Shown here in pieces: positions 1 through 64,000 of a stretch of 64,000 nucleotides of DNA (positions within the stretch are counted from its first letter, which is position 1; the number at the start of each line of letters is the position of its first letter). A model generated the notes under the pieces. The model saw only the letters and a list, made by a program, of their open reading frames with translations. It ran no database searches and had not been told where the DNA came from. A program made the translations under genes and the position numbers. This DNA comes from Salegentibacter agarivorans (GTDB lineage Bacteria > Bacteroidota > Bacteroidia > Flavobacteriales > Flavobacteriaceae). The DNA lies in the NCBI RefSeq assembly GCF_900113135.1, contig NZ_FOOH01000010.1, positions 1-64,000 on the forward strand. Reading direction: 5' to 3'.

Positions 1-212
1 TCCGTCTCAAGGAAAAAGCCAGGAACCTACTATTAAGTGAAGCGGGAATAGCACATCGTAAACGTCGGTGCTGGGATGTGGAAGCCGTCTTTGGGAATAT
101 CAAGCAAAATATGGGCTTCAAGCGATTTATGCTTCGGGGAATGGAGAAAGTAACTACTGAAATAGGGTTAATTGCTATGGCGCACAACTTAAGAAAATTC
201 AGTATAGCATAG
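1..212 (+). mobile_element. IS1182-type transposase, 3' end only (cut by window edge)
   Basis: An open frame running from base 3 to the TAG at 210-212 encodes about 69 residues that look like the extreme C-terminus of an IS1182-family DDE transposase. The tell-tale segment has the form VEAVFGNIKQNMGFKRF followed by LRG, then a helix ending in MAHNLRKF. This is the C-terminal part of the RNase H fold that carries the catalytic Glu (here the E of VEAVFG). The gene begins before the window, so intactness cannot be judged. I could not find a convincing terminal inverted repeat in the roughly 100 bases after the stop, so the right end of the element is not defined. Family assignment comes from recall of the motif. 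Confidence 0.75.
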
Positions 213-294
213 CAAGGGGGCGCTGCTTTGCCTTTTTTTATCATTAAGAATATCTACAAAAGAAGAAGCACTTCTCTCACAAAAACTTTTATCA

Positions 295-335
295 ATAAAA
301 AAGGCCATCTAAATACTTTTTAGACGGCCTCTTTT
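295..335 (-). terminator. Intrinsic terminator after ferritin gene
   Basis: A 9-bp stem (302-310 with 322-330, one G-U pair) around an 11-nt loop is followed on the minus strand by a run of six T. It lies about 55 nt past the ferritin stop and would end that transcript. Confidence 0.75.
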
Positions 336-387
336 AATTTAATGATCTGAAATAAATTCAGAATGATGCATATTTTCTTATAAAAAT

Positions 388-918
388 CTATTCTGCACGT
401 TTGTCTCTAATTTGCGGGATGCGCTCATCTAATAATTTAAGACCCAGGCCTTCGGTGCCCATAAGATCAAATAACTCTAGCGCACGGCGCATTGTTTGCT
501 CTTCTTCCATTTGCTCTGCTATAAACCACTGTAGAAAATACTCGGTAGTATAATCGTTTAATTTTCGGCATTTACCTACAATATTGTGAATTGCTTTGGT
601 AATAGCAATTTCCTGGTCTAAAGCAGTTTCAAAGATTTCTTCCAAAGATTTAAAATCGTGATTTACACCACTAACTTCTGGAGAATACGCGGTACCACCA
701 TTATCGTTAATAAATCTAAAGATCTTCATCATATGCTCTCTTTCTTCTGCAGCTTGCTCGTAAAAGAAATCGGCACTATAAGAAAGGGCATTGTGATCGC
801 ACCAGGAAGCCATAGCTAAATAAGCTGATGATGAATGTGCTTCTTTTTCAATTTGTTTATTTAAAAGATCCATGACATCTACATGGATACTTAAATTTTG
901 TCTTACTAAATCTTTCAT
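388..918 (-). CDS. ftnA: Bacterial non-haem ferritin
   Basis: Cytosolic iron-storage protein forming a 24-mer shell that oxidises Fe(II) and stores it as ferric mineral. I start it at the Met at 918 (176 residues, the normal family length). The frame is open to 969, but the extra 17 residues do not look like ferritin. The ferroxidase ligands can be placed by comparison with E. coli FtnA: Glu26, Glu59, His62, Glu103, Gln136 and Glu139 (in KEAH, AEEREH, LDQE and AEQMEEE). The last 12 or so residues form a charged tail. It is transcribed alone towards a good terminator at 295-335. No haem-binding Met of bacterioferritin is evident. Iron regulation is plausible, but I saw no Fur box. Confidence 0.93.
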   Translation of the reverse strand: MKDLVRQNLSIHVDVMDLLNKQIEKEAHSSSAYLAMASWCDHNALSYSADFFYEQAAEEREHMMKIFRFINDNGGTAYSPEVSGVNHDFKSLEEIFETALDQEIAITKAIHNIVGKCRKLNDYTTEYFLQWFIAEQMEEEQTMRRALELFDLMGTEGLGLKLLDERIPQIRDKRAE

Positions 919-1083
919 TTTCTTTGTATTTTTAATGCTATTTACTTCACCAGATTTGTGCTTAACCATTTTTTTGCGACCAGCATTGTGCCGGTTTATT
1001 AGTCATTTTCTATAAAATTAGCCAAATAGGCGGTAAGAACCTAATTAGGAATAGAATTTAGAAATAGTCTAAAGTGAAATAGA

Positions 1084-1398
1084 TTAAACTGAATTGGTAA
1101 GCAGGGAATTAAGTTCAAGCATAGCAAAAGAACCGGTAATAAATTCTTTAAGATCTATACATTCTAAAGTATTAAAAACAAAGAAGTGTTGCCTATTGCA
1201 TAGCATAAGCATTTCCAAACCGTGCGGGTTTTGCCCATTAAAATGAGAATCCAGGTCAATTTCTTTAACTTGCTGTCTAAACGCTAAAAACTGGCAAAAA
1301 CCAAGCTGAATGGTTTTATGCGGAAATTCAATAAAAAAGCATCGCTGCTTATCACATTGATAAGAAGTAAAGAATTGAGACTGGTGTAATACTTTCAT
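1084..1398 (-). CDS. Small conserved protein, DUF6686-like
   Basis: A 104-residue soluble protein without signal peptide or membrane segment. It resembles a small Bacteroidota family I recall as DUF6686, in which a short N-terminal segment with two cysteines (here CDKQRC at residues 15-20) is followed by a beta-rich part and a helix. Function is unknown. A consensus promoter at 1407-1437 places the transcript start only a few bases before the ATG, so the mRNA would have almost no leader. It lies between the ferritin and Lrp genes on the same strand, but its own promoter argues that it is not simply part of their operon. The family name is from memory and should be treated as tentative. Confidence 0.6.
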   Translation of the reverse strand: MKVLHQSQFFTSYQCDKQRCFFIEFPHKTIQLGFCQFLAFRQQVKEIDLDSHFNGQNPHGLEMLMLCNRQHFFVFNTLECIDLKEFITGSFAMLELNSLLTNSV

Positions 1399-1406
1399 AC
1401 TGCAGC

Positions 1407-1437
1407 CAAAATTAATTCTTATTTAGAATAAATCCAA
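1407..1437 (-). promoter_or_regulatory. Flavobacterial promoter of the 104-residue gene
   Basis: On the minus strand TTG (1437-1435), 20 nt spacer, then TAATTTTG (1414-1407), matching the Bacteroidota consensus TTG-N17-23-TAnnTTTG. It sits in the 45-bp gap before the gene at 1398. Confidence 0.6.
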
Positions 1438-1443
1438 AGAATA

Positions 1444-1914
1444 TTAAATTTTGATTTGCCTTTTTATTTGTTGATTTAACGAAATAAAGGTTTCGGTTCT
1501 TGAAACCCCTTCTATAGCCTGAATATCTTTGTTGAGTACATTCATTAAATGCTCGTTATCTCTACATAATATTTTGATGAAAATAGACCAATTCCCGGTG
1601 GTGTAATGGCATTCAATTACTTCAGGAATTCGGCTTAGCTGTTTTACAGCCTGCGGGTTACTAACTGCTTTATCTAAGTAAACCCCTACAAAGGCCATAG
1701 TTTTATAGCCCAACTTGCGGGGGTTTATCATAAGTTTAGAGCCTTCAATTAAACCTGCTTTTTCCAATTTGCGTAAACGCTGGTGAACTGCTGCACCGGT
1801 AATCCCGATATTCCTGGCGATTTCTAAAATAGATTTTTTGGCATCTTCCATTAAGAAATTCAGGATGGTTTTATCTATACCATCTATAACAACAGTCTCG
1901 TTTACAACTTTCAT
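1444..1914 (-). CDS. Lrp/AsnC family transcriptional regulator
   Basis: A 156-residue feast/famine regulator. Residues 8-60 form the AsnC-type winged helix, including the phrase ILEIARNIGITGAAVHQRLR that holds the HTH. Residues about 70-150 form the RAM ligand-binding beta-alpha sandwich that binds amino acids and drives octamer assembly. It follows the saccharopine dehydrogenase-like gene by 51 nt in the same direction, so the pair is probably co-transcribed. An Lrp protein beside a lysine-catabolic enzyme suggests that it senses lysine or a breakdown product and controls that gene, but this is inference from position. Length and architecture are normal. Confidence 0.9.
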   Translation of the reverse strand: MKVVNETVVIDGIDKTILNFLMEDAKKSILEIARNIGITGAAVHQRLRKLEKAGLIEGSKLMINPRKLGYKTMAFVGVYLDKAVSNPQAVKQLSRIPEVIECHYTTGNWSIFIKILCRDNEHLMNVLNKDIQAIEGVSRTETFISLNQQIKRQIKI

Positions 1915-1965
1915 TTGGGAGGTTTATTGGTTAAAGAGCTAAAGTAGCAAATTGAATTCAAAAAT

Positions 1966-3339
1966 TTAATTTCCTACTTCTCCAAAAGGGTTATAACCCA
2001 AATATTCGGTCTCTTTTTCTTTAAAAACAATATCGTGTTTCTCTAATTCTTTTAGAATGGGTTCATAAACTTCTTTTTTAATAGGAAGCTGAACGCCGGG
2101 TGTGGTTATTTCGCCCTTTAAGATTTTTAAAGTAGCTATGGCTACAGGAAGCCCCACGGTTTTTGCCATTGCAGTTTCAGTTTGGTCTTTCCCAATGTGC
2201 ACCATAGTTGAATCTATCTGTTTTTTCTTGCCTTTTAATTCGTAACCAAATTTATGGTACATTACAATCATATCCTTATCGTCTGGGGCCAGGCTCCATT
2301 TATCCATTAAGATTTTCTGTAGGGCTTGGGCAGGCGTAGCTTCTTTAATTCCAATTTTTTTGTCTTTATTGAATAAATCCAGGTCCAACAGTTTTTCCCA
2401 CATAAGATCGTCCTGATCTATTTTTAAATTATGCCGAAGTTTAAGTTCTACAGTATCTGTAGGGGAATAAGGGAGAAAGGAATTCACAAAATCACGATAG
2501 CTCATATTTTCTGAATCTTTCATTTTAAAACTATCATCGGTCATTCCAAGTTGCACAAACATATTCCACGCACGGCTGAAGCCAACCCGCCTAATGGTAC
2601 CGCGGTAAAGTGTAAGTACATCTTCCAGGCCATAAATGCTCATATAGTCTAGCGAATTTCTATTGGCATAACCTTCAAATTTGCCGTAACCTTCAATGTG
2701 GAGGAACTCGGTTCTTCTAAATAAACGGTGATAAGGAATGTATTTATATTTTCCTTCCTGTATAAACTCGGCCACGCCGCCCTGCCCGGCAACCACTACA
2801 TTTCTTGGGTTCCAGGTAAATTTATAATTCCAGAGATTGGTGTCGCTTTCAGGAGCTACAAGGCCGCCTGTAAAAGATTCAAATAAAAGTATTTTTCCGC
2901 CTTTATCACCAATACGATCTATAACCTGCATTGCACTCATATGATCAATACCGGGATCTACCCCAATTTCATTCATAAATATGAGTCCGTTTTCCTTTAC
3001 TTCTTCATCTAAAGCTTTCATTTCTTTGCTTATGTAAGAGGCGGTCACCATATTCTTTTTGAACTTTACGCAAGCTTTGGCAACTTCTATATGAAATCTC
3101 GCCGGCAGCATGGAAATCACGATATCGGCACTTTTAACTGCATTCTCCCTGCTTTCAGCATTAAAAACATCTAAATGAAAAGCTTCGCAATGCTTTTTAT
3201 TCTTGCAGGCTTTTTTAGCATTCTCAAGATCAATATCTCCAATTCTTAAAAAGAGATCTTCGGTCCCGGCTTTGGACAAAAGATGGTCGATTAGGACAGA
3301 AGTAGATTTTCCTGCCCCGATTATTAAAATGTTGTTCAT
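1966..3339 (-). CDS. Saccharopine dehydrogenase family protein (LYS9-like)
   Basis: A 457-residue cytosolic NAD(P)-dependent oxidoreductase. It starts with a Rossmann nucleotide-binding loop (IGAGKSTSVLIDHL, residues 7-20), followed by a saccharopine dehydrogenase C-terminal domain from about residue 135 (NEIGVDPGIDHM onward). In yeast-type lysine metabolism this enzyme converts saccharopine to 2-aminoadipate semialdehyde plus glutamate, or the reverse. In Bacteroidota a catabolic direction is commonly assumed. Together with the Lrp gene just downstream and the glutaryl-CoA dehydrogenase-like gene at 27973-29151 it suggests lysine degradation, although no lysine-ketoglutarate reductase is in this window. 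Some members of this fold act on carboxyspermidine, so the exact substrate is not proven by sequence. Confidence 0.82.
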   Translation of the reverse strand: MNNILIIGAGKSTSVLIDHLLSKAGTEDLFLRIGDIDLENAKKACKNKKHCEAFHLDVFNAESRENAVKSADIVISMLPARFHIEVAKACVKFKKNMVTASYISKEMKALDEEVKENGLIFMNEIGVDPGIDHMSAMQVIDRIGDKGGKILLFESFTGGLVAPESDTNLWNYKFTWNPRNVVVAGQGGVAEFIQEGKYKYIPYHRLFRRTEFLHIEGYGKFEGYANRNSLDYMSIYGLEDVLTLYRGTIRRVGFSRAWNMFVQLGMTDDSFKMKDSENMSYRDFVNSFLPYSPTDTVELKLRHNLKIDQDDLMWEKLLDLDLFNKDKKIGIKEATPAQALQKILMDKWSLAPDDKDMIVMYHKFGYELKGKKKQIDSTMVHIGKDQTETAMAKTVGLPVAIATLKILKGEITTPGVQLPIKKEVYEPILKELEKHDIVFKEKETEYLGYNPFGEVGN

Positions 3340-3407
3340 AAAATAAATTAGTTTTGTGTAGTGGTTTACGAATGTATTAAATCTTTAACTCATAAAAAAT
3401 AACCTAA

Positions 3408-3797
3408 ATGAATAGGAAATTTTTAATAACCGGGGCGATTTTTGGACTTTTAGCAGTAATAATTGGTGCTTTTGGTGCACATGGTTTAAAACCATTATTA
3501 GATATCGCCGCAAGGGAATCTTTTGAAACCGGGGTTAAATATCAAATGTATCATGGTTTGTTACTTCTTTTTATTGGAGGTTTTAAAATGCCCTCATTTC
3601 GTTTTCAAAAACCAATCTTTTATCTGCTCCTATTTGGCGTAATTTGCTTTTCTGGATCTATATATTTACTCGCCACCAATAATTTAACAACTATAGATTT
3701 TACGGCAATTGCATTAGTGACCCCGCTGGGAGGTACGCTATTAATAGCCGCGTGGATTTTTTTACTGGTGGAATTCATAAAATTTAAGTCTAAATAA
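3408..3797 (+). CDS. DUF423 integral membrane protein
   Basis: A 129-residue inner-membrane protein with four predicted hydrophobic segments (about residues 4-24, 43-58, 67-88 and 98-122). It carries the family hallmark near the N-terminus, GAFGAHGLKP, and YQMYHGLLLL in the second helix. DUF423 (E. coli YgdD type) has no firm biochemical function. It is divergent from the saccharopine dehydrogenase gene across a 68-bp gap and 75 nt upstream of pckA, which has its own promoter. Confidence 0.88.
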   Translation: MNRKFLITGAIFGLLAVIIGAFGAHGLKPLLDIAARESFETGVKYQMYHGLLLLFIGGFKMPSFRFQKPIFYLLLFGVICFSGSIYLLATNNLTTIDFTAIALVTPLGGTLLIAAWIFLLVEFIKFKSK

Positions 3798-3834
3798 TTT
3801 AAGAAAGTTTAGCAGTTTATGTGTATAAGATTTA

Positions 3835-3842
3835 TAATTTTG
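3835..3842 (+). promoter_or_regulatory. Likely -7 element of pckA promoter
   Basis: TAATTTTG matches TAnnTTTG and lies 30 nt before the pckA start. No clear TTG element at the right distance, so only the -7 box is supported. Confidence 0.5.
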
Positions 3843-3872
3843 TACCCATAACAAACCACACACTTTAAATTT

Positions 3873-5474
3873 ATGCTTGCACACACCCAAACTACGAAAA
3901 CGATTTCGTTAGAAAACTACGGGATCAGAAATGCAACGGTACACTACCAGTTATCTCCTGAAGAACTTCATTACGATACTTTAGAACATGGTCTTGGTAC
4001 CGAAACAAATTCGGGCGCCCTGGCTATTAACACGGGAGCTTATACCGGGAGATCGCCAAAAGATCGTTTTATTGTAAAAGATGAAATTACCCGCGACAAA
4101 GTTTGGTGGGGAGATATCAATATTCCTTTTGATGCTGCCAAATTCGACAAACTTTATGATAAGGTTGCCAATTACCTTTCTGATAAGGAAATTTACGCTC
4201 GCGATGCCTATGCCTGCGCCGAAGAAAAATACCGCTTAAATATTAGGGTGGTAAATGAGTATCCCTGGTCTAATATGTTTGCCTATAATATGTTTTTAAG
4301 GCCGGAAGAAAAGGAACTCGAAAGCTTTAAGGAAGAATGGCTAATTCTTAACGCTCCCGGTTTTAAGGCAAATCCTGAAGTAGATGGAACGCGCCAGGAG
4401 AATTTTGCTATTCTTAATTTCAGAAAAAAAATTGCTTTAATTGGTGGAACCGGCTACACAGGGGAGATTAAAAAAGGAATATTTTCAGCCTTAAATTTTA
4501 TACTTCCGGTAGATAAAAATACGCTTCCAATGCATTGCTCTGCTAATGTTGGTGAAGATGGTGATACCGCCATATTTTTTGGACTTTCGGGAACGGGAAA
4601 AACCACTTTATCTGCAGATCCTGACAGAAAACTAATTGGTGATGATGAACACGGTTGGACCAAAGAAAATACAATTTTTAATTTTGAAGGGGGCTGCTAC
4701 GCTAAGGTGATAAACCTTACCGAAGAAAATGAACCAGATATTTACCGAGCCATCAAGCCGGGAGCTATTTTGGAAAATGTAATCTTGGACGAGGACGGGA
4801 ATGTAGATTTTTCTGATACCAGCATAACTCAAAATACAAGAGTTAGTTATCCTATTCATCATATAGATAATATTCAGGTGCCATCGGTAGGTGAAAATCC
4901 CAAGAATATATTCTTTTTAACCGCCGATGCTTTTGGGGTTTTGCCCCCAATAAGTAAACTTACGCCTGGCCAGGCGGCTTATCATTTTATAAGCGGTTAT
5001 ACGGCAAAAGTTGCGGGTACCGAAGCTGGAATAGATGAACCTGTACCAAGTTTTTCAGCCTGTTTTGGTGCGCCTTTTATGCCTTTGCACCCTACAAAAT
5101 ATGCCGAAATGTTAAGCGCTAAAATGAAAGAAGCCGGAGTAAATGTTTGGTTAATTAATACTGGATGGACCGGTGGGCCATATGGTACCGGAAACCGAAT
5201 GAAATTAAAATATACCCGGGCTATGATTAGCGCTGCGCTAAATGGCGAATTAAAAGATGCGGAATTTAGTACGCATAATATGTTCGGGCTACAGATGCCA
5301 TTAAATTGTCCTAACGTGCCTGCAGAAGTTTTAAATCCCAGAAATACCTGGAAAGATACTGCAGCTTATGATAAAAAAGCAGGAGAACTGGCAAATTCCT
5401 TTAAAAAGAACTTTGAAAAGTTTGAAGCATATGCTAATGATGAAATTATGGCCGGCGGGCCAACTTCATCCTAG
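3873..5474 (+). CDS. pckA: Phosphoenolpyruvate carboxykinase (ATP)
   Basis: Converts oxaloacetate plus ATP to phosphoenolpyruvate, CO2 and ADP, the first committed step of gluconeogenesis. The 533-residue length is typical for the ATP-dependent class. Visible motifs are the PEPCK signature near residue 220 (PMHCSANVGEDG), the P-loop GLSGTGKT (about residues 239-246), the metal-binding kinase-2 loop IGDDEHGW (about 253-260) and the adenine-binding region near NTGWTGGPYGTG. It stands alone between its own -7 promoter element and a strong terminator at 5508-5537. With the glycogen operon near the right end of the window it points to active carbon storage and gluconeogenesis. Confidence 0.97.
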   Translation: MLAHTQTTKTISLENYGIRNATVHYQLSPEELHYDTLEHGLGTETNSGALAINTGAYTGRSPKDRFIVKDEITRDKVWWGDINIPFDAAKFDKLYDKVANYLSDKEIYARDAYACAEEKYRLNIRVVNEYPWSNMFAYNMFLRPEEKELESFKEEWLILNAPGFKANPEVDGTRQENFAILNFRKKIALIGGTGYTGEIKKGIFSALNFILPVDKNTLPMHCSANVGEDGDTAIFFGLSGTGKTTLSADPDRKLIGDDEHGWTKENTIFNFEGGCYAKVINLTEENEPDIYRAIKPGAILENVILDEDGNVDFSDTSITQNTRVSYPIHHIDNIQVPSVGENPKNIFFLTADAFGVLPPISKLTPGQAAYHFISGYTAKVAGTEAGIDEPVPSFSACFGAPFMPLHPTKYAEMLSAKMKEAGVNVWLINTGWTGGPYGTGNRMKLKYTRAMISAALNGELKDAEFSTHNMFGLQMPLNCPNVPAEVLNPRNTWKDTAAYDKKAGELANSFKKNFEKFEAYANDEIMAGGPTSS

Positions 5475-5507
5475 CATTGTTTTTAATTAGTTAATTGATT
5501 CAAAAAA

Positions 5508-5537
5508 ATCCGGTGTAAAGTGCACCGGATTTTTTAT
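5508..5537 (+). terminator. Intrinsic terminator of pckA
   Basis: Perfect 8-bp stem ATCCGGTG/CACCGGAT (5508-5515 with 5523-5530), 7-nt loop, then a T tract. It starts 34 nt after the pckA stop. Confidence 0.85.
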
Positions 5538-5602
5538 TTAAAAAAATATAAATGGAAGGTAATCTTAACTCACTAGAGTGAGGTTTAAAATTCTTCTATA
5601 TG

Positions 5603-6349
5603 TTATTTCTTATTTGCTTCTGCAATATATTTTTGCAACGCCATGGTCATAGATGGGGTATCTGGAGTTGGCGCTTTTATATTAACGGTTAGCCCGTGTT
5701 CTTTTGCGGCCTTTATGGTTGTATTTCCAAATACTGCAATTTTTGTTTCTTTCTGCTCAAAGTCTGGGAAATTTTCAAATAAAGATTTGATTCCGCTTGG
5801 GCTAAAAAATACCAGGATATCATAGGTTACATCGCGTAGGTTAGAAAGGTCACTTACCACGGTTTTGTAAAATGTAGCTTGTTTCCATTCTACGCCCAGT
5901 TTGTTTAGCGTTTTTGGAACATCTGGCTTCAGCATATCTGAAGATGGAAGTAAAAACTTCTCGTTCTTATATTTCTTAATAAGCGGAGAAAGATCGGCAA
6001 AAGTTCTTTTCCCAACATAAATTTTCCGCTTGCGGTAAACCACATATTTTTGTAAATAATAAGCTACAGCTTCACTCAAACAAAAGTATTTTAGGGTGTC
6101 TGGCACCTTAAAACGCAATTCTTCGGCAATTCTAAAAAAATGATCAACAGCATTACGGCTGGTAAGAATAATTGCAGAATATTTGGTAAGATCTACTTTT
6201 TGCTGGCGTACTTCTTTAGAAGAGACACCTTCTACGTGAATAAAAGGGATGAAATCAATTTTTACTTTTTGTTTTTCCTCAAGCTCAAAATAAGGAGAGT
6301 TCTCTACTTTAGGTTCGGGCTGGGAAACTAAAATTGTTTTCACTTTCAT
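5603..6349 (-). CDS. hemD: Uroporphyrinogen-III synthase
   Basis: A 248-residue cytosolic protein of the HemD fold (two Rossmann-like domains), which cyclises hydroxymethylbilane to uroporphyrinogen III for haem and sirohaem synthesis. Supporting features are the conserved stretch YSAIILTSRNAVDHFF (about residues 58-73), the second-domain phrase DILVFFSPSGIKSLF and the terminal TPDTPSMTMAL. HemD is poorly conserved in sequence, so the call relies on these patches. It lies 28 nt downstream of the DUF4271 gene in the same direction, an arrangement I recall as common in Flavobacteriia, and the two are probably one transcript. Confidence 0.88.
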   Translation of the reverse strand: MKVKTILVSQPEPKVENSPYFELEEKQKVKIDFIPFIHVEGVSSKEVRQQKVDLTKYSAIILTSRNAVDHFFRIAEELRFKVPDTLKYFCLSEAVAYYLQKYVVYRKRKIYVGKRTFADLSPLIKKYKNEKFLLPSSDMLKPDVPKTLNKLGVEWKQATFYKTVVSDLSNLRDVTYDILVFFSPSGIKSLFENFPDFEQKETKIAVFGNTTIKAAKEHGLTVNIKAPTPDTPSMTMALQKYIAEANKK

Positions 6350-6377
6350 ATATCAATACTTTTATTTGGTCCTTTGT

Positions 6378-6980
6378 TTAAATTGTAATTAGCTTGTACA
6401 AAATAATATAGGGGGCAATTTCGAGAGCGCAAAGGTACAAAATAAAATAAAACCAATTGCCAGTAATCAGGTTTTGATTTTCCCGGTAAATCAATAACAG
6501 GCTAAAAAAATTGCTTAGGACTAAAATACCCAATAAAGTATATAGGGCAAAAGCGGTAGGAGTAAAGGTATAGACGAATATTAAGCTAGGAATTAATAAT
6601 ATAAGTCCTATAAAATTGCGGTAGCTTATTTTTTGATAGAGATAAGAGTCTATTTGCGGGTCTAAATTAAAAACGTTGCCCACTATTTTTTCCAGCCCAA
6701 ATTTTAATAGAACAAAACTACCATAAGCAGTAGCAATACGTATAAAAACAAAAGCCGGGTTTAAAGTTGTATCCTTCCAAAAGAAACTGAAAAACAGATA
6801 GAAAAGCAGGGAAAAAGAGATGAGGTGAACAAAGAAAAGCAAAATGTTAAAAGGATGAAAAGCTTTGTTCTTCTTTCCTCTAAACATCATAAATTTGTTA
6901 GAGGAAAGCAGTGAAAGAAAATCCTCAAAACGTTGTGGATATGCTGTTCTTACAATAGCCAGTAATAGAAACGCACCCAT
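6378..6980 (-). CDS. DUF4271 membrane protein
   Basis: A 200-residue multi-spanning inner-membrane protein from the ATG at 6980, with five or six hydrophobic segments. DUF4271 is restricted to Bacteroidota and usually precedes hemD; function is unknown. The start is doubtful. The frame stays open upstream of the ATG and encodes residues of the form EAIERHIVSLDWITLTL, which look like the family N-terminus, but no ATG, GTG or TTG occurs in frame there. A CTG at 7034 would give about 18 more residues. A -7 promoter element at 7059-7052 would permit that start with a leader of roughly 10 nt. Confidence 0.8.
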   Translation of the reverse strand: MGAFLLLAIVRTAYPQRFEDFLSLLSSNKFMMFRGKKNKAFHPFNILLFFVHLISFSLLFYLFFSFFWKDTTLNPAFVFIRIATAYGSFVLLKFGLEKIVGNVFNLDPQIDSYLYQKISYRNFIGLILLIPSLIFVYTFTPTAFALYTLLGILVLSNFFSLLLIYRENQNLITGNWFYFILYLCALEIAPYIILYKLITI

Positions 6981-7051
6981 TAGCGTGAGGGTGATCCAGT
7001 CTAGTGAAACAATATGTCTTTCTATGGCTTCCAGGATTAAAACTTTTTTTG

Positions 7052-7059
7052 CAAATGTA
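7052..7059 (-). promoter_or_regulatory. -7 element for DUF4271-hemD
   Basis: TACATTTG on the minus strand (CAAATGTA on +), a perfect TAnnTTTG. It is divergent from an identical element for the next gene at 7118-7125. Confidence 0.55.
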
Positions 7060-7117
7060 TAATTATTTTGAGGTTAAAACTTGAAGGTGATGCCGGGAAA
7101 CGAAGATTTAAAATGCA

Positions 7118-7125
7118 TACATTTG
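7118..7125 (+). promoter_or_regulatory. -7 element for the glycosyltransferase-dihydroorotase run
   Basis: TACATTTG, perfect TAnnTTTG, 17 nt before the ATG at 7142. No convincing TTG at the normal distance. Confidence 0.5.
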
Positions 7126-7141
7126 TGCAAAAATTGATAAG

Positions 7142-7876
7142 ATGGTAAAGGGGATAGTCATTATACCCACCTTTAATGAAATTGAAAACATTGAGCGACT
7201 GGTTAGAAACGTGTTTTCTCAACCTACACAATTTCATATTTTGGTGGTAGATGATAATTCTCCCGATGGCACTGCAACCCTGGTAAGAACCCTGCAAGCC
7301 GAATTTCATGATAGTCTTTTTCTTGAAGAAAGAGTAGGGAAATTAGGTTTGGGAACGGCTTACATTCACGGTTTTAAATGGGCGCTGCAAAGGGATTACG
7401 AGTATGTTTTTGAGATGGATGCCGATTTTTCTCATAATCCTAACGATCTTATAAGATTATACAATACCTGCAAAAGGAATAATGCCGATGTTGCCATAGG
7501 TTCCCGATATAAAACCGGGGTAAATGTAATTAACTGGCCTATGAGCAGGGTTTTATTATCCTGGCTGGCATCTAAATATGTAAGATTTATTACCGGAATG
7601 GATATTCACGATACCACCGCCGGTTTTGTTTGTTATAAAAGAAAAGTGCTGGAGACAATAGATTTGGATAGCATACAATTTGTTGGCTATGCCTTCCAGA
7701 TAGAAATGAAGTTTAAAGCATATTTGCTGAACTATAATTTAGAAGAAGTTCCCGTAATCTTTACAGATAGAACACGAGGAACTTCAAAAATGAGTGGCTC
7801 CATAATTTCTGAAGCCATTTTTGGGGTAATAATAATGAAGATTAAAAGTCTTTTTAAGCAGATTAAATTGAAATGA
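7142..7876 (+). CDS. Polyprenol monophosphomannose synthase-type glycosyltransferase (GT2)
   Basis: A 244-residue GT2 enzyme of the Dpm1 type, expected to transfer mannose from GDP-mannose to a polyprenyl phosphate at the cytosolic membrane face. Visible motifs are the N-terminal IIPTFNEIENIERLV (residues 6-20), DDNSPDGT (about 39-46), the DxD-type metal site MDADFSHNP (about 98-106) and the acceptor region RTRGTSKMSG near the C-terminus. There is no membrane helix, so it is the soluble Dpm1-only class. It overlaps the dihydroorotase start by 4 nt (ATGA), so the two are translationally coupled. Lipid-linked mannose could feed protein O-glycosylation, which fits the DUF2723 protein elsewhere in the window, but that link is inference. 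Confidence 0.88.
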   Translation: MVKGIVIIPTFNEIENIERLVRNVFSQPTQFHILVVDDNSPDGTATLVRTLQAEFHDSLFLEERVGKLGLGTAYIHGFKWALQRDYEYVFEMDADFSHNPNDLIRLYNTCKRNNADVAIGSRYKTGVNVINWPMSRVLLSWLASKYVRFITGMDIHDTTAGFVCYKRKVLETIDLDSIQFVGYAFQIEMKFKAYLLNYNLEEVPVIFTDRTRGTSKMSGSIISEAIFGVIIMKIKSLFKQIKLK

Positions 7877-9216
7877 AGAAAGTCTTAATCAAGAACGCGA
7901 AGATTGTAAACGAGGGTAAAATTAAAGAAGCCGATGTTTTTATTGAAGGTGGAATAATTGTGGAAATTGCCGAAAGCATTAGCGCCAAATCCCCAGATGT
8001 ACAAATCTTTGATGCCGAAGGAACCCATTTGTTGCCTGGTGTAATAGACGATCAGGTGCATTTTAGGGAGCCGGGGCTTACCCATAAAGAAAACATAGAA
8101 ATGGGATCTCGCGCGGCTGTGGCTGGCGGAATTACTTCATTTATAGAAATGCCCAACACGCTTCCGCAAACTACCACCATAGAAGAATTAGAAAAGAAGT
8201 TTGAATTGGCTGCAGCAAAATCTTATGCCAATTATTCTTTTATGTTTGGCGGTACTAACGATAACCTGGAAGAAATTCTAAAAGTAGATCCTAAAACCAC
8301 AGCAGCTTTAAAACTGTTTTTAGGTTCTTCTACCGGAAATATGCTGGTAGACGACGAAAAAACATTAGAGCAAATTTTCTCAAAATCTCCATTGTTAATC
8401 GCTGTGCATTGTGAAGACGAAGAAACCATTAAAAAGAATCTTGAGGAATGTATAGATCGCTATGGCGATGATATTCCAATTGAATTGCATCCACAAATTA
8501 GGAGCGAAGAGGCTTGCTATAAGTCTTCATCCAAAGCGGTAGCTTTGGCCAAAAAAACCGGGGCGAGATTACACGTTTTTCACGTTTCTACAGCAAAGGA
8601 GCTAAGTTTATTCAGCAATAAAAAGAAACTTAAAGACAAAAAAATTACGGCCGAGGTTTGTATACATCACCTGTGGTTCAATGATTCTGATTATAAGAAA
8701 AAAGGAACTTTGATTAAATGGAATCCTGCGGTTAAAACTAAAAAGGATCAGGAGGCTTTAATGAAAGCTTTAAACGATGATCTTTTGGATGTGGTAGCTA
8801 CAGACCATGCTCCGCATACTAAAGAAGAAAAGAAAAATGTATATACCAAGGCACCCAGTGGTGGCCCGTTGGTACAACATTCGCTTGCTGCAATGTTACA
8901 GTTCTACCATCAGGAGAAAATTTCTTTAGAAAAGATTGTAGAAAAAATGTGTCATAATCCGGCTATTTTGTTTGAGATAAAAGATCGCGGATTTATTAGA
9001 GAGGGTTACAAAGCCGATTTGGTGCTGGTAGATCTAAATGCGCCGTGGGCTGTACAGCCAGATAATATTCAGTATAAATGTGGCTGGTCTCCTTTTGAGG
9101 GGGTAACTTTTAAATCTAGGGTTACACATACTTTTGTGAACGGTAATTTGGTGTATAAGAATTTTAAACATCAGCCTTTTGCGAATGTGGCAGAGCGTTT
9201 GCAGTTTGACAGATAA
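7873..9216 (+). CDS. pyrC: Dihydroorotase
   Basis: Third step of pyrimidine synthesis: reversible cyclisation of carbamoyl-aspartate to dihydroorotate. 447 residues, amidohydrolase superfamily TIM barrel with flanking beta-sandwich. Motifs seen are the metal-site region DDQVHFREPG (about residues 59-68), HCEDE near 180, FHVSTAKEL near 238 and the catalytic ATDHAPHT (about 312-319). In the first motif the usual HxH is QxH, so one expected metal-ligand His is Gln. I recall this as typical of the Bacteroidota type, but a paralogous amidohydrolase remains possible. It overlaps the previous gene by 4 nt and is followed one base later by the DUF4296 gene. Confidence 0.88.
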   Translation: MKKVLIKNAKIVNEGKIKEADVFIEGGIIVEIAESISAKSPDVQIFDAEGTHLLPGVIDDQVHFREPGLTHKENIEMGSRAAVAGGITSFIEMPNTLPQTTTIEELEKKFELAAAKSYANYSFMFGGTNDNLEEILKVDPKTTAALKLFLGSSTGNMLVDDEKTLEQIFSKSPLLIAVHCEDEETIKKNLEECIDRYGDDIPIELHPQIRSEEACYKSSSKAVALAKKTGARLHVFHVSTAKELSLFSNKKKLKDKKITAEVCIHHLWFNDSDYKKKGTLIKWNPAVKTKKDQEALMKALNDDLLDVVATDHAPHTKEEKKNVYTKAPSGGPLVQHSLAAMLQFYHQEKISLEKIVEKMCHNPAILFEIKDRGFIREGYKADLVLVDLNAPWAVQPDNIQYKCGWSPFEGVTFKSRVTHTFVNGNLVYKNFKHQPFANVAERLQFDR

Positions 9217-9217
9217 T

Positions 9218-9745
9218 ATGTGTAAAAAATTCTTCTTCCTGTTTTTTATAGGTGCGGCATTTGCTGCCTGCCAGAATATTGATGAATCTGAAAGGCCAGA
9301 AAATCTTATTCCTGAAGATAAAATGATAGATATAATTGCCGAAGTTTCCATAATGCAATCGGCCAGGAATTTTAATAAGCGTATGTTCGAAAATACCGGG
9401 ATTAGAGGCCAGGAATATATCTTCGAGAAATACGATATAGATAGCGTTCAGTTTAAGCGTAGCAACGATTATTATGCCGATAACTTTGAAATTTATCAGC
9501 GCATCTACGATAGTGTAAAGAATCGTTTTGAAAAATTAAAAATTGAGCTAGATACACTGCAAAAGCAAGAACAACGAATTAAAGATTCTATTGCAAAAAT
9601 AAGACGTGATTCACTGGGAGTGGAAAAAGATTCTTTAAACCCTGATAAGGAAATTGAAGAAATTTCTGATTCCTTAGTTAAAAAAAAAGATTCGCTTAGC
9701 ATGAGCGTTATAGACAGTTTGCCTCCACCAAGATCGCGAGACTAA
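9218..9745 (+). CDS. DUF4296 lipoprotein
   Basis: A 175-residue lipoprotein when started at the ATG at 9218. The frame is open to 9179, but that would overlap the dihydroorotase and bury the signal peptide. The N-terminus MCKKFFFLFFIGAAFAAC is a lipoprotein signal with the acylated Cys at residue 18. A DUF4296 helical domain follows (about residues 28-105, with DKMIDIIAEVSIMQSA), then a long charged coiled-coil-like tail of Lys, Asp and Ser ending in prolines. Function is unknown; location should be the periplasm or outer membrane. It is one base after the dihydroorotase stop, so is in the same operon. Its 3' end overlaps the convergent epimerase gene by 4 nt. Confidence 0.85.
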   Translation: MCKKFFFLFFIGAAFAACQNIDESERPENLIPEDKMIDIIAEVSIMQSARNFNKRMFENTGIRGQEYIFEKYDIDSVQFKRSNDYYADNFEIYQRIYDSVKNRFEKLKIELDTLQKQEQRIKDSIAKIRRDSLGVEKDSLNPDKEIEEISDSLVKKKDSLSMSVIDSLPPPRSRD

Positions 9746-10755
9746 GATTTGTCCTGTTTGTAGAATTTAGCTGTTTCTGCAATTACATTTTTTATTGGGG
9801 TGAATTCAAAACCCAGGCTTTCTTTAATTTTTTTGGTTGAATATTTTGAATGTTGGAAAAGGGTTCTTACCGTATTTTTGGTAATTTGTCTTTTTGCGCC
9901 AAAAAATCCCCCAATTTTCTGAAAAAACCAACCTACCCAAAGCATCCATTTTTTGAGCGCTTTTTTAGGTGCAGTTCTATTCAATTCAATTGCAGTTTGC
10001 TCAAAAACAGATTTAAAACTTATATTTTTAGAAACCAGGATATAAGCTTCATTTTTTATTTCAGCTTCCATTAGCTGTTGCATTACATTTACTACATCTT
10101 TTACCCCCACAAAACCGGCTATTTTGGGAAAATGATAGTTCATTCCTTTATCAATTTTAGAAAAAATTTGACCCGTGCCTTCTTTCCAAAAGCCTGGTCC
10201 TATAATAATTCCGGGTTTTACTATTACCGTTGGTACGCCTTCTTGCGAGCCTCTCCAGGTTTCGATTTCGGCACCGTATTTAGAAATTGCATAATCGCTA
10301 TGGTCTTCTTCGGGGTTCCACATAGCGCGCTCGTTAATCTCTTTGTTGTTTAAACTTCTGCCAAGTGCAGCAACACTGCTAACATAGCACAGTTTTTCAA
10401 TTTTAAAAGCAACACAAAGGTTTACGATGTTTGCAGTGCCTTCAATATTTATTTTTCGCAGCTTTTTATCATCTGCGGGATCAAAGGAAACAAGCGCAGC
10501 ACAGTGGTAAACGTATTTTATATTTTCAAACGCTTTATTTAGTTGAGGTACGTTGGTGATATCTGCTTCAAACCATTCAATTTGTTGGAATAAGCTTTTG
10601 GCTTCTTCAGTAGAAGTATAATAGTTGAAAACGTGCTCAACCGCTGCGAGGTCGCTATTTTTTCGGTGAAGAGCCCTAACTTTTTTTCCGGCTTTTAATA
10701 AATTCAGCAATAAATGTGAACCTACAAGTCCGGTGCCGCCTGTAACTAAAATCAT
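9742..10755 (-). CDS. NAD-dependent epimerase/dehydratase (extended SDR)
   Basis: A 337-residue extended short-chain dehydrogenase/reductase. The Rossmann signature VTGGTGLVGSHLL is at residues 4-16, the catalytic pair YxxxK is in DYAISKYGAE (about residues 153-162), and a preceding Ser region VSSVAALG is near 123. The C-terminal third binds the substrate and is variable. Similar flavobacterial proteins are annotated as nucleotide-sugar epimerases or dihydroflavonol-reductase-like enzymes; the substrate cannot be told from sequence. Monocistronic, convergent with the DUF4296 gene and sharing the four bases CTAA with it, which supply both stop codons. Confidence 0.85.
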   Translation of the reverse strand: MILVTGGTGLVGSHLLLNLLKAGKKVRALHRKNSDLAAVEHVFNYYTSTEEAKSLFQQIEWFEADITNVPQLNKAFENIKYVYHCAALVSFDPADDKKLRKINIEGTANIVNLCVAFKIEKLCYVSSVAALGRSLNNKEINERAMWNPEEDHSDYAISKYGAEIETWRGSQEGVPTVIVKPGIIIGPGFWKEGTGQIFSKIDKGMNYHFPKIAGFVGVKDVVNVMQQLMEAEIKNEAYILVSKNISFKSVFEQTAIELNRTAPKKALKKWMLWVGWFFQKIGGFFGAKRQITKNTVRTLFQHSKYSTKKIKESLGFEFTPIKNVIAETAKFYKQDKS

Positions 10756-10882
10756 GTGGTAAATATACCAAAACCACTTAGGAAAAATAAGAGTTTATGG
10801 TATCTTTACTCGATAGTTGAGATTTAATCTCCAAAATTTTCCAAAAAATCTAAATATTATTTCGTAAAACGGGTTCGGTGAC

Positions 10883-10912
10883 TTGCTCCGAGCTTATTTA
10901 CTATTATTTTTG
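10883..10912 (+). promoter_or_regulatory. tyrS promoter
   Basis: TTG (10883-10885), 19-nt spacer, TATTTTTG (10905-10912): a full match to the Bacteroidota promoter consensus, 18 nt before the tyrS ATG. Confidence 0.75.
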
Positions 10913-10930
10913 AGCAAAATTATTTGAATT

Positions 10931-12226
10931 ATGAATAAGAACTTTGTAGAAGAACTTACCTGGAGAGGTATGGTGCATGATGTCATGCCTGGAACCGAAG
11001 ACCATTTAAAAGAAGGAATGCGTGCTGCTTATGTGGGCATAGACCCAACGGCCGATTCCCTGCATATAGGCCATCTTGTGAGCGTGATGATGCTTAGACA
11101 TTTTCAGCTTTGCGGGCATAAACCTTTTGCTTTAGTGGGTGGTGCTACAGGAATGATTGGTGATCCATCAGGGAAATCTGCAGAACGAAATTTGCTTGAC
11201 GAAAAAACCTTACGGCACAACCAGCAGGCTATAAAAAACCAGCTTTCTAAATTTCTTGAATTTGGAAAAGAAGAGGAAAATGCTGCCGAAATGGTAAATA
11301 ATTACGACTGGATGAAAAATTTCAGTTTTCTGGAATTTATTCGTGATGTGGGGAAGCATATTACGGTAAATTATATGATGGCCAAAGATTCGGTTAAAAA
11401 GCGCTTATCTTCTGATGCTGCCGAGGGAATGTCTTTTACCGAATTTACTTACCAGTTGGTTCAGGGTTACGATTTTCTGCATTTATTCAGGGAAAAAGAT
11501 TGTACGCTGCAAATGGGCGGTAGCGACCAGTGGGGAAATATCACGACCGGTACCGAGATGATTCGCCGTATTGGAAATGGAAAAGGCTACGCTTTAACCT
11601 GCCCGCTAATTACAAAGGCTGATGGGACTAAATTTGGGAAAACCGAAGGCGGAAATGTTTGGTTAGATCCAAACCGTACTTCTCCTTATAAATTCTACCA
11701 ATATTGGTTAAACACCAGTGATGTTGATGCTGAAAAATATATCAAGATCTTTACATTGTTAAGTAAAGCCGAAATAGATAAAATTGTTGACGAGCATAAA
11801 GAAGCGCCTCATAAACGTGTGCTTCAGAAAACTTTAGCCGAAGAAATTACGGTAATGGTTCATTCTCGAGAAGATTTTGAGAACGCGGTAAAAGCTTCTG
11901 AAGTCCTTTTTGGAAAAAGTACCGCAGCCGATTTAAAATCTTTAAATGAAGCTACATTTTTAGATGTATTTGAAGGCGTACCACAAGCTGAAGTAGCTAA
12001 AGCCGAAATAGAAGAAGGCCTGGATATGATCGCGGCTTTATCGGCAAAAACTAATTTTCTGCAATCAAATGGTGAAGCCAGAAGGGCTCTTAAAGAAAAT
12101 TCAGTTTCTGTAAATAAGGAGAAAGTAAAGGAAGATTATACCATCACTCCGCAAGACCTTATTAATGATAAATATGTAATTATTAATAAAGGAAAGAAGA
12201 ATACCTATATTATAAGGGCAATTTAA
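10931..12226 (+). CDS. tyrS: Tyrosine--tRNA ligase
   Basis: Class I aminoacyl-tRNA synthetase that charges tRNA-Tyr. 431 residues, the bacterial TyrRS length. The HIGH motif appears as HIGHL (about residues 41-45), the tyrosine pocket near [11 protein letters not shown], and the KMSKS loop as KFGKTEGG (about residues 234-241). The C-terminal 70 residues form an S4-like RNA-binding domain. A textbook promoter lies at 10883-10912, so it is its own transcription unit. A 31-nt hairpin at 12253-12283 follows. Confidence 0.97.
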
Positions 12227-12252
12227 GCTGCTGGTTGGTTTAATAAAATACA

Positions 12253-12283
12253 AAGCCCCACAAACAGGACGTTTATGGGGCTT
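12253..12283 (+). terminator. Hairpin downstream of tyrS, weak terminator
   Basis: AAGCCCCA (12253-12260) pairs perfectly with TGGGGCTT (12276-12283), with an additional inner AAAC/GTTT pairing. No T tract follows, so termination would be inefficient or factor-dependent. Confidence 0.4.
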
Positions 12284-12465
12284 GCAACTAACTAACCAAT
12301 CTAATATGAAAAAATTTCACTTAGCCTGTAAGACTTATTTTAATCATAATTCATCTTACATTTAATAAGACGAGAAAACTGCTTAAAATTTACATGCTTT
12401 AATAAACTTTAACTATAAAGCACTGATCTTTAAGTTTTTATTGGCGAATGTTGATAGCAGAAAGC

Positions 12466-13443
12466 TTATAGAATTAGAAGGTTGCATCCCCGAATATCAC
12501 TATTATCAAATCTTCCAAGAATTTCAGTTTGATCTTTCTGGATTTTTCTGCCTAAATCCTGGGTAGCAATAAATGAACAAGAGTTAAAATTAGCCAGGTC
12601 TATTACATTGATTCCGCCTGTTTTATGCGCTGGGAGATAGCTTAGCGCATCTTCGGCATCACGAATAAGAATCTTCATCCAGGGTGGAGTATCAAAAATT
12701 CCGTCTCCCTTTGAATAGGCTTGCGAAAGTAACTCGGTCATTCCGTATTCACTATGAATCTTTTCTACTCCAAAACCTTGAGAAAGAATTTGATGCAGTT
12801 CTGCTCTAATCATTTCTTTACGCCGGCCTTTCATCCCACCGGTTTCCATAATAGTAGTGTTCTTTAAGTTGAAATCGTAATTTTCAACTAAATCGAGTAG
12901 GGCGAAAGATACGCCTAGAAGAAGAATATTTTTTCCGCTTTTGTCTAGTGCTGAAAGTTTCTTTTGAAGGTTCTCAAGTTCGTCCAGGTAAAATCCGCTT
13001 TCAGGATATTTGCTTCGTTCTATAAGGCTATCGGCCATATAGATTAGCGAAGAGCCCCGGCGTTCTAAATAAGAAGGTAAAAGCGCTAAAACTACCATTT
13101 CTTCGGGTTTCCCGTAGAAAAGTTCAAAAGCTTTTAAAAAACTTTGCTCGTAAACCTTTAAATTGGTTACGTAATGTTTACTGGTGGTTAAACCGGTAGT
13201 GCCGCTACTGGTGAAAATTATTTCTTCTAAGGCTAAACCAGAAATTACCTTTTTCTTTTTGAAAAATTCTATAGGTAGAAATGGAATCTGTTCAAGAGCT
13301 TGAACATTTTTGGGATTCCGATTTAATAACTCGCAAAACTCCCGGTAAACCTTAGTATGCTGATATTGATAAGAAAATACTTCAAGAGTAATTTCATTAA
13401 AATCTTTCTGATTAGAAATATTAAAAATTCTTTCAGATAACAT
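12466..13443 (-). CDS. LuxE/PaaK-like acyl-protein synthetase family protein
   Basis: A 325-residue member of the ANL-related LuxE family (acyl-activating, AMP-forming). The adenylate motif is FTSSGTTGLTTSKH (about residues 78-91), and HSEYGMTELLSQAY (about 234-247) is the conserved Tyr-Gly-Met-Thr-Glu region of ANL enzymes. The C-terminal subdomain is shorter than in true acyl-CoA ligases. No fatty-acid reductase genes are nearby, so a luciferase-type role is unlikely; activation of an acyl or aryl acid is possible but the substrate is unknown. It lies 60 nt downstream of the T9SS-tail gene on the same strand. Confidence 0.78.
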   Translation of the reverse strand: MLSERIFNISNQKDFNEITLEVFSYQYQHTKVYREFCELLNRNPKNVQALEQIPFLPIEFFKKKKVISGLALEEIIFTSSGTTGLTTSKHYVTNLKVYEQSFLKAFELFYGKPEEMVVLALLPSYLERRGSSLIYMADSLIERSKYPESGFYLDELENLQKKLSALDKSGKNILLLGVSFALLDLVENYDFNLKNTTIMETGGMKGRRKEMIRAELHQILSQGFGVEKIHSEYGMTELLSQAYSKGDGIFDTPPWMKILIRDAEDALSYLPAHKTGGINVIDLANFNSCSFIATQDLGRKIQKDQTEILGRFDNSDIRGCNLLIL

Positions 13444-13503
13444 TCTCGTGGTTAAATTTAGAGAGGCGAAGTTAAGAATTCTAGGAAATGCGTGAAGTTT
13501 GCA

Positions 13504-13848
13504 TTATCGCACCACTAATTTTCTGGTGGCAGAGGCTTCTTCTTCCTTGATTTTTAGAATATAAATTCCTGCACTAAGTGAAGAAACGTCAAGTTCTTTT
13601 CCTCTTAATTTGGTGCGTTGTACAGGTTTACCCAAAACATTGTAAATCTGGATTTCCTTTTCTTTATTTTGGGAAGTACTAATATAAACTTTCCCGTTAG
13701 TAACCGGGTTAGGGTATATAGATAGGCCCTCTATGGGAATTTCGGTTTTATTCCCCGAGCTGGTAGTATCCTGCGCATTCACTGCATTTGGCGCAGAGAA
13801 TGTGAGGAAAATAGCTAATATGAAAGTATAGAAGTAGTATTGCTTCAT
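13504..13848 (-). CDS. Short secreted protein consisting mostly of a T9SS type A sorting domain
   Basis: A 114-residue protein with a signal peptide (residues 1-25, cleavage after the AVNAQ region) and, after about 15 linker residues, a complete Por-secretion-system type A C-terminal domain: LSIYPNPVTNGKVYIS, IQIYNVLGKPVQ, LSAGIYILKI and a terminal RKLVVR. There is essentially no cargo domain. The protein would cross the inner membrane by Sec and the outer membrane by the type IX system. It may be a remnant of a larger secreted protein, or a free-standing CTD of the kind seen in many flavobacterial genomes. No frameshift is obvious upstream. Confidence 0.85.
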   Translation of the reverse strand: MKQYYFYTFILAIFLTFSAPNAVNAQDTTSSGNKTEIPIEGLSIYPNPVTNGKVYISTSQNKEKEIQIYNVLGKPVQRTKLRGKELDVSSLSAGIYILKIKEEEASATRKLVVR

Positions 13849-13937
13849 TCTTTAATATCGAGGTTTATACAAAACTACAATAAAATTTCAAAAACGATGC
13901 CAGAATTATTGTGTATTTAATCATAATGTTATATTAA

Positions 13938-13966
13938 AAAAGGCTGCCCTTATCGGCAGCCTTTTC
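13938..13966 (-). terminator. Terminator of the TonB receptor-lipoprotein operon
   Basis: Perfect 11-bp stem AAAAGGCTGCC/GGCAGCCTTTT (13938-13948 with 13955-13965), 6-nt loop, T-rich on the minus strand. It lies 38 nt beyond the lipoprotein stop. Confidence 0.85.
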
Positions 13967-14003
13967 TTTGGCTAATACATAATTATTTAATAATGAGAAT
14001 GCA

Positions 14004-15974
14004 CTATTCTACCCAGCTAAACATTGCTACATCTACCGTAGCATCGGTTTCGTAAGTATCTTCCAGGGTAGCAGTTTCTCCTTCAGTCTGAATTCCAGAA
14101 AGATCTGTTCTGGTTTCTTCAGCAATATCAATAGCAGTTTCGTACCCAGAAAGTGAAAGTCCTGTGATTGTAGCGCCAGATTGTGCCTTAAATTGTAAAG
14201 CTACTCCACCGGTTTCTGAAACCGCAGTGAAGTTTTCAACTGTAGGGTTTCCATTTACACCGTCAGCTTCAATCGCAGTAGAAAAGTTTTCTATGGTATG
14301 GTAAACATAAGTGTTTGTTACGGCACCATTCCAACCTTCTGTCCAGTCTACAGCATCATCTTCGTTATTTTCCAAATAAAGGTTAGTTGCAGAAACCGAT
14401 CCTCCAAAGAATTCAACTCCGTCGTCAGAACCATTTAAGATAGCAATGTTTTCGATATTGGTTTCAGAACCAACTGCGTAAAGGGAAAGCCCGTTGTATT
14501 GGGATTCTGAATTTATTTGCGCTCCCGCATCTGCAAGTATAAGATACTCGATAGAACCTGAATTGTCTTCAGGATCGTCACCACCGTAGATAATACCGCC
14601 AACTTCTGCAGTTGCATCAATACCGGCTGTAGTTTCTGCATTACCTGCAATTACAAGTCCGCCCCAGCTTCCAGGTGCCCCAGAAGTAGAAGACATAACT
14701 ACAGGTTTTTCTTCAGTTCCCTGGATGTCTATCATTGCTCCCTTTTGAACAACTAGATAAATGCTAGTTCCATCGTCATTATCATCACTTCTTGCAGTAA
14801 TTTTAGTTCCTGCAGGAATAGTTAAGGTCGCACCTTCCTCTACTGAAACCACACCGTTAATGATGTATTCTGAATTTCCATCTAATGAGAAATCTTCATC
14901 TATAGTTCCGGGTAGAACAGAAACTCTACCACGGTTGTCTACCCAATCAAACATCGCGGGGTCTACGGTTTGAGCTTCAGAATAATCCAAATCCAATTCT
15001 GCGGTAGCACCGTTTAACTGTATTCCGGAAAGGTCGGTTCTTGTTTCTTCAGCGATATCTAAAGCGGTATCGTATCCAGAAAGTGATAGACCAGTAATAG
15101 TTGCCCCCGATTGTGCTTTAAATTGTAAGGCAACACCACCGGTAGAAGAAACTGCGGTGAAGTTCTCGATAGTAGGATTTCCATCTACACCATCTGCCTC
15201 AATTGCAGTAGAGAAGTTTTCAATACTGTGTAGTACGTAAGTATTTGTAATGGTACCGTTCCATCCCTCTGTCCAGTCTACAGCATCATCTTCGTTATTT
15301 TCTAAATAAAGATTAGTAGCAGTAACTGAACCTCCAAAGAATTCAATTCCATCATCAGAACCATTTAAGATCGCAATATTTTCTATAGTTGTTTCAGATC
15401 CTACTGCGTAAAGAGAGATCCCGTTGTATTGTGATTCTGAATTAATTTGCGCACCGGCATCAGAAAGTACAAGGTATTCTATTGAACCCGAATTGTCTTC
15501 AGAATTGCTTCCACCATAGATAATACCCCCAACTTCTGCAGTAGCATCAACACCAGCAGTGCTTTCAGCATCACCGGCAATTACGAGTCCGCCCCAGCTT
15601 CCTCGTTCACCGTTAGAAGACCTCATAACTACCGGAGCCGAAGATGTACCCTGAATGTCTATCATCCCTCCTTTTTGTACTACGATATACACTCCTGTCG
15701 CGTCTTCATCTGTATCAGCAACAATCTCGGTTCCAGCGGGAATTGTTAATGTCGCTCCCGATTCTACTGAGTAAACACCGGTAAGATTGTAAATTTCACT
15801 CGCGTCTAACACGCGGTCATCTTCAAGGTTGCCGTTAAGTTCTGTGCCTTCAGGGGTTGGGGTTGGATCGTCGCCATCCAGTCTTTCAAAATCATCGTCA
15901 GAGCTACACCCTGAAATTGCCAGCCCTAGAGCAAGGGCCAAGGTTGGTAAAAACCGGTTTTTAAAATTTTTCAT
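14004..15974 (-). CDS. Outer-membrane beta-helix lipoprotein with two tandem repeats
   Basis: A 656-residue surface or periplasmic lipoprotein: signal peptide with lipobox (acylated Cys at residue 23 in ISGCSSDDD), an acidic Pro/Thr linker, then two copies of a roughly 308-residue module (about residues 49-345 and 355-656). Each copy contains GATLTIPAGT, GSWGGLVIAG, EVGGIIYGG, AVGSET, GSDDG.EFFGG, NNEDDAVDWTEGWNG and FKAQSGATITGLSLSGY. The pattern of short beta strands and Asp/Gly turns suggests a right-handed parallel beta-helix, with many acidic loops that could bind Ca2+. The two copies are about 85% identical by eye. It is 41 nt downstream of the TonB-dependent receptor in the same operon and may serve as its surface partner in place of a SusD protein. 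Ligand unknown. Confidence 0.85.
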   Translation of the reverse strand: MKNFKNRFLPTLALALGLAISGCSSDDDFERLDGDDPTPTPEGTELNGNLEDDRVLDASEIYNLTGVYSVESGATLTIPAGTEIVADTDEDATGVYIVVQKGGMIDIQGTSSAPVVMRSSNGERGSWGGLVIAGDAESTAGVDATAEVGGIIYGGSNSEDNSGSIEYLVLSDAGAQINSESQYNGISLYAVGSETTIENIAILNGSDDGIEFFGGSVTATNLYLENNEDDAVDWTEGWNGTITNTYVLHSIENFSTAIEADGVDGNPTIENFTAVSSTGGVALQFKAQSGATITGLSLSGYDTALDIAEETRTDLSGIQLNGATAELDLDYSEAQTVDPAMFDWVDNRGRVSVLPGTIDEDFSLDGNSEYIINGVVSVEEGATLTIPAGTKITARSDDNDDGTSIYLVVQKGAMIDIQGTEEKPVVMSSTSGAPGSWGGLVIAGNAETTAGIDATAEVGGIIYGGDDPEDNSGSIEYLILADAGAQINSESQYNGLSLYAVGSETNIENIAILNGSDDGVEFFGGSVSATNLYLENNEDDAVDWTEGWNGAVTNTYVYHTIENFSTAIEADGVNGNPTVENFTAVSETGGVALQFKAQSGATITGLSLSGYETAIDIAEETRTDLSGIQTEGETATLEDTYETDATVDVAMFSWVE

Positions 15975-16015
15975 AATTTAAGTTTTAATAAAAATAGAAT
16001 GGTTAATATTTATGG

Positions 16016-18814
16016 TTAAAATGAATAGTTGATTCCTAAGCTCAAAATTGCCCCTCTTGTATAGGACCTTACGGTTTGGGTGGTTTCTATACCCGTAGAG
16101 CTGGGTCTAATATCCTGCACTCTTTCTATTTCAGGATTTAGAAGGTTTTGCCCACGTAACTGGAAATCCCAGTGATCACCAAGACTTTTACTTACTATAA
16201 GGTCTAATGTTACAAAGCCTTTTTCTATAATCTCGTCGTTATAAAATACATCTCCTTCGTTTTGGGCTTCTGGTGCTCCAAGCGCATAAATTTTATCTGA
16301 AGCATAATTTCCGACTATAGAAGCTCTAAATGGATCGTCTGATTCTGTAGAGAAATTAAGTGAGCCATTAAAGATCCAGTCTGAGGCGCCCTGCAAACCT
16401 ATTTCACTTTTATTATTGTATCTGAAAGTTCTAATGAAGCTTTCACCATCAAAAACCTCTCTAAGGTCTTGTTGGTGCCACATTCTTGAAGCATTGAACG
16501 CGATTTCTAGGTCTAAACCTTCGGGACTTTCGTTATCGATTAGCTCCAGCCTCGTTTCAAGTTCCAAACCGTAAATGTTTGCTTCTTCCCCAGCATTGAA
16601 ATAAGAGAATACACCCGCTGCACCTCTATCCTGTACTTTGTTGATAGGATCTTCAATATTTTTATAGAATCCGGTTAAAGAAATTAACTGACCTGATGTT
16701 GGGAAAAATTCATATTTTAGGTCGAAGTTCAGGTTATTGGAGGCTGCCAAATCTGGATTACCACGGGTAACTTGCCCGGTTTGAGAAACATATTCAAAAG
16801 GTGCAATTTCTTTAAATTCCGGAAGGGTAATGGTTTTGCTGGCTGATAACCTAATGTTGGAATTCTCGGTTGGTGAATATTTAAAATTCAAACTAGGATA
16901 AACATTGTTGTAAGATTGATTGGAAAACTGTGGCCGGTTTGCGGGATAGTTATTTACCCTGAAATCTACATTAAGTTCGTCTTTTTGGAATCTGGCACCA
17001 AGGTTAAGGTTCCAGTTGTTTTTACCATAGTTAAAGCTTACAAATCCACCATAAGACTGTAATTCGGCCTGGTAAAAATCGGGCGTAAGCTCGTTAATTT
17101 TAAGGTTTCCACTTCTAAAATTATCTATGGTAAAAACGCTGGAAAGATTATCTAATGAGGTTGGGTTATAGGTATTGGTAGGCCGCTCTATAACTCCGTA
17201 AAATCGCGAAACAAAATCTCTTTGTTTGTTACGGTAATTTCCGCCAAAGTCTACGAATATGCTTTTGGTTTCTGCATCATCTTCCGGTTTGCTAAAAGTA
17301 ATTTTATCTTCTACAAAAGCATTAATTTCATTATCCTCAATCTTTTGGGACGACTTTCTTTGCTGATAACCACCCATTCTTCCCAACTGAATAAAATTTT
17401 CGCCGTCGTAATTTACTTCGTTTCTAATACGGTTTGGTTCATCGGCATTAACAAGATTATATCCTACGCCCCAATTCAATTCATTTTTTTCTGAAAAATT
17501 ATGGATTCCGTGGAATTGATTTATCCATAACCTTGTTTGTTTGATATTCTGATCGCGTACAAACTGGTTCAATCCCTCCGCAGGGCCGGTTTCTTCAAAC
17601 ACAACTCCTTCACCATTTCTGCCGCTTTCGTAAACTTCATCGGTAAGTTTATTTATAAAGAGGCTGGTTGCTTTTATTTCGTGATTATCAGAAACTTCAT
17701 AGATAGCATTCAGCATCCCGGTAGTATTATCGGTTTGAGTGAAATTCTCTACATCGGTAAAATAATCGTAACGGTTGTTGTTTCTGTATTCGGTAAACTC
17801 CCCTTCACGATATTCAAATTTACTGGATTGAGACGCTGTTAAAAGTACTTTTAGATCTTCGCCAAATTTCTTTCCGGCGGTTAAAGCATACCTTCTGTTT
17901 ACAGGGGCATTTGCAGTTTGAGGGTCCCAGGGCTGGTTGTATAAAGTATATTGAATGGGAATATTTTGCTGATGAAATCCGAAATAAGCGTTGTCCTGAT
18001 TCGGACTAACCTTAAAGTCTGAAAATTGTCCTACTGCATTGGTATTTACCCCAACTCTAATTCCAAAATCAAGTTCCTTGCTTCCTGCAAGTTCGCGTGA
18101 TTCTATATTTATATTCCCGGAAGCCTGGTCGGCCGAGTAAGAAGGTGAATACGTCTTGCTTATTCCCACACTCTTAATAACACGGGTTGGAAAAAGACCC
18201 AGATCTATGTTTTTACGCTCCACATCGTCTGATGGAATAGGCAAACCGTTTAGTGTAGAATATAGATAACGATCTCCCAATCCCCTCACAAAAATATCTC
18301 CCGAAGCTTCACTACTGGTAACCCCAGATATCTTTGTGGTGGCAGTGCCGGCATCAGTAACCCCAATTTTGGCTAATTCCTGGGCACCAATACTTTCCTT
18401 AATTTGAATTGCACTTTTTTGTTCTAAAAGTAAAGCAACTTCAGAATCCTGTCTTGAAACCGTAGAAATAACAACTTCGTCTAAAGCTGCTGCACTGGCT
18501 CCAAGACCGGTGTTTACTTCGGTAACTTTTCCTGCTACTACTTCAACATTTGGAATTTGCAATGTTTCGTAGCCTATAAAGCTAAATTCTACTGTATAGG
18601 TTCCGGGTTCAATATTTTTTAGGGAGTATAGCCCGTCAAAATTTGAAGTGGTTCCTTTGTTTGTTTCTTTAATGATTACATTCGCAAAAGGAAGAGGTTG
18701 TCCCTCCACTTCATTGTCAGATAATTTTCCGGCAATACTACCGGTTGTATCATTTTGCGCTTGCATAGCTACACTTAAAATAAGTAAGCTCAGGATAGAT
18801 AAATACTTCTTCAT
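16016..18814 (-). CDS. TonB-dependent outer-membrane receptor with carboxypeptidase-D-like N-terminal domain
   Basis: About 932 residues from the Met at 18814, where a clean signal peptide begins (MKKYLSILSLLILSVAMQAQ); the frame is open to 18853 but the extra 13 residues are not a signal. Order of domains: signal peptide 1-20, carboxypeptidase-regulatory-like beta sandwich about 25-110, TonB plug about 125-250 (GDIFVRGLGDRYLYS), then a 22-strand barrel ending in the aromatic C-terminal strand (ILSLGINYSF). It imports an unknown ligand using TonB energy. No SusD gene is adjacent, so it is not a classical polysaccharide utilisation system. The duplicated beta-helix lipoprotein follows at 41 nt and a PhoB/PhoR-like pair is divergent, which raises the possibility of phosphate-linked uptake; that is inference. 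Confidence 0.9.
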   Translation of the reverse strand: MKKYLSILSLLILSVAMQAQNDTTGSIAGKLSDNEVEGQPLPFANVIIKETNKGTTSNFDGLYSLKNIEPGTYTVEFSFIGYETLQIPNVEVVAGKVTEVNTGLGASAAALDEVVISTVSRQDSEVALLLEQKSAIQIKESIGAQELAKIGVTDAGTATTKISGVTSSEASGDIFVRGLGDRYLYSTLNGLPIPSDDVERKNIDLGLFPTRVIKSVGISKTYSPSYSADQASGNINIESRELAGSKELDFGIRVGVNTNAVGQFSDFKVSPNQDNAYFGFHQQNIPIQYTLYNQPWDPQTANAPVNRRYALTAGKKFGEDLKVLLTASQSSKFEYREGEFTEYRNNNRYDYFTDVENFTQTDNTTGMLNAIYEVSDNHEIKATSLFINKLTDEVYESGRNGEGVVFEETGPAEGLNQFVRDQNIKQTRLWINQFHGIHNFSEKNELNWGVGYNLVNADEPNRIRNEVNYDGENFIQLGRMGGYQQRKSSQKIEDNEINAFVEDKITFSKPEDDAETKSIFVDFGGNYRNKQRDFVSRFYGVIERPTNTYNPTSLDNLSSVFTIDNFRSGNLKINELTPDFYQAELQSYGGFVSFNYGKNNWNLNLGARFQKDELNVDFRVNNYPANRPQFSNQSYNNVYPSLNFKYSPTENSNIRLSASKTITLPEFKEIAPFEYVSQTGQVTRGNPDLAASNNLNFDLKYEFFPTSGQLISLTGFYKNIEDPINKVQDRGAAGVFSYFNAGEEANIYGLELETRLELIDNESPEGLDLEIAFNASRMWHQQDLREVFDGESFIRTFRYNNKSEIGLQGASDWIFNGSLNFSTESDDPFRASIVGNYASDKIYALGAPEAQNEGDVFYNDEIIEKGFVTLDLIVSKSLGDHWDFQLRGQNLLNPEIERVQDIRPSSTGIETTQTVRSYTRGAILSLGINYSF

Positions 18815-18990
18815 TACTATGTTTAGTTCTCTGGCGCAAATTAACGGCAGCATTGTAAAGCCTCTGTTAAGCTGAAATTATGTGTTTATGATTATAATGT
18901 TAGCTTAAGGTTACCAAAGGAGTAGAGCTTACGTAAGTTCAAATTTATGGTTACTTTTACCTCACATTATACCAAATCAACTAAACCAAA

Positions 18991-19674
18991 ATGAAAAAAA
19001 AGGACATTAAAATCTTACTGGTAGACGATGAACCGGATATCCTGGAAATAGTGGGATATAACCTTTCAGCCGAAGGATACCAGGTAATTACTACAGATAA
19101 TGGCGCTGATGCTGTAAAACTTGCCAAAAAGAAGAAACCGCAGCTTATTATCCTTGATGTAATGATGCCTGAAATGGATGGGATTGAAGCTTGTGCACAA
19201 ATTAGAAAGCTGCCAGAGCTGGAAGAAACCATTATTACTTTTCTTACCGCACGGGGCGAAGATTATTCTCAAATGGCCGGTTTTGATGCGGGAGCCGATG
19301 ATTATATTACTAAACCAATTAAACCTAAAGTGCTGGTGAGTAAAGTGAAAGCTTTGCTTAGAAGATTTAAAGATGATACCGCATCTTCTAATGTGGTGAA
19401 AATTAAAGATCTTATTATTAATCGCGATGAGTATAAAGTGATTAAAAGCGGCGAAGAAATTATTTTACCAAGAAAAGAATTCGAATTACTTTCTTTATTA
19501 GCATCAAAACCGGGGAAAGTTTTTAAAAGGGAAGATATTTTAGATAAGGTTTGGGGTGCCGAAGTTATTGTTGGCGGGCGAACCATAGATGTTCATATTA
19601 GAAAACTTAGGGAGAAAATTGGAGACGAATGTTTTAAAACCGTAAAAGGTGTAGGCTACAAGTTTGTTGTTTAA
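18991..19674 (+). CDS. OmpR/PhoB-family response regulator
   Basis: 227 residues: receiver domain 1-120 with acidic pair Asp12-Asp13, phospho-acceptor Asp56 (LIILDVMMPEMDG) and Lys in ITKP near residue 109; winged-helix DNA-binding domain about 130-225 (ILDKVWGAEVIVGGRTIDVHI). It overlaps the kinase gene by one base (TAATG), so the pair is coupled. In Bacteroidota this combination with a short two-helix kinase is usually called PhoB/PhoR-like, but phosphate sensing is not shown by sequence here. It is divergent from the TonB receptor operon across 176 bp, so it is a candidate regulator of that operon. Confidence 0.93.
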   Translation: MKKKDIKILLVDDEPDILEIVGYNLSAEGYQVITTDNGADAVKLAKKKKPQLIILDVMMPEMDGIEACAQIRKLPELEETIITFLTARGEDYSQMAGFDAGADDYITKPIKPKVLVSKVKALLRRFKDDTASSNVVKIKDLIINRDEYKVIKSGEEIILPRKEFELLSLLASKPGKVFKREDILDKVWGAEVIVGGRTIDVHIRKLREKIGDECFKTVKGVGYKFVV

Positions 19675-20744
19675 TGGCAAAAAAGTTTAAACGCTCATAT
19701 AAATTCGCAATAAAGACTTCACTTTATATCACACTTGTTTTGAGTGTGGTGTTGGCAGGTTTTGCATATTTTACCAGCGGATTTATTCCCGGGCCCTTTT
19801 TTGCTTTTATTTTTATAACCTATTTGGTATGCTTTTTTATAATTCAGTATAGAGTAGAACATTTTATATATAAAAGAATTAAAAAGATCTACGATAATGT
19901 TTCCCTTTTAGATTCTACCACTCTAAAACCCAGCCAGGTTACTACAGATATGGCTACGCTTACCCGCGAAGTTGAAAAATTTACCAAAGATAAAAAGCTG
20001 GAGATAGATACTCTTAAAGTTCGTGAAGCCTATAGGAAAGAATTTATGGGAAATGTTTCGCATGAGCTTAAAACACCACTTTTTACCGTTCAGGGATATA
20101 TTCTTACGCTGCTTGATGGCGCAATGAAAGATAAAGCGGTGCGAAAAAAATACCTGCAACGTGCCAGCAAAGGTGTTGAACGCCTTATTTATATAGTGCG
20201 CGATTTAGATATGATCACCAAACTGGAGGCCGGGGACCTACATTTAGAAGAGGAAGATTTTAATATTGTGGAACTTGTGCAGGGCTCATTTGATCTTTTG
20301 GAAATGAAAGCAGCCAAAAAGAACATCACCCTAACTTTTGATATTGATTACGACGAACCTATTTGGGTAAATGCCGATAGGGATAGAATTCAGCAGGTCC
20401 TTACCAATTTAATCGTGAATTCTATTAAATACGGAAAGGAAGATGGTACTACTGAAGTTAGCATAGAAAACCTTATCAAGAATAAAGTGATTGTTCGTGT
20501 AACCGATAATGGTGAAGGAATAGAAAAAGAAAATCTACCGCGTGTTTTTGAACGTTTTTATCGTGTAGATAAAAGCGGCTCCAGGAAGGAAGGTGGCTCT
20601 GGCTTAGGACTTTCTATCGTAAAGCATATTATTGAAGCGCACGATGAAAAAATTTATGTAGAGAGTGTTTTTGGGGTAGGTAGTGAATTTTCATTCACGC
20701 TGGAAAAGAGCAAAAATATCCCCGAAATTACTTCTGAAATTTAG
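19674..20744 (+). CDS. Membrane sensor histidine kinase, PhoR-like
   Basis: 356 residues with two membrane helices close together (about 12-33 and 36-56) and almost no periplasmic loop, so it probably senses through a partner or within the membrane. A HAMP-like linker and coiled coil follow, then the dimerisation domain with the phospho-acceptor His in GNVSHELKTP (about residues 125-134). The ATPase domain has the N box NLIVNSIKYG, G1 VTDNGEGI, and G2 EGGSGLGLSIVKHI. There is no PAS domain. The last 54 nt overlap the convergent glycosyltransferase gene. Confidence 0.92.
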   Translation: MAKKFKRSYKFAIKTSLYITLVLSVVLAGFAYFTSGFIPGPFFAFIFITYLVCFFIIQYRVEHFIYKRIKKIYDNVSLLDSTTLKPSQVTTDMATLTREVEKFTKDKKLEIDTLKVREAYRKEFMGNVSHELKTPLFTVQGYILTLLDGAMKDKAVRKKYLQRASKGVERLIYIVRDLDMITKLEAGDLHLEEEDFNIVELVQGSFDLLEMKAAKKNITLTFDIDYDEPIWVNADRDRIQQVLTNLIVNSIKYGKEDGTTEVSIENLIKNKVIVRVTDNGEGIEKENLPRVFERFYRVDKSGSRKEGGSGLGLSIVKHIIEAHDEKIYVESVFGVGSEFSFTLEKSKNIPEITSEI

Positions 20745-21749
20745 GTTGCTAAAGCCTGAAAAATCTCTTAAATCCTCAAGTTTTGAAATTTCAAATTTCT
20801 CTTGTTTGCAAAAAGGAGCTATTCCTAACTTCATAAAACGTTCAGCTAAATATTCCTGTTCGTACTGGCCGGGAGTGGGAATAAAGAATGCTTTTTTCTC
20901 CAGTTTAGCCAAATCCATTATACTGGTATAACCAGGCCTGCATATAATAATTTCACTACTTAGAATTACTTCTTCCAGTTCTTTAAAAGTTAGATAGTTT
21001 ATAATTTCCAGGCTTTTGTTTAAAGAAGTAATACTTTCCCCGCCTATTATCCCTCTTATAAAAACAATTTTTTTATCTGAATTTTGGAAGGTCACAAGTA
21101 ATTTTTCTTCCAACATTGTTCGCTGAGGTTCTGGACCAGATAAAACTACTGCGAAGTCATATCTTTTTTGTCCTCGGAATTTATTAAATCGGCTCAGTGG
21201 ACCAATGTATTTTACGTTTTCGGGCATTTCTTTTAAATGCCCCATTATTCCGCTTAAATTTTTACTGCCGGGAGTATCGGGAATCCAGCATTCATCAAAT
21301 TTTGAAATATATTTTTGATGTAATTTACTGCTTAAATAAGTAGTATTTCCACTTAGCACATTTAACTGGTGTGTGATAAAAACCGAAGTGATTTTTTTAT
21401 GCCGGCATCCAAATCGGTTATCAGAGATTATTCCGTTTAAATTATATTCATCAACAAATTCTTTTATCGCTTTTTTTTCAAGTCTTATAGCACGTAGAAT
21501 ACCTGGAGTTTCAGTAAATAATTTCCATTTAAAAGAACTCGCAGATTTGCTATAGGAAATATTATAGGAGGGAAGTTCCAGGCATTTAATATCTGGGAAT
21601 TCTTTCTGTAATAACTGTAACGCCACTCCATCTGAAGCGATAAAAACTTCAAAATTATGATTCAGTAATTCATTGATAATAGAAATAGAACGTGTAGCAT
21701 GACCAAGCCCCCAGTTTAAAACAGCCACTAAAATTCTTTTCTTCTGCAT
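20691..21749 (-). CDS. Glycosyltransferase, MurG/GT28-like fold
   Basis: A 352-residue GT-B protein. The N-terminal glycine-rich loop LNWGLGHATRS (residues 12-22) is typical of the MurG and MJ1255-like groups. The C-terminal donor site carries IICRPGYTSIMDLAKLEKKAFF, where the Gly-Tyr-Thr/Ser and Asp-Leu region contacts the nucleotide sugar, and IPTPGQYEQEYLAERF. It is too different from MurG to be the peptidoglycan enzyme. I would call it an uncharacterised UDP-sugar transferase, possibly for a glycolipid or surface polymer. A TATATTTG element (21761-21754, minus) ends only a few bases from the ATG, so either the mRNA is leaderless or another promoter is used. The 3' end overlaps the histidine kinase gene by 54 nt. 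Confidence 0.8.
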   Translation of the reverse strand: MQKKRILVAVLNWGLGHATRSISIINELLNHNFEVFIASDGVALQLLQKEFPDIKCLELPSYNISYSKSASSFKWKLFTETPGILRAIRLEKKAIKEFVDEYNLNGIISDNRFGCRHKKITSVFITHQLNVLSGNTTYLSSKLHQKYISKFDECWIPDTPGSKNLSGIMGHLKEMPENVKYIGPLSRFNKFRGQKRYDFAVVLSGPEPQRTMLEEKLLVTFQNSDKKIVFIRGIIGGESITSLNKSLEIINYLTFKELEEVILSSEIIICRPGYTSIMDLAKLEKKAFFIPTPGQYEQEYLAERFMKLGIAPFCKQEKFEISKLEDLRDFSGFSNLNFRSNFGDIFALFQRE

Positions 21750-21817
21750 ATATCAAATATAATATTAAGTGCCTGTGCGCTATTTTCTTTAATTTTACCA
21801 AAATATTAAATTAAGGC

Positions 21818-22492
21818 GTGGGAAGTAAGAATAAATTAAGACGATTCAGGGAGAATGAAACATTTGAAAATGTGATACAACCCTCTCGGGAAGAGCTGGA
21901 GAAAGATCAATTCAGTTTAAAAGGAAAATGGAATAAAGATTTTTTTAAAAATGATAACCCTATAGTACTGGAATTAGGCTGCGGAAAAGGAGAATATACC
22001 ATTGGCCTTTCTAAGCAGGATGCTACAAAGAATTTTATAGGAATAGATATAAAAGGCGCCAGGTTTTGGAGAGGTGCAAAAACTGCTATAGAAGAAAATC
22101 TGGAAAACGTAGCTTTTTTAAGAGCTCAAATTGAATTAATAGATCGCGTTTTTGCCGAAAATGAAGTAGATGAGATCTGGATCACTTTTCCCGATCCTCA
22201 AATTAAATACAAGCGTACCAAGCATCGCTTAACAAATGCTGAATTCCTTCAGAAGTATAATCATATTTTAAAACCTGAAGGTCTGGTGAATCTTAAAACC
22301 GACAGCGAATTTATGCACGGTTACACGCTTGGCTTGCTTCACGGTGAAGGTCACGAAATTCTATATGCGCATCACGATATTTATGAAAATGAATATTCGC
22401 CCAAAGCGGTTAGGGAAATTCAAACTTTCTACGAAAAACAGTATCTTGACCAGGGAAAACCTATAACTTACATTCAGTTTAGGATAAAATAA
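21818..22492 (+). CDS. trmB: tRNA (guanine-N7-)-methyltransferase
   Basis: Adds m7G at position 46 of tRNAs using S-adenosylmethionine. 224 residues, GTG start at 21818 giving the N-terminus MGSKNKLRRF. The SAM loop is VLELGCGKGEYTIGL (about residues 50-64). The family signature follows as ITFPDPQIKYKRTKHRL (about 126-142), and the C-terminus KPITYIQFRI matches the TrmB end. It is the first gene of a plus-strand run with the LysE-type and alkyltransferase-like genes, with gaps of 6 and 2 nt. Confidence 0.95.
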   Translation: MGSKNKLRRFRENETFENVIQPSREELEKDQFSLKGKWNKDFFKNDNPIVLELGCGKGEYTIGLSKQDATKNFIGIDIKGARFWRGAKTAIEENLENVAFLRAQIELIDRVFAENEVDEIWITFPDPQIKYKRTKHRLTNAEFLQKYNHILKPEGLVNLKTDSEFMHGYTLGLLHGEGHEILYAHHDIYENEYSPKAVREIQTFYEKQYLDQGKPITYIQFRIK

Positions 22493-22498
22493 GTCTCT

Positions 22499-23122
22499 TT
22501 GGAGGAAACAAAACTTTTTCTAATTACTTATTTCGCGGCCTTGCTTGGGGTGATTCCTCCCGGTTTGGTGAATATGACCGTGGCTAAAACCTGTGTTGAA
22601 AAAGGAAAGAAAAATGGGCTTTATGTTGCGTTGGGTGCCACAATTGTAGTAATTATTCAGGCAACAGTGGCCGTGTTACTCGCTAAATATATATTCGGAA
22701 ATGAATTTGTTCAGAATATTTTATTACGTGCCGGCCTGGTAATATTTATTCTCCTTGCTGTTTACTTTTTTATTCAGGCAAAGAAACGGGGCGGCATAGA
22801 ACATAAATCCCGCAAAGCAAATTCCAACAGTATTTTTAAAGGAATGCTCGTGGCGGCCCTAAATATTTTTCCCGTTCCGTATTTTGTGGCTATTGCAGGA
22901 GCCCTTCATATTGGCGTTGGGGCCACTTACGATTGGTCCCGAATTATAGCCTTTATTCTGGCTGCATCCATGGGAAGTTTTACAACACTATATGTTTACG
23001 TACTTTCCTTTATTAGAATTGAAAAACAGGCTGAAGCATTTTCAAAATACTCCAATTATTTTATGACCGCCCTAATGCTTATTTTGGTAATTGTAACACT
23101 TTTAAGAATTTATTACTCTTAG
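22499..23122 (+). CDS. LysE-family exporter
   Basis: A 207-residue inner-membrane protein with six hydrophobic segments, the LysE/RhtB amino-acid exporter topology. The first helix carries the family signature region GVIPPGLVNMTVAKTC (about residues 17-32). It starts at TTG (22499) because no ATG precedes the first helix. Close spacing to trmB and to the next gene (2 nt) indicates one transcript. The substrate is not predictable. Confidence 0.85.
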   Translation: MEETKLFLITYFAALLGVIPPGLVNMTVAKTCVEKGKKNGLYVALGATIVVIIQATVAVLLAKYIFGNEFVQNILLRAGLVIFILLAVYFFIQAKKRGGIEHKSRKANSNSIFKGMLVAALNIFPVPYFVAIAGALHIGVGATYDWSRIIAFILAASMGSFTTLYVYVLSFIRIEKQAEAFSKYSNYFMTALMLILVIVTLLRIYYS

Positions 23123-23124
23123 GT

Positions 23125-23454
23125 TTGGAAGAAAAGAACTTTTTTGAAAGGGTTTATGAAGTAGTGAGACAAATTCCAAAAGGGAAAGTGACTTCTTACG
23201 GCGCTATAGCAAAAAGCGTAGGTGCCGCAAAAAGTGCAAGAATGGTTGGGTATGCAATGAATTCGGCTAAAGATCTGGACGATGTGCCGGCGCACCGGGT
23301 GGTAAATAGAAACGGACTCCTTACCGGCAAAAGTCATTTTGGAGATCATAGCGCGATGCAGCAAATGCTAACTTCTGAAGGGGTTACGGTAAAAGATAAT
23401 AAAGTTCAGGATTTTAAAAAGCACTTTTGGGATCCTCAGGAAGATTTGAGATAA
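23125..23454 (+). CDS. Alkyltransferase-like protein (ATL), MGMT family without active-site Cys
   Basis: 109 residues covering only the C-terminal DNA-binding domain of O6-alkylguanine transferases, starting at a TTG two bases after the previous stop. The arginine-finger region reads SYGAIAKSVGAAKSARMVGYAMN, and the active-site motif that would be PCHRV reads VPAHRVVN, with Ala in place of Cys. ATL proteins bind O6-alkylguanine lesions without removing the alkyl group and flag them for nucleotide excision repair. No repair gene is adjacent. The call is firm because the Cys-to-Ala change is clearly visible in an otherwise intact motif. Confidence 0.92.
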   Translation: MEEKNFFERVYEVVRQIPKGKVTSYGAIAKSVGAAKSARMVGYAMNSAKDLDDVPAHRVVNRNGLLTGKSHFGDHSAMQQMLTSEGVTVKDNKVQDFKKHFWDPQEDLR

Positions 23455-23624
23455 ATTTTTCTTCTGAAGTTTTACTATAATGGGGCTTTATTATTCCATA
23501 GATCAATTATGGGTAAATACTTCGTTTTCTTAGCTTTTCCCCCTATATTTGCGTTTAGAATGAATCTATATAAGCTGATGAGATTTTAGATAAAACTCGC
23601 TATTTCAGCTTAAAATTGTCCTGA

Positions 23625-23632
23625 TATTTTTG
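23625..23632 (+). promoter_or_regulatory. -7 element for mrp
   Basis: TATTTTTG, 20 nt before the mrp ATG. A second candidate -7 element, TATATTTG, lies at 23544-23551 and would give a leader of about 100 nt. Confidence 0.45.
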
Positions 23633-23652
23633 GGATTATAAATATCTTTTAA

Positions 23653-24786
23653 ATGAAGTTAGACAGAAAAGAAATATTAAAATCGCTGGAAACTATTTCT
23701 GTAGCCGGAGAAGGCAAAAATATGGTAGAAAGCGGGGCTGTTCAAAATGTAATGACTTTCGGTGATGAGGTGGTTGTAGACCTGGTTTTACAAACTCCTG
23801 CCTTGCATATTAAAAAGCGGGCAGAAGTGGATGTGATGAAAGCAATTCACGAACATGTAGAACAAAAAGCCAAAGTTAAAGTAAATATTAAAATAGAGTC
23901 TACCTCTAAAAAACCAGAAATAAAAGGGAAAGCAATTCCCGGGATTTCTAATATTATAGCCGTGGCTTCAGGAAAAGGAGGCGTAGGTAAATCTACAGTA
24001 ACCGCTAACCTTGCGGTAACTTTATCAAAGATGGGCTTTAAAGTAGGAATTTTAGATGCCGATATTTATGGGCCGTCTATCCCTATGATGTTTGATGTAG
24101 AAGCTTCAAGACCACTTTCAGTAAATGTAGATGGGAAATCTAAAATGAAACCTGTAGAAAACTACGGGGTGAAAATTCTTTCTATCGGGTTCTTTACCCA
24201 ACCAAATCAGGCAGTTATTTGGCGTGGACCAATGGCTTCTAAAGCTTTAAATCAAATGATTTTTGATGCGGCCTGGGGCGAGTTAGATTTTCTTTTAGTA
24301 GATCTACCACCGGGAACGGGAGATATTCATCTTTCAATTATGCAGTCTCTTCCTGTAACAGGATCTGTGATTGTAAGTACTCCACAAAACGTGGCTTTAG
24401 CCGATGCTAAAAAAGGAGTAGCGATGTTCCGTCAGGAAAGTATAAATGTGCCGGTACTGGGAATAATAGAGAATATGGCGTATTTTACTCCAGAAGAACT
24501 TCCTGAAAATAAATATTATATCTTCGGAAGAGAAGGTGCTAAAAACCTCGCAAAAGATATTGAAGCGCCATTTTTAGGCGAAATTCCGCTGGTACAAAGC
24601 TTAAGAGAATCTGGTGATATTGGCCGTCCTGCTGCTATGCAGGAGTCAACACCCCTGGAAGAAGCTTTTGAAGAAATTACCCGTGGGATGGTTCAGGAAA
24701 CAGTGAATAGAAACCAAAGTCTGCCTCCAACTGAAGCGATTAAGATCACTACAATGGCAGGATGCAGTGCAGTTAATAAAAAATAG
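23653..24786 (+). CDS. apbC: Mrp/NBP35-family P-loop ATPase, Fe-S cluster carrier
   Basis: 377 residues: N-terminal MIP18/DUF59 domain (about 1-85), then a deviant Walker A SGKGGVGKST (about residues 110-119), a Walker-B-like ILDADIYGPSIP, and the switch region VDLPPGTGDIHLS. ApbC/Mrp proteins carry and transfer 4Fe-4S clusters to apo-enzymes. The last residues contain a single Cys in AGCSAVN. The stop codon is immediately followed by the NifU-domain gene, supporting a joint role in Fe-S assembly. Confidence 0.93.
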   Translation: MKLDRKEILKSLETISVAGEGKNMVESGAVQNVMTFGDEVVVDLVLQTPALHIKKRAEVDVMKAIHEHVEQKAKVKVNIKIESTSKKPEIKGKAIPGISNIIAVASGKGGVGKSTVTANLAVTLSKMGFKVGILDADIYGPSIPMMFDVEASRPLSVNVDGKSKMKPVENYGVKILSIGFFTQPNQAVIWRGPMASKALNQMIFDAAWGELDFLLVDLPPGTGDIHLSIMQSLPVTGSVIVSTPQNVALADAKKGVAMFRQESINVPVLGIIENMAYFTPEELPENKYYIFGREGAKNLAKDIEAPFLGEIPLVQSLRESGDIGRPAAMQESTPLEEAFEEITRGMVQETVNRNQSLPPTEAIKITTMAGCSAVNKK

Positions 24787-25029
24787 ATGACGAGCGAAGA
24801 AGTTAAATTAAATGTAGAAAAGGCCCTGGCTGAAATCAGACCTTTTTTGGAGAGTGACGGGGGCAATATTTCCCTTATCGCTATTGAGAACGATCGCCTG
24901 GTTAAGGTTCGTCTGGAAGGCGCATGTGTAGATTGCACAGTAAACCAGATGACGCTAAAATCTGGGGTAGAAATGACTATTAAAAAATATGTTCCACAAA
25001 TAGAAAGTGTGATCAATATTCAAAGGTAA
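24787..25029 (+). CDS. NifU C-terminal-domain Fe-S scaffold
   Basis: An 80-residue stand-alone NifU-like C-terminal domain (Nfu type) with the cluster-binding CxxC in ACVDCTVNQMTL (Cys41 and Cys44) and the usual FLESDGGNISL near the N-terminus. It can bind a labile 4Fe-4S cluster between two monomers and hand it to targets. It starts on the base after the mrp stop, with ferredoxin reductase and ferredoxin genes following, so the four form a redox/Fe-S cluster of genes. Confidence 0.94.
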   Translation: MTSEEVKLNVEKALAEIRPFLESDGGNISLIAIENDRLVKVRLEGACVDCTVNQMTLKSGVEMTIKKYVPQIESVINIQR

Positions 25030-25061
25030 GCACCTGGCTTACTATCAAATTTACCAGTAGA

Positions 25062-26123
25062 ATGATTAAAACCGATATACTTATAATTGGCGCAGGGCCA
25101 ACGGGCCTTTTTGCGGTTTTTGAAGCAGGATTATTAAAACTAAAATGTCATTTAATAGATGCACTGCCGCAACCTGGCGGGCAATGTTCCGAAATTTATC
25201 CTAAAAAACCTATCTATGATATCCCGGGCTTCCCCGAAGTATTGGCAGGAGACCTGGTAACTAATCTAATGGAGCAAATAAAGCCTTTTGAACCGGGTTT
25301 TACTCTGGGAGAAAGAGCTCAAACCATAGATAAACAGGAAGATGGTAGCTTTATAGTTACCACTAATAAAGGAACAAAACACCACGCCCCGGTGGTAGTA
25401 ATTGCCGGTGGTCTTGGAAGTTTTGAACCAAGAAAACCACCTATTGCCAATATCACCGATTTTGAAGATAAAGGCGTAGCTTATATAATTCGGGAACCAG
25501 AAGATTATCGCGATAAAAAAGTAGTAATTGCCGGTGGGGGTGATTCAGCATTAGATTGGGCTATTTATTTAGCCGATGTTGCTTCAGAAGTTTCACTGGT
25601 ACACCGAAGAAATGATTTTCGTGGAGCGTTAGATTCAGTAGAAAAAGTAGAAGAGCTTTCAAAAATTGGAAAGATAAATCTTATTACCAATGCTGAGGTT
25701 ACCGATCTTAAAGGAGAGGAAGAACTGGATAGTGTAGTGATTACTCACAAGGATTCCGCAAGAGAAAAAGAAATTAAAGAAACCGATTATTTTATACCAT
25801 TATTTGGGCTTTCGCCTAAATTAGGGCCTATTGCAGATTGGGGTCTGGAGATAGAGAAAAATGCGATTAAAGTTGATAATGCTTACGATTATCAAACAAA
25901 TATTCCCGGGGTTTATGCCATTGGAGATGTGAATACATATCCAGGCAAATTAAAGCTGATTCTTTGTGGTTTCCACGAAGCAGCGATTATGTGTCAGAGC
26001 GCTTATCAACGCATTTTCCCAGACAAGAAATATGTGATGAAATATACTACCGTAAGTGGCGTAAGCGGATTTGACGGCAGTAAGAAAGAAGCAAAAAAAG
26101 AAGTTGTAAAAAGTATAAATTAA
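25062..26123 (+). CDS. Ferredoxin/flavodoxin--NADP+ reductase (thioredoxin-reductase-like type)
   Basis: 353 residues with two dinucleotide folds: FAD loop IIGAGPTGLFAVFEAG (residues 7-22) and NADPH loop VIAGGGDSALDWAIY (about 155-169), ending in the second FAD motif GVYAIGDVNTYPG (near 285-297). There is no redox-active CxxC between the domains, so it is not a thioredoxin reductase but the homodimeric FNR2 type. It passes electrons between NADPH and a ferredoxin, most likely the one encoded next. Confidence 0.92.
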   Translation: MIKTDILIIGAGPTGLFAVFEAGLLKLKCHLIDALPQPGGQCSEIYPKKPIYDIPGFPEVLAGDLVTNLMEQIKPFEPGFTLGERAQTIDKQEDGSFIVTTNKGTKHHAPVVVIAGGLGSFEPRKPPIANITDFEDKGVAYIIREPEDYRDKKVVIAGGGDSALDWAIYLADVASEVSLVHRRNDFRGALDSVEKVEELSKIGKINLITNAEVTDLKGEEELDSVVITHKDSAREKEIKETDYFIPLFGLSPKLGPIADWGLEIEKNAIKVDNAYDYQTNIPGVYAIGDVNTYPGKLKLILCGFHEAAIMCQSAYQRIFPDKKYVMKYTTVSGVSGFDGSKKEAKKEVVKSIN

Positions 26124-26197
26124 AACAGAAAAATTCAGTTGTAGTGTCGTCAACCTGTCCCGAAGTGGCGGGATGGTTTCAGGTTCTAAGAGCTTAG

Positions 26198-26218
26198 ATT
26201 CTGAAACGAGTTCAGAAT
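26198..26218. repeat. Dispersed hairpin repeat copy
   Basis: ATTCTGAA, loop ACGAG, TTCAGAAT: perfect 8-bp stem, opposite orientation to the other copies. A related longer variant with an inner TCCCG/CGGGA stem precedes it at about 26148-26187. Confidence 0.6.
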
Positions 26219-26252
26219 GACGTCCATCTTGAATATTCTTTTATTAGAAGAT

Positions 26253-26588
26253 ATGTCTGATATTAAAATAACCATTATAGACAGGGAAGGCGAAGCCCAC
26301 GTGGTAGACGCTCCAACAGATATGAATATGAACCTTATGGAAGTGGTTCGCTCTTACGAACTTGCTGCCGAAGGAACCATTGGTATTTGTGGCGGTATGG
26401 CAATGTGTGCTTCCTGCCAGTGTTATATTCTCAATTTTGAGCATATGCTGCCCGAACAAAGTATTGAAGAGGAAGACATGCTGGATCAGGCATTTTTTGT
26501 GGAAGACAATAGTCGTTTAAGCTGCCAAATTCCCATTACTGAAGAATTAGATGGGCTGGAAGTAAAGCTTGCTCCTGAAGCACCTTAA
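26253..26588 (+). CDS. 2Fe-2S ferredoxin (ISC/adrenodoxin type)
   Basis: 111 residues from the ATG at 26253 (MSDIKITIIDREG). The frame is open to 26217, but that earlier ATG falls inside a dispersed repeat copy and adds a non-conserved hydrophobic stretch. Four Cys ligands are arranged C-x5-C-x2-C in CGGMAMCASCQC plus a distal Cys in LSCQIP, the pattern of the adrenodoxin/Fdx group rather than plant-type ferredoxins. It is likely the electron carrier for the reductase upstream and for Fe-S assembly. A strong bidirectional terminator follows at 26692-26735. Confidence 0.93.
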   Translation: MSDIKITIIDREGEAHVVDAPTDMNMNLMEVVRSYELAAEGTIGICGGMAMCASCQCYILNFEHMLPEQSIEEEDMLDQAFFVEDNSRLSCQIPITEELDGLEVKLAPEAP

Positions 26589-26616
26589 TTCTTCTATCGA
26601 GTAGATAGTGATCACC

Positions 26617-26637
26617 ATTCTGAATTCATTTCAGGAT
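26617..26637. repeat. Dispersed hairpin repeat copy
   Basis: ATTCTGAA, loop TTCAT, TTCAGGAT: 8-bp stem with one G-T pair, downstream of the ferredoxin gene. Confidence 0.6.
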
Positions 26638-26691
26638 CTAGGTGGTGAAATCTTTTGAGCTTCTAGCTCAGGATAGGGGATTAGAAATATT

Positions 26692-26735
26692 AAATAAACC
26701 TCAAAGGTTATCAAAACCTTTGAGGTTTATTTTTA
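26692..26735. terminator. Bidirectional terminator between ferredoxin and DUF3050 genes
   Basis: Perfect 18-bp stem (26692-26709 with 26715-26732), 5-nt loop, with A tract before and T tract after, so it can act in both directions. It separates two convergent genes. Confidence 0.9.
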
Positions 26736-26749
26736 CAGAAAAAATCTCT

Positions 26750-27559
26750 TTAAATCGTTTGCAGGTTTTTAGAATCTATATTTTCTGAAATCTCTTCTTC
26801 AATGCCTTTCCAAAGCTCTAACCGGGCATCAAGCGCTTCTTCAGCGGTAATTTTTACTTCTTCCCATTTCTCCTCATCATTTCCACAGAGTTCTGCTACC
26901 ATTTTAAAGGCCATAGGCCCGTGCTCATCCCCGTCTAATTCTATATGACGATCAAAATAATACTTAAATAGACTTAAATCTTCTTTTGGGAAATTCTGTT
27001 GCACATTTTCTATAATAGAAGTGAACATGCCGGGAATAAGTCCTTCGCGTCCAAAGGTGAAGGCTGCAGCTATTTTATGCGGTTTTTCTTCTGAAATTAC
27101 TTCAAAGGTATTTTTTAGAAATATCTTAATATTAAGCGGGAGTTTTGTGGCTGCAATAAGTAAAAAAATATCGGTGCCGTGGGTCACCTGGAGCAAAAAA
27201 TCTTTTATCCTGCCAGTATCGGCGCCACTTTTTTCCATCGCGTCAAGATACATCTCAAAATGGCTTTGATGATCGCCAAAATAATTGACATCGGTTTCTT
27301 CAGCAAGTACTATTGCATTGATTAAATAACGAGTTTCAGGATTGCCTACAGGCACCCAGGGATTGGTGGTTTTGGTAAGTTTTTCCTGTAAAGCGGTTAG
27401 CAAAGACATAAAATCCCAAACAGCAAAAACGTGATGCTCCATAAAGATTTGAAGATGCTCTGGAGTGGTTATTTTTCGATATAAGGAATGATCTAAAAGT
27501 TGATTTATTTTAGGCTCTAGCGCTTTATTTATCTCTTTTATCCTATTTTTTTCTCCCAT
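26750..27559 (-). CDS. DUF3050 protein (haem-oxygenase-like fold)
   Basis: A 269-residue soluble, all-helical protein. The stretch EHHVFAVWDFMSLLTALQ (about residues 41-58) is the family signature, and a second histidine cluster lies near YYFDRHIELDGDEHGPMA (about 211-228). I recall DUF3050 as related to haem-oxygenase-like di-metal oxidases, which use His and Glu ligands such as these, but no reaction is established for this subgroup. It is a single gene, convergent with the ferredoxin gene. Confidence 0.85.
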   Translation of the reverse strand: MGEKNRIKEINKALEPKINQLLDHSLYRKITTPEHLQIFMEHHVFAVWDFMSLLTALQEKLTKTTNPWVPVGNPETRYLINAIVLAEETDVNYFGDHQSHFEMYLDAMEKSGADTGRIKDFLLQVTHGTDIFLLIAATKLPLNIKIFLKNTFEVISEEKPHKIAAAFTFGREGLIPGMFTSIIENVQQNFPKEDLSLFKYYFDRHIELDGDEHGPMAFKMVAELCGNDEEKWEEVKITAEEALDARLELWKGIEEEISENIDSKNLQTI

Positions 27560-27658
27560 TTTGCAAAAATAAGATTCTCTTTAGGATTTATAAAATTTAA
27601 ACATTCATTTAAAACTGAATTAACGCTCAATTTCAGCTTTTTAAAGTATATTCAAAAT

Positions 27659-27838
27659 ATGGCGAAACAGTTTTTAAATTCATATAATGTCATCGTTTTT
27701 TATTCAAAAAAATCAAAAGATTATTTGAAAATAGACGGTGTGGTGGCTAAAAATCCCAAACCACTTAAAAAAGAATGCTGTGAAAAATATAAAAAGGGCA
27801 AACGTTGTAAACGCTGCCCTTGTTTTGATTTGTTGTAG
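27659..27838 (+). CDS. Small cysteine-rich basic protein (59 residues)
   Basis: A short gene easily missed by length cut-offs. It starts ATG GCG at 27659 and ends TAG at 27836-27838. The N-terminal half is weakly hydrophobic; the C-terminal half is basic with five cysteines in CCEKYKKGKRCKRCPCF (residues 40-56), spacing CC-x8-C-x2-C-x-C, which could bind a metal. I recall similar small proteins ending in a Lys-rich CxxCP motif across Bacteroidota, with no known function. The last part of the gene coincides with a terminator-like hairpin (27794-27821 followed by T-rich sequence). It is divergent from the DUF3050 gene across 99 bp. Confidence 0.7.
   Translation: MAKQFLNSYNVIVFYSKKSKDYLKIDGVVAKNPKPLKKECCEKYKKGKRCKRCPCFDLL
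27794..27830 (+). terminator. Terminator-like hairpin inside the 3' end of the small Cys-rich gene
   Basis: AAGGGCA (27794-27800) pairs with TGCCCTT (27815-27821), with partial inner ACG/CG pairing, followed by TGTTTTGATTTG. It overlaps codons for the CxxCxC segment. Confidence 0.45.
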
Positions 27839-27850
27839 TTGAAGTGAAAC

Positions 27851-27950
27851 GTCCCTCTGAACTTTTTTCAGTACGTCATCCTGAACTTGTTTCAGGATAT
27901 AAAATGTTTAGAATTTTAATAGGCCCTCTTGCTGAAATGAATTCAGCTTG
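27851..27950. repeat. Cluster of dispersed short hairpin repeats
   Basis: Three copies of the CTGAA-loop-TTCAG hairpin family in one gap: a degenerate one at 27857-27871, a perfect 8-bp stem at 27878-27898 (ATCCTGAA/TTCAGGAT, loop CTTGT), and an oppositely oriented one at 27931-27947 (GCTGAA/TTCAGC, loop ATGAA). It lies between the small Cys-rich gene and the acyl-CoA dehydrogenase stop. Confidence 0.65.
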
Positions 27951-27972
27951 AAGATTTTATGTATTTGTCTAT

Positions 27973-29151
27973 TTACTGAAAAGCCGGAATCCCGGTAATA
28001 TCCATTCCCGTAATTAATAGGTGAATATCGTGTGTGCCTTCATAAGTAATTACACTTTCCAGATTCATCATATGGCGCATAATACTATACTCGCCGGTAA
28101 TTCCCATTCCGCCTAAAACCTGCCTTGCTTCCCGGGCTATTTTTATGGCCATTTCTACATTATTTCTTTTCGCCATAGAGATCTGAGCCGAAGTTGCTTT
28201 TCCTTCGTTTTTAAGAACACCCAGTCTCCACGCCATAAGCTGCGCTTTGGTGATCTCGGTGATCATTTCTGCTAATTTTTTCTGCTGAAGTTGAGTGCCG
28301 GCAATTGGTTTATCAAACTGCACGCGCTCTTTTGCATAACGCAAAGCGGTATCATAGCAATCCATTGCTGCACCAATGGCGCCCCAGGCAATTCCGTAGC
28401 GGGCAGAATCAAGGCAACCTAAAGGAGCGCCAAGTCCGCTTTTATTAGGCATTAGGTTTTCTTTTGGAACTTTTACATTGTCAAAAATAAGTTCGCCGGT
28501 GGCGCTGGCGCGAAGTGACCATTTGTTATGTGTTTCTGGAGTAGAAAAACCTTCCATTCCGCGCTCCACGATAAGTCCGTGGATTCGTCCATTTTCATCT
28601 TTTGCCCAAACAATGGCTACATCGGCAAAAGGTGCATTAGAGATCCACATTTTAGCGCCATTCAATAAATAATGATCGCCTTTATCTTTAAAGTTGGTAG
28701 TCATCCCACCGGGATTAGAACCGTGGTCTGGCTCGGTAAGCCCAAAACATCCCATAAATTCTCCCGAGGCTAATTTTGGTAAATATTTTTTGCGTTGTTC
28801 TTCGGTGCCGTACTTATAAATAGGGAACATTACCAGGGAACTTTGAACAGATGCGGTAGAACGCACGCCACTGTCGCCTCGCTCAATCTCCTGCATAATG
28901 AGTCCGTAGGAGATTTGATCCAGACCAGCGCCACCGTATTCTTCCGGAATATATGGGCCAAAAGCTCCAATTTCAGCTAAGCCGCTAATTATAGATTTAG
29001 GGAATTCTGCTTTTTGAGCAGCGTCTTCAATTATTGGGGAGACCTCGCGTTTCACCCATTCTCTGGCGGCATCGCGAACTATTTTATGTTCATCGGTAAG
29101 CAGCTCGTCAATATTGTAATAATCTGGAGCCTGGAAGTTATCTGTTTTCAT
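27973..29151 (-). CDS. gcdH: Acyl-CoA dehydrogenase, glutaryl-CoA dehydrogenase-like
   Basis: 392-residue FAD flavoprotein of the acyl-CoA dehydrogenase fold: N-terminal helical domain, central beta domain with FGLTEPDHGSNPGGM (about residues 147-161) and KMWISNAPFADVAIVWA, and C-terminal helical domain with the active-site Glu in VITYEGTHDIHLLI (near residue 371). The Glu position and the TYEGTHDIH wording fit glutaryl-CoA dehydrogenase, which oxidatively decarboxylates glutaryl-CoA to crotonyl-CoA in lysine and tryptophan degradation. A crotonobetainyl-type or short-chain enzyme is the alternative. A full consensus promoter lies at 29169-29199; the leader is only about 10 nt. Confidence 0.85.
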   Translation of the reverse strand: MKTDNFQAPDYYNIDELLTDEHKIVRDAAREWVKREVSPIIEDAAQKAEFPKSIISGLAEIGAFGPYIPEEYGGAGLDQISYGLIMQEIERGDSGVRSTASVQSSLVMFPIYKYGTEEQRKKYLPKLASGEFMGCFGLTEPDHGSNPGGMTTNFKDKGDHYLLNGAKMWISNAPFADVAIVWAKDENGRIHGLIVERGMEGFSTPETHNKWSLRASATGELIFDNVKVPKENLMPNKSGLGAPLGCLDSARYGIAWGAIGAAMDCYDTALRYAKERVQFDKPIAGTQLQQKKLAEMITEITKAQLMAWRLGVLKNEGKATSAQISMAKRNNVEMAIKIAREARQVLGGMGITGEYSIMRHMMNLESVITYEGTHDIHLLITGMDITGIPAFQ

Positions 29152-29168
29152 TTGTGTGGTGTTTTACA

Positions 29169-29199
29169 CAAATGTAACCAAGCTTTTGAAAGCAAACAA
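29169..29199 (-). promoter_or_regulatory. Promoter of the glutaryl-CoA dehydrogenase-like gene
   Basis: Minus strand: TTG (29199-29197), 20-nt spacer, TACATTTG (29176-29169). Confidence 0.7.
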
Positions 29200-29207
29200 T
29201 TTTAAGA

Positions 29208-29930
29208 TTATAATTTAAGATAGAAGTCTTTTACAAGATTTTTGTAAGCTTCTGTATAATTATGTCGTGAAATTTCAATGATAAGTTCATTCTCTTGCAG
29301 GTCAATTTCTTTAAAGCTAAAACTCAATAAACTTCTTTTTATTGCTGATGTTTCATTGCCGCGTACCCTGGTGATTTTCTTCGGAAAAAGACCAAATTCA
29401 CTGGCCAGGGCTAAAAAATATTTTTCTTCTTTATGTGGAATAATTGTATTGAACTCCCCTTCTGGATGAAGCAATTTTGACACGCCTTCTACTAATTCTG
29501 AAAAAGGCAGGGCTTCAGCAAAACGTGCCTTATTTCTACTTGCGTTTTCTGAAGTATAATCTTCCGCATAAAATGGCGGATTGGAAATTATGAGTTCATA
29601 TTTCTCTTCATCCTGCATTTCTTCTACAAATTCATCAAAAGCCGCGTGATAACAAAATAGCCTGTCTCCCCAATTGCTTTGTTCAAAATTGTCTACAGCT
29701 TGTTCGTAAGCATCTTCGTCAATTTCTAAAGCATCAATAAGAAGGGCAGGGGAGCGCTGTGCGAGCATTAATGCAATTAAACCTGTTCCTGTGCCAATAT
29801 CCAGAATGCTGTCTGGTTGGTGTTCCAGGGAAGCCCAGGCGCCGAGTAAAACGCCGTCGGTGCCAATTTTCATGGCGCAGCGATCTTGTTCTATCTTGAA
29901 TTCTTTAAACTGAAATGCTTTTTCTGACAT
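29208..29930 (-). CDS. trmN6: tRNA1(Val) (adenine(37)-N6)-methyltransferase
   Basis: A 240-residue class I SAM methyltransferase of the YfiC/TrmN6 group. N-terminal FKIEQDRCAMKIGTDGVLLGAW (residues 9-30) is the family signature, the SAM loop is ILDIGTGTGLIALML (about 42-56), and the catalytic NPPF motif for N6-adenine methylation is ISNPPFY (about 115-121). It modifies A37 of tRNA-Val. It follows tsf, with a terminator between them. Confidence 0.92.
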   Translation of the reverse strand: MSEKAFQFKEFKIEQDRCAMKIGTDGVLLGAWASLEHQPDSILDIGTGTGLIALMLAQRSPALLIDALEIDEDAYEQAVDNFEQSNWGDRLFCYHAAFDEFVEEMQDEEKYELIISNPPFYAEDYTSENASRNKARFAEALPFSELVEGVSKLLHPEGEFNTIIPHKEEKYFLALASEFGLFPKKITRVRGNETSAIKRSLLSFSFKEIDLQENELIIEISRHNYTEAYKNLVKDFYLKL

Positions 29931-29942
29931 TTGGTAAAATTA

Positions 29943-29975
29943 AAAAAACCGCTTCAGATTAGTGAAGCGGTTTTT
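29943..29975 (-). terminator. Terminator after tsf
   Basis: Stem of about 12 bp AAAAACCGCTTC/GAAGCGGTTTTT around an 8-nt loop, T-rich on the minus strand, 45 nt past the tsf stop. Confidence 0.85.
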
Positions 29976-30018
29976 GATTTATTAGGATTTCCGCCTGCGC
30001 GGAAATGATAAATTTTAA

Positions 30019-30846
30019 TTACTCTCCTAAAGCAACTCTTTCGAAACCTACAACAGTAAGATCTGAATCTACAGATTTTACGTAGTCTGCAACGCTTTGT
30101 TTTCCGTCTTTAATAAAAGCCTGGTTAACCAAAGTGTTGTCTTTAAAGTAACGCTGAATTTTTCCTTTTGCTATTTTATCTAGCATATCTTCAGGTTTTC
30201 CTTCCTGGCGAAGTGTATCTTTAGCGATCTCTACTTCTTTGTCTATGGTTTCCTGGTCTACACCTTCTTCGTTAAGTGCGATTGGGTTCATAGCGGCAGC
30301 TTGCATAGAAACGTTTTTTGCAGCTTCCTCAGCTCCTTCAGTTTGTTTTGAAAGACCAGTAATTACTGCAATTTTGTTCCCTGCGTGAATATAAGAACCT
30401 ACGAAAGGAGCTTCTAAAGTTTTAAAAGCACCAATTTCTATTTTTTCACCAATTACACCTGTTTGCTCAGTTAATTTATCTTCAACTGAAATCCCGTTGT
30501 AATCTGCTTTTAGTAATTCTTCTTTAGAAGAAACTGTTAAGGCGATATCTGCGAAGCTGTTGGCCATTTTTACGAAATCATCGTTTTTAGCAACAAAGTC
30601 GGTCTCACAGTTAAGAGAGATAATAACACCTTTAGTGTTATCGTTGTTTACTTTAGCGATTGCAGCTCCTTCAGCTGATTCTCTATCGGCTCTTTTAGCA
30701 GCAACTTTCTGACCTTTTTTACGAAGTACTTCAATAGCTTTATCAAAATCACCATCTGCTTCAACAAGTGCCTTTTTGCAATCCATCATACCGGCACCGG
30801 TAGATTTTCTTAATTTGTTTACTTCTGCGGCGGTTATCTTAGCCAT
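30019..30846 (-). CDS. tsf: Elongation factor Ts
   Basis: Guanine-nucleotide exchange factor for EF-Tu. 275 residues: N-terminal UBA-like domain with VNKLRKSTGAGMMDCKKALV (about residues 8-27), then the core with CETDFVAKNDDF (about 79-90), the segment that inserts next to the EF-Tu nucleotide site. It is downstream of rpsB, the usual partner, but a hairpin with T tract lies between them. Confidence 0.97.
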   Translation of the reverse strand: MAKITAAEVNKLRKSTGAGMMDCKKALVEADGDFDKAIEVLRKKGQKVAAKRADRESAEGAAIAKVNNDNTKGVIISLNCETDFVAKNDDFVKMANSFADIALTVSSKEELLKADYNGISVEDKLTEQTGVIGEKIEIGAFKTLEAPFVGSYIHAGNKIAVITGLSKQTEGAEEAAKNVSMQAAAMNPIALNEEGVDQETIDKEVEIAKDTLRQEGKPEDMLDKIAKGKIQRYFKDNTLVNQAFIKDGKQSVADYVKSVDSDLTVVGFERVALGE

Positions 30847-30863
30847 AGTATTGTGTTTTATTT

Positions 30864-30915
30864 AAAAAAGTCGCTTAGAGACCAACTGTTAGGAAAGAAA
30901 CTAAACGACTTTTTT
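30864..30915 (-). terminator. Hairpin between rpsB and tsf, possible attenuating terminator
   Basis: AAAAAAGTCG...TTAG (from 30864) pairs with CTAA...CGACTTTTTT (to 30915). On the minus strand the stem is followed by T residues. Partial read-through would set the S2 to EF-Ts ratio. Confidence 0.55.
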
Positions 30916-30935
30916 GGATGTTATAAAATGTTGTT

Positions 30936-31829
30936 TTATTCTTCTTCGTTAGATGAAGCTTTGTCTAAGGTTTCTTTCTTAGACTCAAGTTTTACATCTT
31001 TCTTGGCTTCTTGCATTGCCTTTTTATCTTCGGCATCTTTAGAAGGAGCTTCAGCTTCTGGTTGCTTTACAGTAGCCTTTGGTGCTTTTGGCTCTTTTTC
31101 TTCATTTTCTGCTTTCTCTTTTTTAGAATCTTTAGAAGCTTTTCTTTCAGAAAGGCCTTCTACAATAGAATCTGCAACATAAGAAACCACTTTGTTGATA
31201 GACTTTGAAGCATCGTCATTAGATGGGATTACGTACTCAACCTCACGAGGATCTGAGTTTGTATCTACCATAGCGAAAATTGGAATGTTTAATTTTTGAG
31301 CTTCTTTAATAGCAATGTGTTCACGAGTAATATCAACTACAAAAAGCGCTCCTGGAAGTCTGCTCATATCAGAAATAGAACCAAGGTTCTTTTCTAATTT
31401 AGCTCTTAAACGATCTACCTGAAGACGTTCTTTTTTAGAAAGTGTATTAAAGGTACCATCTTTCTTCATTCTATCAATAGATGCCATTTTCTTAACAGCT
31501 CTACGAATAGTTACAAAGTTGGTAAGCATACCACCGGGCCAACGCTCGGTAATGTATGGCATGTTTGCTTTTTCAGCTTGTTCGGCTACTATTTCTTTAG
31601 CCTGTTTCTTGGTAGCTACGAAAAGTATTTTTCTACCGCTGGCTGCAATTTTTGCAAGGGCATCACCTGCCTCCTGCATTTTAGCAGCACTCTTATATAA
31701 GTTGATGATGTGAATCCCATTACGCTCCATATAGATATATGGGGCCATATTTGGGTTCCATCTTCTTGTAAGGTGTCCAAAATGTACACCTGCATCAAGT
31801 AATTCTTTTACTTCTACTTTGTTTGCCAT
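30936..31829 (-). CDS. rpsB: 30S ribosomal protein S2
   Basis: 297 residues. The first 225 or so are the normal S2 fold (LLDAGVHFGHLTRRWNP at 6-22, ITERWPGGMLTNF near 90, PGALFVVDITREH near 160). The last 65 or so residues are a Lys/Glu/Ala-rich, probably disordered tail rich in KKE repeats; such tails occur in some Bacteroidota S2 proteins. It belongs to the run rplM-rpsI-rpsB-tsf, with a 168-nt gap after rpsI. Confidence 0.97.
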   Translation of the reverse strand: MANKVEVKELLDAGVHFGHLTRRWNPNMAPYIYMERNGIHIINLYKSAAKMQEAGDALAKIAASGRKILFVATKKQAKEIVAEQAEKANMPYITERWPGGMLTNFVTIRRAVKKMASIDRMKKDGTFNTLSKKERLQVDRLRAKLEKNLGSISDMSRLPGALFVVDITREHIAIKEAQKLNIPIFAMVDTNSDPREVEYVIPSNDDASKSINKVVSYVADSIVEGLSERKASKDSKKEKAENEEKEPKAPKATVKQPEAEAPSKDAEDKKAMQEAKKDVKLESKKETLDKASSNEEE

Positions 31830-31997
31830 TTTTGTAATAGTTTACTTTCTGTTGAAGATAGCAACACGTAAGTGGCTGTTTATTATAAACACGGCCTTAC
31901 CTGTTTAGATGCTAAACTAACTCCCAATAGCATTTGGGATAACAACAAAATTCTTTTTAATATTAAATGAACTTTGGAATATAGATTCCAATAAAAA

Positions 31998-32384
31998 TTA
32001 ACGTTTAGAGAACTGAAATTTCTTACGAGCTTTCTTCTGTCCAAACTTCTTACGCTCTACCATTCTTGGGTCTCTGGTCATTAAACCTTCTGGTTTTAAC
32101 ACCGCTCTGTTCTCTGCATCCAGTTCTACCATTGCTCTTGCAAGTGCAAGACGAATAGCTTCTGCCTGTCCTGTAATTCCACCACCGTAAACATTAGCAA
32201 TAATGTCGAAGTTATCGTCATTACCGGTAAGGTTAAGGGCCTGGTTTACTTTGTAAAGTAAAGGACCTGTGGTAAAGTAGTCTTTAAGGTCTTTTTTGTT
32301 TACGCTAAATTTTCCGCTTCCTTCAGAAACGTAAACACGCGCAACCGCCGTTTTTCTACGGCCAATTTTGTGAATAACCTCCAT
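31998..32384 (-). CDS. rpsI: 30S ribosomal protein S9
   Basis: 128 residues, normal length. N-terminal HKIGRRKTAVARVYV, central GGGITGQAEAIRLALARA and the highly basic C-terminal tail ending KFQFSKR, which reaches the P-site tRNA. Its start overlaps the rplM stop by one base, the common L13-S9 coupling. Confidence 0.98.
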   Translation of the reverse strand: MEVIHKIGRRKTAVARVYVSEGSGKFSVNKKDLKDYFTTGPLLYKVNQALNLTGNDDNFDIIANVYGGGITGQAEAIRLALARAMVELDAENRAVLKPEGLMTRDPRMVERKKFGQKKARKKFQFSKR

Positions 32385-32839
32385 TACTTAAGATCGTTTA
32401 AGTTAATAGTTTTAGGTTTTTGTGCAGTATGATCGTGATCTGTTCCTGCGTAAACCTTTAAATTTCTAAATAGGTTTGCTCCAAGTTTGTTCTTTGGTAA
32501 CATTCCTTTTACTGATTTTTCGATAATTCTCTCTGGATTTTTCTCGAATAATTCAGCGGCTGTTAGACTTTTTTGTCCACCCGGGTAGCCGGTGTGACGA
32601 ATGTATTCTTTCGAATCCCATTTCTTACCGGTTAAGTTGATCTTTTCTGCGTTGGTAACAATTACGTTATCACCACAATCAACGTGCGGGGTGAAGTTAG
32701 GTTTGTGCTTACCTCTTAGTAGCTTGGCTACTTTAGATGATAGGCGGCCCAACGTCTGTCCTTCAGCATCCACGTGTACCCATTCTTTGGTCACGGTAGC
32801 CTTGTTGGCTGATACTGTTTTGTAGCTTAATGTGTCCAC
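32384..32839 (-). CDS. rplM: 50S ribosomal protein L13
   Basis: 151 residues with the L13 signature region ([20 protein letters not shown] at 21-40, [12 protein letters not shown] near 82, and [10 protein letters not shown] near 111). First gene of the ribosomal run; a full consensus promoter at 32913-32942 gives a leader of about 70 nt. Confidence 0.98.
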
Positions 32840-32912
32840 ACTAATTAAATTTACTTATTATTAAACATTCCATTCCCATTCCCAGCATGATTCATGTCGG
32901 GAAATCGGGGTG

Positions 32913-32942
32913 CAAATGTACAATTATAAATTCATATAGCAA
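32913..32942 (-). promoter_or_regulatory. rplM-rpsI promoter
   Basis: Minus strand: TTG (32942-32940), 19-nt spacer, TACATTTG (32920-32913), a perfect match to the Bacteroidota consensus. Confidence 0.75.
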
Positions 32943-33109
32943 ATCCGAAATTAATTAATTTATTTTGAGGAAGATAGCTGTACCTCAGAATTTTAAGATT
33001 GCGCTTTTTTATAAAGTTTTTGTAGCTATATGAGGCTATTACAGCATTACTCCTACATTTTTCATCTAATCTGAATCGTTAAAAAGCACATAATGAACGT
33101 TAAACGGTA

Positions 33110-33137
33110 ATATTTATGTTAATAAAGTCATAAATAT
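33110..33137. promoter_or_regulatory. Inverted repeat, candidate operator of the lipoprotein gene
   Basis: ATATTTATG (33110-33118), 10-nt spacer, CATAAATAT (33129-33137): perfect 9-bp arms. Its centre lies 28.5 nt before the -7 element at 33152, an activator-like position. Confidence 0.45.
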
Positions 33138-33151
33138 CTCCTAATGCACCT

Positions 33152-33159
33152 TATATTTG
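33152..33159 (+). promoter_or_regulatory. -7 element of the lipocalin-like lipoprotein gene
   Basis: TATATTTG. Its position rules out an upstream in-frame Met at 33144 and fixes translation at 33180. Confidence 0.55.
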
Positions 33160-33179
33160 TAGCCCCAAATTTATTTGCT

Positions 33180-33773
33180 ATGAAAAACCTATTTATGTTT
33201 AGAAACCTTTACGCAGTGTTCGGGTTGGTGCTTGTTTTAGCTTCTTGTGAGCCAAACCAGGATCACGTAGCCGAAACTGAAATTACCGCAACTAATGCAA
33301 TGGCAACTATTACTCCTGAAGATCTTGAAGGAGAATGGAAACTTTCTGCAATGAATACCGATACCGCTGTAGATCTTAACAACGATCAAGTATTTAATTC
33401 TAATATTTTGTTGGAAACCGATTGTTTCCAGGATATGGGGGTTATATTTTATGCCGGTGGTGATATGACCACTACTAACTCCAGGCTTGATTTTAGAGCC
33501 GGGGTAAATAATAATGATTTTGAATGTCTTTCTGGCAGAACAGATACCGGGCTCTGGGATGTTGAAAATGAAAACGACCAGGAAAGGTTAGTGATTACTA
33601 TGACTATTAATGGAGAAACCTATACTCATAAACGTATATTAGAAAGAACCACAAATACCTTTGCATTTGAAGTAAACAAATTAGAATCTCAACAATATTT
33701 AAACGGTAGCCCAGATGGGACCGATGCCGAGAATGTAGATGTATTATCTTTAGAATACACTAGAGTGAATTAG
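33180..33773 (+). CDS. Lipocalin-like lipoprotein
   Basis: 197 residues from the ATG at 33180. A Met at 33144 is in frame but upstream of the promoter -7 element. The signal peptide ends in a lipobox with acylated Cys at residue 23 (VLASCEPN). The mature part begins with EDLEGEWKLSAMNTD, a typical opening of lipocalin-like beta barrels of Bacteroidota, and contains two Cys (in TDCFQDM and FECLSGR) that could form a disulfide. It is anchored to the periplasmic side of a membrane or to the surface. Ligand unknown. An inverted repeat upstream of the promoter suggests activator control. Confidence 0.8.
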   Translation: MKNLFMFRNLYAVFGLVLVLASCEPNQDHVAETEITATNAMATITPEDLEGEWKLSAMNTDTAVDLNNDQVFNSNILLETDCFQDMGVIFYAGGDMTTTNSRLDFRAGVNNNDFECLSGRTDTGLWDVENENDQERLVITMTINGETYTHKRILERTTNTFAFEVNKLESQQYLNGSPDGTDAENVDVLSLEYTRVN

Positions 33774-33805
33774 GAACCTAACCTATAAATTTTAGTGTTA
33801 GATAG

Positions 33806-33838
33806 AAAAACCTCGCAGCTTTGGTTGCGAGGTTTTTT
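33806..33838 (+). terminator. Terminator of the lipocalin-like lipoprotein gene
   Basis: AAAAACCTCGCA (33806-33817) with TTGCGAGGTTTTT (33824-33836), 6- to 7-nt loop, T tract. The arms resemble the CCTCGCAGG repeat seen at 54446-54519. Confidence 0.85.
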
Positions 33839-33849
33839 GTTTTACTAAA

Positions 33850-33884
33850 GATTGCTTCAGTCGTGCCTCCATCGCAATGACGGA
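33850..33884. repeat. Single copy of a CATTGCGA-type dispersed repeat
   Basis: ATTGCTTC ... GCAATGACGG between convergent genes. It resembles the widespread bacterial intergenic repeat that reads CGTCATTGCGAGG...GAAGCAAT on the other strand. One copy in this window. Confidence 0.45.
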
Positions 33885-33890
33885 GAAATT

Positions 33891-36722
33891 CTAATGTGCT
33901 TCCAGCCAGTTATTGCCTTCTCCTAATTCTACGTCTAAAGGAACATCCAGTTTGTAGGCGTTTTCCATTTCAAACTGAATCATTTTCTTTACTTCTTCAA
34001 TTTCATCTTTATGAGCATCAAAAACCAATTCATCATGTACCTGGAGTAACATTTTGGTTTTAAATTTTCCTTCTGTGAGTTTTCGGTAAATATTAATCAT
34101 TGCCAGTTTTATAATATCTGCTGCGCTACCTTGTATTGGTGCATTTACCGCATTTCGTTCTGCAGCGCCACGCACTACCGCATTTTGTGAATTGATATCT
34201 TTTAAATAACGCCTTCTACCTAAAATGGTTTGAACATAACCGTTCTCCCTGGCAAAAGCTATCTGGTCTGCAATGTATCCGGTTAATTTGGGATAGGTTT
34301 TGTAATAGGTGTCAATAAGTTCTTTTGCTTCGGCACGAGATAAATTGGTCTGATTGCTTAAGCCGAAGGCTGAAACGCCATAAATAATTCCAAAATTTAC
34401 AGTTTTAGCGTTGCTTCTTTGCTCACGGGTTACTTCATCTATATTTACGTTAAAAACCTGGGCGGCGGTAGAAGCGTGAATATCTTTACCTTCCTTGAAA
34501 GCTTTGATCATATTATCTTCTTCGCTAAGCGCCGCAATAATTCGCAATTCAATTTGAGAATAATCGGCAGCCAGCAGAATATGATTTTCGTCTCGCGGAA
34601 CAAAAGCTTTTCTCACCTGGCGACCACGCTCGGTCCTTATCGGTATATTTTGAAGGTTAGGATTGTTGGAGCTCAATCTTCCCGTAGCTGCAATAGTTTG
34701 CACATAATCGGTATGAATTCTGCCGGTAGCTTTTTGTACCTGGTTTGGTAATGAATCTACATAGGTATTTTGGAGTTTTACCAGCGCACGATACATTAAA
34801 ACATCCTCTACGATCTTATGTTCTTTAACTAAAACCGAGAGCACATCTTCGCTGGTTGAATATTGGCCTGTTTTGGTCTTTTTGGGTTTTTTAACCAACT
34901 CCATTTTTTCAAAAAGAATAAGCCCTAATTGTTTTGGAGAGCTTATTTTAAATTCTTCCCCGGCTTCTTTATAAATGCTTTGCTCCAAATCTTTAATGTC
35001 GCTATCCAGTGCGTCAGAAAGGGATTTTAGGAAATTCTCGTCTAATTTTATGCCTTCCAATTCCATTGCGGCAAGCACTCTAACTAGCGGAATTTCAATT
35101 TCATCAAAAAGCTTTCGGGTTTCTGCTTCTTTTAATTCCTGTTCAAAGAATTTTTTAAGCTGAAGGGTAACATCGGCATCTTCTACACCATATTCGGTTT
35201 GTTCTTCAACCGGAACATCCCGCATCGACTTCTGATTCTTTCCTTTTTTTCCTATTAATTCTGAAATAGGTTGCGGGGTATAATTAAGGTAAGTTTCGGC
35301 AAGTACATCCATATTATGACGCATATCTGGATTGATCAAATAATGCGCGATCATAGTATCGAAAAGTTTTCCTTTTATTTCAATATTATATTTTGCTAAA
35401 ACCTTGATGTCATATTTTAGGTTTTGACCAATTTTTTCAATTTTTTCGTCTTCAAAGAATGGTCTTAATTCTTCAATAAGTTCCTGGGCTTTTTCTCGTT
35501 CTTCGGGAAAAGGCAGGTAAAAACCTTTACCGGGTTCCCAGGAAAACGCAATACCTACCAGCTCTGCTTCCAGCGCATTTAAACTTGTGGTTTCAGTATC
35601 TAAGCAAACGCTTGTTTGCTTCATTAAATTTTGAAGGAATAATTTTCTGGACAATTCAGTCTTTAAACTTTGGTAGACGTGAGCCGTATCTTTTAAAGAT
35701 TTTCTTCCGCCAGAACTGGCTTCAATTTTTTCTGAATTATCACCTCCAAACAAAGAAAACTGGCCTTCGCCTGCAGTTTTGGAAACTTTTTTAGCTGAAG
35801 GAGAATTTGTGACCTGGGTTTGTGGTTGATCTTCTTCGCCACTAAATAATTTTATAAATTGATCTCTTAACCTTCTGAATTCAAGTTCTTCAAAGATCTC
35901 CTGCACTTTTTCGGCATCAGGTTGCGAAAGTTCGTAATCTTCAGCGTGAAATTTAACATCACAATCGGTAAGAATAGCTGCAAGTTTTTTAGAAAGAATT
36001 CCCTGCTCGGCATGACTTTCTACTTTCTCCTTCATCTTACCTTTCAACTGGTCAGTATTAGCCAGTAATTCTTCCATACTTCCAAATTGCTTCAGGAACT
36101 TTTTAGCGGTTTTTTCACCAACTCCGGGAAGTCCGGGTATATTATCTACCGCGTCGCCCATCATTCCAAGAAAATCTATCACTTGCTCCGGCCGTTCAAC
36201 CCCAAATTTCTTCTGTACTTCGGGAATGCCCCAAATTTCTATTCCGTTACCCATTCTTGCCGGGCGGTACATAAAAATATTTTCGCTCACCAATTGAGCA
36301 AAATCCTTATCTGGAGTTACCATAAAAACCTGGTAGTTTTCTTTCTCGGCTTGTAGGGCGAGGGTGCCAATAATATCATCGGCCTCACAACCGGGAAGCA
36401 CTACCACCGGGATGTGCATCGCATTTAAAATATCCTGGATAATTGGAATAGCTTCTTTTATTGGTTCTGGCGTAGCATCGCGGTTTGCTTTATATTCAGC
36501 AAACATTTCGGTTCTAACCTGGCTGCCTTCTTTGTCAAAACAAACGGCTAGATGATCTGGCTTTTCCCGTCTAATAACATCAAAAAGGGAATTCATAAAA
36601 CCCATAATTGCTGATGTATCAAAGCCTTTAGAATTAATCCTGGGGTTTTTTATAAAAGCGTAGTAACCACGGAAAATAAGCGCGTAAGCGTCCAGTAAGA
36701 ATAAGCGTTTTTGAGCAGACAT
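33891..36722 (-). CDS. polA: DNA polymerase I
   Basis: 943 residues with all three domains: 5'-3' exonuclease/flap domain (1 to about 290, with GDAVDNIPGLPGVGEKTA near residue 190), 3'-5' proofreading domain (about 345-530) with an intact acidic motif VCLDTETTSL, and polymerase domain (about 560-943) with motif A LLAADYSQIELRIIA, motif B region RSNAKTVNFGIIYG and motif C LLQVHDELVFDA. Used for Okazaki fragment maturation and repair. A TATCTTTG -7 element lies 40 nt before the start. Confidence 0.98.
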   Translation of the reverse strand: MSAQKRLFLLDAYALIFRGYYAFIKNPRINSKGFDTSAIMGFMNSLFDVIRREKPDHLAVCFDKEGSQVRTEMFAEYKANRDATPEPIKEAIPIIQDILNAMHIPVVVLPGCEADDIIGTLALQAEKENYQVFMVTPDKDFAQLVSENIFMYRPARMGNGIEIWGIPEVQKKFGVERPEQVIDFLGMMGDAVDNIPGLPGVGEKTAKKFLKQFGSMEELLANTDQLKGKMKEKVESHAEQGILSKKLAAILTDCDVKFHAEDYELSQPDAEKVQEIFEELEFRRLRDQFIKLFSGEEDQPQTQVTNSPSAKKVSKTAGEGQFSLFGGDNSEKIEASSGGRKSLKDTAHVYQSLKTELSRKLFLQNLMKQTSVCLDTETTSLNALEAELVGIAFSWEPGKGFYLPFPEEREKAQELIEELRPFFEDEKIEKIGQNLKYDIKVLAKYNIEIKGKLFDTMIAHYLINPDMRHNMDVLAETYLNYTPQPISELIGKKGKNQKSMRDVPVEEQTEYGVEDADVTLQLKKFFEQELKEAETRKLFDEIEIPLVRVLAAMELEGIKLDENFLKSLSDALDSDIKDLEQSIYKEAGEEFKISSPKQLGLILFEKMELVKKPKKTKTGQYSTSEDVLSVLVKEHKIVEDVLMYRALVKLQNTYVDSLPNQVQKATGRIHTDYVQTIAATGRLSSNNPNLQNIPIRTERGRQVRKAFVPRDENHILLAADYSQIELRIIAALSEEDNMIKAFKEGKDIHASTAAQVFNVNIDEVTREQRSNAKTVNFGIIYGVSAFGLSNQTNLSRAEAKELIDTYYKTYPKLTGYIADQIAFARENGYVQTILGRRRYLKDINSQNAVVRGAAERNAVNAPIQGSAADIIKLAMINIYRKLTEGKFKTKMLLQVHDELVFDAHKDEIEEVKKMIQFEMENAYKLDVPLDVELGEGNNWLEAH

Positions 36723-36761
36723 ATATTTTGGAATATTGTTTTTCTAAATATCCCAAAACTA

Positions 36762-36769
36762 CAAAGATA
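36762..36769 (-). promoter_or_regulatory. -7 element of polA
   Basis: TATCTTTG on the minus strand, perfect TAnnTTTG. No TTG at the expected spacing. Confidence 0.45.
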
Positions 36770-36991
36770 TTATCATACTGGCTTTAGTGGGTCTTAAAAA
36801 CTTGAGGTAACCTGCTAACTATTATTTTGCAATTAGTGGTATAGTCAAATTTTATGCTATATGACATTTACGGCACTATTTAGGATAAAAATTTGTCGGG
36901 TTATTATAACTAAAACAGGCGTTAAAATAAACCCAAACGAAATTTATAAAGTAATGATTAAAAGTATATTCGCAAAAATTTAAGAGTACTC

Positions 36992-38218
36992 ATGCGCTGG
37001 ATTATATTAATAGTTTTTTTCCTTTTAATAGAGATTTATGCCTACCAGGTTTTAAAAACACTTACCCGTAATTACTGGGTGATAATTTTATATTTTGTTA
37101 TTACCGCTGCGGTTTTGGGTAATTTCCTATACCAATGGCTTACGCCAGTAGAAGGTAGTGTCCTCACCGGGGCACGGGGTTATGCCTTTGGGTTTCTACT
37201 TTCAGTATTGCTTTTTAAACTTATTCTCACCCTCATTATGTTTGGGGAAGATATTTACAGAATGGGTATCGCAGGATATGAAAAATTATCTTCTTCTAAA
37301 GGAAATTTTGCTCTCCCTTCACGTAGAAAATTTTTGAGCCAGTTAGCTATGGGACTTGCTGCCATTCCTTTGGCCTCGGTTTTATATGGAATGTACCAGG
37401 GGAAATATAATTTTAGAGTTTTGCGTTATACATTATACTTTGAAGATCTACCCGATGCTTTTGATGGTTACCGATTAAGCCAAATTAGCGATGTTCACAG
37501 TGGTAGTTTTGATAACAAAAACAAGATTAAATACGGGGTAGACCTTCTAAACGAGCAAGAAAGTGATATGGTTGTTTTTACCGGGGATCTTGTTAATAAC
37601 GAAGCTTCAGAAATGGAGCCCTGGAAAGAAATGTTCAGTCAAATAAAAGCGAAAGATGGGGTGTATTCTATCCTGGGAAATCACGATTATGGAGATTATA
37701 AAAACTGGAATTCTTCTGAAGAAAAGAAACAAAACCTAGATACTTTGAAGGAAACCCATGCTGAAATGGGTTGGCAACTTTTACTGAATGAGCATAAAAT
37801 AATTGAGAGAAACGGTGAAAAAATCGCTTTAATAGGTGTAGAAAACTGGGGCGCCGGCGGATTTAAAAAAGAAGGAGATCTAGATAGGGCTGGGGAAGGA
37901 CTAAGCGAGAAAGATTTCAAAGTTTTATTGAGTCACGATCCTTCTTACTGGCAGGAAAAGATAAAGAAAGATCCTAAACATTATCATTTGACGCTTAGTG
38001 GTCACACCCACGGAATGCAGTTTGGTATTGAAATTCCAGGATGGTTTAGATGGAGCCCGGTGCAATATCGTTATCAAAACTGGGCTGGAATATATGAAGA
38101 ATTTGGCCGTTATATTAACGTAAACCGCGGATTTGGCTATTTGGCTTTTCCCGGGCGCGTGGGAATTTGGCCAGAAATAAGTGTAATTGAACTCAAAAAA
38201 GGCTCAAAACCTGCATAA
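36992..38218 (+). CDS. Membrane-anchored metallophosphoesterase (YaeI/YkuE-like)
   Basis: 408 residues. The first 125 carry three membrane helices followed by SRRKFLSQLAMGLAAIPLAS (about 110-129), a twin-Arg-like segment plus a fourth hydrophobic stretch. A calcineurin-like phosphoesterase domain begins near residue 148. Metal-site motifs are SDVHSGS (Asp, His), FTGDLVNN, LGNHDYGDY and SGHTHGMQFG. Related proteins hydrolyse phosphodiesters or lipid pyrophosphates such as UDP-diacylglucosamine; this one has extra helices and its substrate is unknown. Confidence 0.9.
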   Translation: MRWIILIVFFLLIEIYAYQVLKTLTRNYWVIILYFVITAAVLGNFLYQWLTPVEGSVLTGARGYAFGFLLSVLLFKLILTLIMFGEDIYRMGIAGYEKLSSSKGNFALPSRRKFLSQLAMGLAAIPLASVLYGMYQGKYNFRVLRYTLYFEDLPDAFDGYRLSQISDVHSGSFDNKNKIKYGVDLLNEQESDMVVFTGDLVNNEASEMEPWKEMFSQIKAKDGVYSILGNHDYGDYKNWNSSEEKKQNLDTLKETHAEMGWQLLLNEHKIIERNGEKIALIGVENWGAGGFKKEGDLDRAGEGLSEKDFKVLLSHDPSYWQEKIKKDPKHYHLTLSGHTHGMQFGIEIPGWFRWSPVQYRYQNWAGIYEEFGRYINVNRGFGYLAFPGRVGIWPEISVIELKKGSKPA

Positions 38219-38232
38219 TCTGGAGAATTTGC

Positions 38233-38240
38233 TATATTTG
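38233..38240 (+). promoter_or_regulatory. -7 element for the thioredoxin-like gene
   Basis: TATATTTG, giving a leader of about 80 nt. Confidence 0.4.
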
Positions 38241-38325
38241 AATTAGTATTTGCTCCGAAAAAAAGTATGAAGTGCGTTTCCCATTTTGAATCTCACTTGG
38301 TGAGTCTAATTAAAAGAAAAACTAC

Positions 38326-38622
38326 ATGTCAAAATTTGGAGAATTAATAGATCTCAATATTCCGGTCTTGTTAGACTTCTACACCGAGTGGAATGAAGAT
38401 TCAAAGGCTATGAGTCCTGTTTTACGCGAAGTTGCCGCTTCTATGGGCAATAAGGCAAAAGTGATAAAAATCGATGTAGATAAAAATGCTCAACTTGCCG
38501 AAGCGCTTAGGGTGAAAGCTTTGCCAACCTTAATGATTTATAAATCTGGTGAGATGAAATGGCGCCAAACCGGGGAACAGGACGCTGCAACGCTGGTAGG
38601 TATTCTTAAGGAATATATTTAA
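38326..38622 (+). CDS. Thioredoxin-fold protein lacking the CxxC active site
   Basis: 98 residues covering a complete thioredoxin fold: PVLLDFYTEWNEDSKAM at residues 13-29 where WCGPC is expected, cis-Pro loop ALPTLMIYKSG, and the C-terminal helix. The active-site cysteines are replaced by Asn and Ser (WNEDS), and there is no Cys anywhere in the protein, so it cannot act as a dithiol oxidoreductase. It may be a binding or chaperone-like member. The fold is otherwise undisturbed, so this is not a broken gene. Its stop codon interlocks with that of the convergent deacetylase gene (4-nt overlap). Confidence 0.87.
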   Translation: MSKFGELIDLNIPVLLDFYTEWNEDSKAMSPVLREVAASMGNKAKVIKIDVDKNAQLAEALRVKALPTLMIYKSGEMKWRQTGEQDAATLVGILKEYI

Positions 38623-39332
38623 AGCGCTTTAAAACTGATGCCTTTTTCAGCGTAATACTCCAAAACTTTAGGTAGTGTATATTTCAAATTTTTAAAGGCT
38701 TTTTGGCTGTCGTGAAAAACAATAGTGCTTCCACCTGAAGCATTATTTATCACATTTTTAAAGCATTTTTCTTTAGAAATCCTGTTTTCAAAATCTCCAC
38801 TTAAAACATCCCACATCACTATTTTATAATTCAGTTTTACAAGTGCTGAGGCCTGTGAATTGTTGATTTTCCCGTAAGGAGGGCGAAAGAGTTTTTGCGT
38901 TGAAGTTTCGGGTTGCGAGTTGCAGGTCACGGGTTTCGCGTTTTCCTGGTTCTGGGTTCTGTTATCTCTTCTCTCTTCTCTTTTTTTTCTCTTTTCTTGA
39001 AGTATTTCCTCCGTCTTTTGTACATTTTCAACATAGACTTCGGTTTTAGTTTTCCACCCATTTAAATGGTTAAACGTATGGTTCCCAATACGGTGATTTT
39101 CTTTTGACAATTGCTGAAAGATTTCTGGATTTTTCCTGATGTTGTCACCAATACAAAAGAATGTCGCTTTTGCTTTATACTTTTTTAATTGCTCTAAAAC
39201 CCAGGGCGTGATTTCGGGAATAGGACCATCATCAAACGTGAGATAAATACTTTTTTTATCCTGAATTTGGGTAATTCGGTTGGGATAGAGTTTCCTTAAA
39301 ATTGAAGGATATTTTATAAAAAACGGGTTCAT
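38619..39332 (-). CDS. Polysaccharide deacetylase (NodB homology)
   Basis: 237 residues from the Met at 39332. The frame is open to 39395, but the added N-terminus is encoded by a repeat-like sequence. NodB motifs: TFDDGP (32-37), HTFNH (85-89, metal His pair) and RPPYG (150-154). Removes N- or O-acetyl groups from a glycan such as peptidoglycan or an exopolysaccharide. Between the second and third motifs, residues about 112-147 are a highly charged, Arg/Lys/Gln/Asn-rich insertion (KRKKREERRDNRTQNQE and on) encoded by a pyrimidine-rich and GGGTTGCGAGTTGC-like DNA stretch (about 38900-39000), which looks like an inserted intergenic repeat read in frame. Confidence 0.87.
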   Translation of the reverse strand: MNPFFIKYPSILRKLYPNRITQIQDKKSIYLTFDDGPIPEITPWVLEQLKKYKAKATFFCIGDNIRKNPEIFQQLSKENHRIGNHTFNHLNGWKTKTEVYVENVQKTEEILQEKRKKREERRDNRTQNQENAKPVTCNSQPETSTQKLFRPPYGKINNSQASALVKLNYKIVMWDVLSGDFENRISKEKCFKNVINNASGGSTIVFHDSQKAFKNLKYTLPKVLEYYAEKGISFKAL

Positions 39333-39458
39333 ATTAGAAAAGTGGTTCAGAGAAAAGCTGAATCGGGTTGCGACCTGAAATCCAAATGCTGCCACTCCGT
39401 ATTTTGAAAAAATATTCCTGCCAGTTTTATAAACCTTGCAGGAATATTTTTAATTTTT

Positions 39459-42400
39459 TTATTCTTCTACCGCAGAATCTATTCTAAGCGAATTATTTCC
39501 CCGGTTCAATTCAGGATTCAAACCCTCCTGAATAGCACTTTCCTGTGAATCTTGCGGATCTATTTCTTCTTCTTCACCATAAAAATGACGGAACATTTCC
39601 AGGTGTTCATTAAATTCGTCGGCTTTTTCTTCGAGAATTTCTTCATCCTGGTGAACTACGAGTAAATCTACCAGCGCGCGGTAACGCTCAATATCAGATA
39701 CAATTTCATTGAAATTTCGATACTGCCTGTCTATATCCCAGCTGCTGTAATATTCAAGGTTTTCCTGGTAGTTTTTAGCAATTTTCTCCCAAATTTCCCT
39801 TGCCTTTTCGGGTTCGCCAACTTCATAATAGCCACTAACATAAGGTTCTAAAAGCGCATAATATTGAAAATGTTCTACCGGCATATGTTCCATTGCAAGG
39901 TCAAGCACTTTTTTAGCACGGGTAGTGTCCTGTTCGTTTAACAGGTTTTCTACCAACCTGGCAAGGTTACTTCTGTAGGTAATGGAATTTCGGCGCGTTT
40001 CAGTATCGTGATAAATATCGTCTGATCCCATATTACCCCAATCCCAATTCATCACAATATCGTACATCTTATCGGTGTTGATGCGCCCCATATCGTATGG
40101 GTTTCTTTGGTCTATTGGTGTTTTAATAGGAACAAGTTTATATGCTACACCTTCAAGCTGCAGGTATTCTTTCATCCAAAGATAATCTTCGTCGCTAAAG
40201 CTTCCGCCAGAGAAATAAATTGGTCTTTCCCAATTATTGTTGGCAATAATATCCAGCATTAATAATGTATTCTTATAAATAGCCTGCGACTCTATATTAA
40301 TTACAATTTCATCTACAATTTGATCTACAAAGCGTTCTTCTACGATTCCATTTTCTAAAACAGCTTGTTTATCTACAGGAACACTTATATTTCGGGTAGG
40401 GAAGGTGTTTATTGTTTGCCCACTTTGTAATTCGGCTTTTGTTCTTGGGTCATCATTTTGAATATAATTCAGCCAGGTTTTAATGGGAATGGTATCGCGG
40501 GTAACTTCTTTAGCAAAAACCACATCGTTAACTCCATTGTAATCCTCATTTTCAAATTGTGATGGAATAGGATCACTTTCAAAAGCCTTACGCTTCATTT
40601 GGTCTATATACCAGTCGGTGGCAAAAAGGCTTGTGTTTACCACTCTAACATCGGTACGGTAACGTTCAATTTGCTGCACATACCAGAGCGCAAAAGTATC
40701 GTTATCTCCAATGGTGAAAATAATACCATTTTCATCTACAGAATCCAGGTACATTTTGGCCATGGTAAGTGTAGAATCCCTACCGCTGCGATCGTGATCG
40801 TCCCAGTTTTCTGAAGCTAAAAGTACAGGAACCGCTAAAATTGATGCTGCAATTACAATTGGTGCAGCCAATTTTGGTTTCAGGAATTTTTTAGCCCAGT
40901 CAAAGAGGGCGTAGGCTCCAAAACCAATCCAAATGGCAAAAACGTAAAACGAACCAACTAAAGCATAATCGCGTTCCCGGGGTTCAAAAGGTCTTTCATT
41001 TAAGTAAATTTTTAGTGCAATACCCGTAAAAAGGAAAAACACCAGTAAGACCCAGAAATTATTTTTATCTCGTTTAAATTGAAAAACAAGACCTATTAAT
41101 CCTAAAATCAGTGGAAGAAAATAATAGGTATTTCTGGCTTTGTTATTTTTTACATCGCTGGGAAGATTGTCTTGTGGGCCAACGTGCATCTCGTCTATAA
41201 AATCTATCCCACTAATCCAGTTACCGTGAACATCGGTATATTTTCCCTGTATATCGTCCTGTCTTCCAACAAAATTCCACATAAAATATCGCCAGTACAT
41301 ATAACCAATCTGGTACTCTAATAAATAGCCAATATTTGAAGCGAAAGAAGGTTTCTCGATATTTAAGTAATCACCAAACTGTCTCAAGAAGTTGTGATAA
41401 TCGTTATTATCCAGTTCGCCCTGGGAAAAACGATTCTGGAATTCGTTTACCGCACTTACCAATCTCTCTTCACTCTGGTATTCTGGTTTTATGGTAAAAT
41501 CTAAGGGGCCGGTAAAATCCATGTAATTAGCAGCGTGCTGCGTACTCCACATCCTAGGCAGGATTGCTTTATGCGAATCGTCCAGGTTTTGTTTTGCATT
41601 TTTATAATCGTTTACAATAATATACTCCCCGGCTTCTTCGTCTTTTTCATACTTTGGTTTAGCATCGGTATATGGATTATCTTCATCTAAACCGGCGTAC
41701 ATTTCAGAAAACTGCGGGCCGTAGAATAAGTGAGTTTCGCCGTATTGTTCCCGGTTGTAATAAGCGAGCAACTCCCGCGCATTATCGGGACTGTTTTCAT
41801 TAATAACCGTAGGAGCATTAGATCTTATAGGAAGCATTACCCAGCTGGAAAATCCAATTAGGATAAAAAGAATACAAAGGAATAATGTATTAAGCTGAAA
41901 ATAATTTTTCTTTCGGGTATAATTGATTCCGAAGTAAAAAGCAGCAACAATTACCAGGAGTGCAATTACGGTTCCTGTATTGAACGGAAGCCCCAGCGAG
42001 TTGGTAAAGAATAATTCTGAAGCAGCAAAGAAAGTAAGCGTGTAGGGCAGAAGCAGTTTAAAAATAAACATCAATACAGCTACCACCACAATATTGGCGA
42101 TTATAAAATTCTTTACGGTAACCTTTTTATAATTTTTAAAGAAATATAGAAATCCTATGGCAGGAATGGTAAGTAATCCCATAAAGTGAACGCCAAAAGA
42201 TAAACCCACAACCAGGGAAATAAGAATTAGCCATCTATTTCCGCGGGGTTTAAACATATCACGTTCCCATAACAAACCTAAATAGAACATAAGCGCCATT
42301 AGGCAGGCGGCCATGGCATAAACTTCGGCTTCTACCGCACTAAACCAAAAACTATCGGTAAAAGTAAAAGCTAAAGAGCCAACTAGCGCACTACCTAAAA

Positions 42401-42761
42401 CAGCCATTTTATTGGCAGGTTTTAATTTTTCTATAGGGCCGGCTACTTTTAAAACCAATAAACTAATAGACCAGAACATAAATAAAATAGCAAATGCACT
42501 TGCTGCGGCCGACATAAAATTCACCATAAGCGCCACCTGGGAATTATCTGGTGCAAATGTTGAAAAGAATGCTCCCAGCATCTGGTAGAAAGGCGCTCCC
42601 GGTGGGTGGCCTACTTCAAGATTTGCCGAGGTTGCAATGTATTCACCTGCATCCCAAAAACTTGCGGTGGGTTCTAAGGTGAGGGTATAAGTAGTGAGCG
42701 CAATTACAAATACCAGCCATCCTAGTATTTTATTCCACTTCCTGAAGCTAAAATCTGTCAT
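39459..42761 (-). CDS. DUF2723 membrane protein (GT117 / protein O-glycosyltransferase-like)
   Basis: An 1100-residue protein with about a dozen membrane helices in the first 320 residues and around 545-660, the rest being soluble periplasmic domains. The N-terminal LEPTASFWDAGEYIATSANL (about residues 29-48) and VGHPPGAPFYQMLG (about 51-64) contain the acidic residue expected in the active site of GT-C mannosyltransferases. DUF2723 proteins are universal in Bacteroidota and are thought to attach sugars to exported proteins using lipid-linked donors. The C-terminal part carries helical repeats and an acidic tail. The Dpm1-like synthase at 7142-7876 could supply the donor. Confidence 0.88.
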   Translation of the reverse strand: MTDFSFRKWNKILGWLVFVIALTTYTLTLEPTASFWDAGEYIATSANLEVGHPPGAPFYQMLGAFFSTFAPDNSQVALMVNFMSAAASAFAILFMFWSISLLVLKVAGPIEKLKPANKMAVLGSALVGSLAFTFTDSFWFSAVEAEVYAMAACLMALMFYLGLLWERDMFKPRGNRWLILISLVVGLSFGVHFMGLLTIPAIGFLYFFKNYKKVTVKNFIIANIVVVAVLMFIFKLLLPYTLTFFAASELFFTNSLGLPFNTGTVIALLVIVAAFYFGINYTRKKNYFQLNTLFLCILFILIGFSSWVMLPIRSNAPTVINENSPDNARELLAYYNREQYGETHLFYGPQFSEMYAGLDEDNPYTDAKPKYEKDEEAGEYIIVNDYKNAKQNLDDSHKAILPRMWSTQHAANYMDFTGPLDFTIKPEYQSEERLVSAVNEFQNRFSQGELDNNDYHNFLRQFGDYLNIEKPSFASNIGYLLEYQIGYMYWRYFMWNFVGRQDDIQGKYTDVHGNWISGIDFIDEMHVGPQDNLPSDVKNNKARNTYYFLPLILGLIGLVFQFKRDKNNFWVLLVFFLFTGIALKIYLNERPFEPRERDYALVGSFYVFAIWIGFGAYALFDWAKKFLKPKLAAPIVIAASILAVPVLLASENWDDHDRSGRDSTLTMAKMYLDSVDENGIIFTIGDNDTFALWYVQQIERYRTDVRVVNTSLFATDWYIDQMKRKAFESDPIPSQFENEDYNGVNDVVFAKEVTRDTIPIKTWLNYIQNDDPRTKAELQSGQTINTFPTRNISVPVDKQAVLENGIVEERFVDQIVDEIVINIESQAIYKNTLLMLDIIANNNWERPIYFSGGSFSDEDYLWMKEYLQLEGVAYKLVPIKTPIDQRNPYDMGRINTDKMYDIVMNWDWGNMGSDDIYHDTETRRNSITYRSNLARLVENLLNEQDTTRAKKVLDLAMEHMPVEHFQYYALLEPYVSGYYEVGEPEKAREIWEKIAKNYQENLEYYSSWDIDRQYRNFNEIVSDIERYRALVDLLVVHQDEEILEEKADEFNEHLEMFRHFYGEEEEIDPQDSQESAIQEGLNPELNRGNNSLRIDSAVEE

Positions 42762-43087
42762 TATTGAGTAAAGTTGAGTAGTATGTGGCGAATTTAATAA
42801 TAAAATTATGAATGCTCTATAATAGATAATTAAATGCTATTAGGCTTACTTAGAAGCCAGGATGTATTTTTCCATTAAGCCAGCTGTAGGCTTTGTTCTG
42901 AGATAGCTTACTAACGGAAGTTAAAGCGAAATATTTTCTGAAATGACTGAAAATAAAGCTGTTTTGGGATTTTTATATTTGTAGATATTTCCGTTTAAAT
43001 TGAACTCGAAAAAAATAGGTTTATTTTTTGCAGAAAAAGTTTGCGCAATAGAAAGTTTGTTTTAAATTTGCATCCGCATTACAGCAA
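42762..43087. other. 326-bp gap upstream of tRNA-Gln
   Basis: No open frame or RNA other than the tRNA promoter at 43041-43070. It presumably also holds the unrecognised promoter of the DUF2723 gene. Confidence 0.4.
43041..43070 (+). promoter_or_regulatory. tRNA-Gln promoter
   Basis: TTG (43041-43043), 19-nt spacer, TAAATTTG (43063-43070); transcript start would fall about 10 nt before the mature tRNA. Confidence 0.75.
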
Positions 43088-43160
43088 TGGCCTATGGTGT
43101 AACTGGCAACACGTCTGGTTTTGGTCCAGAAGAGTCTAGGTTCGAGCCCTAGTAGGCCAA
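43088..43160 (+). tRNA. tRNA-Gln (anticodon TTG)
   Basis: A 73-nt cloverleaf. Acceptor stem TGGCCTA/TAGGCCA is perfect, discriminator A at 43160. The anticodon arm is TCTGG-TTTTGGT-CCAGA with anticodon TTG at 43121-43123, and the T arm contains GGTTCGAGCCC. CCA is not encoded. It has its own promoter and terminator, so is a single-gene unit. Confidence 0.95.
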
Positions 43161-43169
43161 CAAAATTAA

Positions 43170-43198
43170 CCGAATTCTGAAAAGAGTTCGGTTTTTTT
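43170..43198 (+). terminator. Terminator of tRNA-Gln
   Basis: CCGAATTC/GAGTTCGG stem (one G-T pair) followed by seven T. Confidence 0.85.
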
Positions 43199-43275
43199 GT
43201 TTTTAAAGTCCTGTAAAAATTTTAGCTTCAGCTTTTTGCCCAAAGACATCTCCACAATAGAAACTTTTTTTATCC

Positions 43276-44034
43276 CTAAAAACTAAACCCAACACCAATT
43301 TGTAATTGCGAGGTGTATTCCCGGGTATTTAAAGGAGTTTTACTGTCAAAGTAATAATCGTAAATAGTAAAAACTTTAAACCATTCTGCCAGCGGGATGT
43401 CCAGTCTAAATTGTTCTAAGAGCCTGTAATCTTTAAGGTTTTTATAAAGCGGCTGGTAGTAAACCGTATTGGTGACCGAGAAATTTTTTGATTTCGATAA
43501 ATAGGAAACAGAAAGATAAGTGCTGTTTCTATGCTTGTATTCTGTTGTCCCGGCCCTGTCGCTATATTCAACTTCATACATATAGCTATTGCCAAGATAA
43601 CCTGAGAAATTCTCGCGGTTCATCCATTTTAGTCTTAAACCTGCACCTACAAGATTTCTTTGTTCAACCACCAGCAGTTGATTGTATTGGCCTTGCAGAA
43701 AAGCTTCAAACCTTAAGAGTTGATTAAATTTATAGTTAAAACGGGTATGTAGAAACCAGGAATTTTGCAAATTTCCTTCATCAGCATCTATTAAACGGTA
43801 ATTTCCTAAAAAGAGATAGGTTTTTTTTAAATCTTTTGATTTTAACTGGGTAGTTAGCGTTCCGTTTATCTGGTTTACCGATACCCCGTCGTTGTTGGAA
43901 TGGTTAAAAGCAAAATCGGCATTTAATACAAATCGGGTAGAATCGGTTTGAAGGCGTTTGGTTTCAATATTAACCAGTTGCGCCTGCCCCAAAAAGGGTA
44001 GAAGTAGAAATAATAATAGGAATCTCCAGTGCAT
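43276..44034 (-). CDS. DUF481 outer-membrane protein
   Basis: 252 residues from the Met at 44034, which opens a clean signal peptide (MHWRFLLLFLLLPFLGQAQ). The in-frame Met at 44055 falls inside the promoter -7 element and cannot be used. The mature protein is a run of amphipathic beta strands ending with an aromatic residue (LQIGVGFSF), consistent with a small outer-membrane barrel of the DUF481 (YdiY-like) family. Function unknown. It has a full consensus promoter at 44053-44084. Confidence 0.82.
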   Translation of the reverse strand: MHWRFLLLFLLLPFLGQAQLVNIETKRLQTDSTRFVLNADFAFNHSNNDGVSVNQINGTLTTQLKSKDLKKTYLFLGNYRLIDADEGNLQNSWFLHTRFNYKFNQLLRFEAFLQGQYNQLLVVEQRNLVGAGLRLKWMNRENFSGYLGNSYMYEVEYSDRAGTTEYKHRNSTYLSVSYLSKSKNFSVTNTVYYQPLYKNLKDYRLLEQFRLDIPLAEWFKVFTIYDYYFDSKTPLNTREYTSQLQIGVGFSF

Positions 44035-44052
44035 TAAAAGTTTTTGGCAAAA

Positions 44053-44084
44053 CAAAGATAAAAAGTATTGATAACCTTATTCAA
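44053..44084 (-). promoter_or_regulatory. Promoter of the DUF481 gene
   Basis: Minus strand: TTG (44084-44082), 21-nt spacer, TATCTTTG (44060-44053). Confidence 0.65.
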
Positions 44085-44190
44085 AAACCGATTTTATTCT
44101 TTCTGGTATTCTAAAATAAAAACTCTGTTTGCTTAATAAATCATTAAACACTTTGTAATTTAGTTTCCTTAAATACCTAACCTATAAATT

Positions 44191-45423
44191 GTGGCTTTAG
44201 AATTTTTTAGAGAAAACGAACAAATATTCAATACATTATTCGAGGCGGCTTCAGAAGGCGTTATCGTGGTAAACAGCCAGCAAACAATAGTTACCGCCAA
44301 TCAAGCGGCCTTAATTATGTTTGGTTACAACAAGGAGGAGCTTTTAGGTGAACATCTCAATATTTTAATTCCTGTACGCTATAAATCTAATCACCATCAG
44401 CATTTTGACAGGTTTATGAAAGATAGTGAGAAAAGACAAATGGGTCATGGCAGGGATTTGTTCGGGGTAAAAAAAGATGGGACACAATTTCCGGTAGAAG
44501 CAGGATTAAATCCGTTTCAGGTAGATGGGGAGCGTTTTGTAATGTCTTTAATTGTAGATATTACCATTAGAAAAGAAAATCAGCAGCGCATTAGAGAACT
44601 CAATGCCGAGCTGGAAGACAAAATTAAAATTCGTACCCAGGAACTTAGAAATACGGTGGATGACCTTGAAAAGGAAATCACCAAGCGAAAAGAAGCCGAA
44701 AAACGTATTAAACTTGCACTAAAACAGGAAAAAGAGCTCAATGAGCTAAAGACAAAATTTCTTTCCCTGGTGAGTCACGAATTTAAAACTCCGTTAAGCG
44801 GAATTCTTACTTCGGCTACTTTGGCCGAAAAATATACACAAACCGAACAGCAGGAAAAAAGAACAAAACACCTTACTACCATAAAAAACAAGGTGCATTA
44901 TTTAAATAATATTTTAAATGATTTCCTTTCGTTAGAACGCCTGGAATCTGGGAACGTGAACTATAAATACACAGCTTTTAGCCTAAACAAACTTATTAAC
45001 GAGGTAATTTACAATGCCAATGTGACTTTAAAATATGGGCAGGAGATAGAATATGATAGTGAAATGGGAGATGTAACCCTATATCAGGATGAAAAAATTC
45101 TGGAGCTTATTCTTTCAAATTTAATTGGAAATTCTATTAAATACTCTCCAGAAGATTCCACTATCTATTTTAGAATATTTCCTACTGAAGAAAAAATTAT
45201 CTTTGAGGTGGAAGATGAAGGAATGGGAATTCCGGAGAAAGACCAAAAGCATATTTTTACACGTTATTTTAGGGCCGAAAATGCTTTGCTTAACCAGGGC
45301 ACCGGCATAGGGCTTAATATTGTTAAAGTTCATCTTGAAAATATGGGAGGCAATATTAAATTTGAAAGTATAGAAAATAAAGGCACTAAATTTACTGTAA
45401 CATTACCTAGCCAAAATAGATAA
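44191..45423 (+). CDS. Soluble PAS-domain sensor histidine kinase
   Basis: 410 residues, GTG start, no membrane helix, so a cytosolic sensor. Order: PAS domain about 10-125 (ASEGVIVVNSQQTIVTANQA, FGVKKDGTQFPVE), a coiled-coil signalling helix about 128-180, dimerisation domain with phospho-acceptor His in SLVSHEFKTPLSG (near residue 196), and ATPase domain with N box NLIGNSIKYS and G2 NQGTGIGLNIVKVHL. The PAS has the general look of FixL-type PAS, but the haem-ligand His position holds Arg, so haem binding is not supported. The response regulator fused to a Crp/Fnr module follows after 40 nt and is its obvious partner. The signal is unknown. Confidence 0.9.
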   Translation: MALEFFRENEQIFNTLFEAASEGVIVVNSQQTIVTANQAALIMFGYNKEELLGEHLNILIPVRYKSNHHQHFDRFMKDSEKRQMGHGRDLFGVKKDGTQFPVEAGLNPFQVDGERFVMSLIVDITIRKENQQRIRELNAELEDKIKIRTQELRNTVDDLEKEITKRKEAEKRIKLALKQEKELNELKTKFLSLVSHEFKTPLSGILTSATLAEKYTQTEQQEKRTKHLTTIKNKVHYLNNILNDFLSLERLESGNVNYKYTAFSLNKLINEVIYNANVTLKYGQEIEYDSEMGDVTLYQDEKILELILSNLIGNSIKYSPEDSTIYFRIFPTEEKIIFEVEDEGMGIPEKDQKHIFTRYFRAENALLNQGTGIGLNIVKVHLENMGGNIKFESIENKGTKFTVTLPSQNR

Positions 45424-45463
45424 CCGCTTATGTTACTTGAGCGGACATTGAAAATAATTTAAG

Positions 45464-46495
45464 ATGAAAAAAATACTTTTAATTGAAGACGATGTAACCG
45501 TTAGGGAGAATACTGCAGAATTGCTGGAGCTCTCAAATTATGAAGTAGTAACCGCACCAGACGGGAAGAAGGGTGTAGATAAAGCAAAAGAAGAAATTCC
45601 TGATATAATAGTGTGTGATATCATGATGCCAGAACTGGATGGCTACGATGTACTTACGCGCCTTTCAGAAGATTCAGAAACCAAAGGCATTCCTTTTATT
45701 TTCCTTTCGGCGAAAACCGAACATAAAGATGTAAGAAGAGGAATGGACCTTGGCGCAGACGATTATCTAACCAAGCCTTTTGAAGAAGAAGACCTTTTGA
45801 GCGCTATAGAAAGCAGGCTGGCAAAAGTAGAGATTTTGCAAGCCCAGAAAAAGGATAATAATGGAGAAACCGTTCAAAATCTTTCGGCTTTTCGCGAAAT
45901 GATGAGAAACCGCGAGCAGATTAGTTTTAAGGCTGGTGAAAATATTTATGAAGAAGGAAAATCTTCCCTGCATTTTTATATGGTAGAACGCGGGGTTGTA
46001 AAAGCCCACAAATATGATAGCCGCGGTAAAGAAATGATTACCGAACTTTACAAAGAAGGAGATTTCTTCGGAAATTTAAGCTTTAATAAGAATTCGGCTT
46101 ATGGCGAATATGCCACGGCTTTAGAAGACAGTGTGCTTTACGTGGTTTCTAAAGACGAATTAAGGGAAATCCTTAAGAGCAATAGTAATATTAGTATGGA
46201 ATTGCTCCAGGAAATGGGCGATCATCTTATGGGGGTAAAAGAGCAATTAATGGAAATTGCCTATGCTTCAGTAAGAAGAAAAACAGCCAGAACTATTTTA
46301 CTTTTCGCTCATAAAATTAAGAAAAACCCATTACACAGTATTAGAATTTCGCGGGCAGACCTGGCAGGAGTCGCTGGTATAGCTTCAGAAACGCTAATAA
46401 GAACCCTTTCCGATTTTAAAAAAGAAGGACTTATTGAAATTGAAGGCAGAAATGTGAAGCTTTTAGATGCAGAAAAGCTGGAGGCAATTAGTTAA
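45464..46495 (+). CDS. Response regulator fused to a Crp/Fnr-type DNA-binding protein
   Basis: 343 residues with three modules. The receiver domain (1-120) has Asp9/Asp10, phospho-acceptor Asp52 (VCDIMMPELDG) and Lys104. A cyclic-nucleotide-binding-like beta roll (about 148-235) follows, in which the cAMP-contacting Glu and Arg-Ser are absent (FFGNLSF instead of FGE, then YGEYATALED). Last is a dimer helix and a Crp-type winged HTH (about 265-343) with recognition helix ASETLIRTLSDF. Glu309 and Arg313 match the residues that read TGA/TCA half-sites in Crp and Fnr. There is no Fe-S cysteine cluster. It is therefore likely switched by phosphorylation from the adjacent kinase rather than by cAMP or oxygen directly. 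Three matching DNA dyads lie in front of neighbouring operons. Confidence 0.92.
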   Translation: MKKILLIEDDVTVRENTAELLELSNYEVVTAPDGKKGVDKAKEEIPDIIVCDIMMPELDGYDVLTRLSEDSETKGIPFIFLSAKTEHKDVRRGMDLGADDYLTKPFEEEDLLSAIESRLAKVEILQAQKKDNNGETVQNLSAFREMMRNREQISFKAGENIYEEGKSSLHFYMVERGVVKAHKYDSRGKEMITELYKEGDFFGNLSFNKNSAYGEYATALEDSVLYVVSKDELREILKSNSNISMELLQEMGDHLMGVKEQLMEIAYASVRRKTARTILLFAHKIKKNPLHSIRISRADLAGVAGIASETLIRTLSDFKKEGLIEIEGRNVKLLDAEKLEAIS

Positions 46496-46505
46496 TTTTT
46501 ACAGA

Positions 46506-46550
46506 ACTGACCGGAATCATATTTAGGATTGATCTTTCACGCTACTTTTG
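46506..46550 (+). promoter_or_regulatory. Crp-type dyad plus -7 element upstream of the universal stress gene
   Basis: ACTGA (46506-46510), N6, TCATA (46517-46521), then 21 nt and TACTTTTG (46543-46550). Dyad centre is 29.5 nt before the -7 element, equal to two other promoters nearby. Confidence 0.65.
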
Positions 46551-46579
46551 GCCAAAATTAGTGCTGAAAGGTCAAGCCT

Positions 46580-47326
46580 ATGAATATTTTAATACTTACA
46601 GATTTTTCTCCCCAGGCTTATAATGCTGCACGCTATGCCTTGAATTCAAATTCAGGCTCATCAAAATTTTATGTGCTTCATGCCTCTTCTACCGGCGTGG
46701 CATCAAAAATAGATGAGGCGCTTGTAGACTTTGTTGCCAGGCTTAAAAAAGAACCTGCTGCAACTGGCCATTCATTTTATACTCTTCCTTTTGCCGATAA
46801 CCTTATAAATGCAACCCGAAAGGCAGTAACCGAAAAAAGGATAGACCTAATTGTGATGGGTGCATCTGGAAAAAATACTTCTAATTTCCAGGGTTTAGGT
46901 GGGAATACGTGTAATGTAGTAAAAAAGGTAAAATGCCCTGTATTGGTAGTGCCTAATTGTGAATTTAAACAATGGGAAAGACTTTATCTTCCTATAGATT
47001 TACGATTTCCTGTTCATACTGAAGCTTTACAATTATTGCAAAAGTTGCCCGTTGCTCCTAATGTAAGCCTGGATGTATGGGAATTTAATTTGAATAATTC
47101 TGAAGGACAAATAGAAGATTTTAAACTGCCCAATTATAAACTTAACCGAAAAACGCTCAAAGAAGAATCAGATTTCTTTGGGAAGTTCTGGCCAGAAGCA
47201 AATGTAAAGGCCAATATTATAGTGTTTTTTGCCCGCCAGCTTCATATTACTGAAAAGCTTTTAAACAGGCTTTCGGCTACCGAAACCCGGAAACAAAACC
47301 TTCCGGTGCTTATTCTTCACGGCTAA
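46580..47326 (+). CDS. Universal stress protein (UspA family)
   Basis: 248 residues. The first half (1 to about 130) is a UspA domain starting ILILTDFSPQAYNAARYAL and carrying the ATP-binding loop MGASGKN...GLGGNT, then VKCPVLVVP. The second half is a degenerate repeat of the same fold. Usp proteins accumulate under starvation, respiratory arrest or oxygen limitation. It lies 84 nt after the Crp-type response regulator and has a dyad-controlled promoter of its own. Confidence 0.88.
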   Translation: MNILILTDFSPQAYNAARYALNSNSGSSKFYVLHASSTGVASKIDEALVDFVARLKKEPAATGHSFYTLPFADNLINATRKAVTEKRIDLIVMGASGKNTSNFQGLGGNTCNVVKKVKCPVLVVPNCEFKQWERLYLPIDLRFPVHTEALQLLQKLPVAPNVSLDVWEFNLNNSEGQIEDFKLPNYKLNRKTLKEESDFFGKFWPEANVKANIIVFFARQLHITEKLLNRLSATETRKQNLPVLILHG

Positions 47327-47517
47327 ATTTCTAAAATTTGGTTAAAGTTTTCTGTTTAGCTATTAAAGTTAGCTCTTTAGCTGCGTGCTACTTTGCTAAT
47401 TATAGTAGAAAACCTTATGTTTATGCACGTTCCCAAAATGCAGCTCCTGCTTTTATTTAGAAGGAATGCATAAAATTAAACTTGGGAAGAAGATGATAAC
47501 TTTATATAACGAAAGAA

Positions 47518-48147
47518 ATGGAGATTAAAGAAATTTTTGAAAACAATAAGAACTGGATTCAGGAAAAATTACAAAAAGACGCAAATTACTTTAGCGATCT
47601 GTCTAAAGGCCAAGACCCGGATATTCTTTACATAGGTTGCTCAGATAGTAGGGTTACAGCTGAAGAACTAATGGGAGTAGCGCCAGGTGATGTTTTTGTA
47701 CATAGAAATATTGCTAATATGGTGCCCAATACTGATCTAAGCGCCATGTCTGTAATAGATTATGCGGTTGCCCATCTTGGGGTTAGACACGTAGTTGTAT
47801 GTGGCCATTATTATTGCGGGGGTGTTAAAGCCGCTATGCAATCTCAGGATTTGGGTATTCTAAATCCCTGGTTAAGAAATATTAGGGATGTATACCGTAT
47901 TCACCAAAATGAACTGGATGATATTAAAGACGAAGAAGCACGTTATAAAAGACTTGTTGAATTAAACGTGCAAGAACAGTGTATTAATGTAATAAAAACT
48001 GCAGAAGTACAGAGAGCATTTTTAGATAGAGGGATAACCGTGCACGGTTGGGTTTTCGATATTCATTCTGGTAAGTTAATTGACCTTAAGATCGATTTTT
48101 CAGAAATCCTGAAAGATGTGATGAAAATCTATCATTTAGATAGTTAA
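47518..48147 (+). CDS. can: Beta-class carbonic anhydrase
   Basis: 209 residues, reversible CO2 hydration. Zinc ligands are visible as Cys41 (in YIGCSDSRV), His97 and Cys100 (in VVCGHYYCGGV), with Asp43 and Arg45 forming the catalytic dyad. Length and spacing are normal for the beta class. It supplies bicarbonate for carboxylases. The 191-bp gap in front holds no dyad of the type found at the neighbouring operons and no clear -7 element. Confidence 0.95.
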   Translation: MEIKEIFENNKNWIQEKLQKDANYFSDLSKGQDPDILYIGCSDSRVTAEELMGVAPGDVFVHRNIANMVPNTDLSAMSVIDYAVAHLGVRHVVVCGHYYCGGVKAAMQSQDLGILNPWLRNIRDVYRIHQNELDDIKDEEARYKRLVELNVQEQCINVIKTAEVQRAFLDRGITVHGWVFDIHSGKLIDLKIDFSEILKDVMKIYHLDS

Positions 48148-48164
48148 TAAATACAAACCTTAGA

Positions 48165-48180
48165 TGTAACTCAAGTTACA
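48165..48180. promoter_or_regulatory. 16-bp palindrome, orphan operator-like site
   Basis: TGTAACT, 2 nt, AGTTACA, with another AGTTACA at 48193-48199. It sits between the convergent carbonic anhydrase and haemoglobin genes, where no gene start exists. Confidence 0.4.
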
Positions 48181-48257
48181 GGCTAAAATAATAGTTACAG
48201 CTCTTTCCTTAGGAAAGTTGTTCTGGGTAATTATTTATCGATAAAATAAATTTTAAG

Positions 48258-48386
48258 AGGCTGTCTAGATTGATCTAATTTAGATCTTTTCCGAAGTTTT
48301 AAGATTGTTTTATTTATTTAGGATTAATTTTTAAATAATTCTGAAATCAATTTAAAATAATGATTTAAAATCTTTCTAGACAACCT
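48258..48386. mobile_element. MITE-like element with 18-20 bp terminal inverted repeats
   Basis: A 129-bp non-coding stretch bounded by AGGCTGTCTAGATTGATC (left) and, read inward from the right end, AGGTTGTCTAGAAAGATT. Flanks TTTTAAG (48251-48257) and TTTTATG (48387-48393) look like an imperfect 7-bp target duplication. It abuts the 3' end of the truncated haemoglobin gene, whose stop codon lies in the right flank. Confidence 0.55.
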
Positions 48387-48388
48387 TT

Positions 48389-48781
48389 TTATGCTTTGTT
48401 TTCTCTAGCCTGAAACATCTTTAAATATAAATGTGAAGACATCTTCCTGGCGTTATTTTTTGCCCGGTTGGCGAGTTCACCTTCGTACAATTCGTCTATA
48501 GTTTCAAACCATAAGTTTAGCCAAATCCCAAAATGGTAATTGGAAATCTCCTGGTTGTTTTCCTGGTCTACTTTTACGTGAACCTTTTGAGGATTGCCCT
48601 TGTAGGTTGCTTTAAAAAAGAGATTGCTTTCCCAGAAATCGGTTAATTTCTCGAAATGGGCATCCCAGTCTTTTATTACCTCATTGAAAAAATGACCAAT
48701 TTCAGGATTTTGCCTTACTTTTTTATAAAATCCGGAAACCAGTAAAAAAACATCTTCCCGGGTTTTAATATCATTTTTCAT
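48389..48781 (-). CDS. Group III truncated haemoglobin
   Basis: 130 residues with the 2-on-2 globin pattern: Tyr19 (B10 position, VSGFYKKV) and proximal His83 in NYHFGIWLNLWFETIDE, the WLxLWF...TIDE wording being typical of group III. These proteins bind O2 or NO; physiological roles in NO or low-oxygen metabolism are proposed. The gene lies 9 nt downstream of a small membrane protein gene that is preceded by a Crp-type dyad, so both should share that control. Confidence 0.92.
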   Translation of the reverse strand: MKNDIKTREDVFLLVSGFYKKVRQNPEIGHFFNEVIKDWDAHFEKLTDFWESNLFFKATYKGNPQKVHVKVDQENNQEISNYHFGIWLNLWFETIDELYEGELANRAKNNARKMSSHLYLKMFQARENKA

Positions 48782-48790
48782 ACAGTGGTG

Positions 48791-49072
48791 CTAGAATATA
48801 TTTATAAGGATAAAGATAGAGGATATTGCAAGGCTAAGCAAAAGTGCATTAAATACTATTTTAGATTTAAACTGCGCTAAAATCACGGTATTGAAGCCCA
48901 TACAAACTATAACTACAATAAAAAGCTGAAGCATATCTATAAATGTATGTCCGTTCATTAAAATTAGCATTGCAGCCACAGATCCTAAACAGCTGGATGC
49001 GATAATACCAATTGCTGAATATCCCATACTCATTTCTTCAAAATCGGCCAGCAAAGTTTTGTAAAGTTTCAT
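48791..49072 (-). CDS. Small three-helix membrane protein, unknown function
   Basis: 93 residues with hydrophobic segments at about 17-38, 46-66 and 71-92, and a short soluble N-terminus (MKLYKTLLADFEEM). I do not recognise the family. It is the first gene of a two-gene unit with the truncated haemoglobin (9-nt gap) and has the best-conserved dyad of the three found in the region, TTATGA-N6-TCATAA at 49124-49141. A role linked to respiration or NO/O2 sensing is only suggested by this company. Confidence 0.8.
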   Translation of the reverse strand: MKLYKTLLADFEEMSMGYSAIGIIASSCLGSVAAMLILMNGHTFIDMLQLFIVVIVCMGFNTVILAQFKSKIVFNALLLSLAISSIFILINIF

Positions 49073-49095
49073 AGTTTTTAATTTTAAATGTGAGG

Positions 49096-49141
49096 TAAAA
49101 TTAAGGTTGAAGCTGCTGGAATCTTATGAGCATAATCATAA
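49096..49141 (-). promoter_or_regulatory. Crp-type dyad plus -7 element of the membrane protein-haemoglobin operon
   Basis: TTATGA (49124-49129), N6, TCATAA (49136-49141), perfect 6-bp arms. On the minus strand TAATTTTA (49103-49096), 7/8 match to TAnnTTTG. Centre-to-box distance 29.5 nt. Confidence 0.65.
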
Positions 49142-49146
49142 TTGAA

Positions 49147-49184
49147 TTAAAAAAGCCTGGAAAAATTGAATTTCTCCAGGCTTT
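49147..49184 (-). terminator. Terminator of the CoA-transferase gene
   Basis: Perfect 10-bp stem AAAGCCTGGA/TCCAGGCTTT (49152-49161 with 49175-49184), followed on the minus strand by T residues. Confidence 0.85.
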
Positions 49185-49203
49185 AAAAATATTTTAAGTG
49201 CTT

Positions 49204-50481
49204 CTATCTAAATTGATTATGTGATTCTTTCTCTAATTGCTCCCTATGGTCTGGATGCGCTATAGAAATAAGTTCTTTAGCTCTTTGTTTCAGGTTTTTT
49301 CCATAGAGATTTACAACGCCATATTCTGTAGCAATATAATGCACGTGTGCCCGGGTTGTGGTTACGCCGGCGCCTTCTTTTAGAAAAGGTACAATCTTGG
49401 AAATACCGTTTTTGGTGATAGATGGCATTGCAATAATAGGTTTTCCACCTTCAGAAAGTGCTGCTCCTCTTATAAAATCCATTTGCCCGCCAACGCCAGA
49501 GAATTGATATTTCCCAATAGTATCGGCACAAACCTGGCCGGTAAGATCTATTTCTATAGCCGAATTTATAGCGGTTACTTTAGGGTTTTGTCTAATTATA
49601 GCCGTATCGTTGGTATAAGCCGCTTCTTTAAAATGCACAATAGGATTATCATCAATAAAATCGTATAAATCAGGTGAACCTATGGCAAAACAGGTCACCA
49701 GTTTTCCGGTTTTTATTTCCTTACTTGCCCCGGTAATTACTCCCGATTTTACCAATGGCAAAATTCCGTCAGAAAACATTTCAGTATGGATTCCCAGGTT
49801 TTTGTGGTTTTGAAGATTATTTAAAACTACATTGGGAATACCCCCAATTCCCATTTGGAGGGTAGCGCCATCATCAATTAGTTCGGCTACATGTTTACCA
49901 ATTTGTTTTTCAATTCCGGTAGGAGCAGTAACACTGGTAGCAAAAATAGGCTGATTCACTTCTATGGCAGCCTCAATCTGGCTGCTGTGAATAATTCCGT
50001 CCCCGTGGGTTCTTGGAACATTTGGGTTTATTTGCGCAATTACTTTTTTAGCCTTTTGAATAGCGGGTAACGTGATATCTACTGAAACTCCCAGCGAACA
50101 ATATCCGTGTTTATCGGGTGGGGAAACCTGGATAAAAGCAACATCTAAAGGCAAGATATCCCTGCGGAAAAGGTTATGAATCTCACTTAGAAATATGGGA
50201 ATATAGGTTCCTTTATTAGAATTGACCGCATTTCTAACGTTGCCGGCAACAAAACACGTGTTGATGCTAAAAGAACCGGCGTAAGGTTCTTCGGTGTATT
50301 TTGCTTTTCCCTCGGTATGAATTTGTATAATTTCAACATCGGTCAATTCATTATAACGATCGCATAATGCATCAATTAGGGTTACCGGCGTCATTGCGGC
50401 ACCCTGAATAAAAATGCGGTCACCAGATTTTACTTTGGCAACCGCATCCTGAGCTGATAATATTTTTAGATGATTCAGCAT
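49204..50481 (-). CDS. Acetyl-CoA hydrolase/transferase family protein (4-hydroxybutyrate CoA-transferase-like)
   Basis: 425 residues of the class I CoA-transferase fold. N-terminal half has the SGDRIFIQGAAMTPVTLIDAL region and PPDKHGYCSLGVSVD. The C-terminal half has LQMGIGGIPNVVL and the active-site Glu in INSAIEIDLTGQV, which forms the glutamyl-CoA intermediate. Members exchange CoA between acetate, propionate, butyrate or 4-hydroxybutyrate and acetyl-CoA. It starts 2 nt after a YceI-like gene. Acetate/acyl-CoA interconversion fits overflow or oxygen-limited metabolism, but the substrate is not settled. Confidence 0.88.
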   Translation of the reverse strand: MLNHLKILSAQDAVAKVKSGDRIFIQGAAMTPVTLIDALCDRYNELTDVEIIQIHTEGKAKYTEEPYAGSFSINTCFVAGNVRNAVNSNKGTYIPIFLSEIHNLFRRDILPLDVAFIQVSPPDKHGYCSLGVSVDITLPAIQKAKKVIAQINPNVPRTHGDGIIHSSQIEAAIEVNQPIFATSVTAPTGIEKQIGKHVAELIDDGATLQMGIGGIPNVVLNNLQNHKNLGIHTEMFSDGILPLVKSGVITGASKEIKTGKLVTCFAIGSPDLYDFIDDNPIVHFKEAAYTNDTAIIRQNPKVTAINSAIEIDLTGQVCADTIGKYQFSGVGGQMDFIRGAALSEGGKPIIAMPSITKNGISKIVPFLKEGAGVTTTRAHVHYIATEYGVVNLYGKNLKQRAKELISIAHPDHREQLEKESHNQFR

Positions 50482-50482
50482 T

Positions 50483-51061
50483 TTAGGTTTTAACGTTTAA
50501 ATTGAAATTAATTTCTATTACTTCATCCAGGACGATGAGCCCAAAGATTTTACTGGGTGCTTCCAGGTTAAAATCTTTAATATTAAGCTTCAATTTCCCA
50601 TCAAAACATAGTTGTTTATCTCTTGTAATCTCTACCGGAAACTTATAATCTTTATTAACCCCTGCAATGGTGAAGCCTATGGTTACTATAGAATTTCCTT
50701 CCTCGCTCATATCTATTTTCTTTAGTTTCAAGAGGATTTCAGGATGTTCTTTAGATTTTAGAAGTTCGTGAAAGTCTTTATTTATTTTTCGGTTGCCACA
50801 ATCAAAATTCACATTTTCCAGGGGTAAAACACTATTCTTAAAATGAAGAATTTCACCATTCTCTGTATAATGCACTTTAAAAGTTTCATTTTTAAACCTA
50901 AGGGTATTAAAATCACATTCAAAATCGTTGATATTGGTTGTGCCTTTAATGCTTAAGTGACTATCTGGAAGAATATCAATTTTTCTGGTTTCCAAACCGG
51001 TTTGCGCTACTCCCGTAATAGTAAAAAATAATATAAAAAGTAAAGGAATATAAGTTTTCAT
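50483..51061 (-). CDS. YceI-like secreted protein
   Basis: 192 residues with a signal peptide (1-20, ending TGVAQ). Mature part is a lipocalin-like beta barrel of the YceI family, which binds polyisoprenoid or amphipathic ligands: LSIKGTTNINDFECDF (about 36-51) matches the YceI opening, and FTIAGVNKDYKFPVEI the central strands. It is more divergent than the second YceI gene at 52475-53062. Located in the periplasm. Immediately upstream of the CoA-transferase gene (2-nt gap). No Crp-type dyad at the expected place before its weak -7 box (TATCTTTA, 51094-51087). Confidence 0.82.
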   Translation of the reverse strand: MKTYIPLLFILFFTITGVAQTGLETRKIDILPDSHLSIKGTTNINDFECDFNTLRFKNETFKVHYTENGEILHFKNSVLPLENVNFDCGNRKINKDFHELLKSKEHPEILLKLKKIDMSEEGNSIVTIGFTIAGVNKDYKFPVEITRDKQLCFDGKLKLNIKDFNLEAPSKIFGLIVLDEVIEINFNLNVKT

Positions 51062-51135
51062 CCTGGTTTAATTTAGGGCATTTCTATAAAGATAAGTAAT
51101 TGAATTCTGGTTAAGAAATGGTTGGCAACAGGAGA

Positions 51136-51178
51136 TAAAAAGCCCCGGTGAATCTCTTGTGAGATAGCAACCGGGGCT
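51136..51178 (-). terminator. Terminator of the YceI-porin operon
   Basis: AGCCCCGGT (51141-51149) with ACCGGGGCT (51170-51178), an inner ATCTC/GAGAT stem, and a T tract on the minus strand. Confidence 0.9.
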
Positions 51179-51189
51179 CAACATTCAAC

Positions 51190-52449
51190 TTAAAAACTAA
51201 TCGCTGCTTCTAGCATAAGTCCGTTGAAATTACCTTCGTGCAGAATAGTTCCAGGGTTAAATCCATTGTAGTCCTGAGTTACATATTCTACTTTCGCAAG
51301 GATGTTCTTGGTCATAAACCAACCTGCACCTAATTGGTATCTGGTAATATCTATGTCGTTACCGCCCATTTCAGTTCCTTCTACAGTATTGTATCGTCCA
51401 CCTATATAGAAGTTTTCATTTTGACCGAATCTGTAGATCAATTCAGCTGCAATTTGGTCAAAATCTCTGTCGCTTGTTTCAGCATCTGCTTTTCCGCTCG
51501 CTCTTTCATATGTTCCGAAGAATTCTAATCCTTTGTATTTTACAAAAGGGTTGAACATAAAGGCAGTTAGCTCATTTCTAAGACCAGGGTTATAACGTCC
51601 AGATCTAAAGTTTCCTGCAGAAGAAGCATCTGGGTTCTCCATTACAAGGTAGTATCTAGAACCTGCACGGTCTGCACTGTATAAATATGCGTTAGAACTT
51701 TTACCGGTGTGATAAACAGATCCTGTTAATCTTACTCTTAGATCTTCAGCTACATAATCGTCGTATCCTAATTTTGCAAGGAAAGAAGCTCCAGTTGTTC
51801 CGGGGTTATTTACGGCCTGGTTTAATTTACCGTTTGTAAGTCCTACCATTCCAATAAAACCGTTGTCTCTGTAGTATACTTCAGCACCAACTTCGGTAGT
51901 GAAGCCATCCATTATATAGTTTCCAACAAATGGGTTGTGGATTGCCTGTGCGTTATCGGTTCTTCTAAAGTGAGCATCACCATAGTTGTTTTCCATATGA
52001 CCAATTTTCACAGTTACCTTGTCCATTAAGTCTTCCATAAAACCTTCTCTTACAAAGTTTAATTTATCAATCTGGATGTAACCACCTTTTACATAAGGTT
52101 CTGGGTGGTGCCGAGAAGATAGGTATGTTCTAAGGTGCATTCTAACTCCATCGTATAGAGCAACATCCAGGTCAAGGTTGGCAGTAGCCAGGTTAAAGTT
52201 GTCTCCAATTTCAATTAGTGGTTCACCAGAGTTTTCGTGATCTATAGCCTGGAATTGAATAGTAGAAGCACCACCAACTCTTACTTTTACACCGTCAAAA
52301 TCTGTAATGGTATCCTTAGGAGCCTCAAAAACGTTGATTCCTCTTTTATCTGGAGCTCTATAGTTATCCAGGTCTCTGTCCTGTGCCTGCATTTGCAAGC
52401 CAAAAAGAACGAATGCAATTAAGCCGAAGTATTTGATTGAATTTTTCAT
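51190..52449 (-). CDS. Outer-membrane porin
   Basis: 419 residues: signal peptide 1-22 (LFGLQMQAQ), an acidic N-terminal stretch, then a 16-18-strand barrel typical of phosphate-selective porin O/P-like or general porins of Bacteroidota (GGASTIQFQAIDHEN, QIAAELIYRFGQNENFYIGGRYN, LAKVEYVTQDY), ending in the aromatic C-terminal strand. Pore selectivity cannot be read from sequence. It is 25 nt downstream of the YceI gene, so is controlled by the same dyad promoter at 53087-53131. Confidence 0.82.
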   Translation of the reverse strand: MKNSIKYFGLIAFVLFGLQMQAQDRDLDNYRAPDKRGINVFEAPKDTITDFDGVKVRVGGASTIQFQAIDHENSGEPLIEIGDNFNLATANLDLDVALYDGVRMHLRTYLSSRHHPEPYVKGGYIQIDKLNFVREGFMEDLMDKVTVKIGHMENNYGDAHFRRTDNAQAIHNPFVGNYIMDGFTTEVGAEVYYRDNGFIGMVGLTNGKLNQAVNNPGTTGASFLAKLGYDDYVAEDLRVRLTGSVYHTGKSSNAYLYSADRAGSRYYLVMENPDASSAGNFRSGRYNPGLRNELTAFMFNPFVKYKGLEFFGTYERASGKADAETSDRDFDQIAAELIYRFGQNENFYIGGRYNTVEGTEMGGNDIDITRYQLGAGWFMTKNILAKVEYVTQDYNGFNPGTILHEGNFNGLMLEAAISF

Positions 52450-52474
52450 TGTAATAATTTTTAAAATTGAATAG

Positions 52475-53062
52475 TTATTTAGAAAATGTAGATTTGAATT
52501 TAATAGTTACTTCCTCGCCGGTGGTAATTGTTCCAAACATAGCAGTAGGAGGGTCAATCTTGTAATTGGTCATATTAAGGCTTTCTTCACCATTTATTTC
52601 CAATTTGTTTCCGTTAAGCTTAGCAGTGAATTCTACCGGTACTTGTTTAGAAACTCCCGAAATTTTTAAAGTCGCAAGGCCATTTACTTTGTAAGAGTTG
52701 CTGCCGTTGGCTTCAATCTTCTTAACCTCGTCTAACTTAAATTCGATGTTTTTATATTTATCGGTATTAAGTGCTTTGTAAGCATTTTTGTCCATTCCGC
52801 CTTTTCCACTTTCCAGGCTTTCAGCTGGAATACTTACCTGAAGTTTTGAGATTCCTGTTAATTTCCCGTCTTCAGTGGTAATGGTTGCACCTCCTTGCTT
52901 TGAGGTTGCCTTCATTTCCCAATCGTGGATGTTAGAGGTTCCTTCAACAATAATTTCAGAAGAATTATCCATTTTGAAATTTTGCCCGAACATGTTGCCT
53001 GCGGTTAGCAACATAAAAAATACACCTGTAAGAATTACTTGATATGATTTTAAAACTTTCAT
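52475..53062 (-). CDS. YceI family protein (polyisoprenoid-binding-like)
   Basis: 195 residues with a signal peptide (1-26). Mature protein contains the YceI marks SEIIVEGTSNIHDWEMKATS (about 35-54), VNGLATLKISGVSKQVPVEF and MTNYKIDPPTAMFGTI. YceI proteins are small periplasmic beta barrels that bind isoprenoid or quinone-like lipids; they are often stress- or redox-induced. First gene of a two-gene operon with the porin, downstream of a Crp-type dyad. Confidence 0.92.
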   Translation of the reverse strand: MKVLKSYQVILTGVFFMLLTAGNMFGQNFKMDNSSEIIVEGTSNIHDWEMKATSKQGGATITTEDGKLTGISKLQVSIPAESLESGKGGMDKNAYKALNTDKYKNIEFKLDEVKKIEANGSNSYKVNGLATLKISGVSKQVPVEFTAKLNGNKLEINGEESLNMTNYKIDPPTAMFGTITTGEEVTIKFKSTFSK

Positions 53063-53086
53063 GATATTAGGTTTTTAAGTTTGGTA

Positions 53087-53131
53087 CAAAGTTGGGGCAG
53101 AAATGCAGCAGAATCTATGACGAGAGTCAGT
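53087..53131 (-). promoter_or_regulatory. Crp-type dyad plus -7 element of the YceI-porin operon
   Basis: On the plus strand TATGA (53116-53120), N6, TCAGT (53127-53131). Minus-strand CAACTTTG (53094-53087) is a 7/8 match to TAnnTTTG. Centre-to-box distance 29.5 nt; reads ACTGA-N6-TCATA on the minus strand, as before the universal stress gene. Confidence 0.65.
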
Positions 53132-53318
53132 TTTGAGAATGTTTATTTAAATGATTTTTAGGAGACACGATAAGGAACTTTATAGTGTTTACAAGGGGTT
53201 TCGCTTACTAAAACGTTTGCGATTATCAAATATACCAAGATATTTTAGCCGAAAAAAATTAGAAAATTATTCTGAATTATTCCTGTTTCTGAGAAAAAAG
53301 AAGGCTAAAGCAAGCTTA

Positions 53319-54197
53319 TTAGTAATAAAGCTCGTCGGTTTTTAGGTTTAAAAACCGGGAGGTAGCAAAAAATGTACTTAGCCAGGTAATAAGGATTCCC
53401 ATAACGAAAACGCCTATAAACAAAGCGGCGAGTAATTTTACATCTGAAGTTAATGAGAGTTGTGGGAAGCTATTGTTAAGATAATAGAGTGCCCCGGCCA
53501 TACCAATAAGTGCGATTATGGCGCCAATTATTCCCAGTTTTACACTTTGCCAAATAAATGGCCTGCGAATAAAGCCTTTTGTAGCGCCTACCATTTGCAT
53601 GGTCTTAATAATAAATCGTTTAGAATATACCGAAAGTCTAATAGAACTGTTTATAAGCAATACCGCGATAAAGGTGAAAACCCCGCTGGCAATAAGCACC
53701 CAGAAACTAATTTTCTTTACATTTTCGTTTAAAAGTGCAATAAGAGGTTTATCATAAATTACTTCATCTACAAAATTTTTAGAAGTAAGATCGGCTGCTA
53801 TTTCATCTACCTGTTCGCCAGAGACATAATCGGCGTTCATATAAACATCTATAGAATTCTGCAGAGGATTATAGCCTAAAAACTCCATAAAATCCTCACC
53901 TATTTCCTTGCTGTGGGCTTCGGCGGCCTCTTCTTTAGAAACATAGGTGGTAGATTTTGTATAATCTGCCATTGCCAGGCTTTTCTTGAGTTGTTCTATC
54001 TCAACTTCTTTGGCGGTATCTTTTAAATATACGGTGAGCGCAATTTGCTCTTTAAAATGATCGGCTACTTTTTTGGTGTTTAAAACCAGTAAACCTAACA
54101 TTCCCAATAAAAAAAGTACTAAAGCAATACTAATCACTACCGAAAAATAAGACGAAATTAATCGACGTCTTTGGTACTTTTCAAAAGATGTGCTCAT
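53319..54197 (-). CDS. ftsX: Cell division protein FtsX
   Basis: 292 residues, four membrane helices (about 18-40, 163-185, 220-242, 260-282) with an extracytoplasmic domain after the first helix (about 45-155) and the FtsX C-terminal permease domain (MQMVGATKGFIRRPFIWQS). It pairs with FtsE to control peptidoglycan hydrolases at the septum. ftsE is not in the window, which is usual for Bacteroidota. Confidence 0.95.
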   Translation of the reverse strand: MSTSFEKYQRRRLISSYFSVVISIALVLFLLGMLGLLVLNTKKVADHFKEQIALTVYLKDTAKEVEIEQLKKSLAMADYTKSTTYVSKEEAAEAHSKEIGEDFMEFLGYNPLQNSIDVYMNADYVSGEQVDEIAADLTSKNFVDEVIYDKPLIALLNENVKKISFWVLIASGVFTFIAVLLINSSIRLSVYSKRFIIKTMQMVGATKGFIRRPFIWQSVKLGIIGAIIALIGMAGALYYLNNSFPQLSLTSDVKLLAALFIGVFVMGILITWLSTFFATSRFLNLKTDELYY

Positions 54198-54350
54198 AGG
54201 TAACTTTAGATTTTTTGTAAAAATAAAAAAGATAAGCTTGCAATATCTTTAAAACGTTTAAAGTTTAAAAAAATTAGCAAGTACAAAAAATATTTTAGTC
54301 AGGAATCTCAGAAATATCTATAAGTTGTCTCAAAAAAATCTAATTTCGTC

Positions 54351-54371
54351 AAGCTGAACTTGTTTCAGCTT
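54351..54371. repeat. Dispersed hairpin repeat copy
   Basis: AAGCTGAA, loop CTTGT, TTCAGCTT: perfect 8-bp stem with base pairs differing from other copies (26198-26218, 26617-26637, 27878-27898). Confidence 0.65.
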
Positions 54372-54445
54372 CTAACATGTTTAATAACTTAGAGGTTATA
54401 ATAAGTTTAAAATCCTAGCTTATTGTAAGAGACCAAATTTTACAT

Positions 54446-54519
54446 CCTGCAAGGTTTTTTTATACCTTGTAGGTTTGGGAACTTTTGCAAACCTACGAGG
54501 TATAAAAAAACCTCGCAGG
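54446..54519. repeat. 74-nt near-perfect inverted repeat
   Basis: 32-nt arms (54446-54477 and 54488-54519) with 10-nt loop. All positions pair except two that are G-T. Contains nested AGGTTT and CCTCGCAGG units. Confidence 0.75.
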
Positions 54520-54562
54520 AAAGGTAGGTTAATTCTATTTTGCAATGAAAAGCACAAATAAT

Positions 54563-55489
54563 ATGAAAATTTTAATCTTCGGAATTGGTGGTGTTGGTGG
54601 TTATTTTGGTGCGAAACTCGCCCAGGCGGGTTATGATGTAACGATGATTGCCCGCGGAAAACATTTGGAAGCAATTAAGAAAAACGGGCTCGTAGTTGAA
54701 AGTATCAACGGGAATTTTAAAGTGAAACCTGATTTGGTTACCGATAATTTAGCCGAAGTTCCTACTCCAGATTTGGTGATTTTAGGAGTTAAATCCTGGC
54801 AAATCCAGGAAGTAGCAAATAAATTGAAGCCACTAATTTCGCCCGAAACAATTGTTTTGCCTTTACAAAACGGTGCAAATAATGTTGAAAAATTACAGGA
54901 AATTCTTCCGAAGAAAAATATACTCGCTGGCCTCTGCCATATTGTGAGTTTTGTAGAAAAACCCGGAAAAATAAAACACATTTCTTTTGAACCCCGAATC
55001 ACTTTTGGTGAGATTGATAATTCAAATTCAGAAAGAATTCAGCAATTAAAAAAGGTATTGGATAAGGCTGAAATCACCAATTTTATTCCTGAAAATATTC
55101 AGCTGGAAATTTGGAAGAAATTCCTCTTCATAACTACCATAAGTGGTCTTGGCGGATTAACACGGGTTTCCATAGATAAAATAAGGGAAAGCGAATATTT
55201 ATATGAACTTTTACAAAAAACCGCTCAGGAAATTAAATTAGTGGCTAATGCTAAAGGAATACCGTTAGCAGACGAACACCTGGAAAAAGCTTTTGAAATT
55301 ATTCAAAATCAGCCCACGGGAACCACAGCTTCCACACAACGTGATATTATGGCGGGACAACCTTCAGAATTAGAAAATTTCAACGGATTTATAGTAAAAG
55401 AAGCCGAAAAATTAGGCCTTGTAACACCCGTAAATAAAATGATCTACGAGTGTTTACTGCCTATGGAAAGTGAAGCGAGGGATAATTAG
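54563..55489 (+). CDS. panE: 2-dehydropantoate 2-reductase
   Basis: 308 residues from the ATG at 54563, which begins directly at the nucleotide fold (MKILIFGIGGVGGYFGAKL); an in-frame ATG at 54545 would add six residues. NADPH loop GIGGVGGYFG at 7-16, catalytic Lys in IWKKFLFITTISGL (about 188-201) and the C-terminal helical domain with STQRDIMAGQPSELENF, the pantoate-binding wording. It reduces ketopantoate to pantoate for CoA synthesis. Other KPR-family members act on different 2-ketoacids, so the call is likely rather than certain. Confidence 0.88.
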   Translation: MKILIFGIGGVGGYFGAKLAQAGYDVTMIARGKHLEAIKKNGLVVESINGNFKVKPDLVTDNLAEVPTPDLVILGVKSWQIQEVANKLKPLISPETIVLPLQNGANNVEKLQEILPKKNILAGLCHIVSFVEKPGKIKHISFEPRITFGEIDNSNSERIQQLKKVLDKAEITNFIPENIQLEIWKKFLFITTISGLGGLTRVSIDKIRESEYLYELLQKTAQEIKLVANAKGIPLADEHLEKAFEIIQNQPTGTTASTQRDIMAGQPSELENFNGFIVKEAEKLGLVTPVNKMIYECLLPMESEARDN

Positions 55490-57900
55490 TTCTCCCCGTT
55501 TTCCCCATTGAAATCCAGTTCTGAAAAGTTCTCATCTATAATCATAGTGAGGCACCCGTTAACCTGTAAATGCTCCAAAGATTTAGTTTCATTATCCAGC
55601 TGAATCGTTTTTATTTCAAACGGTAACCCGTGGATTTTTAATTTGAAATTTTTGCAATCGCTTTCAAAAGAGCCTTCTTTATGCTGCTGAATAATTAACT
55701 GGTTTTTCCTTCCGGTAAGTTTAAAACTTCTTAAGCAGAAACGCCCTTTAGTATAATCGTATCCATCGTGCGCATCTTCAAAGAATTGAGAATCTTCCTT
55801 GCCTTTTTTGTAGTAAACTTCAAGAGTTATTTCTTCTATTTTTTTCTCCGAGACGTACTGTTGAACAGGATATTTGGGAATAATAGTACCTTCCTTAATA
55901 AAAACTGGCATACTGTCTATATCGGCATCTACCCACATTTCCTTGCCGCCTTTTACCAATTCGTCGGTCCAGTAGTTATACCAATTTCCACGTGGTACAT
56001 ACATACGTCTACCTTTGGCATTTGGCTCTATTACGGGGCAGGCAAGAATACTATCTCCAAAAATAAATTCATCTATTCTATAGTGCGTGTTCACATCTTC
56101 CTGGTCAAACATTACCAAAGATTTTATCAGCGGAACGCCTTTTTCAGTATAATCCCAAAATGCGGTGTAGAGATAAGGAAGTAATTGGTAACGCAATTCA
56201 ATAAATTTTCGAACAATATCGGTAATATCTTCATCAAAAGTCCAGGGTTCCTGGTCGCCGTGATCTCCGGAAGAATGCACCCTGAAAAATGGGTGAAAAG
56301 TTGCTAATTGAATCCATCTTGTGAAAAGTTCACCGTGAGGTTGTTCAGCGAAACCGCCAATATCACTTCCGGCAAAAGAAAATCCGGACATTGCCAGGCG
56401 CTGTACCTGCACGTTCGCGATCCATAAATGTTCCCAGTTGGCGATATTATCGCCAGTCCAGGTTGAGGTGTAACGCTGAGTACCGGAATATGCTGCTCTG
56501 GTAATCACAAAAGGCCTTTTTGGGTGGGAGAATTTCTTTACGCCGTGGTAGGTTGCCCGGGCCATTTGCATTCCGTAAATATTATGCGCTTTTCTGTGGC
56601 TGCAGGGATTTGCATCATAATCGTGCCTTACATCGTGCGGAAAAGTCTTATTTGGCACTTCCATCACCGCGGGCTCGTTCATATCGTTCCAGATACCTTT
56701 AACCCCAATATCTTCAATTAATTCTTTAAAAAGTCCGGACCACCATTCCCGAACTTTCGGATTGGTGAAATCGGGGAAATAGCATTCTCCCGGCCAAACT
56801 TTTCCTTTAATATAAGGGCCATCGGCGCGTTTACAGAAATAATCGTTTTCCAGTCCTTCTTTATAAACCCAGTAATTTTTATCAATTTTAATCCCGGGAT
56901 CTATAATCGCAACGGTTTTAAAACCATCGGCTTCAAGTTCCTTTACCATTCGTTTTGGATCTGGAAAATATTCTTTGTTCCAGGTAAAGCAGCGGAAACC
57001 TTCCATATAATCAATATCCAGGTAAATAGCATCACAGGGAATTTGCAATTCCCTGAATTTAGAAGTGATTTCTTTTACTTTACTTTCAGGGTAATAGCTC
57101 CATTTGCATTGATGAAAACCAAGTGCCCACAAGGGTGGTAAATCTGGTTTTCCGGTTAAATCGGTATAGTATTCTACAACATCGGTCATTTTTGGGCCGT
57201 AAATGAAGTAGTAATTCATCTCGCCTCCCTGTGCCCAAAAACTGGTTACAAAACGCCGTTCCTGCGCAAAATCAAAATAAGACCTAAAGGTGTTGTCAAA
57301 GAAAATTCCGTAGGCTTTTTTATTATGAAGCCCGGTGTAAAACGGAATGGTTTTATAAATAGGATCGGTATCTTTTCCGTAGGCATAAGAATCGGTTACC
57401 CAATTTTCAAAGCGTTTTCCTTTTAAATTAAGGTGTCCCGGTTTATCCCCAAGTCCAAAATAGCTTTCTCCATCGTGAGAAACTTTACTCATTTTTACGA
57501 TGTCACCCCCAAATTCGTAGCTTTCTTCCCAATGGAAGCCCAGCTCATCTTCATTGATTAATGTACCGTCTGCCCGATCATAAATCTTAACTCTTAAACC
57601 CTTTTTTGAAACTTCGCAAATAATTTTGGTAGTGGTAATGCTATAATTGTCCTCCTTTTCTTCAATATCTAATTGATTATAGCCTATGCTTGCGTGTTTG
57701 GTAATTGCATAAGAAAAATCTTTAGCAAACATCCCGGTGGTAGAATATCTAAAGCGAAGCAAGCCATCTCGTAGGATAGTAATTTGCAATGCAACATCAT
57801 TTTCTGTGGTAAAATAGAGTGTGTCCACATCTTTACGGAAGGAAACTACATTAGATGGAAAAGCATTTCCTTTTTGTTCTAACTCGGTATTGGTGATCAT
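55486..57900 (-). CDS. Glycoside hydrolase family 31 alpha-glucosidase
   Basis: 804 residues: N-terminal beta-sandwich, (beta/alpha)8 catalytic domain about 245-590, and C-terminal beta domains. The catalytic nucleophile Asp is in GIWNDMNEPAV (near residue 409) and the acid/base Asp in AGSDIGGFAEQ. No signal peptide, so cytosolic. It releases glucose from alpha-1,4/1,6 glucans or malto-oligosaccharides. Last gene after glgB (112-nt gap), so likely belongs to the glycogen locus and may trim glycogen breakdown products. It overlaps panE by 4 nt at the 3' ends. Confidence 0.93.
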   Translation of the reverse strand: MITNTELEQKGNAFPSNVVSFRKDVDTLYFTTENDVALQITILRDGLLRFRYSTTGMFAKDFSYAITKHASIGYNQLDIEEKEDNYSITTTKIICEVSKKGLRVKIYDRADGTLINEDELGFHWEESYEFGGDIVKMSKVSHDGESYFGLGDKPGHLNLKGKRFENWVTDSYAYGKDTDPIYKTIPFYTGLHNKKAYGIFFDNTFRSYFDFAQERRFVTSFWAQGGEMNYYFIYGPKMTDVVEYYTDLTGKPDLPPLWALGFHQCKWSYYPESKVKEITSKFRELQIPCDAIYLDIDYMEGFRCFTWNKEYFPDPKRMVKELEADGFKTVAIIDPGIKIDKNYWVYKEGLENDYFCKRADGPYIKGKVWPGECYFPDFTNPKVREWWSGLFKELIEDIGVKGIWNDMNEPAVMEVPNKTFPHDVRHDYDANPCSHRKAHNIYGMQMARATYHGVKKFSHPKRPFVITRAAYSGTQRYTSTWTGDNIANWEHLWIANVQVQRLAMSGFSFAGSDIGGFAEQPHGELFTRWIQLATFHPFFRVHSSGDHGDQEPWTFDEDITDIVRKFIELRYQLLPYLYTAFWDYTEKGVPLIKSLVMFDQEDVNTHYRIDEFIFGDSILACPVIEPNAKGRRMYVPRGNWYNYWTDELVKGGKEMWVDADIDSMPVFIKEGTIIPKYPVQQYVSEKKIEEITLEVYYKKGKEDSQFFEDAHDGYDYTKGRFCLRSFKLTGRKNQLIIQQHKEGSFESDCKNFKLKIHGLPFEIKTIQLDNETKSLEHLQVNGCLTMIIDENFSELDFNGENGEN

Positions 57901-58012
57901 ATTTTATAATGGATTACTGGGCAATAAAAGAACTGAATTGTTTTGATATATAAGTTAGTATTCACAAAATATTTATGAGCGTTTATTAACTATATCGTTG
58001 TTTTTCATTTAA

Positions 58013-59923
58013 CTAAGCCAAATACTTAAAAGCAAGCATCGCCAGTGGTGGAAGTTTGATAGTGGCAGAATGTTTTTTACCCTGCCATTCTTTTGAGGTT
58101 GCGGGTTTCCTTGGATTTTTATATTTCCCTGTACCGTGATATTCTTTTTTATCGCTGTTGAAGATTTCCTCAAGTTCACCTGCTTCAGGTAAGCCAATTT
58201 GATAATTCTCCCGCGGAATAGGGGTTAGATTACAAACAATAATTAAATTATCTTTCGGCGTATTTCCTTTTCTAATAAAACTAATTACCGAATTCTCGGC
58301 ATCGCTATAATCTATCCACTCAAAACCATCTTGCACAAATTGCTTTTCATATAAAGCAGGTTGGGATTTATAAAATTGATTTAAAGCTTTTATTATTTCC
58401 TGTATTCCTTTGTACGAATCATATTCCAGTAAATGCCAGTCTAAACTCTTTTGAAAATTCCATTCTTCACTTTGTGCAAATTCACAACCCTGAAACAGTA
58501 ATTTTGTTCCCGGATGCATAAACATATACGCATATAGCAAGCGTAAATTGGCAAAACGTTGCCATTCGTCTCCCGGCATTCTTCCTAAAATTGAATGTTT
58601 GCCATACACCACTTCATCGTGAGATAGTGGAAGCATAAAATTTTCGGTAAATGCATAGGTGAGGGAAAAAGTAATGTTGTTTTGGTGATGTTTTCTGTAA
58701 ATGGGTTCTTTCGCAAAATACTGAAGCGTATCGTGCATCCAGCCCATCATCCATTTCATCCCAAAACCGAGTCCGCCGAGAAATACCGGTTTTGAAACCC
58801 CGCTATAAGCAGTAGATTCTTCGGCAATGGTTTGTACATCTGGATAAGAGGCGTAAACTTCTTTGTTTAATTCTTCTAAAAACGATATCGCCTCCAGGTT
58901 TTGATTTCCCCCATATTGATTGGGTTCCCATTCGCCTTCTTCCCGGGAATAATCCAGGTACAAGATAGAAGCCACGGCATCTACCCGAATCCCGTCAATA
59001 TGAAATTGTTCTAACCAGTATAAAGCGTTACTAATTAAAAATGCTCTTACTTCGTTTCGGTTATAATTAAAGATTAAACTTTTCCAGTCGGGATGATAGC
59101 CTCTTTTTGGATCGGGGTGTTCATAAAGGTGTGTTCCGTCAAAATAACCGAGTCCGTGGCTGTCTTCCGGAAAATGAGAAGGTACCCAATCCAGGATTAC
59201 TCCAATATCATTTTCGTGAAGTTTGTCTACTAAATATTTAAATTCATCGGGATAGCCAAATCGCGAGGTTGGCGCGAAATATCCGGTAATTTGATATCCC
59301 CAGCTTGGGTCGTATGGATATTCCATAATAGGCATAAACTCTACGTGAGTAAACTCCATTTCTTTTACATAGGAAACCAGCTCTGTAGCGAGTTCCCAGT
59401 AAGAAAGTGACCTGTTTTCTTCAGTTTTTTTCTTCCAGGAAGATAAATGCACTTCATAAACCGAAAAAGGAGCGTTTAATGAATTATGTTTTTTTCGTTT
59501 TTCAAGCCATGATTTATCTTTCCACTCATAACTGTCTTCCCAAACTACAGAAGCAGTATTTGGCGGGTGTTCGCAGCGCCTGGCATAAGGATCGGCCTTT
59601 TCGGTAATAATGCTATTATGGTGACTATGGATTTTATATTTATACAAATTTCCTTTTTCAACATTGGGAATAAAACCTTCCCAAATACCGCTACCGTCCC
59701 AACGCACGTTTAGTAGATGTTCGTCATCTTTCCAGGAATTAAAATCGCCAATTATCGAAACCTGTTTGGCGCCGGGTGCCCAAACTGAAAAATAAGTTCC
59801 TTTAAGCTTATTAAGCGTAATGGGATGTGATCCAAATTTCTCGTAAAGGCGAAAATGCTTACCCGATTTAAACAGGTTAATATCAAATTCTGAAAATAAA
59901 CTGTGCGTTATAACTTTTGTCAT
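58013..59923 (-). CDS. glgB: 1,4-alpha-glucan branching enzyme
   Basis: 636 residues (GH13). CBM48-like N-terminal domain (FSVWAPGAKQVSIIGDFNSW, about 46-65), barrel with DGIRVDAVASILYLD (nucleophile Asp, near residue 315), the Glu in IAEESTAY and PLSHDEVVYG. Makes the alpha-1,6 branches of glycogen. It starts one base after the glgC stop. Confidence 0.96.
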   Translation of the reverse strand: MTKVITHSLFSEFDINLFKSGKHFRLYEKFGSHPITLNKLKGTYFSVWAPGAKQVSIIGDFNSWKDDEHLLNVRWDGSGIWEGFIPNVEKGNLYKYKIHSHHNSIITEKADPYARRCEHPPNTASVVWEDSYEWKDKSWLEKRKKHNSLNAPFSVYEVHLSSWKKKTEENRSLSYWELATELVSYVKEMEFTHVEFMPIMEYPYDPSWGYQITGYFAPTSRFGYPDEFKYLVDKLHENDIGVILDWVPSHFPEDSHGLGYFDGTHLYEHPDPKRGYHPDWKSLIFNYNRNEVRAFLISNALYWLEQFHIDGIRVDAVASILYLDYSREEGEWEPNQYGGNQNLEAISFLEELNKEVYASYPDVQTIAEESTAYSGVSKPVFLGGLGFGMKWMMGWMHDTLQYFAKEPIYRKHHQNNITFSLTYAFTENFMLPLSHDEVVYGKHSILGRMPGDEWQRFANLRLLYAYMFMHPGTKLLFQGCEFAQSEEWNFQKSLDWHLLEYDSYKGIQEIIKALNQFYKSQPALYEKQFVQDGFEWIDYSDAENSVISFIRKGNTPKDNLIIVCNLTPIPRENYQIGLPEAGELEEIFNSDKKEYHGTGKYKNPRKPATSKEWQGKKHSATIKLPPLAMLAFKYLA

Positions 59924-59924
59924 A

Positions 59925-61193
59925 CTATCCTATGGTTGTTCCAGGGGGAAGTACTGCTTCTTTTTTAAGCACTACAATTCCTTCTTTAATTACGTAAGCA
60001 TCGGTTTCATCATCTTCTAAATGTGGGCCACCGTTTATGGTAGTATTGTCTCCAACTCTACAATTTTTGTCGATTATTGCATTTTGAATGTTGCAATTTT
60101 CCCCTATCCCGGCCAGGATTTCAATATTATTTCCTTCAATTTCTTCTAAAGATTCATAAAAATCGGTTCCCATCATATAACAGTTTTTTATAACTGAACC
60201 TTTTCCAATCCTCGATCTCACACCAATTACCGAAGATTCAATTTCTTTGGCGTGAATAATACAGCCTTCAGCAATAACCGATTTTTTCAAATTAGTACCA
60301 GAAATTTTTGAAGTGGGAAGAATCCGTGCTCGCGTATAAACCCTGTTTTCCATATCATATAGATTGAATTTAGGGATATCGTCTGTCAGGCCAATATTTG
60401 CTTCAAAAAAAGATTCTATGTTTCCAATATCGGTCCAGTAACCTTCAAATTGATAACCGCAAACCTTTTTATTTCCTATAGCCTGCGGAATTATCTCTTT
60501 ACCAAAATCTACCGTACTCTCATCGTCCATTAATTTTACCAACAATTCCCGGTTAAACACGTAAATTCCCATAGAGCCGAGATAATTTCTGCCTTCAGCT
60601 TCCATTTCGGGGCCTACCGGGGAAGTCCAGTCGGGTAAAAGATCAGATTTCGGTTTTTCTATAAATGAAGTGATATTGTTATCCTGGTCGGTTTTCATAA
60701 TCCCAAAGCTCGGGGCTTCTTTTGCATTTACGGGTACAGTACCAATAGTAATATCGGCGCCAGTATCTATATGCTGCTGAACCATTAAATTATAATCCAT
60801 ATGATATAATTGATCGCCGGAAAGGATTAGGAAATAATCGAATTTATGCTTTTTAAAATGATGCATTCCCTGTCTAACCGCATCTGCCGTGCCCTGGTAC
60901 CAGGTTTTGTTGTGTGGTGTTTGCTCTGCCGCTAAAACATCTACAAAAGCCGAACTAAAAAAGCTGAAGTGAAACGTGTTTTTAATATGCTTATTTAACG
61001 ACGCCGAATTAAACTGAGTTAACACATACATTCTTTTAATGTTGGAGTTAATACAGTTGGAAATTGGAATATCTACCAGGCGGTATTTACCCGCAATTGG
61101 CACGGCGGGTTTAGATCTACTTTCTGTTAATGGGTGAAGCCTGGTGCCCTGGCCGCCTCCAAGAATAACCGATAATACTTTGTCGTTTAACAT
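59925..61193 (-). CDS. glgC: Glucose-1-phosphate adenylyltransferase
   Basis: 422 residues. Nucleotidyltransferase domain with GGGQGTRLHPLTESRSKPAV (12-31) and the substrate region DYFLILSGDQLYHMDY; C-terminal left-handed beta-helix of hexapeptide repeats (about 300-422). Makes ADP-glucose for GlgA and is usually the allosteric control point. Between glgA and glgB with gaps of 2 and 1 nt. Confidence 0.96.
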   Translation of the reverse strand: MLNDKVLSVILGGGQGTRLHPLTESRSKPAVPIAGKYRLVDIPISNCINSNIKRMYVLTQFNSASLNKHIKNTFHFSFFSSAFVDVLAAEQTPHNKTWYQGTADAVRQGMHHFKKHKFDYFLILSGDQLYHMDYNLMVQQHIDTGADITIGTVPVNAKEAPSFGIMKTDQDNNITSFIEKPKSDLLPDWTSPVGPEMEAEGRNYLGSMGIYVFNRELLVKLMDDESTVDFGKEIIPQAIGNKKVCGYQFEGYWTDIGNIESFFEANIGLTDDIPKFNLYDMENRVYTRARILPTSKISGTNLKKSVIAEGCIIHAKEIESSVIGVRSRIGKGSVIKNCYMMGTDFYESLEEIEGNNIEILAGIGENCNIQNAIIDKNCRVGDNTTINGGPHLEDDETDAYVIKEGIVVLKKEAVLPPGTTIG

Positions 61194-61195
61194 AA

Positions 61196-62605
61196 TTAGC
61201 CGCTTTTTAAGGAGTTATACAAATCAATATATTGTTTAGCCGAAACATTCCAGGAATGGTCAATGCTCATTATGTATTTCCTGGTTTTCTTAAAGGTACG
61301 CTCTTCCTTGTAGAATTGTACGGCCCTATTTATGGTTTTAGAAATATCTATTTCTGAAGCTTCAGCGTGAGAAAATCCAAATCCGCCATCTTCAATATCT
61401 ATTACAGTGTCTTTTAAGCCACCAATACTTCGCACTAAGGGAATGGTTCCGTAGCGCAGGGAGTATAATTGGTTGAGTCCGCAGGGTTCTACGCGGGAAG
61501 GCATTAATAAGAAATCTGCCCCGGCGTAGATGAGGTGCGAAAGCTTTTCATCGTAACCAATAAAAACATTATAAACCCCTTTATATTTTTTCTTCAAATT
61601 CTCTAATGCGTTTTCTACTTCAGAATTTCCAGAACCTAAAATGAGAATATTGCATTCTTTTTTTAAAAGAATTTCTTCTAAAACTGTGGGTAGTAAATCG
61701 GCTCCTTTTTCGTAAACCAGTCTTCCAATAAAAGCGAATAAAGGCTTTGAAGCCGAAAAACCAAATTGTTTACACAGCCATTTTTTATTAGCTGTTTTTC
61801 CGGTTTGAATATTTTTAGCTGAATAATTTTTTTCGATAAATTCATCGGTTTCAGGATTCCAAACTTCAGTATCAATTCCGTTTAGAATTCCAACACATTT
61901 TTTATTTTCGTGACTCAATAAACTTTCCAATCCATTCGCAGCCTGTTGCAATTCTTCCATATAACTCGGGGAAACCGTAGTTACCCGCCAGGCGCATTTT
62001 ATGCCTGCAGCTAAAGGGTTTATCACGCCATCCCAATCTAGTAAACCGTTATTAGAAATATCAAAAGCCGGGAGGTAATACACTTTATCGTGCGAAAACC
62101 AACCCTGATATTGGGCATTATGAATTGTGAGAATAACCGGAATTTGATTCAGGGATTCATATTTAAAACATTCCTGCGCCATAAATGGAATTAATCCCGT
62201 ATGATGGTCGTGACAGTGAATTATAGAGGGTTTTTCTTTTAAAGTAAGTAACCAATCCATTACCGCAATTTGGAAAGCCGTAAAACGCGCGGTGTCATCA
62301 TCGGAATACACGAAATTTTTAAATAAGAGTTTTGGTATATCTACAAACAGCACGTCAATATCTAAAACCTCTTCTTTTAATTTCAAGAATTTATAAGGAT
62401 AAATCTCTTCGCCCAAAACCAATTCTGATTCGTAAATACTTTTAAAACTGTGAGCTGCACTAAATTTATTATCATAAAATGGCATAATTACCTTAGCACC
62501 AACACCAGCTTCAGACTGGTATTTTGGTAAAGAACCAACTACATCTCCCAAACCACCAACCTTTGCAATTGGGTAGCATTCAGCGCTTACGTGTATTACG
62601 TTCAT
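61196..62605 (-). CDS. glgA: Glycogen synthase (ADP-glucose)
   Basis: 469 residues, GT5, GT-B fold. N-terminal VGGLGDVVGSLPKYQ (17-31) is the KxGGL motif that binds ADP-glucose; the C-terminal site is FLLMPSRVEPCGLNQLYSLR (near 375) with the conserved Glu. First gene of the glg operon (order glgA, glgC, glgB, GH31). No promoter matching TAnnTTTG is obvious in the 312 bp upstream. Confidence 0.96.
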   Translation of the reverse strand: MNVIHVSAECYPIAKVGGLGDVVGSLPKYQSEAGVGAKVIMPFYDNKFSAAHSFKSIYESELVLGEEIYPYKFLKLKEEVLDIDVLFVDIPKLLFKNFVYSDDDTARFTAFQIAVMDWLLTLKEKPSIIHCHDHHTGLIPFMAQECFKYESLNQIPVILTIHNAQYQGWFSHDKVYYLPAFDISNNGLLDWDGVINPLAAGIKCAWRVTTVSPSYMEELQQAANGLESLLSHENKKCVGILNGIDTEVWNPETDEFIEKNYSAKNIQTGKTANKKWLCKQFGFSASKPLFAFIGRLVYEKGADLLPTVLEEILLKKECNILILGSGNSEVENALENLKKKYKGVYNVFIGYDEKLSHLIYAGADFLLMPSRVEPCGLNQLYSLRYGTIPLVRSIGGLKDTVIDIEDGGFGFSHAEASEIDISKTINRAVQFYKEERTFKKTRKYIMSIDHSWNVSAKQYIDLYNSLKSG

Positions 62606-62917
62606 ATAAAAATCTTTGAAAGATTATTGATTTAACCAGGTGTTTTTTAGTGAATTTTAGGATGATTTTTTTATGAAAATTTAAAATCATAGCCATTGAA
62701 ATCACCATTTCCCTATAAATCTACTGAAATAATAGGATAAGCTGCATTAAGGAAGTCTTAAAACTGTTTCTATTTGGTATTAAGATTTGTTTCAGATAGA
62801 AACTTATCTTCTAATCCATTACACCTAAATTCCCATAAGTGGTTTAAAATTGTAAATTTGCAGGCATTAATAAAAAGTCGCGTTGCGCGTAATTTAGCAG
62901 GTAAGAAAAATATAACA
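62606..62917. other. 312-bp divergent gap between glgA and leuS
   Basis: Holds the leuS -7 element (62853-62860), an 8-bp inverted repeat GTTTCTAT/ATAGAAAC (62766-62773 with 62796-62803) and a small CGCG-TTG-CGCG palindrome near 62880. No gene seen. Confidence 0.4.
62853..62860 (+). promoter_or_regulatory. -7 element of leuS
   Basis: TAAATTTG, perfect TAnnTTTG; leader about 50 nt. Confidence 0.5.
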
Positions 62918-64000
62918 ATGAGTTACAACTTTAACGAAATTGAAGCCAAATGGCAAAACTACTGGGCCGAAAACCAAACTTTTCGTGCCAGCAATTCATC
63001 AGATAAACCAAAATATTACGTGCTGGATATGTTTCCTTATCCATCTGGTGCCGGACTTCACGTAGGACACCCGCTGGGTTATATTGCCAGTGATATCTAT
63101 GCTCGCTACAAACGTCACAAAGGTTTTAATGTTTTGCATCCACAGGGTTACGATAGTTTTGGCTTGCCTGCCGAGCAATATGCAATTCAAACCGGGCAAC
63201 ATCCTGCGCTTACCACGGCGAAGAATATTAAAAGATACCGCGAGCAACTCGATAAAATAGGTTTTTCTTTTGATTGGAGCAGGGAAGTGCGCACCAGTGA
63301 CCCCGAATATTATAAATGGACACAGTGGATATTTATTGAGCTTTTTGAAAGTTGGTATGATATGGAAGCTGAAAAGTCCAGGGCAATTTCAGAATTAGAA
63401 GAAATTTTTGCTGCTGAAGGGAATTCCCGGGTAAATGCTGCCTGCGATGATGATGTGGAAGATTTTTCTGCAGATAGCTGGAATAATTTTTCTTCTGAAG
63501 AAAAGCAAAGAATATTATTAAAATATAGACTAACCTATTTAGCTGAAACCGAAGTAAACTGGTGCCCACAACTGGGAACCGTTTTAGCTAACGACGAGAT
63601 TGTAAACGGCGTTTCAGAGCGTGGAGGCTATCCCGTGGTGCGAAAAAAAATGACGCAATGGATTATGCGAATTTCAGCATTTTCAGAGCGTTTATTACAA
63701 GGTTTAGATCAACTGGACTGGACCGAAAGCTTGAAAGAAAGTCAGCGTAACTGGATCGGGAAATCGGTTGGGGCAATGGTTCATTTCAATTTATACGGTG
63801 AGACTCTGAAAAAAGTAAAAGATGATGGAAGCCTCGCTGAACATCAAAAAAGGATTTCAGTTTTTACTACCCGACCTGATACTATTTTTGGCGTGAGTTT
63901 TATGACTTTAGCGCCGGAACATGATTTGGTTAAAAAGATTACAACCCCGCAACAAAAAGAAGAAGTTGAAGCCTATATCGCTGCCAGTGCAAAAAGAAGT
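62918..64000 (+). CDS. leuS: Leucine--tRNA ligase, N-terminal part (runs off window)
   Basis: The frame opens at ATG 62918 and stays open to the window end (361 codons; the full enzyme is normally 850-950 residues). Class I synthetase marks are present: [20 protein letters not shown] (about 28-47) contains the HIGH variant HVGH, followed by [20 protein letters not shown] (near 68-87). The last part enters the CP1 editing domain ([13 protein letters not shown] near residue 325). It charges tRNA-Leu. Confidence 0.96.

Follow-up and report, generated by a model that had tools for sequence, protein, structure and literature searches.

A kinase with a FixL-like PAS domain and a receiver-Crp fusion protein as a candidate low-oxygen switch of flavobacteria

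How do flavobacteria and their relatives among the Bacteroidota turn to respiration with cbb3 oxidase, to the reduction of nitrous oxide and to survival at low oxygen? In the portions of the open-licence literature covered by a full-text search, we found no account of this switch and no receiver-Crp oxygen system. The question is raised here by a locus of the marine bacterium Salegentibacter agarivorans in which a PAS kinase gene adjoins the gene of a Crp-type response regulator. An earlier note on the stretch of DNA analysed (64,000 nucleotides; hereafter the window) had proposed that this pair activates three nearby promoters as a local regulon for stress or low oxygen. Its observations were borne out; of its interpretation, the conservation of the sites and the low-oxygen gene set stood, whereas the local regulon, the inclusion of a CoA-transferase and the sole regulator did not.

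The regulator gene (45464..46495, plus strand) encodes a response regulator of 343 aa that consists of a receiver (Asp52), a cNMP-type beta-roll and a Crp HTH (Glu309, Arg313). Pfam matches to PF00027 (E 6e-19) and PF13545 (E 3.6e-13) place it in the Crp/Fnr superfamily, and the receiver and the Crp module share one open frame of 343 aa rather than being split as in a FixJ-FixK cascade. In an alignment of 81 sequences (window included), D9 and D10 of the receiver were present in 80 (the other has a gap) and D52, S82 and K104 in all 81, so that the acidic pair, the phospho-Asp, the Ser/Thr and the Lys of a response regulator are found together with an adjacent kinase partner. Furthermore, Glu309 and Arg313 of the recognition helix were invariant (81/81), which confirms the description of a receiver fused to a Crp-type HTH with a Glu/Arg recognition helix. 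An AlphaFold model (pLDDT 79.4, pTM 0.55) consisted of receiver, linker helix, beta-roll, long helix and HTH, and its Foldseek matches include CRP, FNR (that of A. fischeri among them) and FixK2 chains. NCBIfam profiles of 101 families matched the fusion, and the best 25 of these 101 were single-part matches below their cut-offs.

The kinase (44191..45423, plus strand; 410 aa, Pfam PAS-HisKA-HATPase) lies immediately upstream of the regulator in 79/79 loci where this is visible; a PAS kinase gene adjoining the receiver-Crp gene, as had been noted, is thus constant among these loci. The best PDB match of its PAS part was FixL (1d06, E 4.7e-19), with DosP chains next. His68 was found in 79 of the 80 aligned kinases, the remaining one having a gap, and Arg88 in 71/80; both align with the same residue types in FixL, where the His is proximal to the haem and the Arg distal. 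The genome of S. agarivorans has 32 further PAS_9 matches, and in none of the 29 examined does a His align at the position of His68. Judged from these residues, the kinase PAS domain probably binds haem via His68, although such a pair in a PAS domain of FixL type is no proof of haem. In addition, cco or hemN genes were present within the regulator locus in 46/80 relatives.

The three dyads reported in the window were read directly from the sequence at their claimed positions. Upstream of the universal stress protein (Usp) gene lies ACTGA-N6-TCATA (46506..46521, plus strand), a predicted class A operator by score, followed by the -7 element TACTTTTG (46543..46550, plus strand). The operon of a membrane protein and a haemoglobin is preceded by TTATGA-N6-TCATAA (49124..49141, minus strand), which scores as a predicted class B operator, and by the -7 element TAATTTTA (49096..49103, minus strand). 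The YceI-porin operon has ACTGA-N6-TCATA on the minus strand (TATGA-N6-TCAGT on the plus strand; 53116..53131), predicted to be a mainly class A operator, with the -7 element CAACTTTG (53087..53094, minus strand). The composite pattern TGA-N6-TCAT-N23-AnnTTT[A/G] matched all three (46508-46550, plus; 49138-49096 and 53129-53087, minus), and the distance of 29.5 nt claimed between the dyad centre and the first base of the -7 element held at each promoter. The plain core TGA-N6-TCA was not enriched in the window (15 occurrences against an expected 15.6). Combined with [T/C]AnnTTT[A/G] at the fixed spacing, however, the dyad occurred three times, against a mean of 0.03 and a maximum of 1 in 200 first-order resampled sequences. 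Counted from a start of transcription deduced from the -7 element, the dyad would lie at about -42, or near -41.5, and class II placement there is the probable reading of this geometry. The T-run that follows the right half-site may belong to the promoter, as a -33-like element, and not to the operator; part of the difference between classes A and B could stem from it, while that at positions -2, -1 and 8 could not.

We compared the regulator loci of 80 named relatives, close relatives among them. A Usp match follows the regulator gene in 78/80, and a dyad precedes this Usp gene in 78/78, always at the same spacing. With the window included, the dyad and the -7 element stand at one offset in 79/79 regulator-Usp intergenic regions, and the TA and TT of the -7 element are invariant (79/79); the offset was also kept in 34 representatives with less than 60% mutual identity outside the motif. 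Dyads at the same spacing were found upstream of the gene for the membrane protein (MEM) in 26/26 loci and upstream of YceI-2 in 12/12. The dyads are thus conserved before orthologous genes, as one of the proposed checks had asked. Across the 80 loci, close relatives included, 267 dyad/-7 pairs occurred at spacing 23, whereas 29 other spacings had about 4.2 each on average, an approximately 60-fold spacing-specific enrichment; 251 of these 267 are intergenic with an ORF downstream, compared to 37/89 when 20 other spacings are combined. Autoregulation of the kinase operon through the composite was rejected, since the 350 nt upstream of the kinase contained it in 0/76 loci; the plain TGA-N6-TCA was present in 28/79 stretches upstream of the kinase.

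The fixed spacing recurs genome-wide. The genome of S. agarivorans contains 29 composite matches, compared to three for the reversed pattern, so that neither here nor in the relatives is the spacing random and the regulon is not local, as had been supposed. Three of the 29 lie within genes, and about three are probably due to chance. The sites precede cbb3, hemN, nosZ, narK, RIC, hemerythrin, HPF and Usp genes. HMMs for HemN, CcoNO, CcoS, NosZ, RIC and Fhs matched above cut-off and the NarK family below it; hemerythrin, HPF and NhaA were assigned by profile match, and formate-THF ligase is also among the targets. With cbb3, hemN, haemoglobin and others on the list, the proposed low-oxygen gene set was upheld. 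The list includes a Sec-dependent nosZ, so that the regulation of an enzyme that consumes nitrous oxide can be predicted from the sequence.

Within the window, Pfam identified the Usp (46580..47326, plus strand), YceI (YceI-2; 52475..53062, minus strand) and acetyl-CoA hydrolase/transferase genes as named before, and PDB 2ig3 (E 5.2e-12) identified the group III truncated haemoglobin (48389..48781, minus strand), which had no Pfam match. The porin-like outer-membrane protein downstream of YceI-2 (51190..52449, minus strand) matched Porin_O_P weakly and below cut-off (E 0.0082). MEM (48791..49072, minus strand; 93 aa) matched no family above cut-off, and both 'MEM' and 'membrane' are names given in this analysis. 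The CoA-transferase was rejected as the regulon member it had been taken for: its unit with YceI-1 has no dyad (0/14 and 0/12 loci), and a terminator-like stem of 15 bp between it and the MEM promoter (49152..49184, minus strand) sets it apart from the haemoglobin operon.

The sites fall into two classes of the same geometry, class A with the consensus [A/T]CTGA-N5-R-TCAT[A/T]TT and class B, which few sites underlie, with TTATGA-N5-C-TCATAA. Class B sites precede RIC, hemerythrin and nos genes and, in Salegentibacter, also the MEM-haemoglobin operon. The MEM dyad is of class B in six Salegentibacter sequences (5/5 named loci and the window) and of class A in 21/21 other loci; the YceI-2 dyad favours class A over B by 10.7 bits in the window and by 0.5 to 21.9 bits in relatives. 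In raw counts resting on few sites, class B sites occurred in 9/33 family genomes with a nos-type Crp and in 4/116 without (p 2e-4), and class A sites were also somewhat commoner with this Crp (2.6 vs 1.6, p 0.02, raw counts). Three Crp-fold proteins of the S. agarivorans genome have the same Glu/Arg pair, which makes it unlikely that one regulator serves all three window promoters; among them are the nos-linked Crp and RR2, a second Crp of this kind that has no recognisable receiver and lies amid five sites. Site classes and co-occurrence together rule against receiver-Crp as the activator of all three promoters, as the haemoglobin dyad is of class B, and this class tracks the nos-linked Crp, which most likely reads class B sites separately.

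We consider it probable that a FixL-like kinase acts on receiver-Crp, FixJ and FixK in one, to activate microoxic promoters near -41.5. In this two-gene oxygen-type switch, low oxygen would cause the kinase with the FixL-like PAS domain to phosphorylate Asp52 of the neighbouring receiver-Crp, which would unite in one chain the rhizobial roles of FixJ (receiver) and FixK (Crp-type activator). The activated protein would bind class A sites 29.5 nt before the Bacteroidota -7 element, at about -41.5, and activate RNA polymerase in a class II manner. Its predicted microoxic targets are the Usp genes, the cbb3 oxidase and assembly genes, hemN, HPF, the NhaA antiporter, narK and, here, the YceI-porin operon; class B promoters (RIC, hemerythrin, nos and the Salegentibacter haemoglobin operon) would be read by the nos-linked Crp. 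Near-identical sites at a fixed distance before many promoters, those for low-oxygen respiration among them, suggest that much of the flavobacterial response to low oxygen depends on the fused protein.

It is rather unlikely that the sites are a general flavobacterial Crp/Fnr operator read mainly by other proteins (a CxxCI Fnr-like protein, RR2, the nos-linked Crp), with receiver-Crp one of several binders or minor beyond its own Usp promoter. In a phylum sample, all 11 family genomes without receiver-Crp have composite sites (5-17 each, mean 8.1; reversed pattern 0-3, mean 1.2), and the sites are therefore probably used by further Crp/Fnr proteins as well. Three examined genomes without receiver-Crp and two with it encode a Crp that has a CxxCI motif near its N-terminus; its recognition helix is near-identical (ATESCIR or ATESAIR vs ATETLIR/ASETLIR), and the Glu/Arg pair is present in RR2 and in the nos-linked Crp too. 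In one genus of the sample (g2) the difference was small, with a mean of 12 sites with receiver-Crp (4 genomes) and 8.4 without (10). Outside the family, no useful correlation of site number with the regulator emerged (class-level genomes, 0-15 sites with and 0-9 without). FixK and FnrN of rhizobia also share anaeroboxes, according to the portion consulted of PMC7888657. On the other side, in raw counts that ignore kinship and genome size, 149 family genomes contained a mean of 2.97 class A sites with receiver-Crp and 0.65 without (4.6 times higher, p ~2e-12), and 64/74 had at least one with it, compared to 26/75 without. Moreover, the site adjoining the regulator was never lost (79/79), and the S. 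agarivorans genome has a large class A regulon although the N-terminal CxxCI motif occurs in 0/5 of its HTH_Crp_2 matches; the match at C32:170225 has CxxC elsewhere and lacks the Glu.

The same wiring could serve another signal, the kinase sensing NO, redox state, nutrient or energy status in a general stress or stationary-phase response, which we regard as unlikely. Usp, HPF and formate-THF ligase genes, all among the targets, are known elsewhere from stationary or energy-limited states, and haem in the kinase PAS domain is deduced from sequence; however, FixL and then DosP are the best PDB relatives of this domain, and both the linkage to cbb3 and hemN and the sites found there speak for oxygen. 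Dyads that lie by chance next to unrelated promoters would agree with the chance frequency of the plain core in the window, but the spacing-specific enrichment, the conservation before orthologues and the reversed-pattern control refute them as an explanation of the whole set, and their probability is practically nil. A wider form of the kinase-to-receiver-Crp reading is quite possible, and we offer it tentatively: Flavobacteriia and related Bacteroidia may respond to microoxic conditions mainly through a haem kinase of FixL type whose direct phosphorylation target is a Crp-fold activator, in effect FixL-FixJ-FixK in collapsed form, with a second, nos-linked Crp at promoters of identical geometry. 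If the two are told apart only by flanking bases, operons such as that of the haemoglobin may have moved between both regulators by point changes in the dyad. A candidate regulator pair, a base-exact promoter layout and a target list are now available for the low-oxygen switch of flavobacteria.

FNR of Escherichia coli and Aliivibrio has a Crp fold, a recognition helix with Glu/Arg, half-sites of TGA type, class II placement and an anaerobic gene set; receiver-Crp resembles it in fold and helix and, for its predicted sites, in half-sites, gene set and probable class II placement. Unlike FNR, it includes a receiver and is paired with a kinase, and the N-terminal cysteine cluster is absent from the 81 sequences (1-3 Cys each; C51 of the receiver only in 58/81). 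The beta-roll, long helix and HTH are shared with CRP, the cAMP receptor, which has a conserved Arg motif in the cAMP pocket and the half-site TGTGA (TGA here); in receiver-Crp the phosphate-binding Arg is not evident, with no Arg among the three commonest residues at columns 203-219 of the 81-sequence alignment. MalR-like CRP/FNR homologues, predicted in Flavobacteriales to sense carbon, belong to the same family and bacterial order, but the portion consulted of PMC8510549 mentions no receiver domain in them. In the rhizobial FixL-FixJ-FixK (or hFixL-FxkR-FixK) cascade, a microoxic system with cbb3 oxidase and assembly genes as targets (PMC7888657, in the portion consulted), a kinase with a PAS domain of FixL type works with a response regulator and an activator of the Crp/Fnr family; these elements and predicted cbb3 targets are found here too. 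The present system differs in its phylum, in its promoter with a -7 TAnnTTTG, and in a target list with Usp, HPF and nos genes. Here a single protein combines the receiver with the Crp-type activator, with no FixJ/FxkR-to-fixK transcriptional step; if the proposed mechanism is true, the FixJ and FixK steps would be merged into a single protein.

The three TGA-N6-TCA dyads that an earlier note had reported were found, on rereading the sequence, exactly where it had placed them together with their -7 elements, and we consider this observation to be real and strong. The window lies on contig C26 of a 4.3-Mb Salegentibacter genome. The dyads precede the universal stress protein gene (Usp, 46580-47326, plus strand), the operon of the gene for a 93-aa putative membrane protein (MEM, 48791-49072, minus) and a group III truncated haemoglobin gene (48389-48781, minus), and the operon of YceI-2 (52475-53062, minus) and a porin-like gene (51190-52449, minus). 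The PAS-histidine kinase gene (44191-45423, plus) and the receiver-Crp regulator gene (45464-46495, plus) lie upstream of Usp; carbonic anhydrase (47518-48147, plus), acetyl-CoA hydrolase/transferase (49204-50481, minus), YceI-1 (50483-51061, minus) and an ABC-type gene that by eye resembles FtsX (53319-54197) are also present. By eye, a G+C-rich inverted repeat followed by a T-run lies between the porin and YceI-1 genes (51142-51178), and was probably missed by the stem scan because of its long loop. Taken by itself, TGA-N6-TCA occurs in the window at chance frequency. In contrast, the composite of a dyad and a -7 element ([T/C]AnnTTT[A/G], after the Bacteroidota -7 element TAnnTTTG) at a fixed distance (spacing 23, the dyad centre 29.5 nt from the first -7 base) occurs three times, where 200 first-order resampled sequences averaged 0.03.

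The dyads are kept before orthologous genes. Here, we used the best 80 of at least 573 related loci from a scan of one-genome-per-species contigs, close relatives included. In all of these loci except L062 and L063, 78 in number, the next gene after the regulator is a Usp match, and TGA-N6-TCA was present in all 78 intergenic regions; one of them, L071, holds two neighbouring dyads before a single Usp gene. With the window included, 79/79 regions extend TCA to TCAT and have TA at +29.5 as well as TT at +33.5, and the exact TAnnTTTG stands at that place in 64. Among 34 sequences less than 60% mutually identical outside the motif, TGA, TCAT, TA and TT were still invariant, while most spacer columns held less than 0.3 bit. 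The dyad occupies the position where a -33 element would act, and no TTTG was conserved there in the regulator-Usp regions; what is kept is a run of T that follows the right half-site. Furthermore, the 150 nt preceding MEM contain the dyad in 26/26 loci and those preceding YceI-2 in 12/12, each with at least five of the six -7 bases at the Usp spacing. The MEM -7 element ends in A (TAnnTTTA) in the window (49096-49103) and, by eye, in most loci, unlike that of the Usp promoters, which mostly ends in G. As controls, no dyad was found upstream of the CoA-transferase (0/14 loci), YceI-1 (0/12), carbonic anhydrase (0/4) or the ABC-type gene (0/5), and the CoA-transferase, which had been counted as a target, therefore drops out. 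The haemoglobin start had one in 1/13 loci and the porin in 5/12, by eye inside the 3' end of the preceding YceI-2; a plain dyad lies upstream of the kinase in 28/79 loci, and the spaced composite within 350 nt in 0/76.

The spacing is not random. Across the 80 loci, 267 pairs of TGA-N6-TCA and TAnnTTT[A/G] were found at spacing 23 (195 without the regulator-Usp dyads), compared to 0-12 at each of 29 alternatives between 10 and 39 (122 in total). Pairs outside genes and upstream of an ORF made up 251/267 at spacing 23 but 37/89 at 20 other spacings pooled. In the own genome, a free-spacing search gave 123 matches; among the 100 listed, 20 were at spacing 23, while the other 20 spacings averaged 4. 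The fixed pattern with the first -7 base free matched 29 times, compared to 3 for the reversed pattern. Of these 29 sites, 25 have a downstream ORF, three lie inside genes without one and one lacks any. Targets named by HMM above the cut-off were HemN, CcoS (with CcoNO behind), Sec-dependent NosZ, RIC, formate-THF ligase, hemerythrin, HPF and NhaA; a NarK-family transporter and a heavy-metal P-type ATPase adjoining ccoS, probably CcoI, scored under it, and Usp genes outside the window, SDR, NadA and an MlaE-type permease were named by eye only. In the 80 loci, 283 sites have a downstream ORF and 8 more do not: 106 precede Usp genes, 27 CcoS, 26 MEM, 11 YceI-2, 7 HPF, 5 each RIC, HemN and CcoI, 2 CcoNO, 2 another own-genome target and 87 others. 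The biggest group among the 87 is a family of ~135 aa, with a composite upstream in 27/80 loci (e.g. L092:7976-8380), whose own-genome member (L175:10309-10719) had no Pfam match above the cut-off. Genes for cco or hemN lie inside 46/80 loci.

The sites fall into two classes. Class A, modelled on 63 distinct Usp sites of relatives, reads [A/T]CTGA-N5-R-TCAT[A/T]TT; class B, for which only five of the eight RIC promoters matched the composite and served as model (four Salinimicrobium, one other), reads TTATGA-N5-C-TCATAA. In the own genome, the Usp, cco, NhaA, HPF, narK, Fhs and YceI-porin sites scored as class A, the RIC, hemerythrin, nos cytochrome, NadA-side, 77-aa gene and MEM-haemoglobin sites as class B, and the nosZ, hemN and SDR sites near the border. 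YceI-2 sites were class A in 12/12 loci, by a margin of 0.5 bit in two. The MEM site was class A in 21/21 loci outside Salegentibacter and class B in 5/5 Salegentibacter loci (L039-L042, L044) and in the window (49124-49141), an apparent operator switch.

Which Crp protein reads these sites was approached through co-occurrence. Among the five HTH_Crp_2 matches in the own genome, three have a recognition helix with both Glu and Arg. These are the regulator itself, RR2 (C20:440982-441989), which gave no Pfam match to a receiver and by eye lacks the phospho-Asp and the acidic pair, and a nos-linked Crp of 198 aa (C55:6432-7028) with nosZ in the same 20-kb stretch. RR2 is surrounded by five composites (G000:C20:439859-445725, locus L175). 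Four of these precede ORFs, by eye an operon of three Usp genes, ORFs of 228 aa and 136 aa, and an ABC operon of the Mla type. In one sample of 149 family genomes, used throughout, class A sites averaged 2.97, with at least one in 64/74 genomes, when the receiver-Crp was present, compared to 0.65 and 26/75 when it was absent. Class B sites occurred in 9/33 genomes with nos-type Crp relatives and in 4/116 without, and in three of these nine genomes (G310, G313, G326) one lies within 10 nt of a divergent nos-type Crp gene; class B was not significantly associated with the receiver-Crp in this sample (9/74 vs 4/75, p 0.16). Class A was weakly associated with nos-type Crp too (2.6 vs 1.6, p 0.02). 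In the phylum sample, 16 family genomes with the receiver-Crp averaged 19.6 composite sites, and 11 without it have 5-17 each (mean 8.1; reversed 0-3); this speaks against the receiver-Crp as their exclusive reader. Three of the latter that we examined (G071, G220, G232) encode a Crp with an N-terminal CxxCI and a nearly identical recognition helix, as do G117 and G148, examined among genomes with the receiver-Crp. The operator type is probably common to several binders. Six loci (L065, L067, L087, L096, L106, L117) have a second Crp-type match without a receiver ~1 kb past the regulator, just past Usp, with 29-35% identity to the Crp part.

Full-length receiver-Crp proteins (E <=1e-35) were found in 16/27 family genomes (own included), 1/3 further genomes of the order, 21/31 of the class and 0/186 of the phylum, where receiver parts alone matched. 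At class level we took 20 of 21 loci, leaving out G176; a kinase match is directly beside the regulator in 17 of the 20, and a composite (looser -7 pattern) directly 3' of it in four (L253, L261, L262, L264). D52, S82, K104, E309 and R313 of the regulator are present in 81/81 sequences, with one to three Cys. Its AlphaFold model (pLDDT 79.4, pTM 0.55) comprises receiver, linker helix, beta-roll, long helix and HTH; all 50 Foldseek matches listed were Crp-type chains, FNR and FixK2 included, at low TM-scores (<=0.32 over the query). Among the 60 of 340 PDB sequence matches listed, each is confined to one portion, receiver side or Crp, and none spans the whole protein. For kinase residues 12-125, the best PDB chain was the haem PAS of FixL (1d06, E 4.7e-19), followed mostly by other FixL and DosP chains. 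Two residues 20 positions apart, His68 and Arg88, align with the His and Arg that serve FixL as haem ligand and distal Arg; His68 is present in 79/80 aligned kinases and Arg88 in 71. In 29 of 32 other own-genome PAS_9 matches, which we examined, the His aligned in none and the Arg in two, the alignment being rough and the domains distant.

The sites, their spacing and conservation, the domains and the co-occurrence were established directly. Drawing on what is established for FixL, for two-component systems and for class II Crp promoters, we infer that the kinase would bind haem and respond to oxygen and that phosphotransfer would lead the regulator to bind and activate these promoters. The outline of the earlier interpretation therefore stands, but not its local regulon, given the sites across the genome, nor its single regulator for all three dyads, given two site classes with the MEM-haemoglobin site in class B. 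Among the open-licence papers listed, as far as titles and the start of abstracts go, none describes a Bacteroidota receiver-Crp oxygen system or this operator, and the portion of PMC1183210 consulted contains nothing on a receiver-Crp fusion. The part of PMC8510549 consulted predicts that MalR-like CRP/FNR proteins of Flavobacteriales sense carbon and cautions that computational assignment of CRP/FNR-type motifs is difficult. In rhizobia, according to the part of PMC7888657 consulted, the known scheme comprises hFixL-FxkR-FixK and FnrN, with anaeroboxes common to both.
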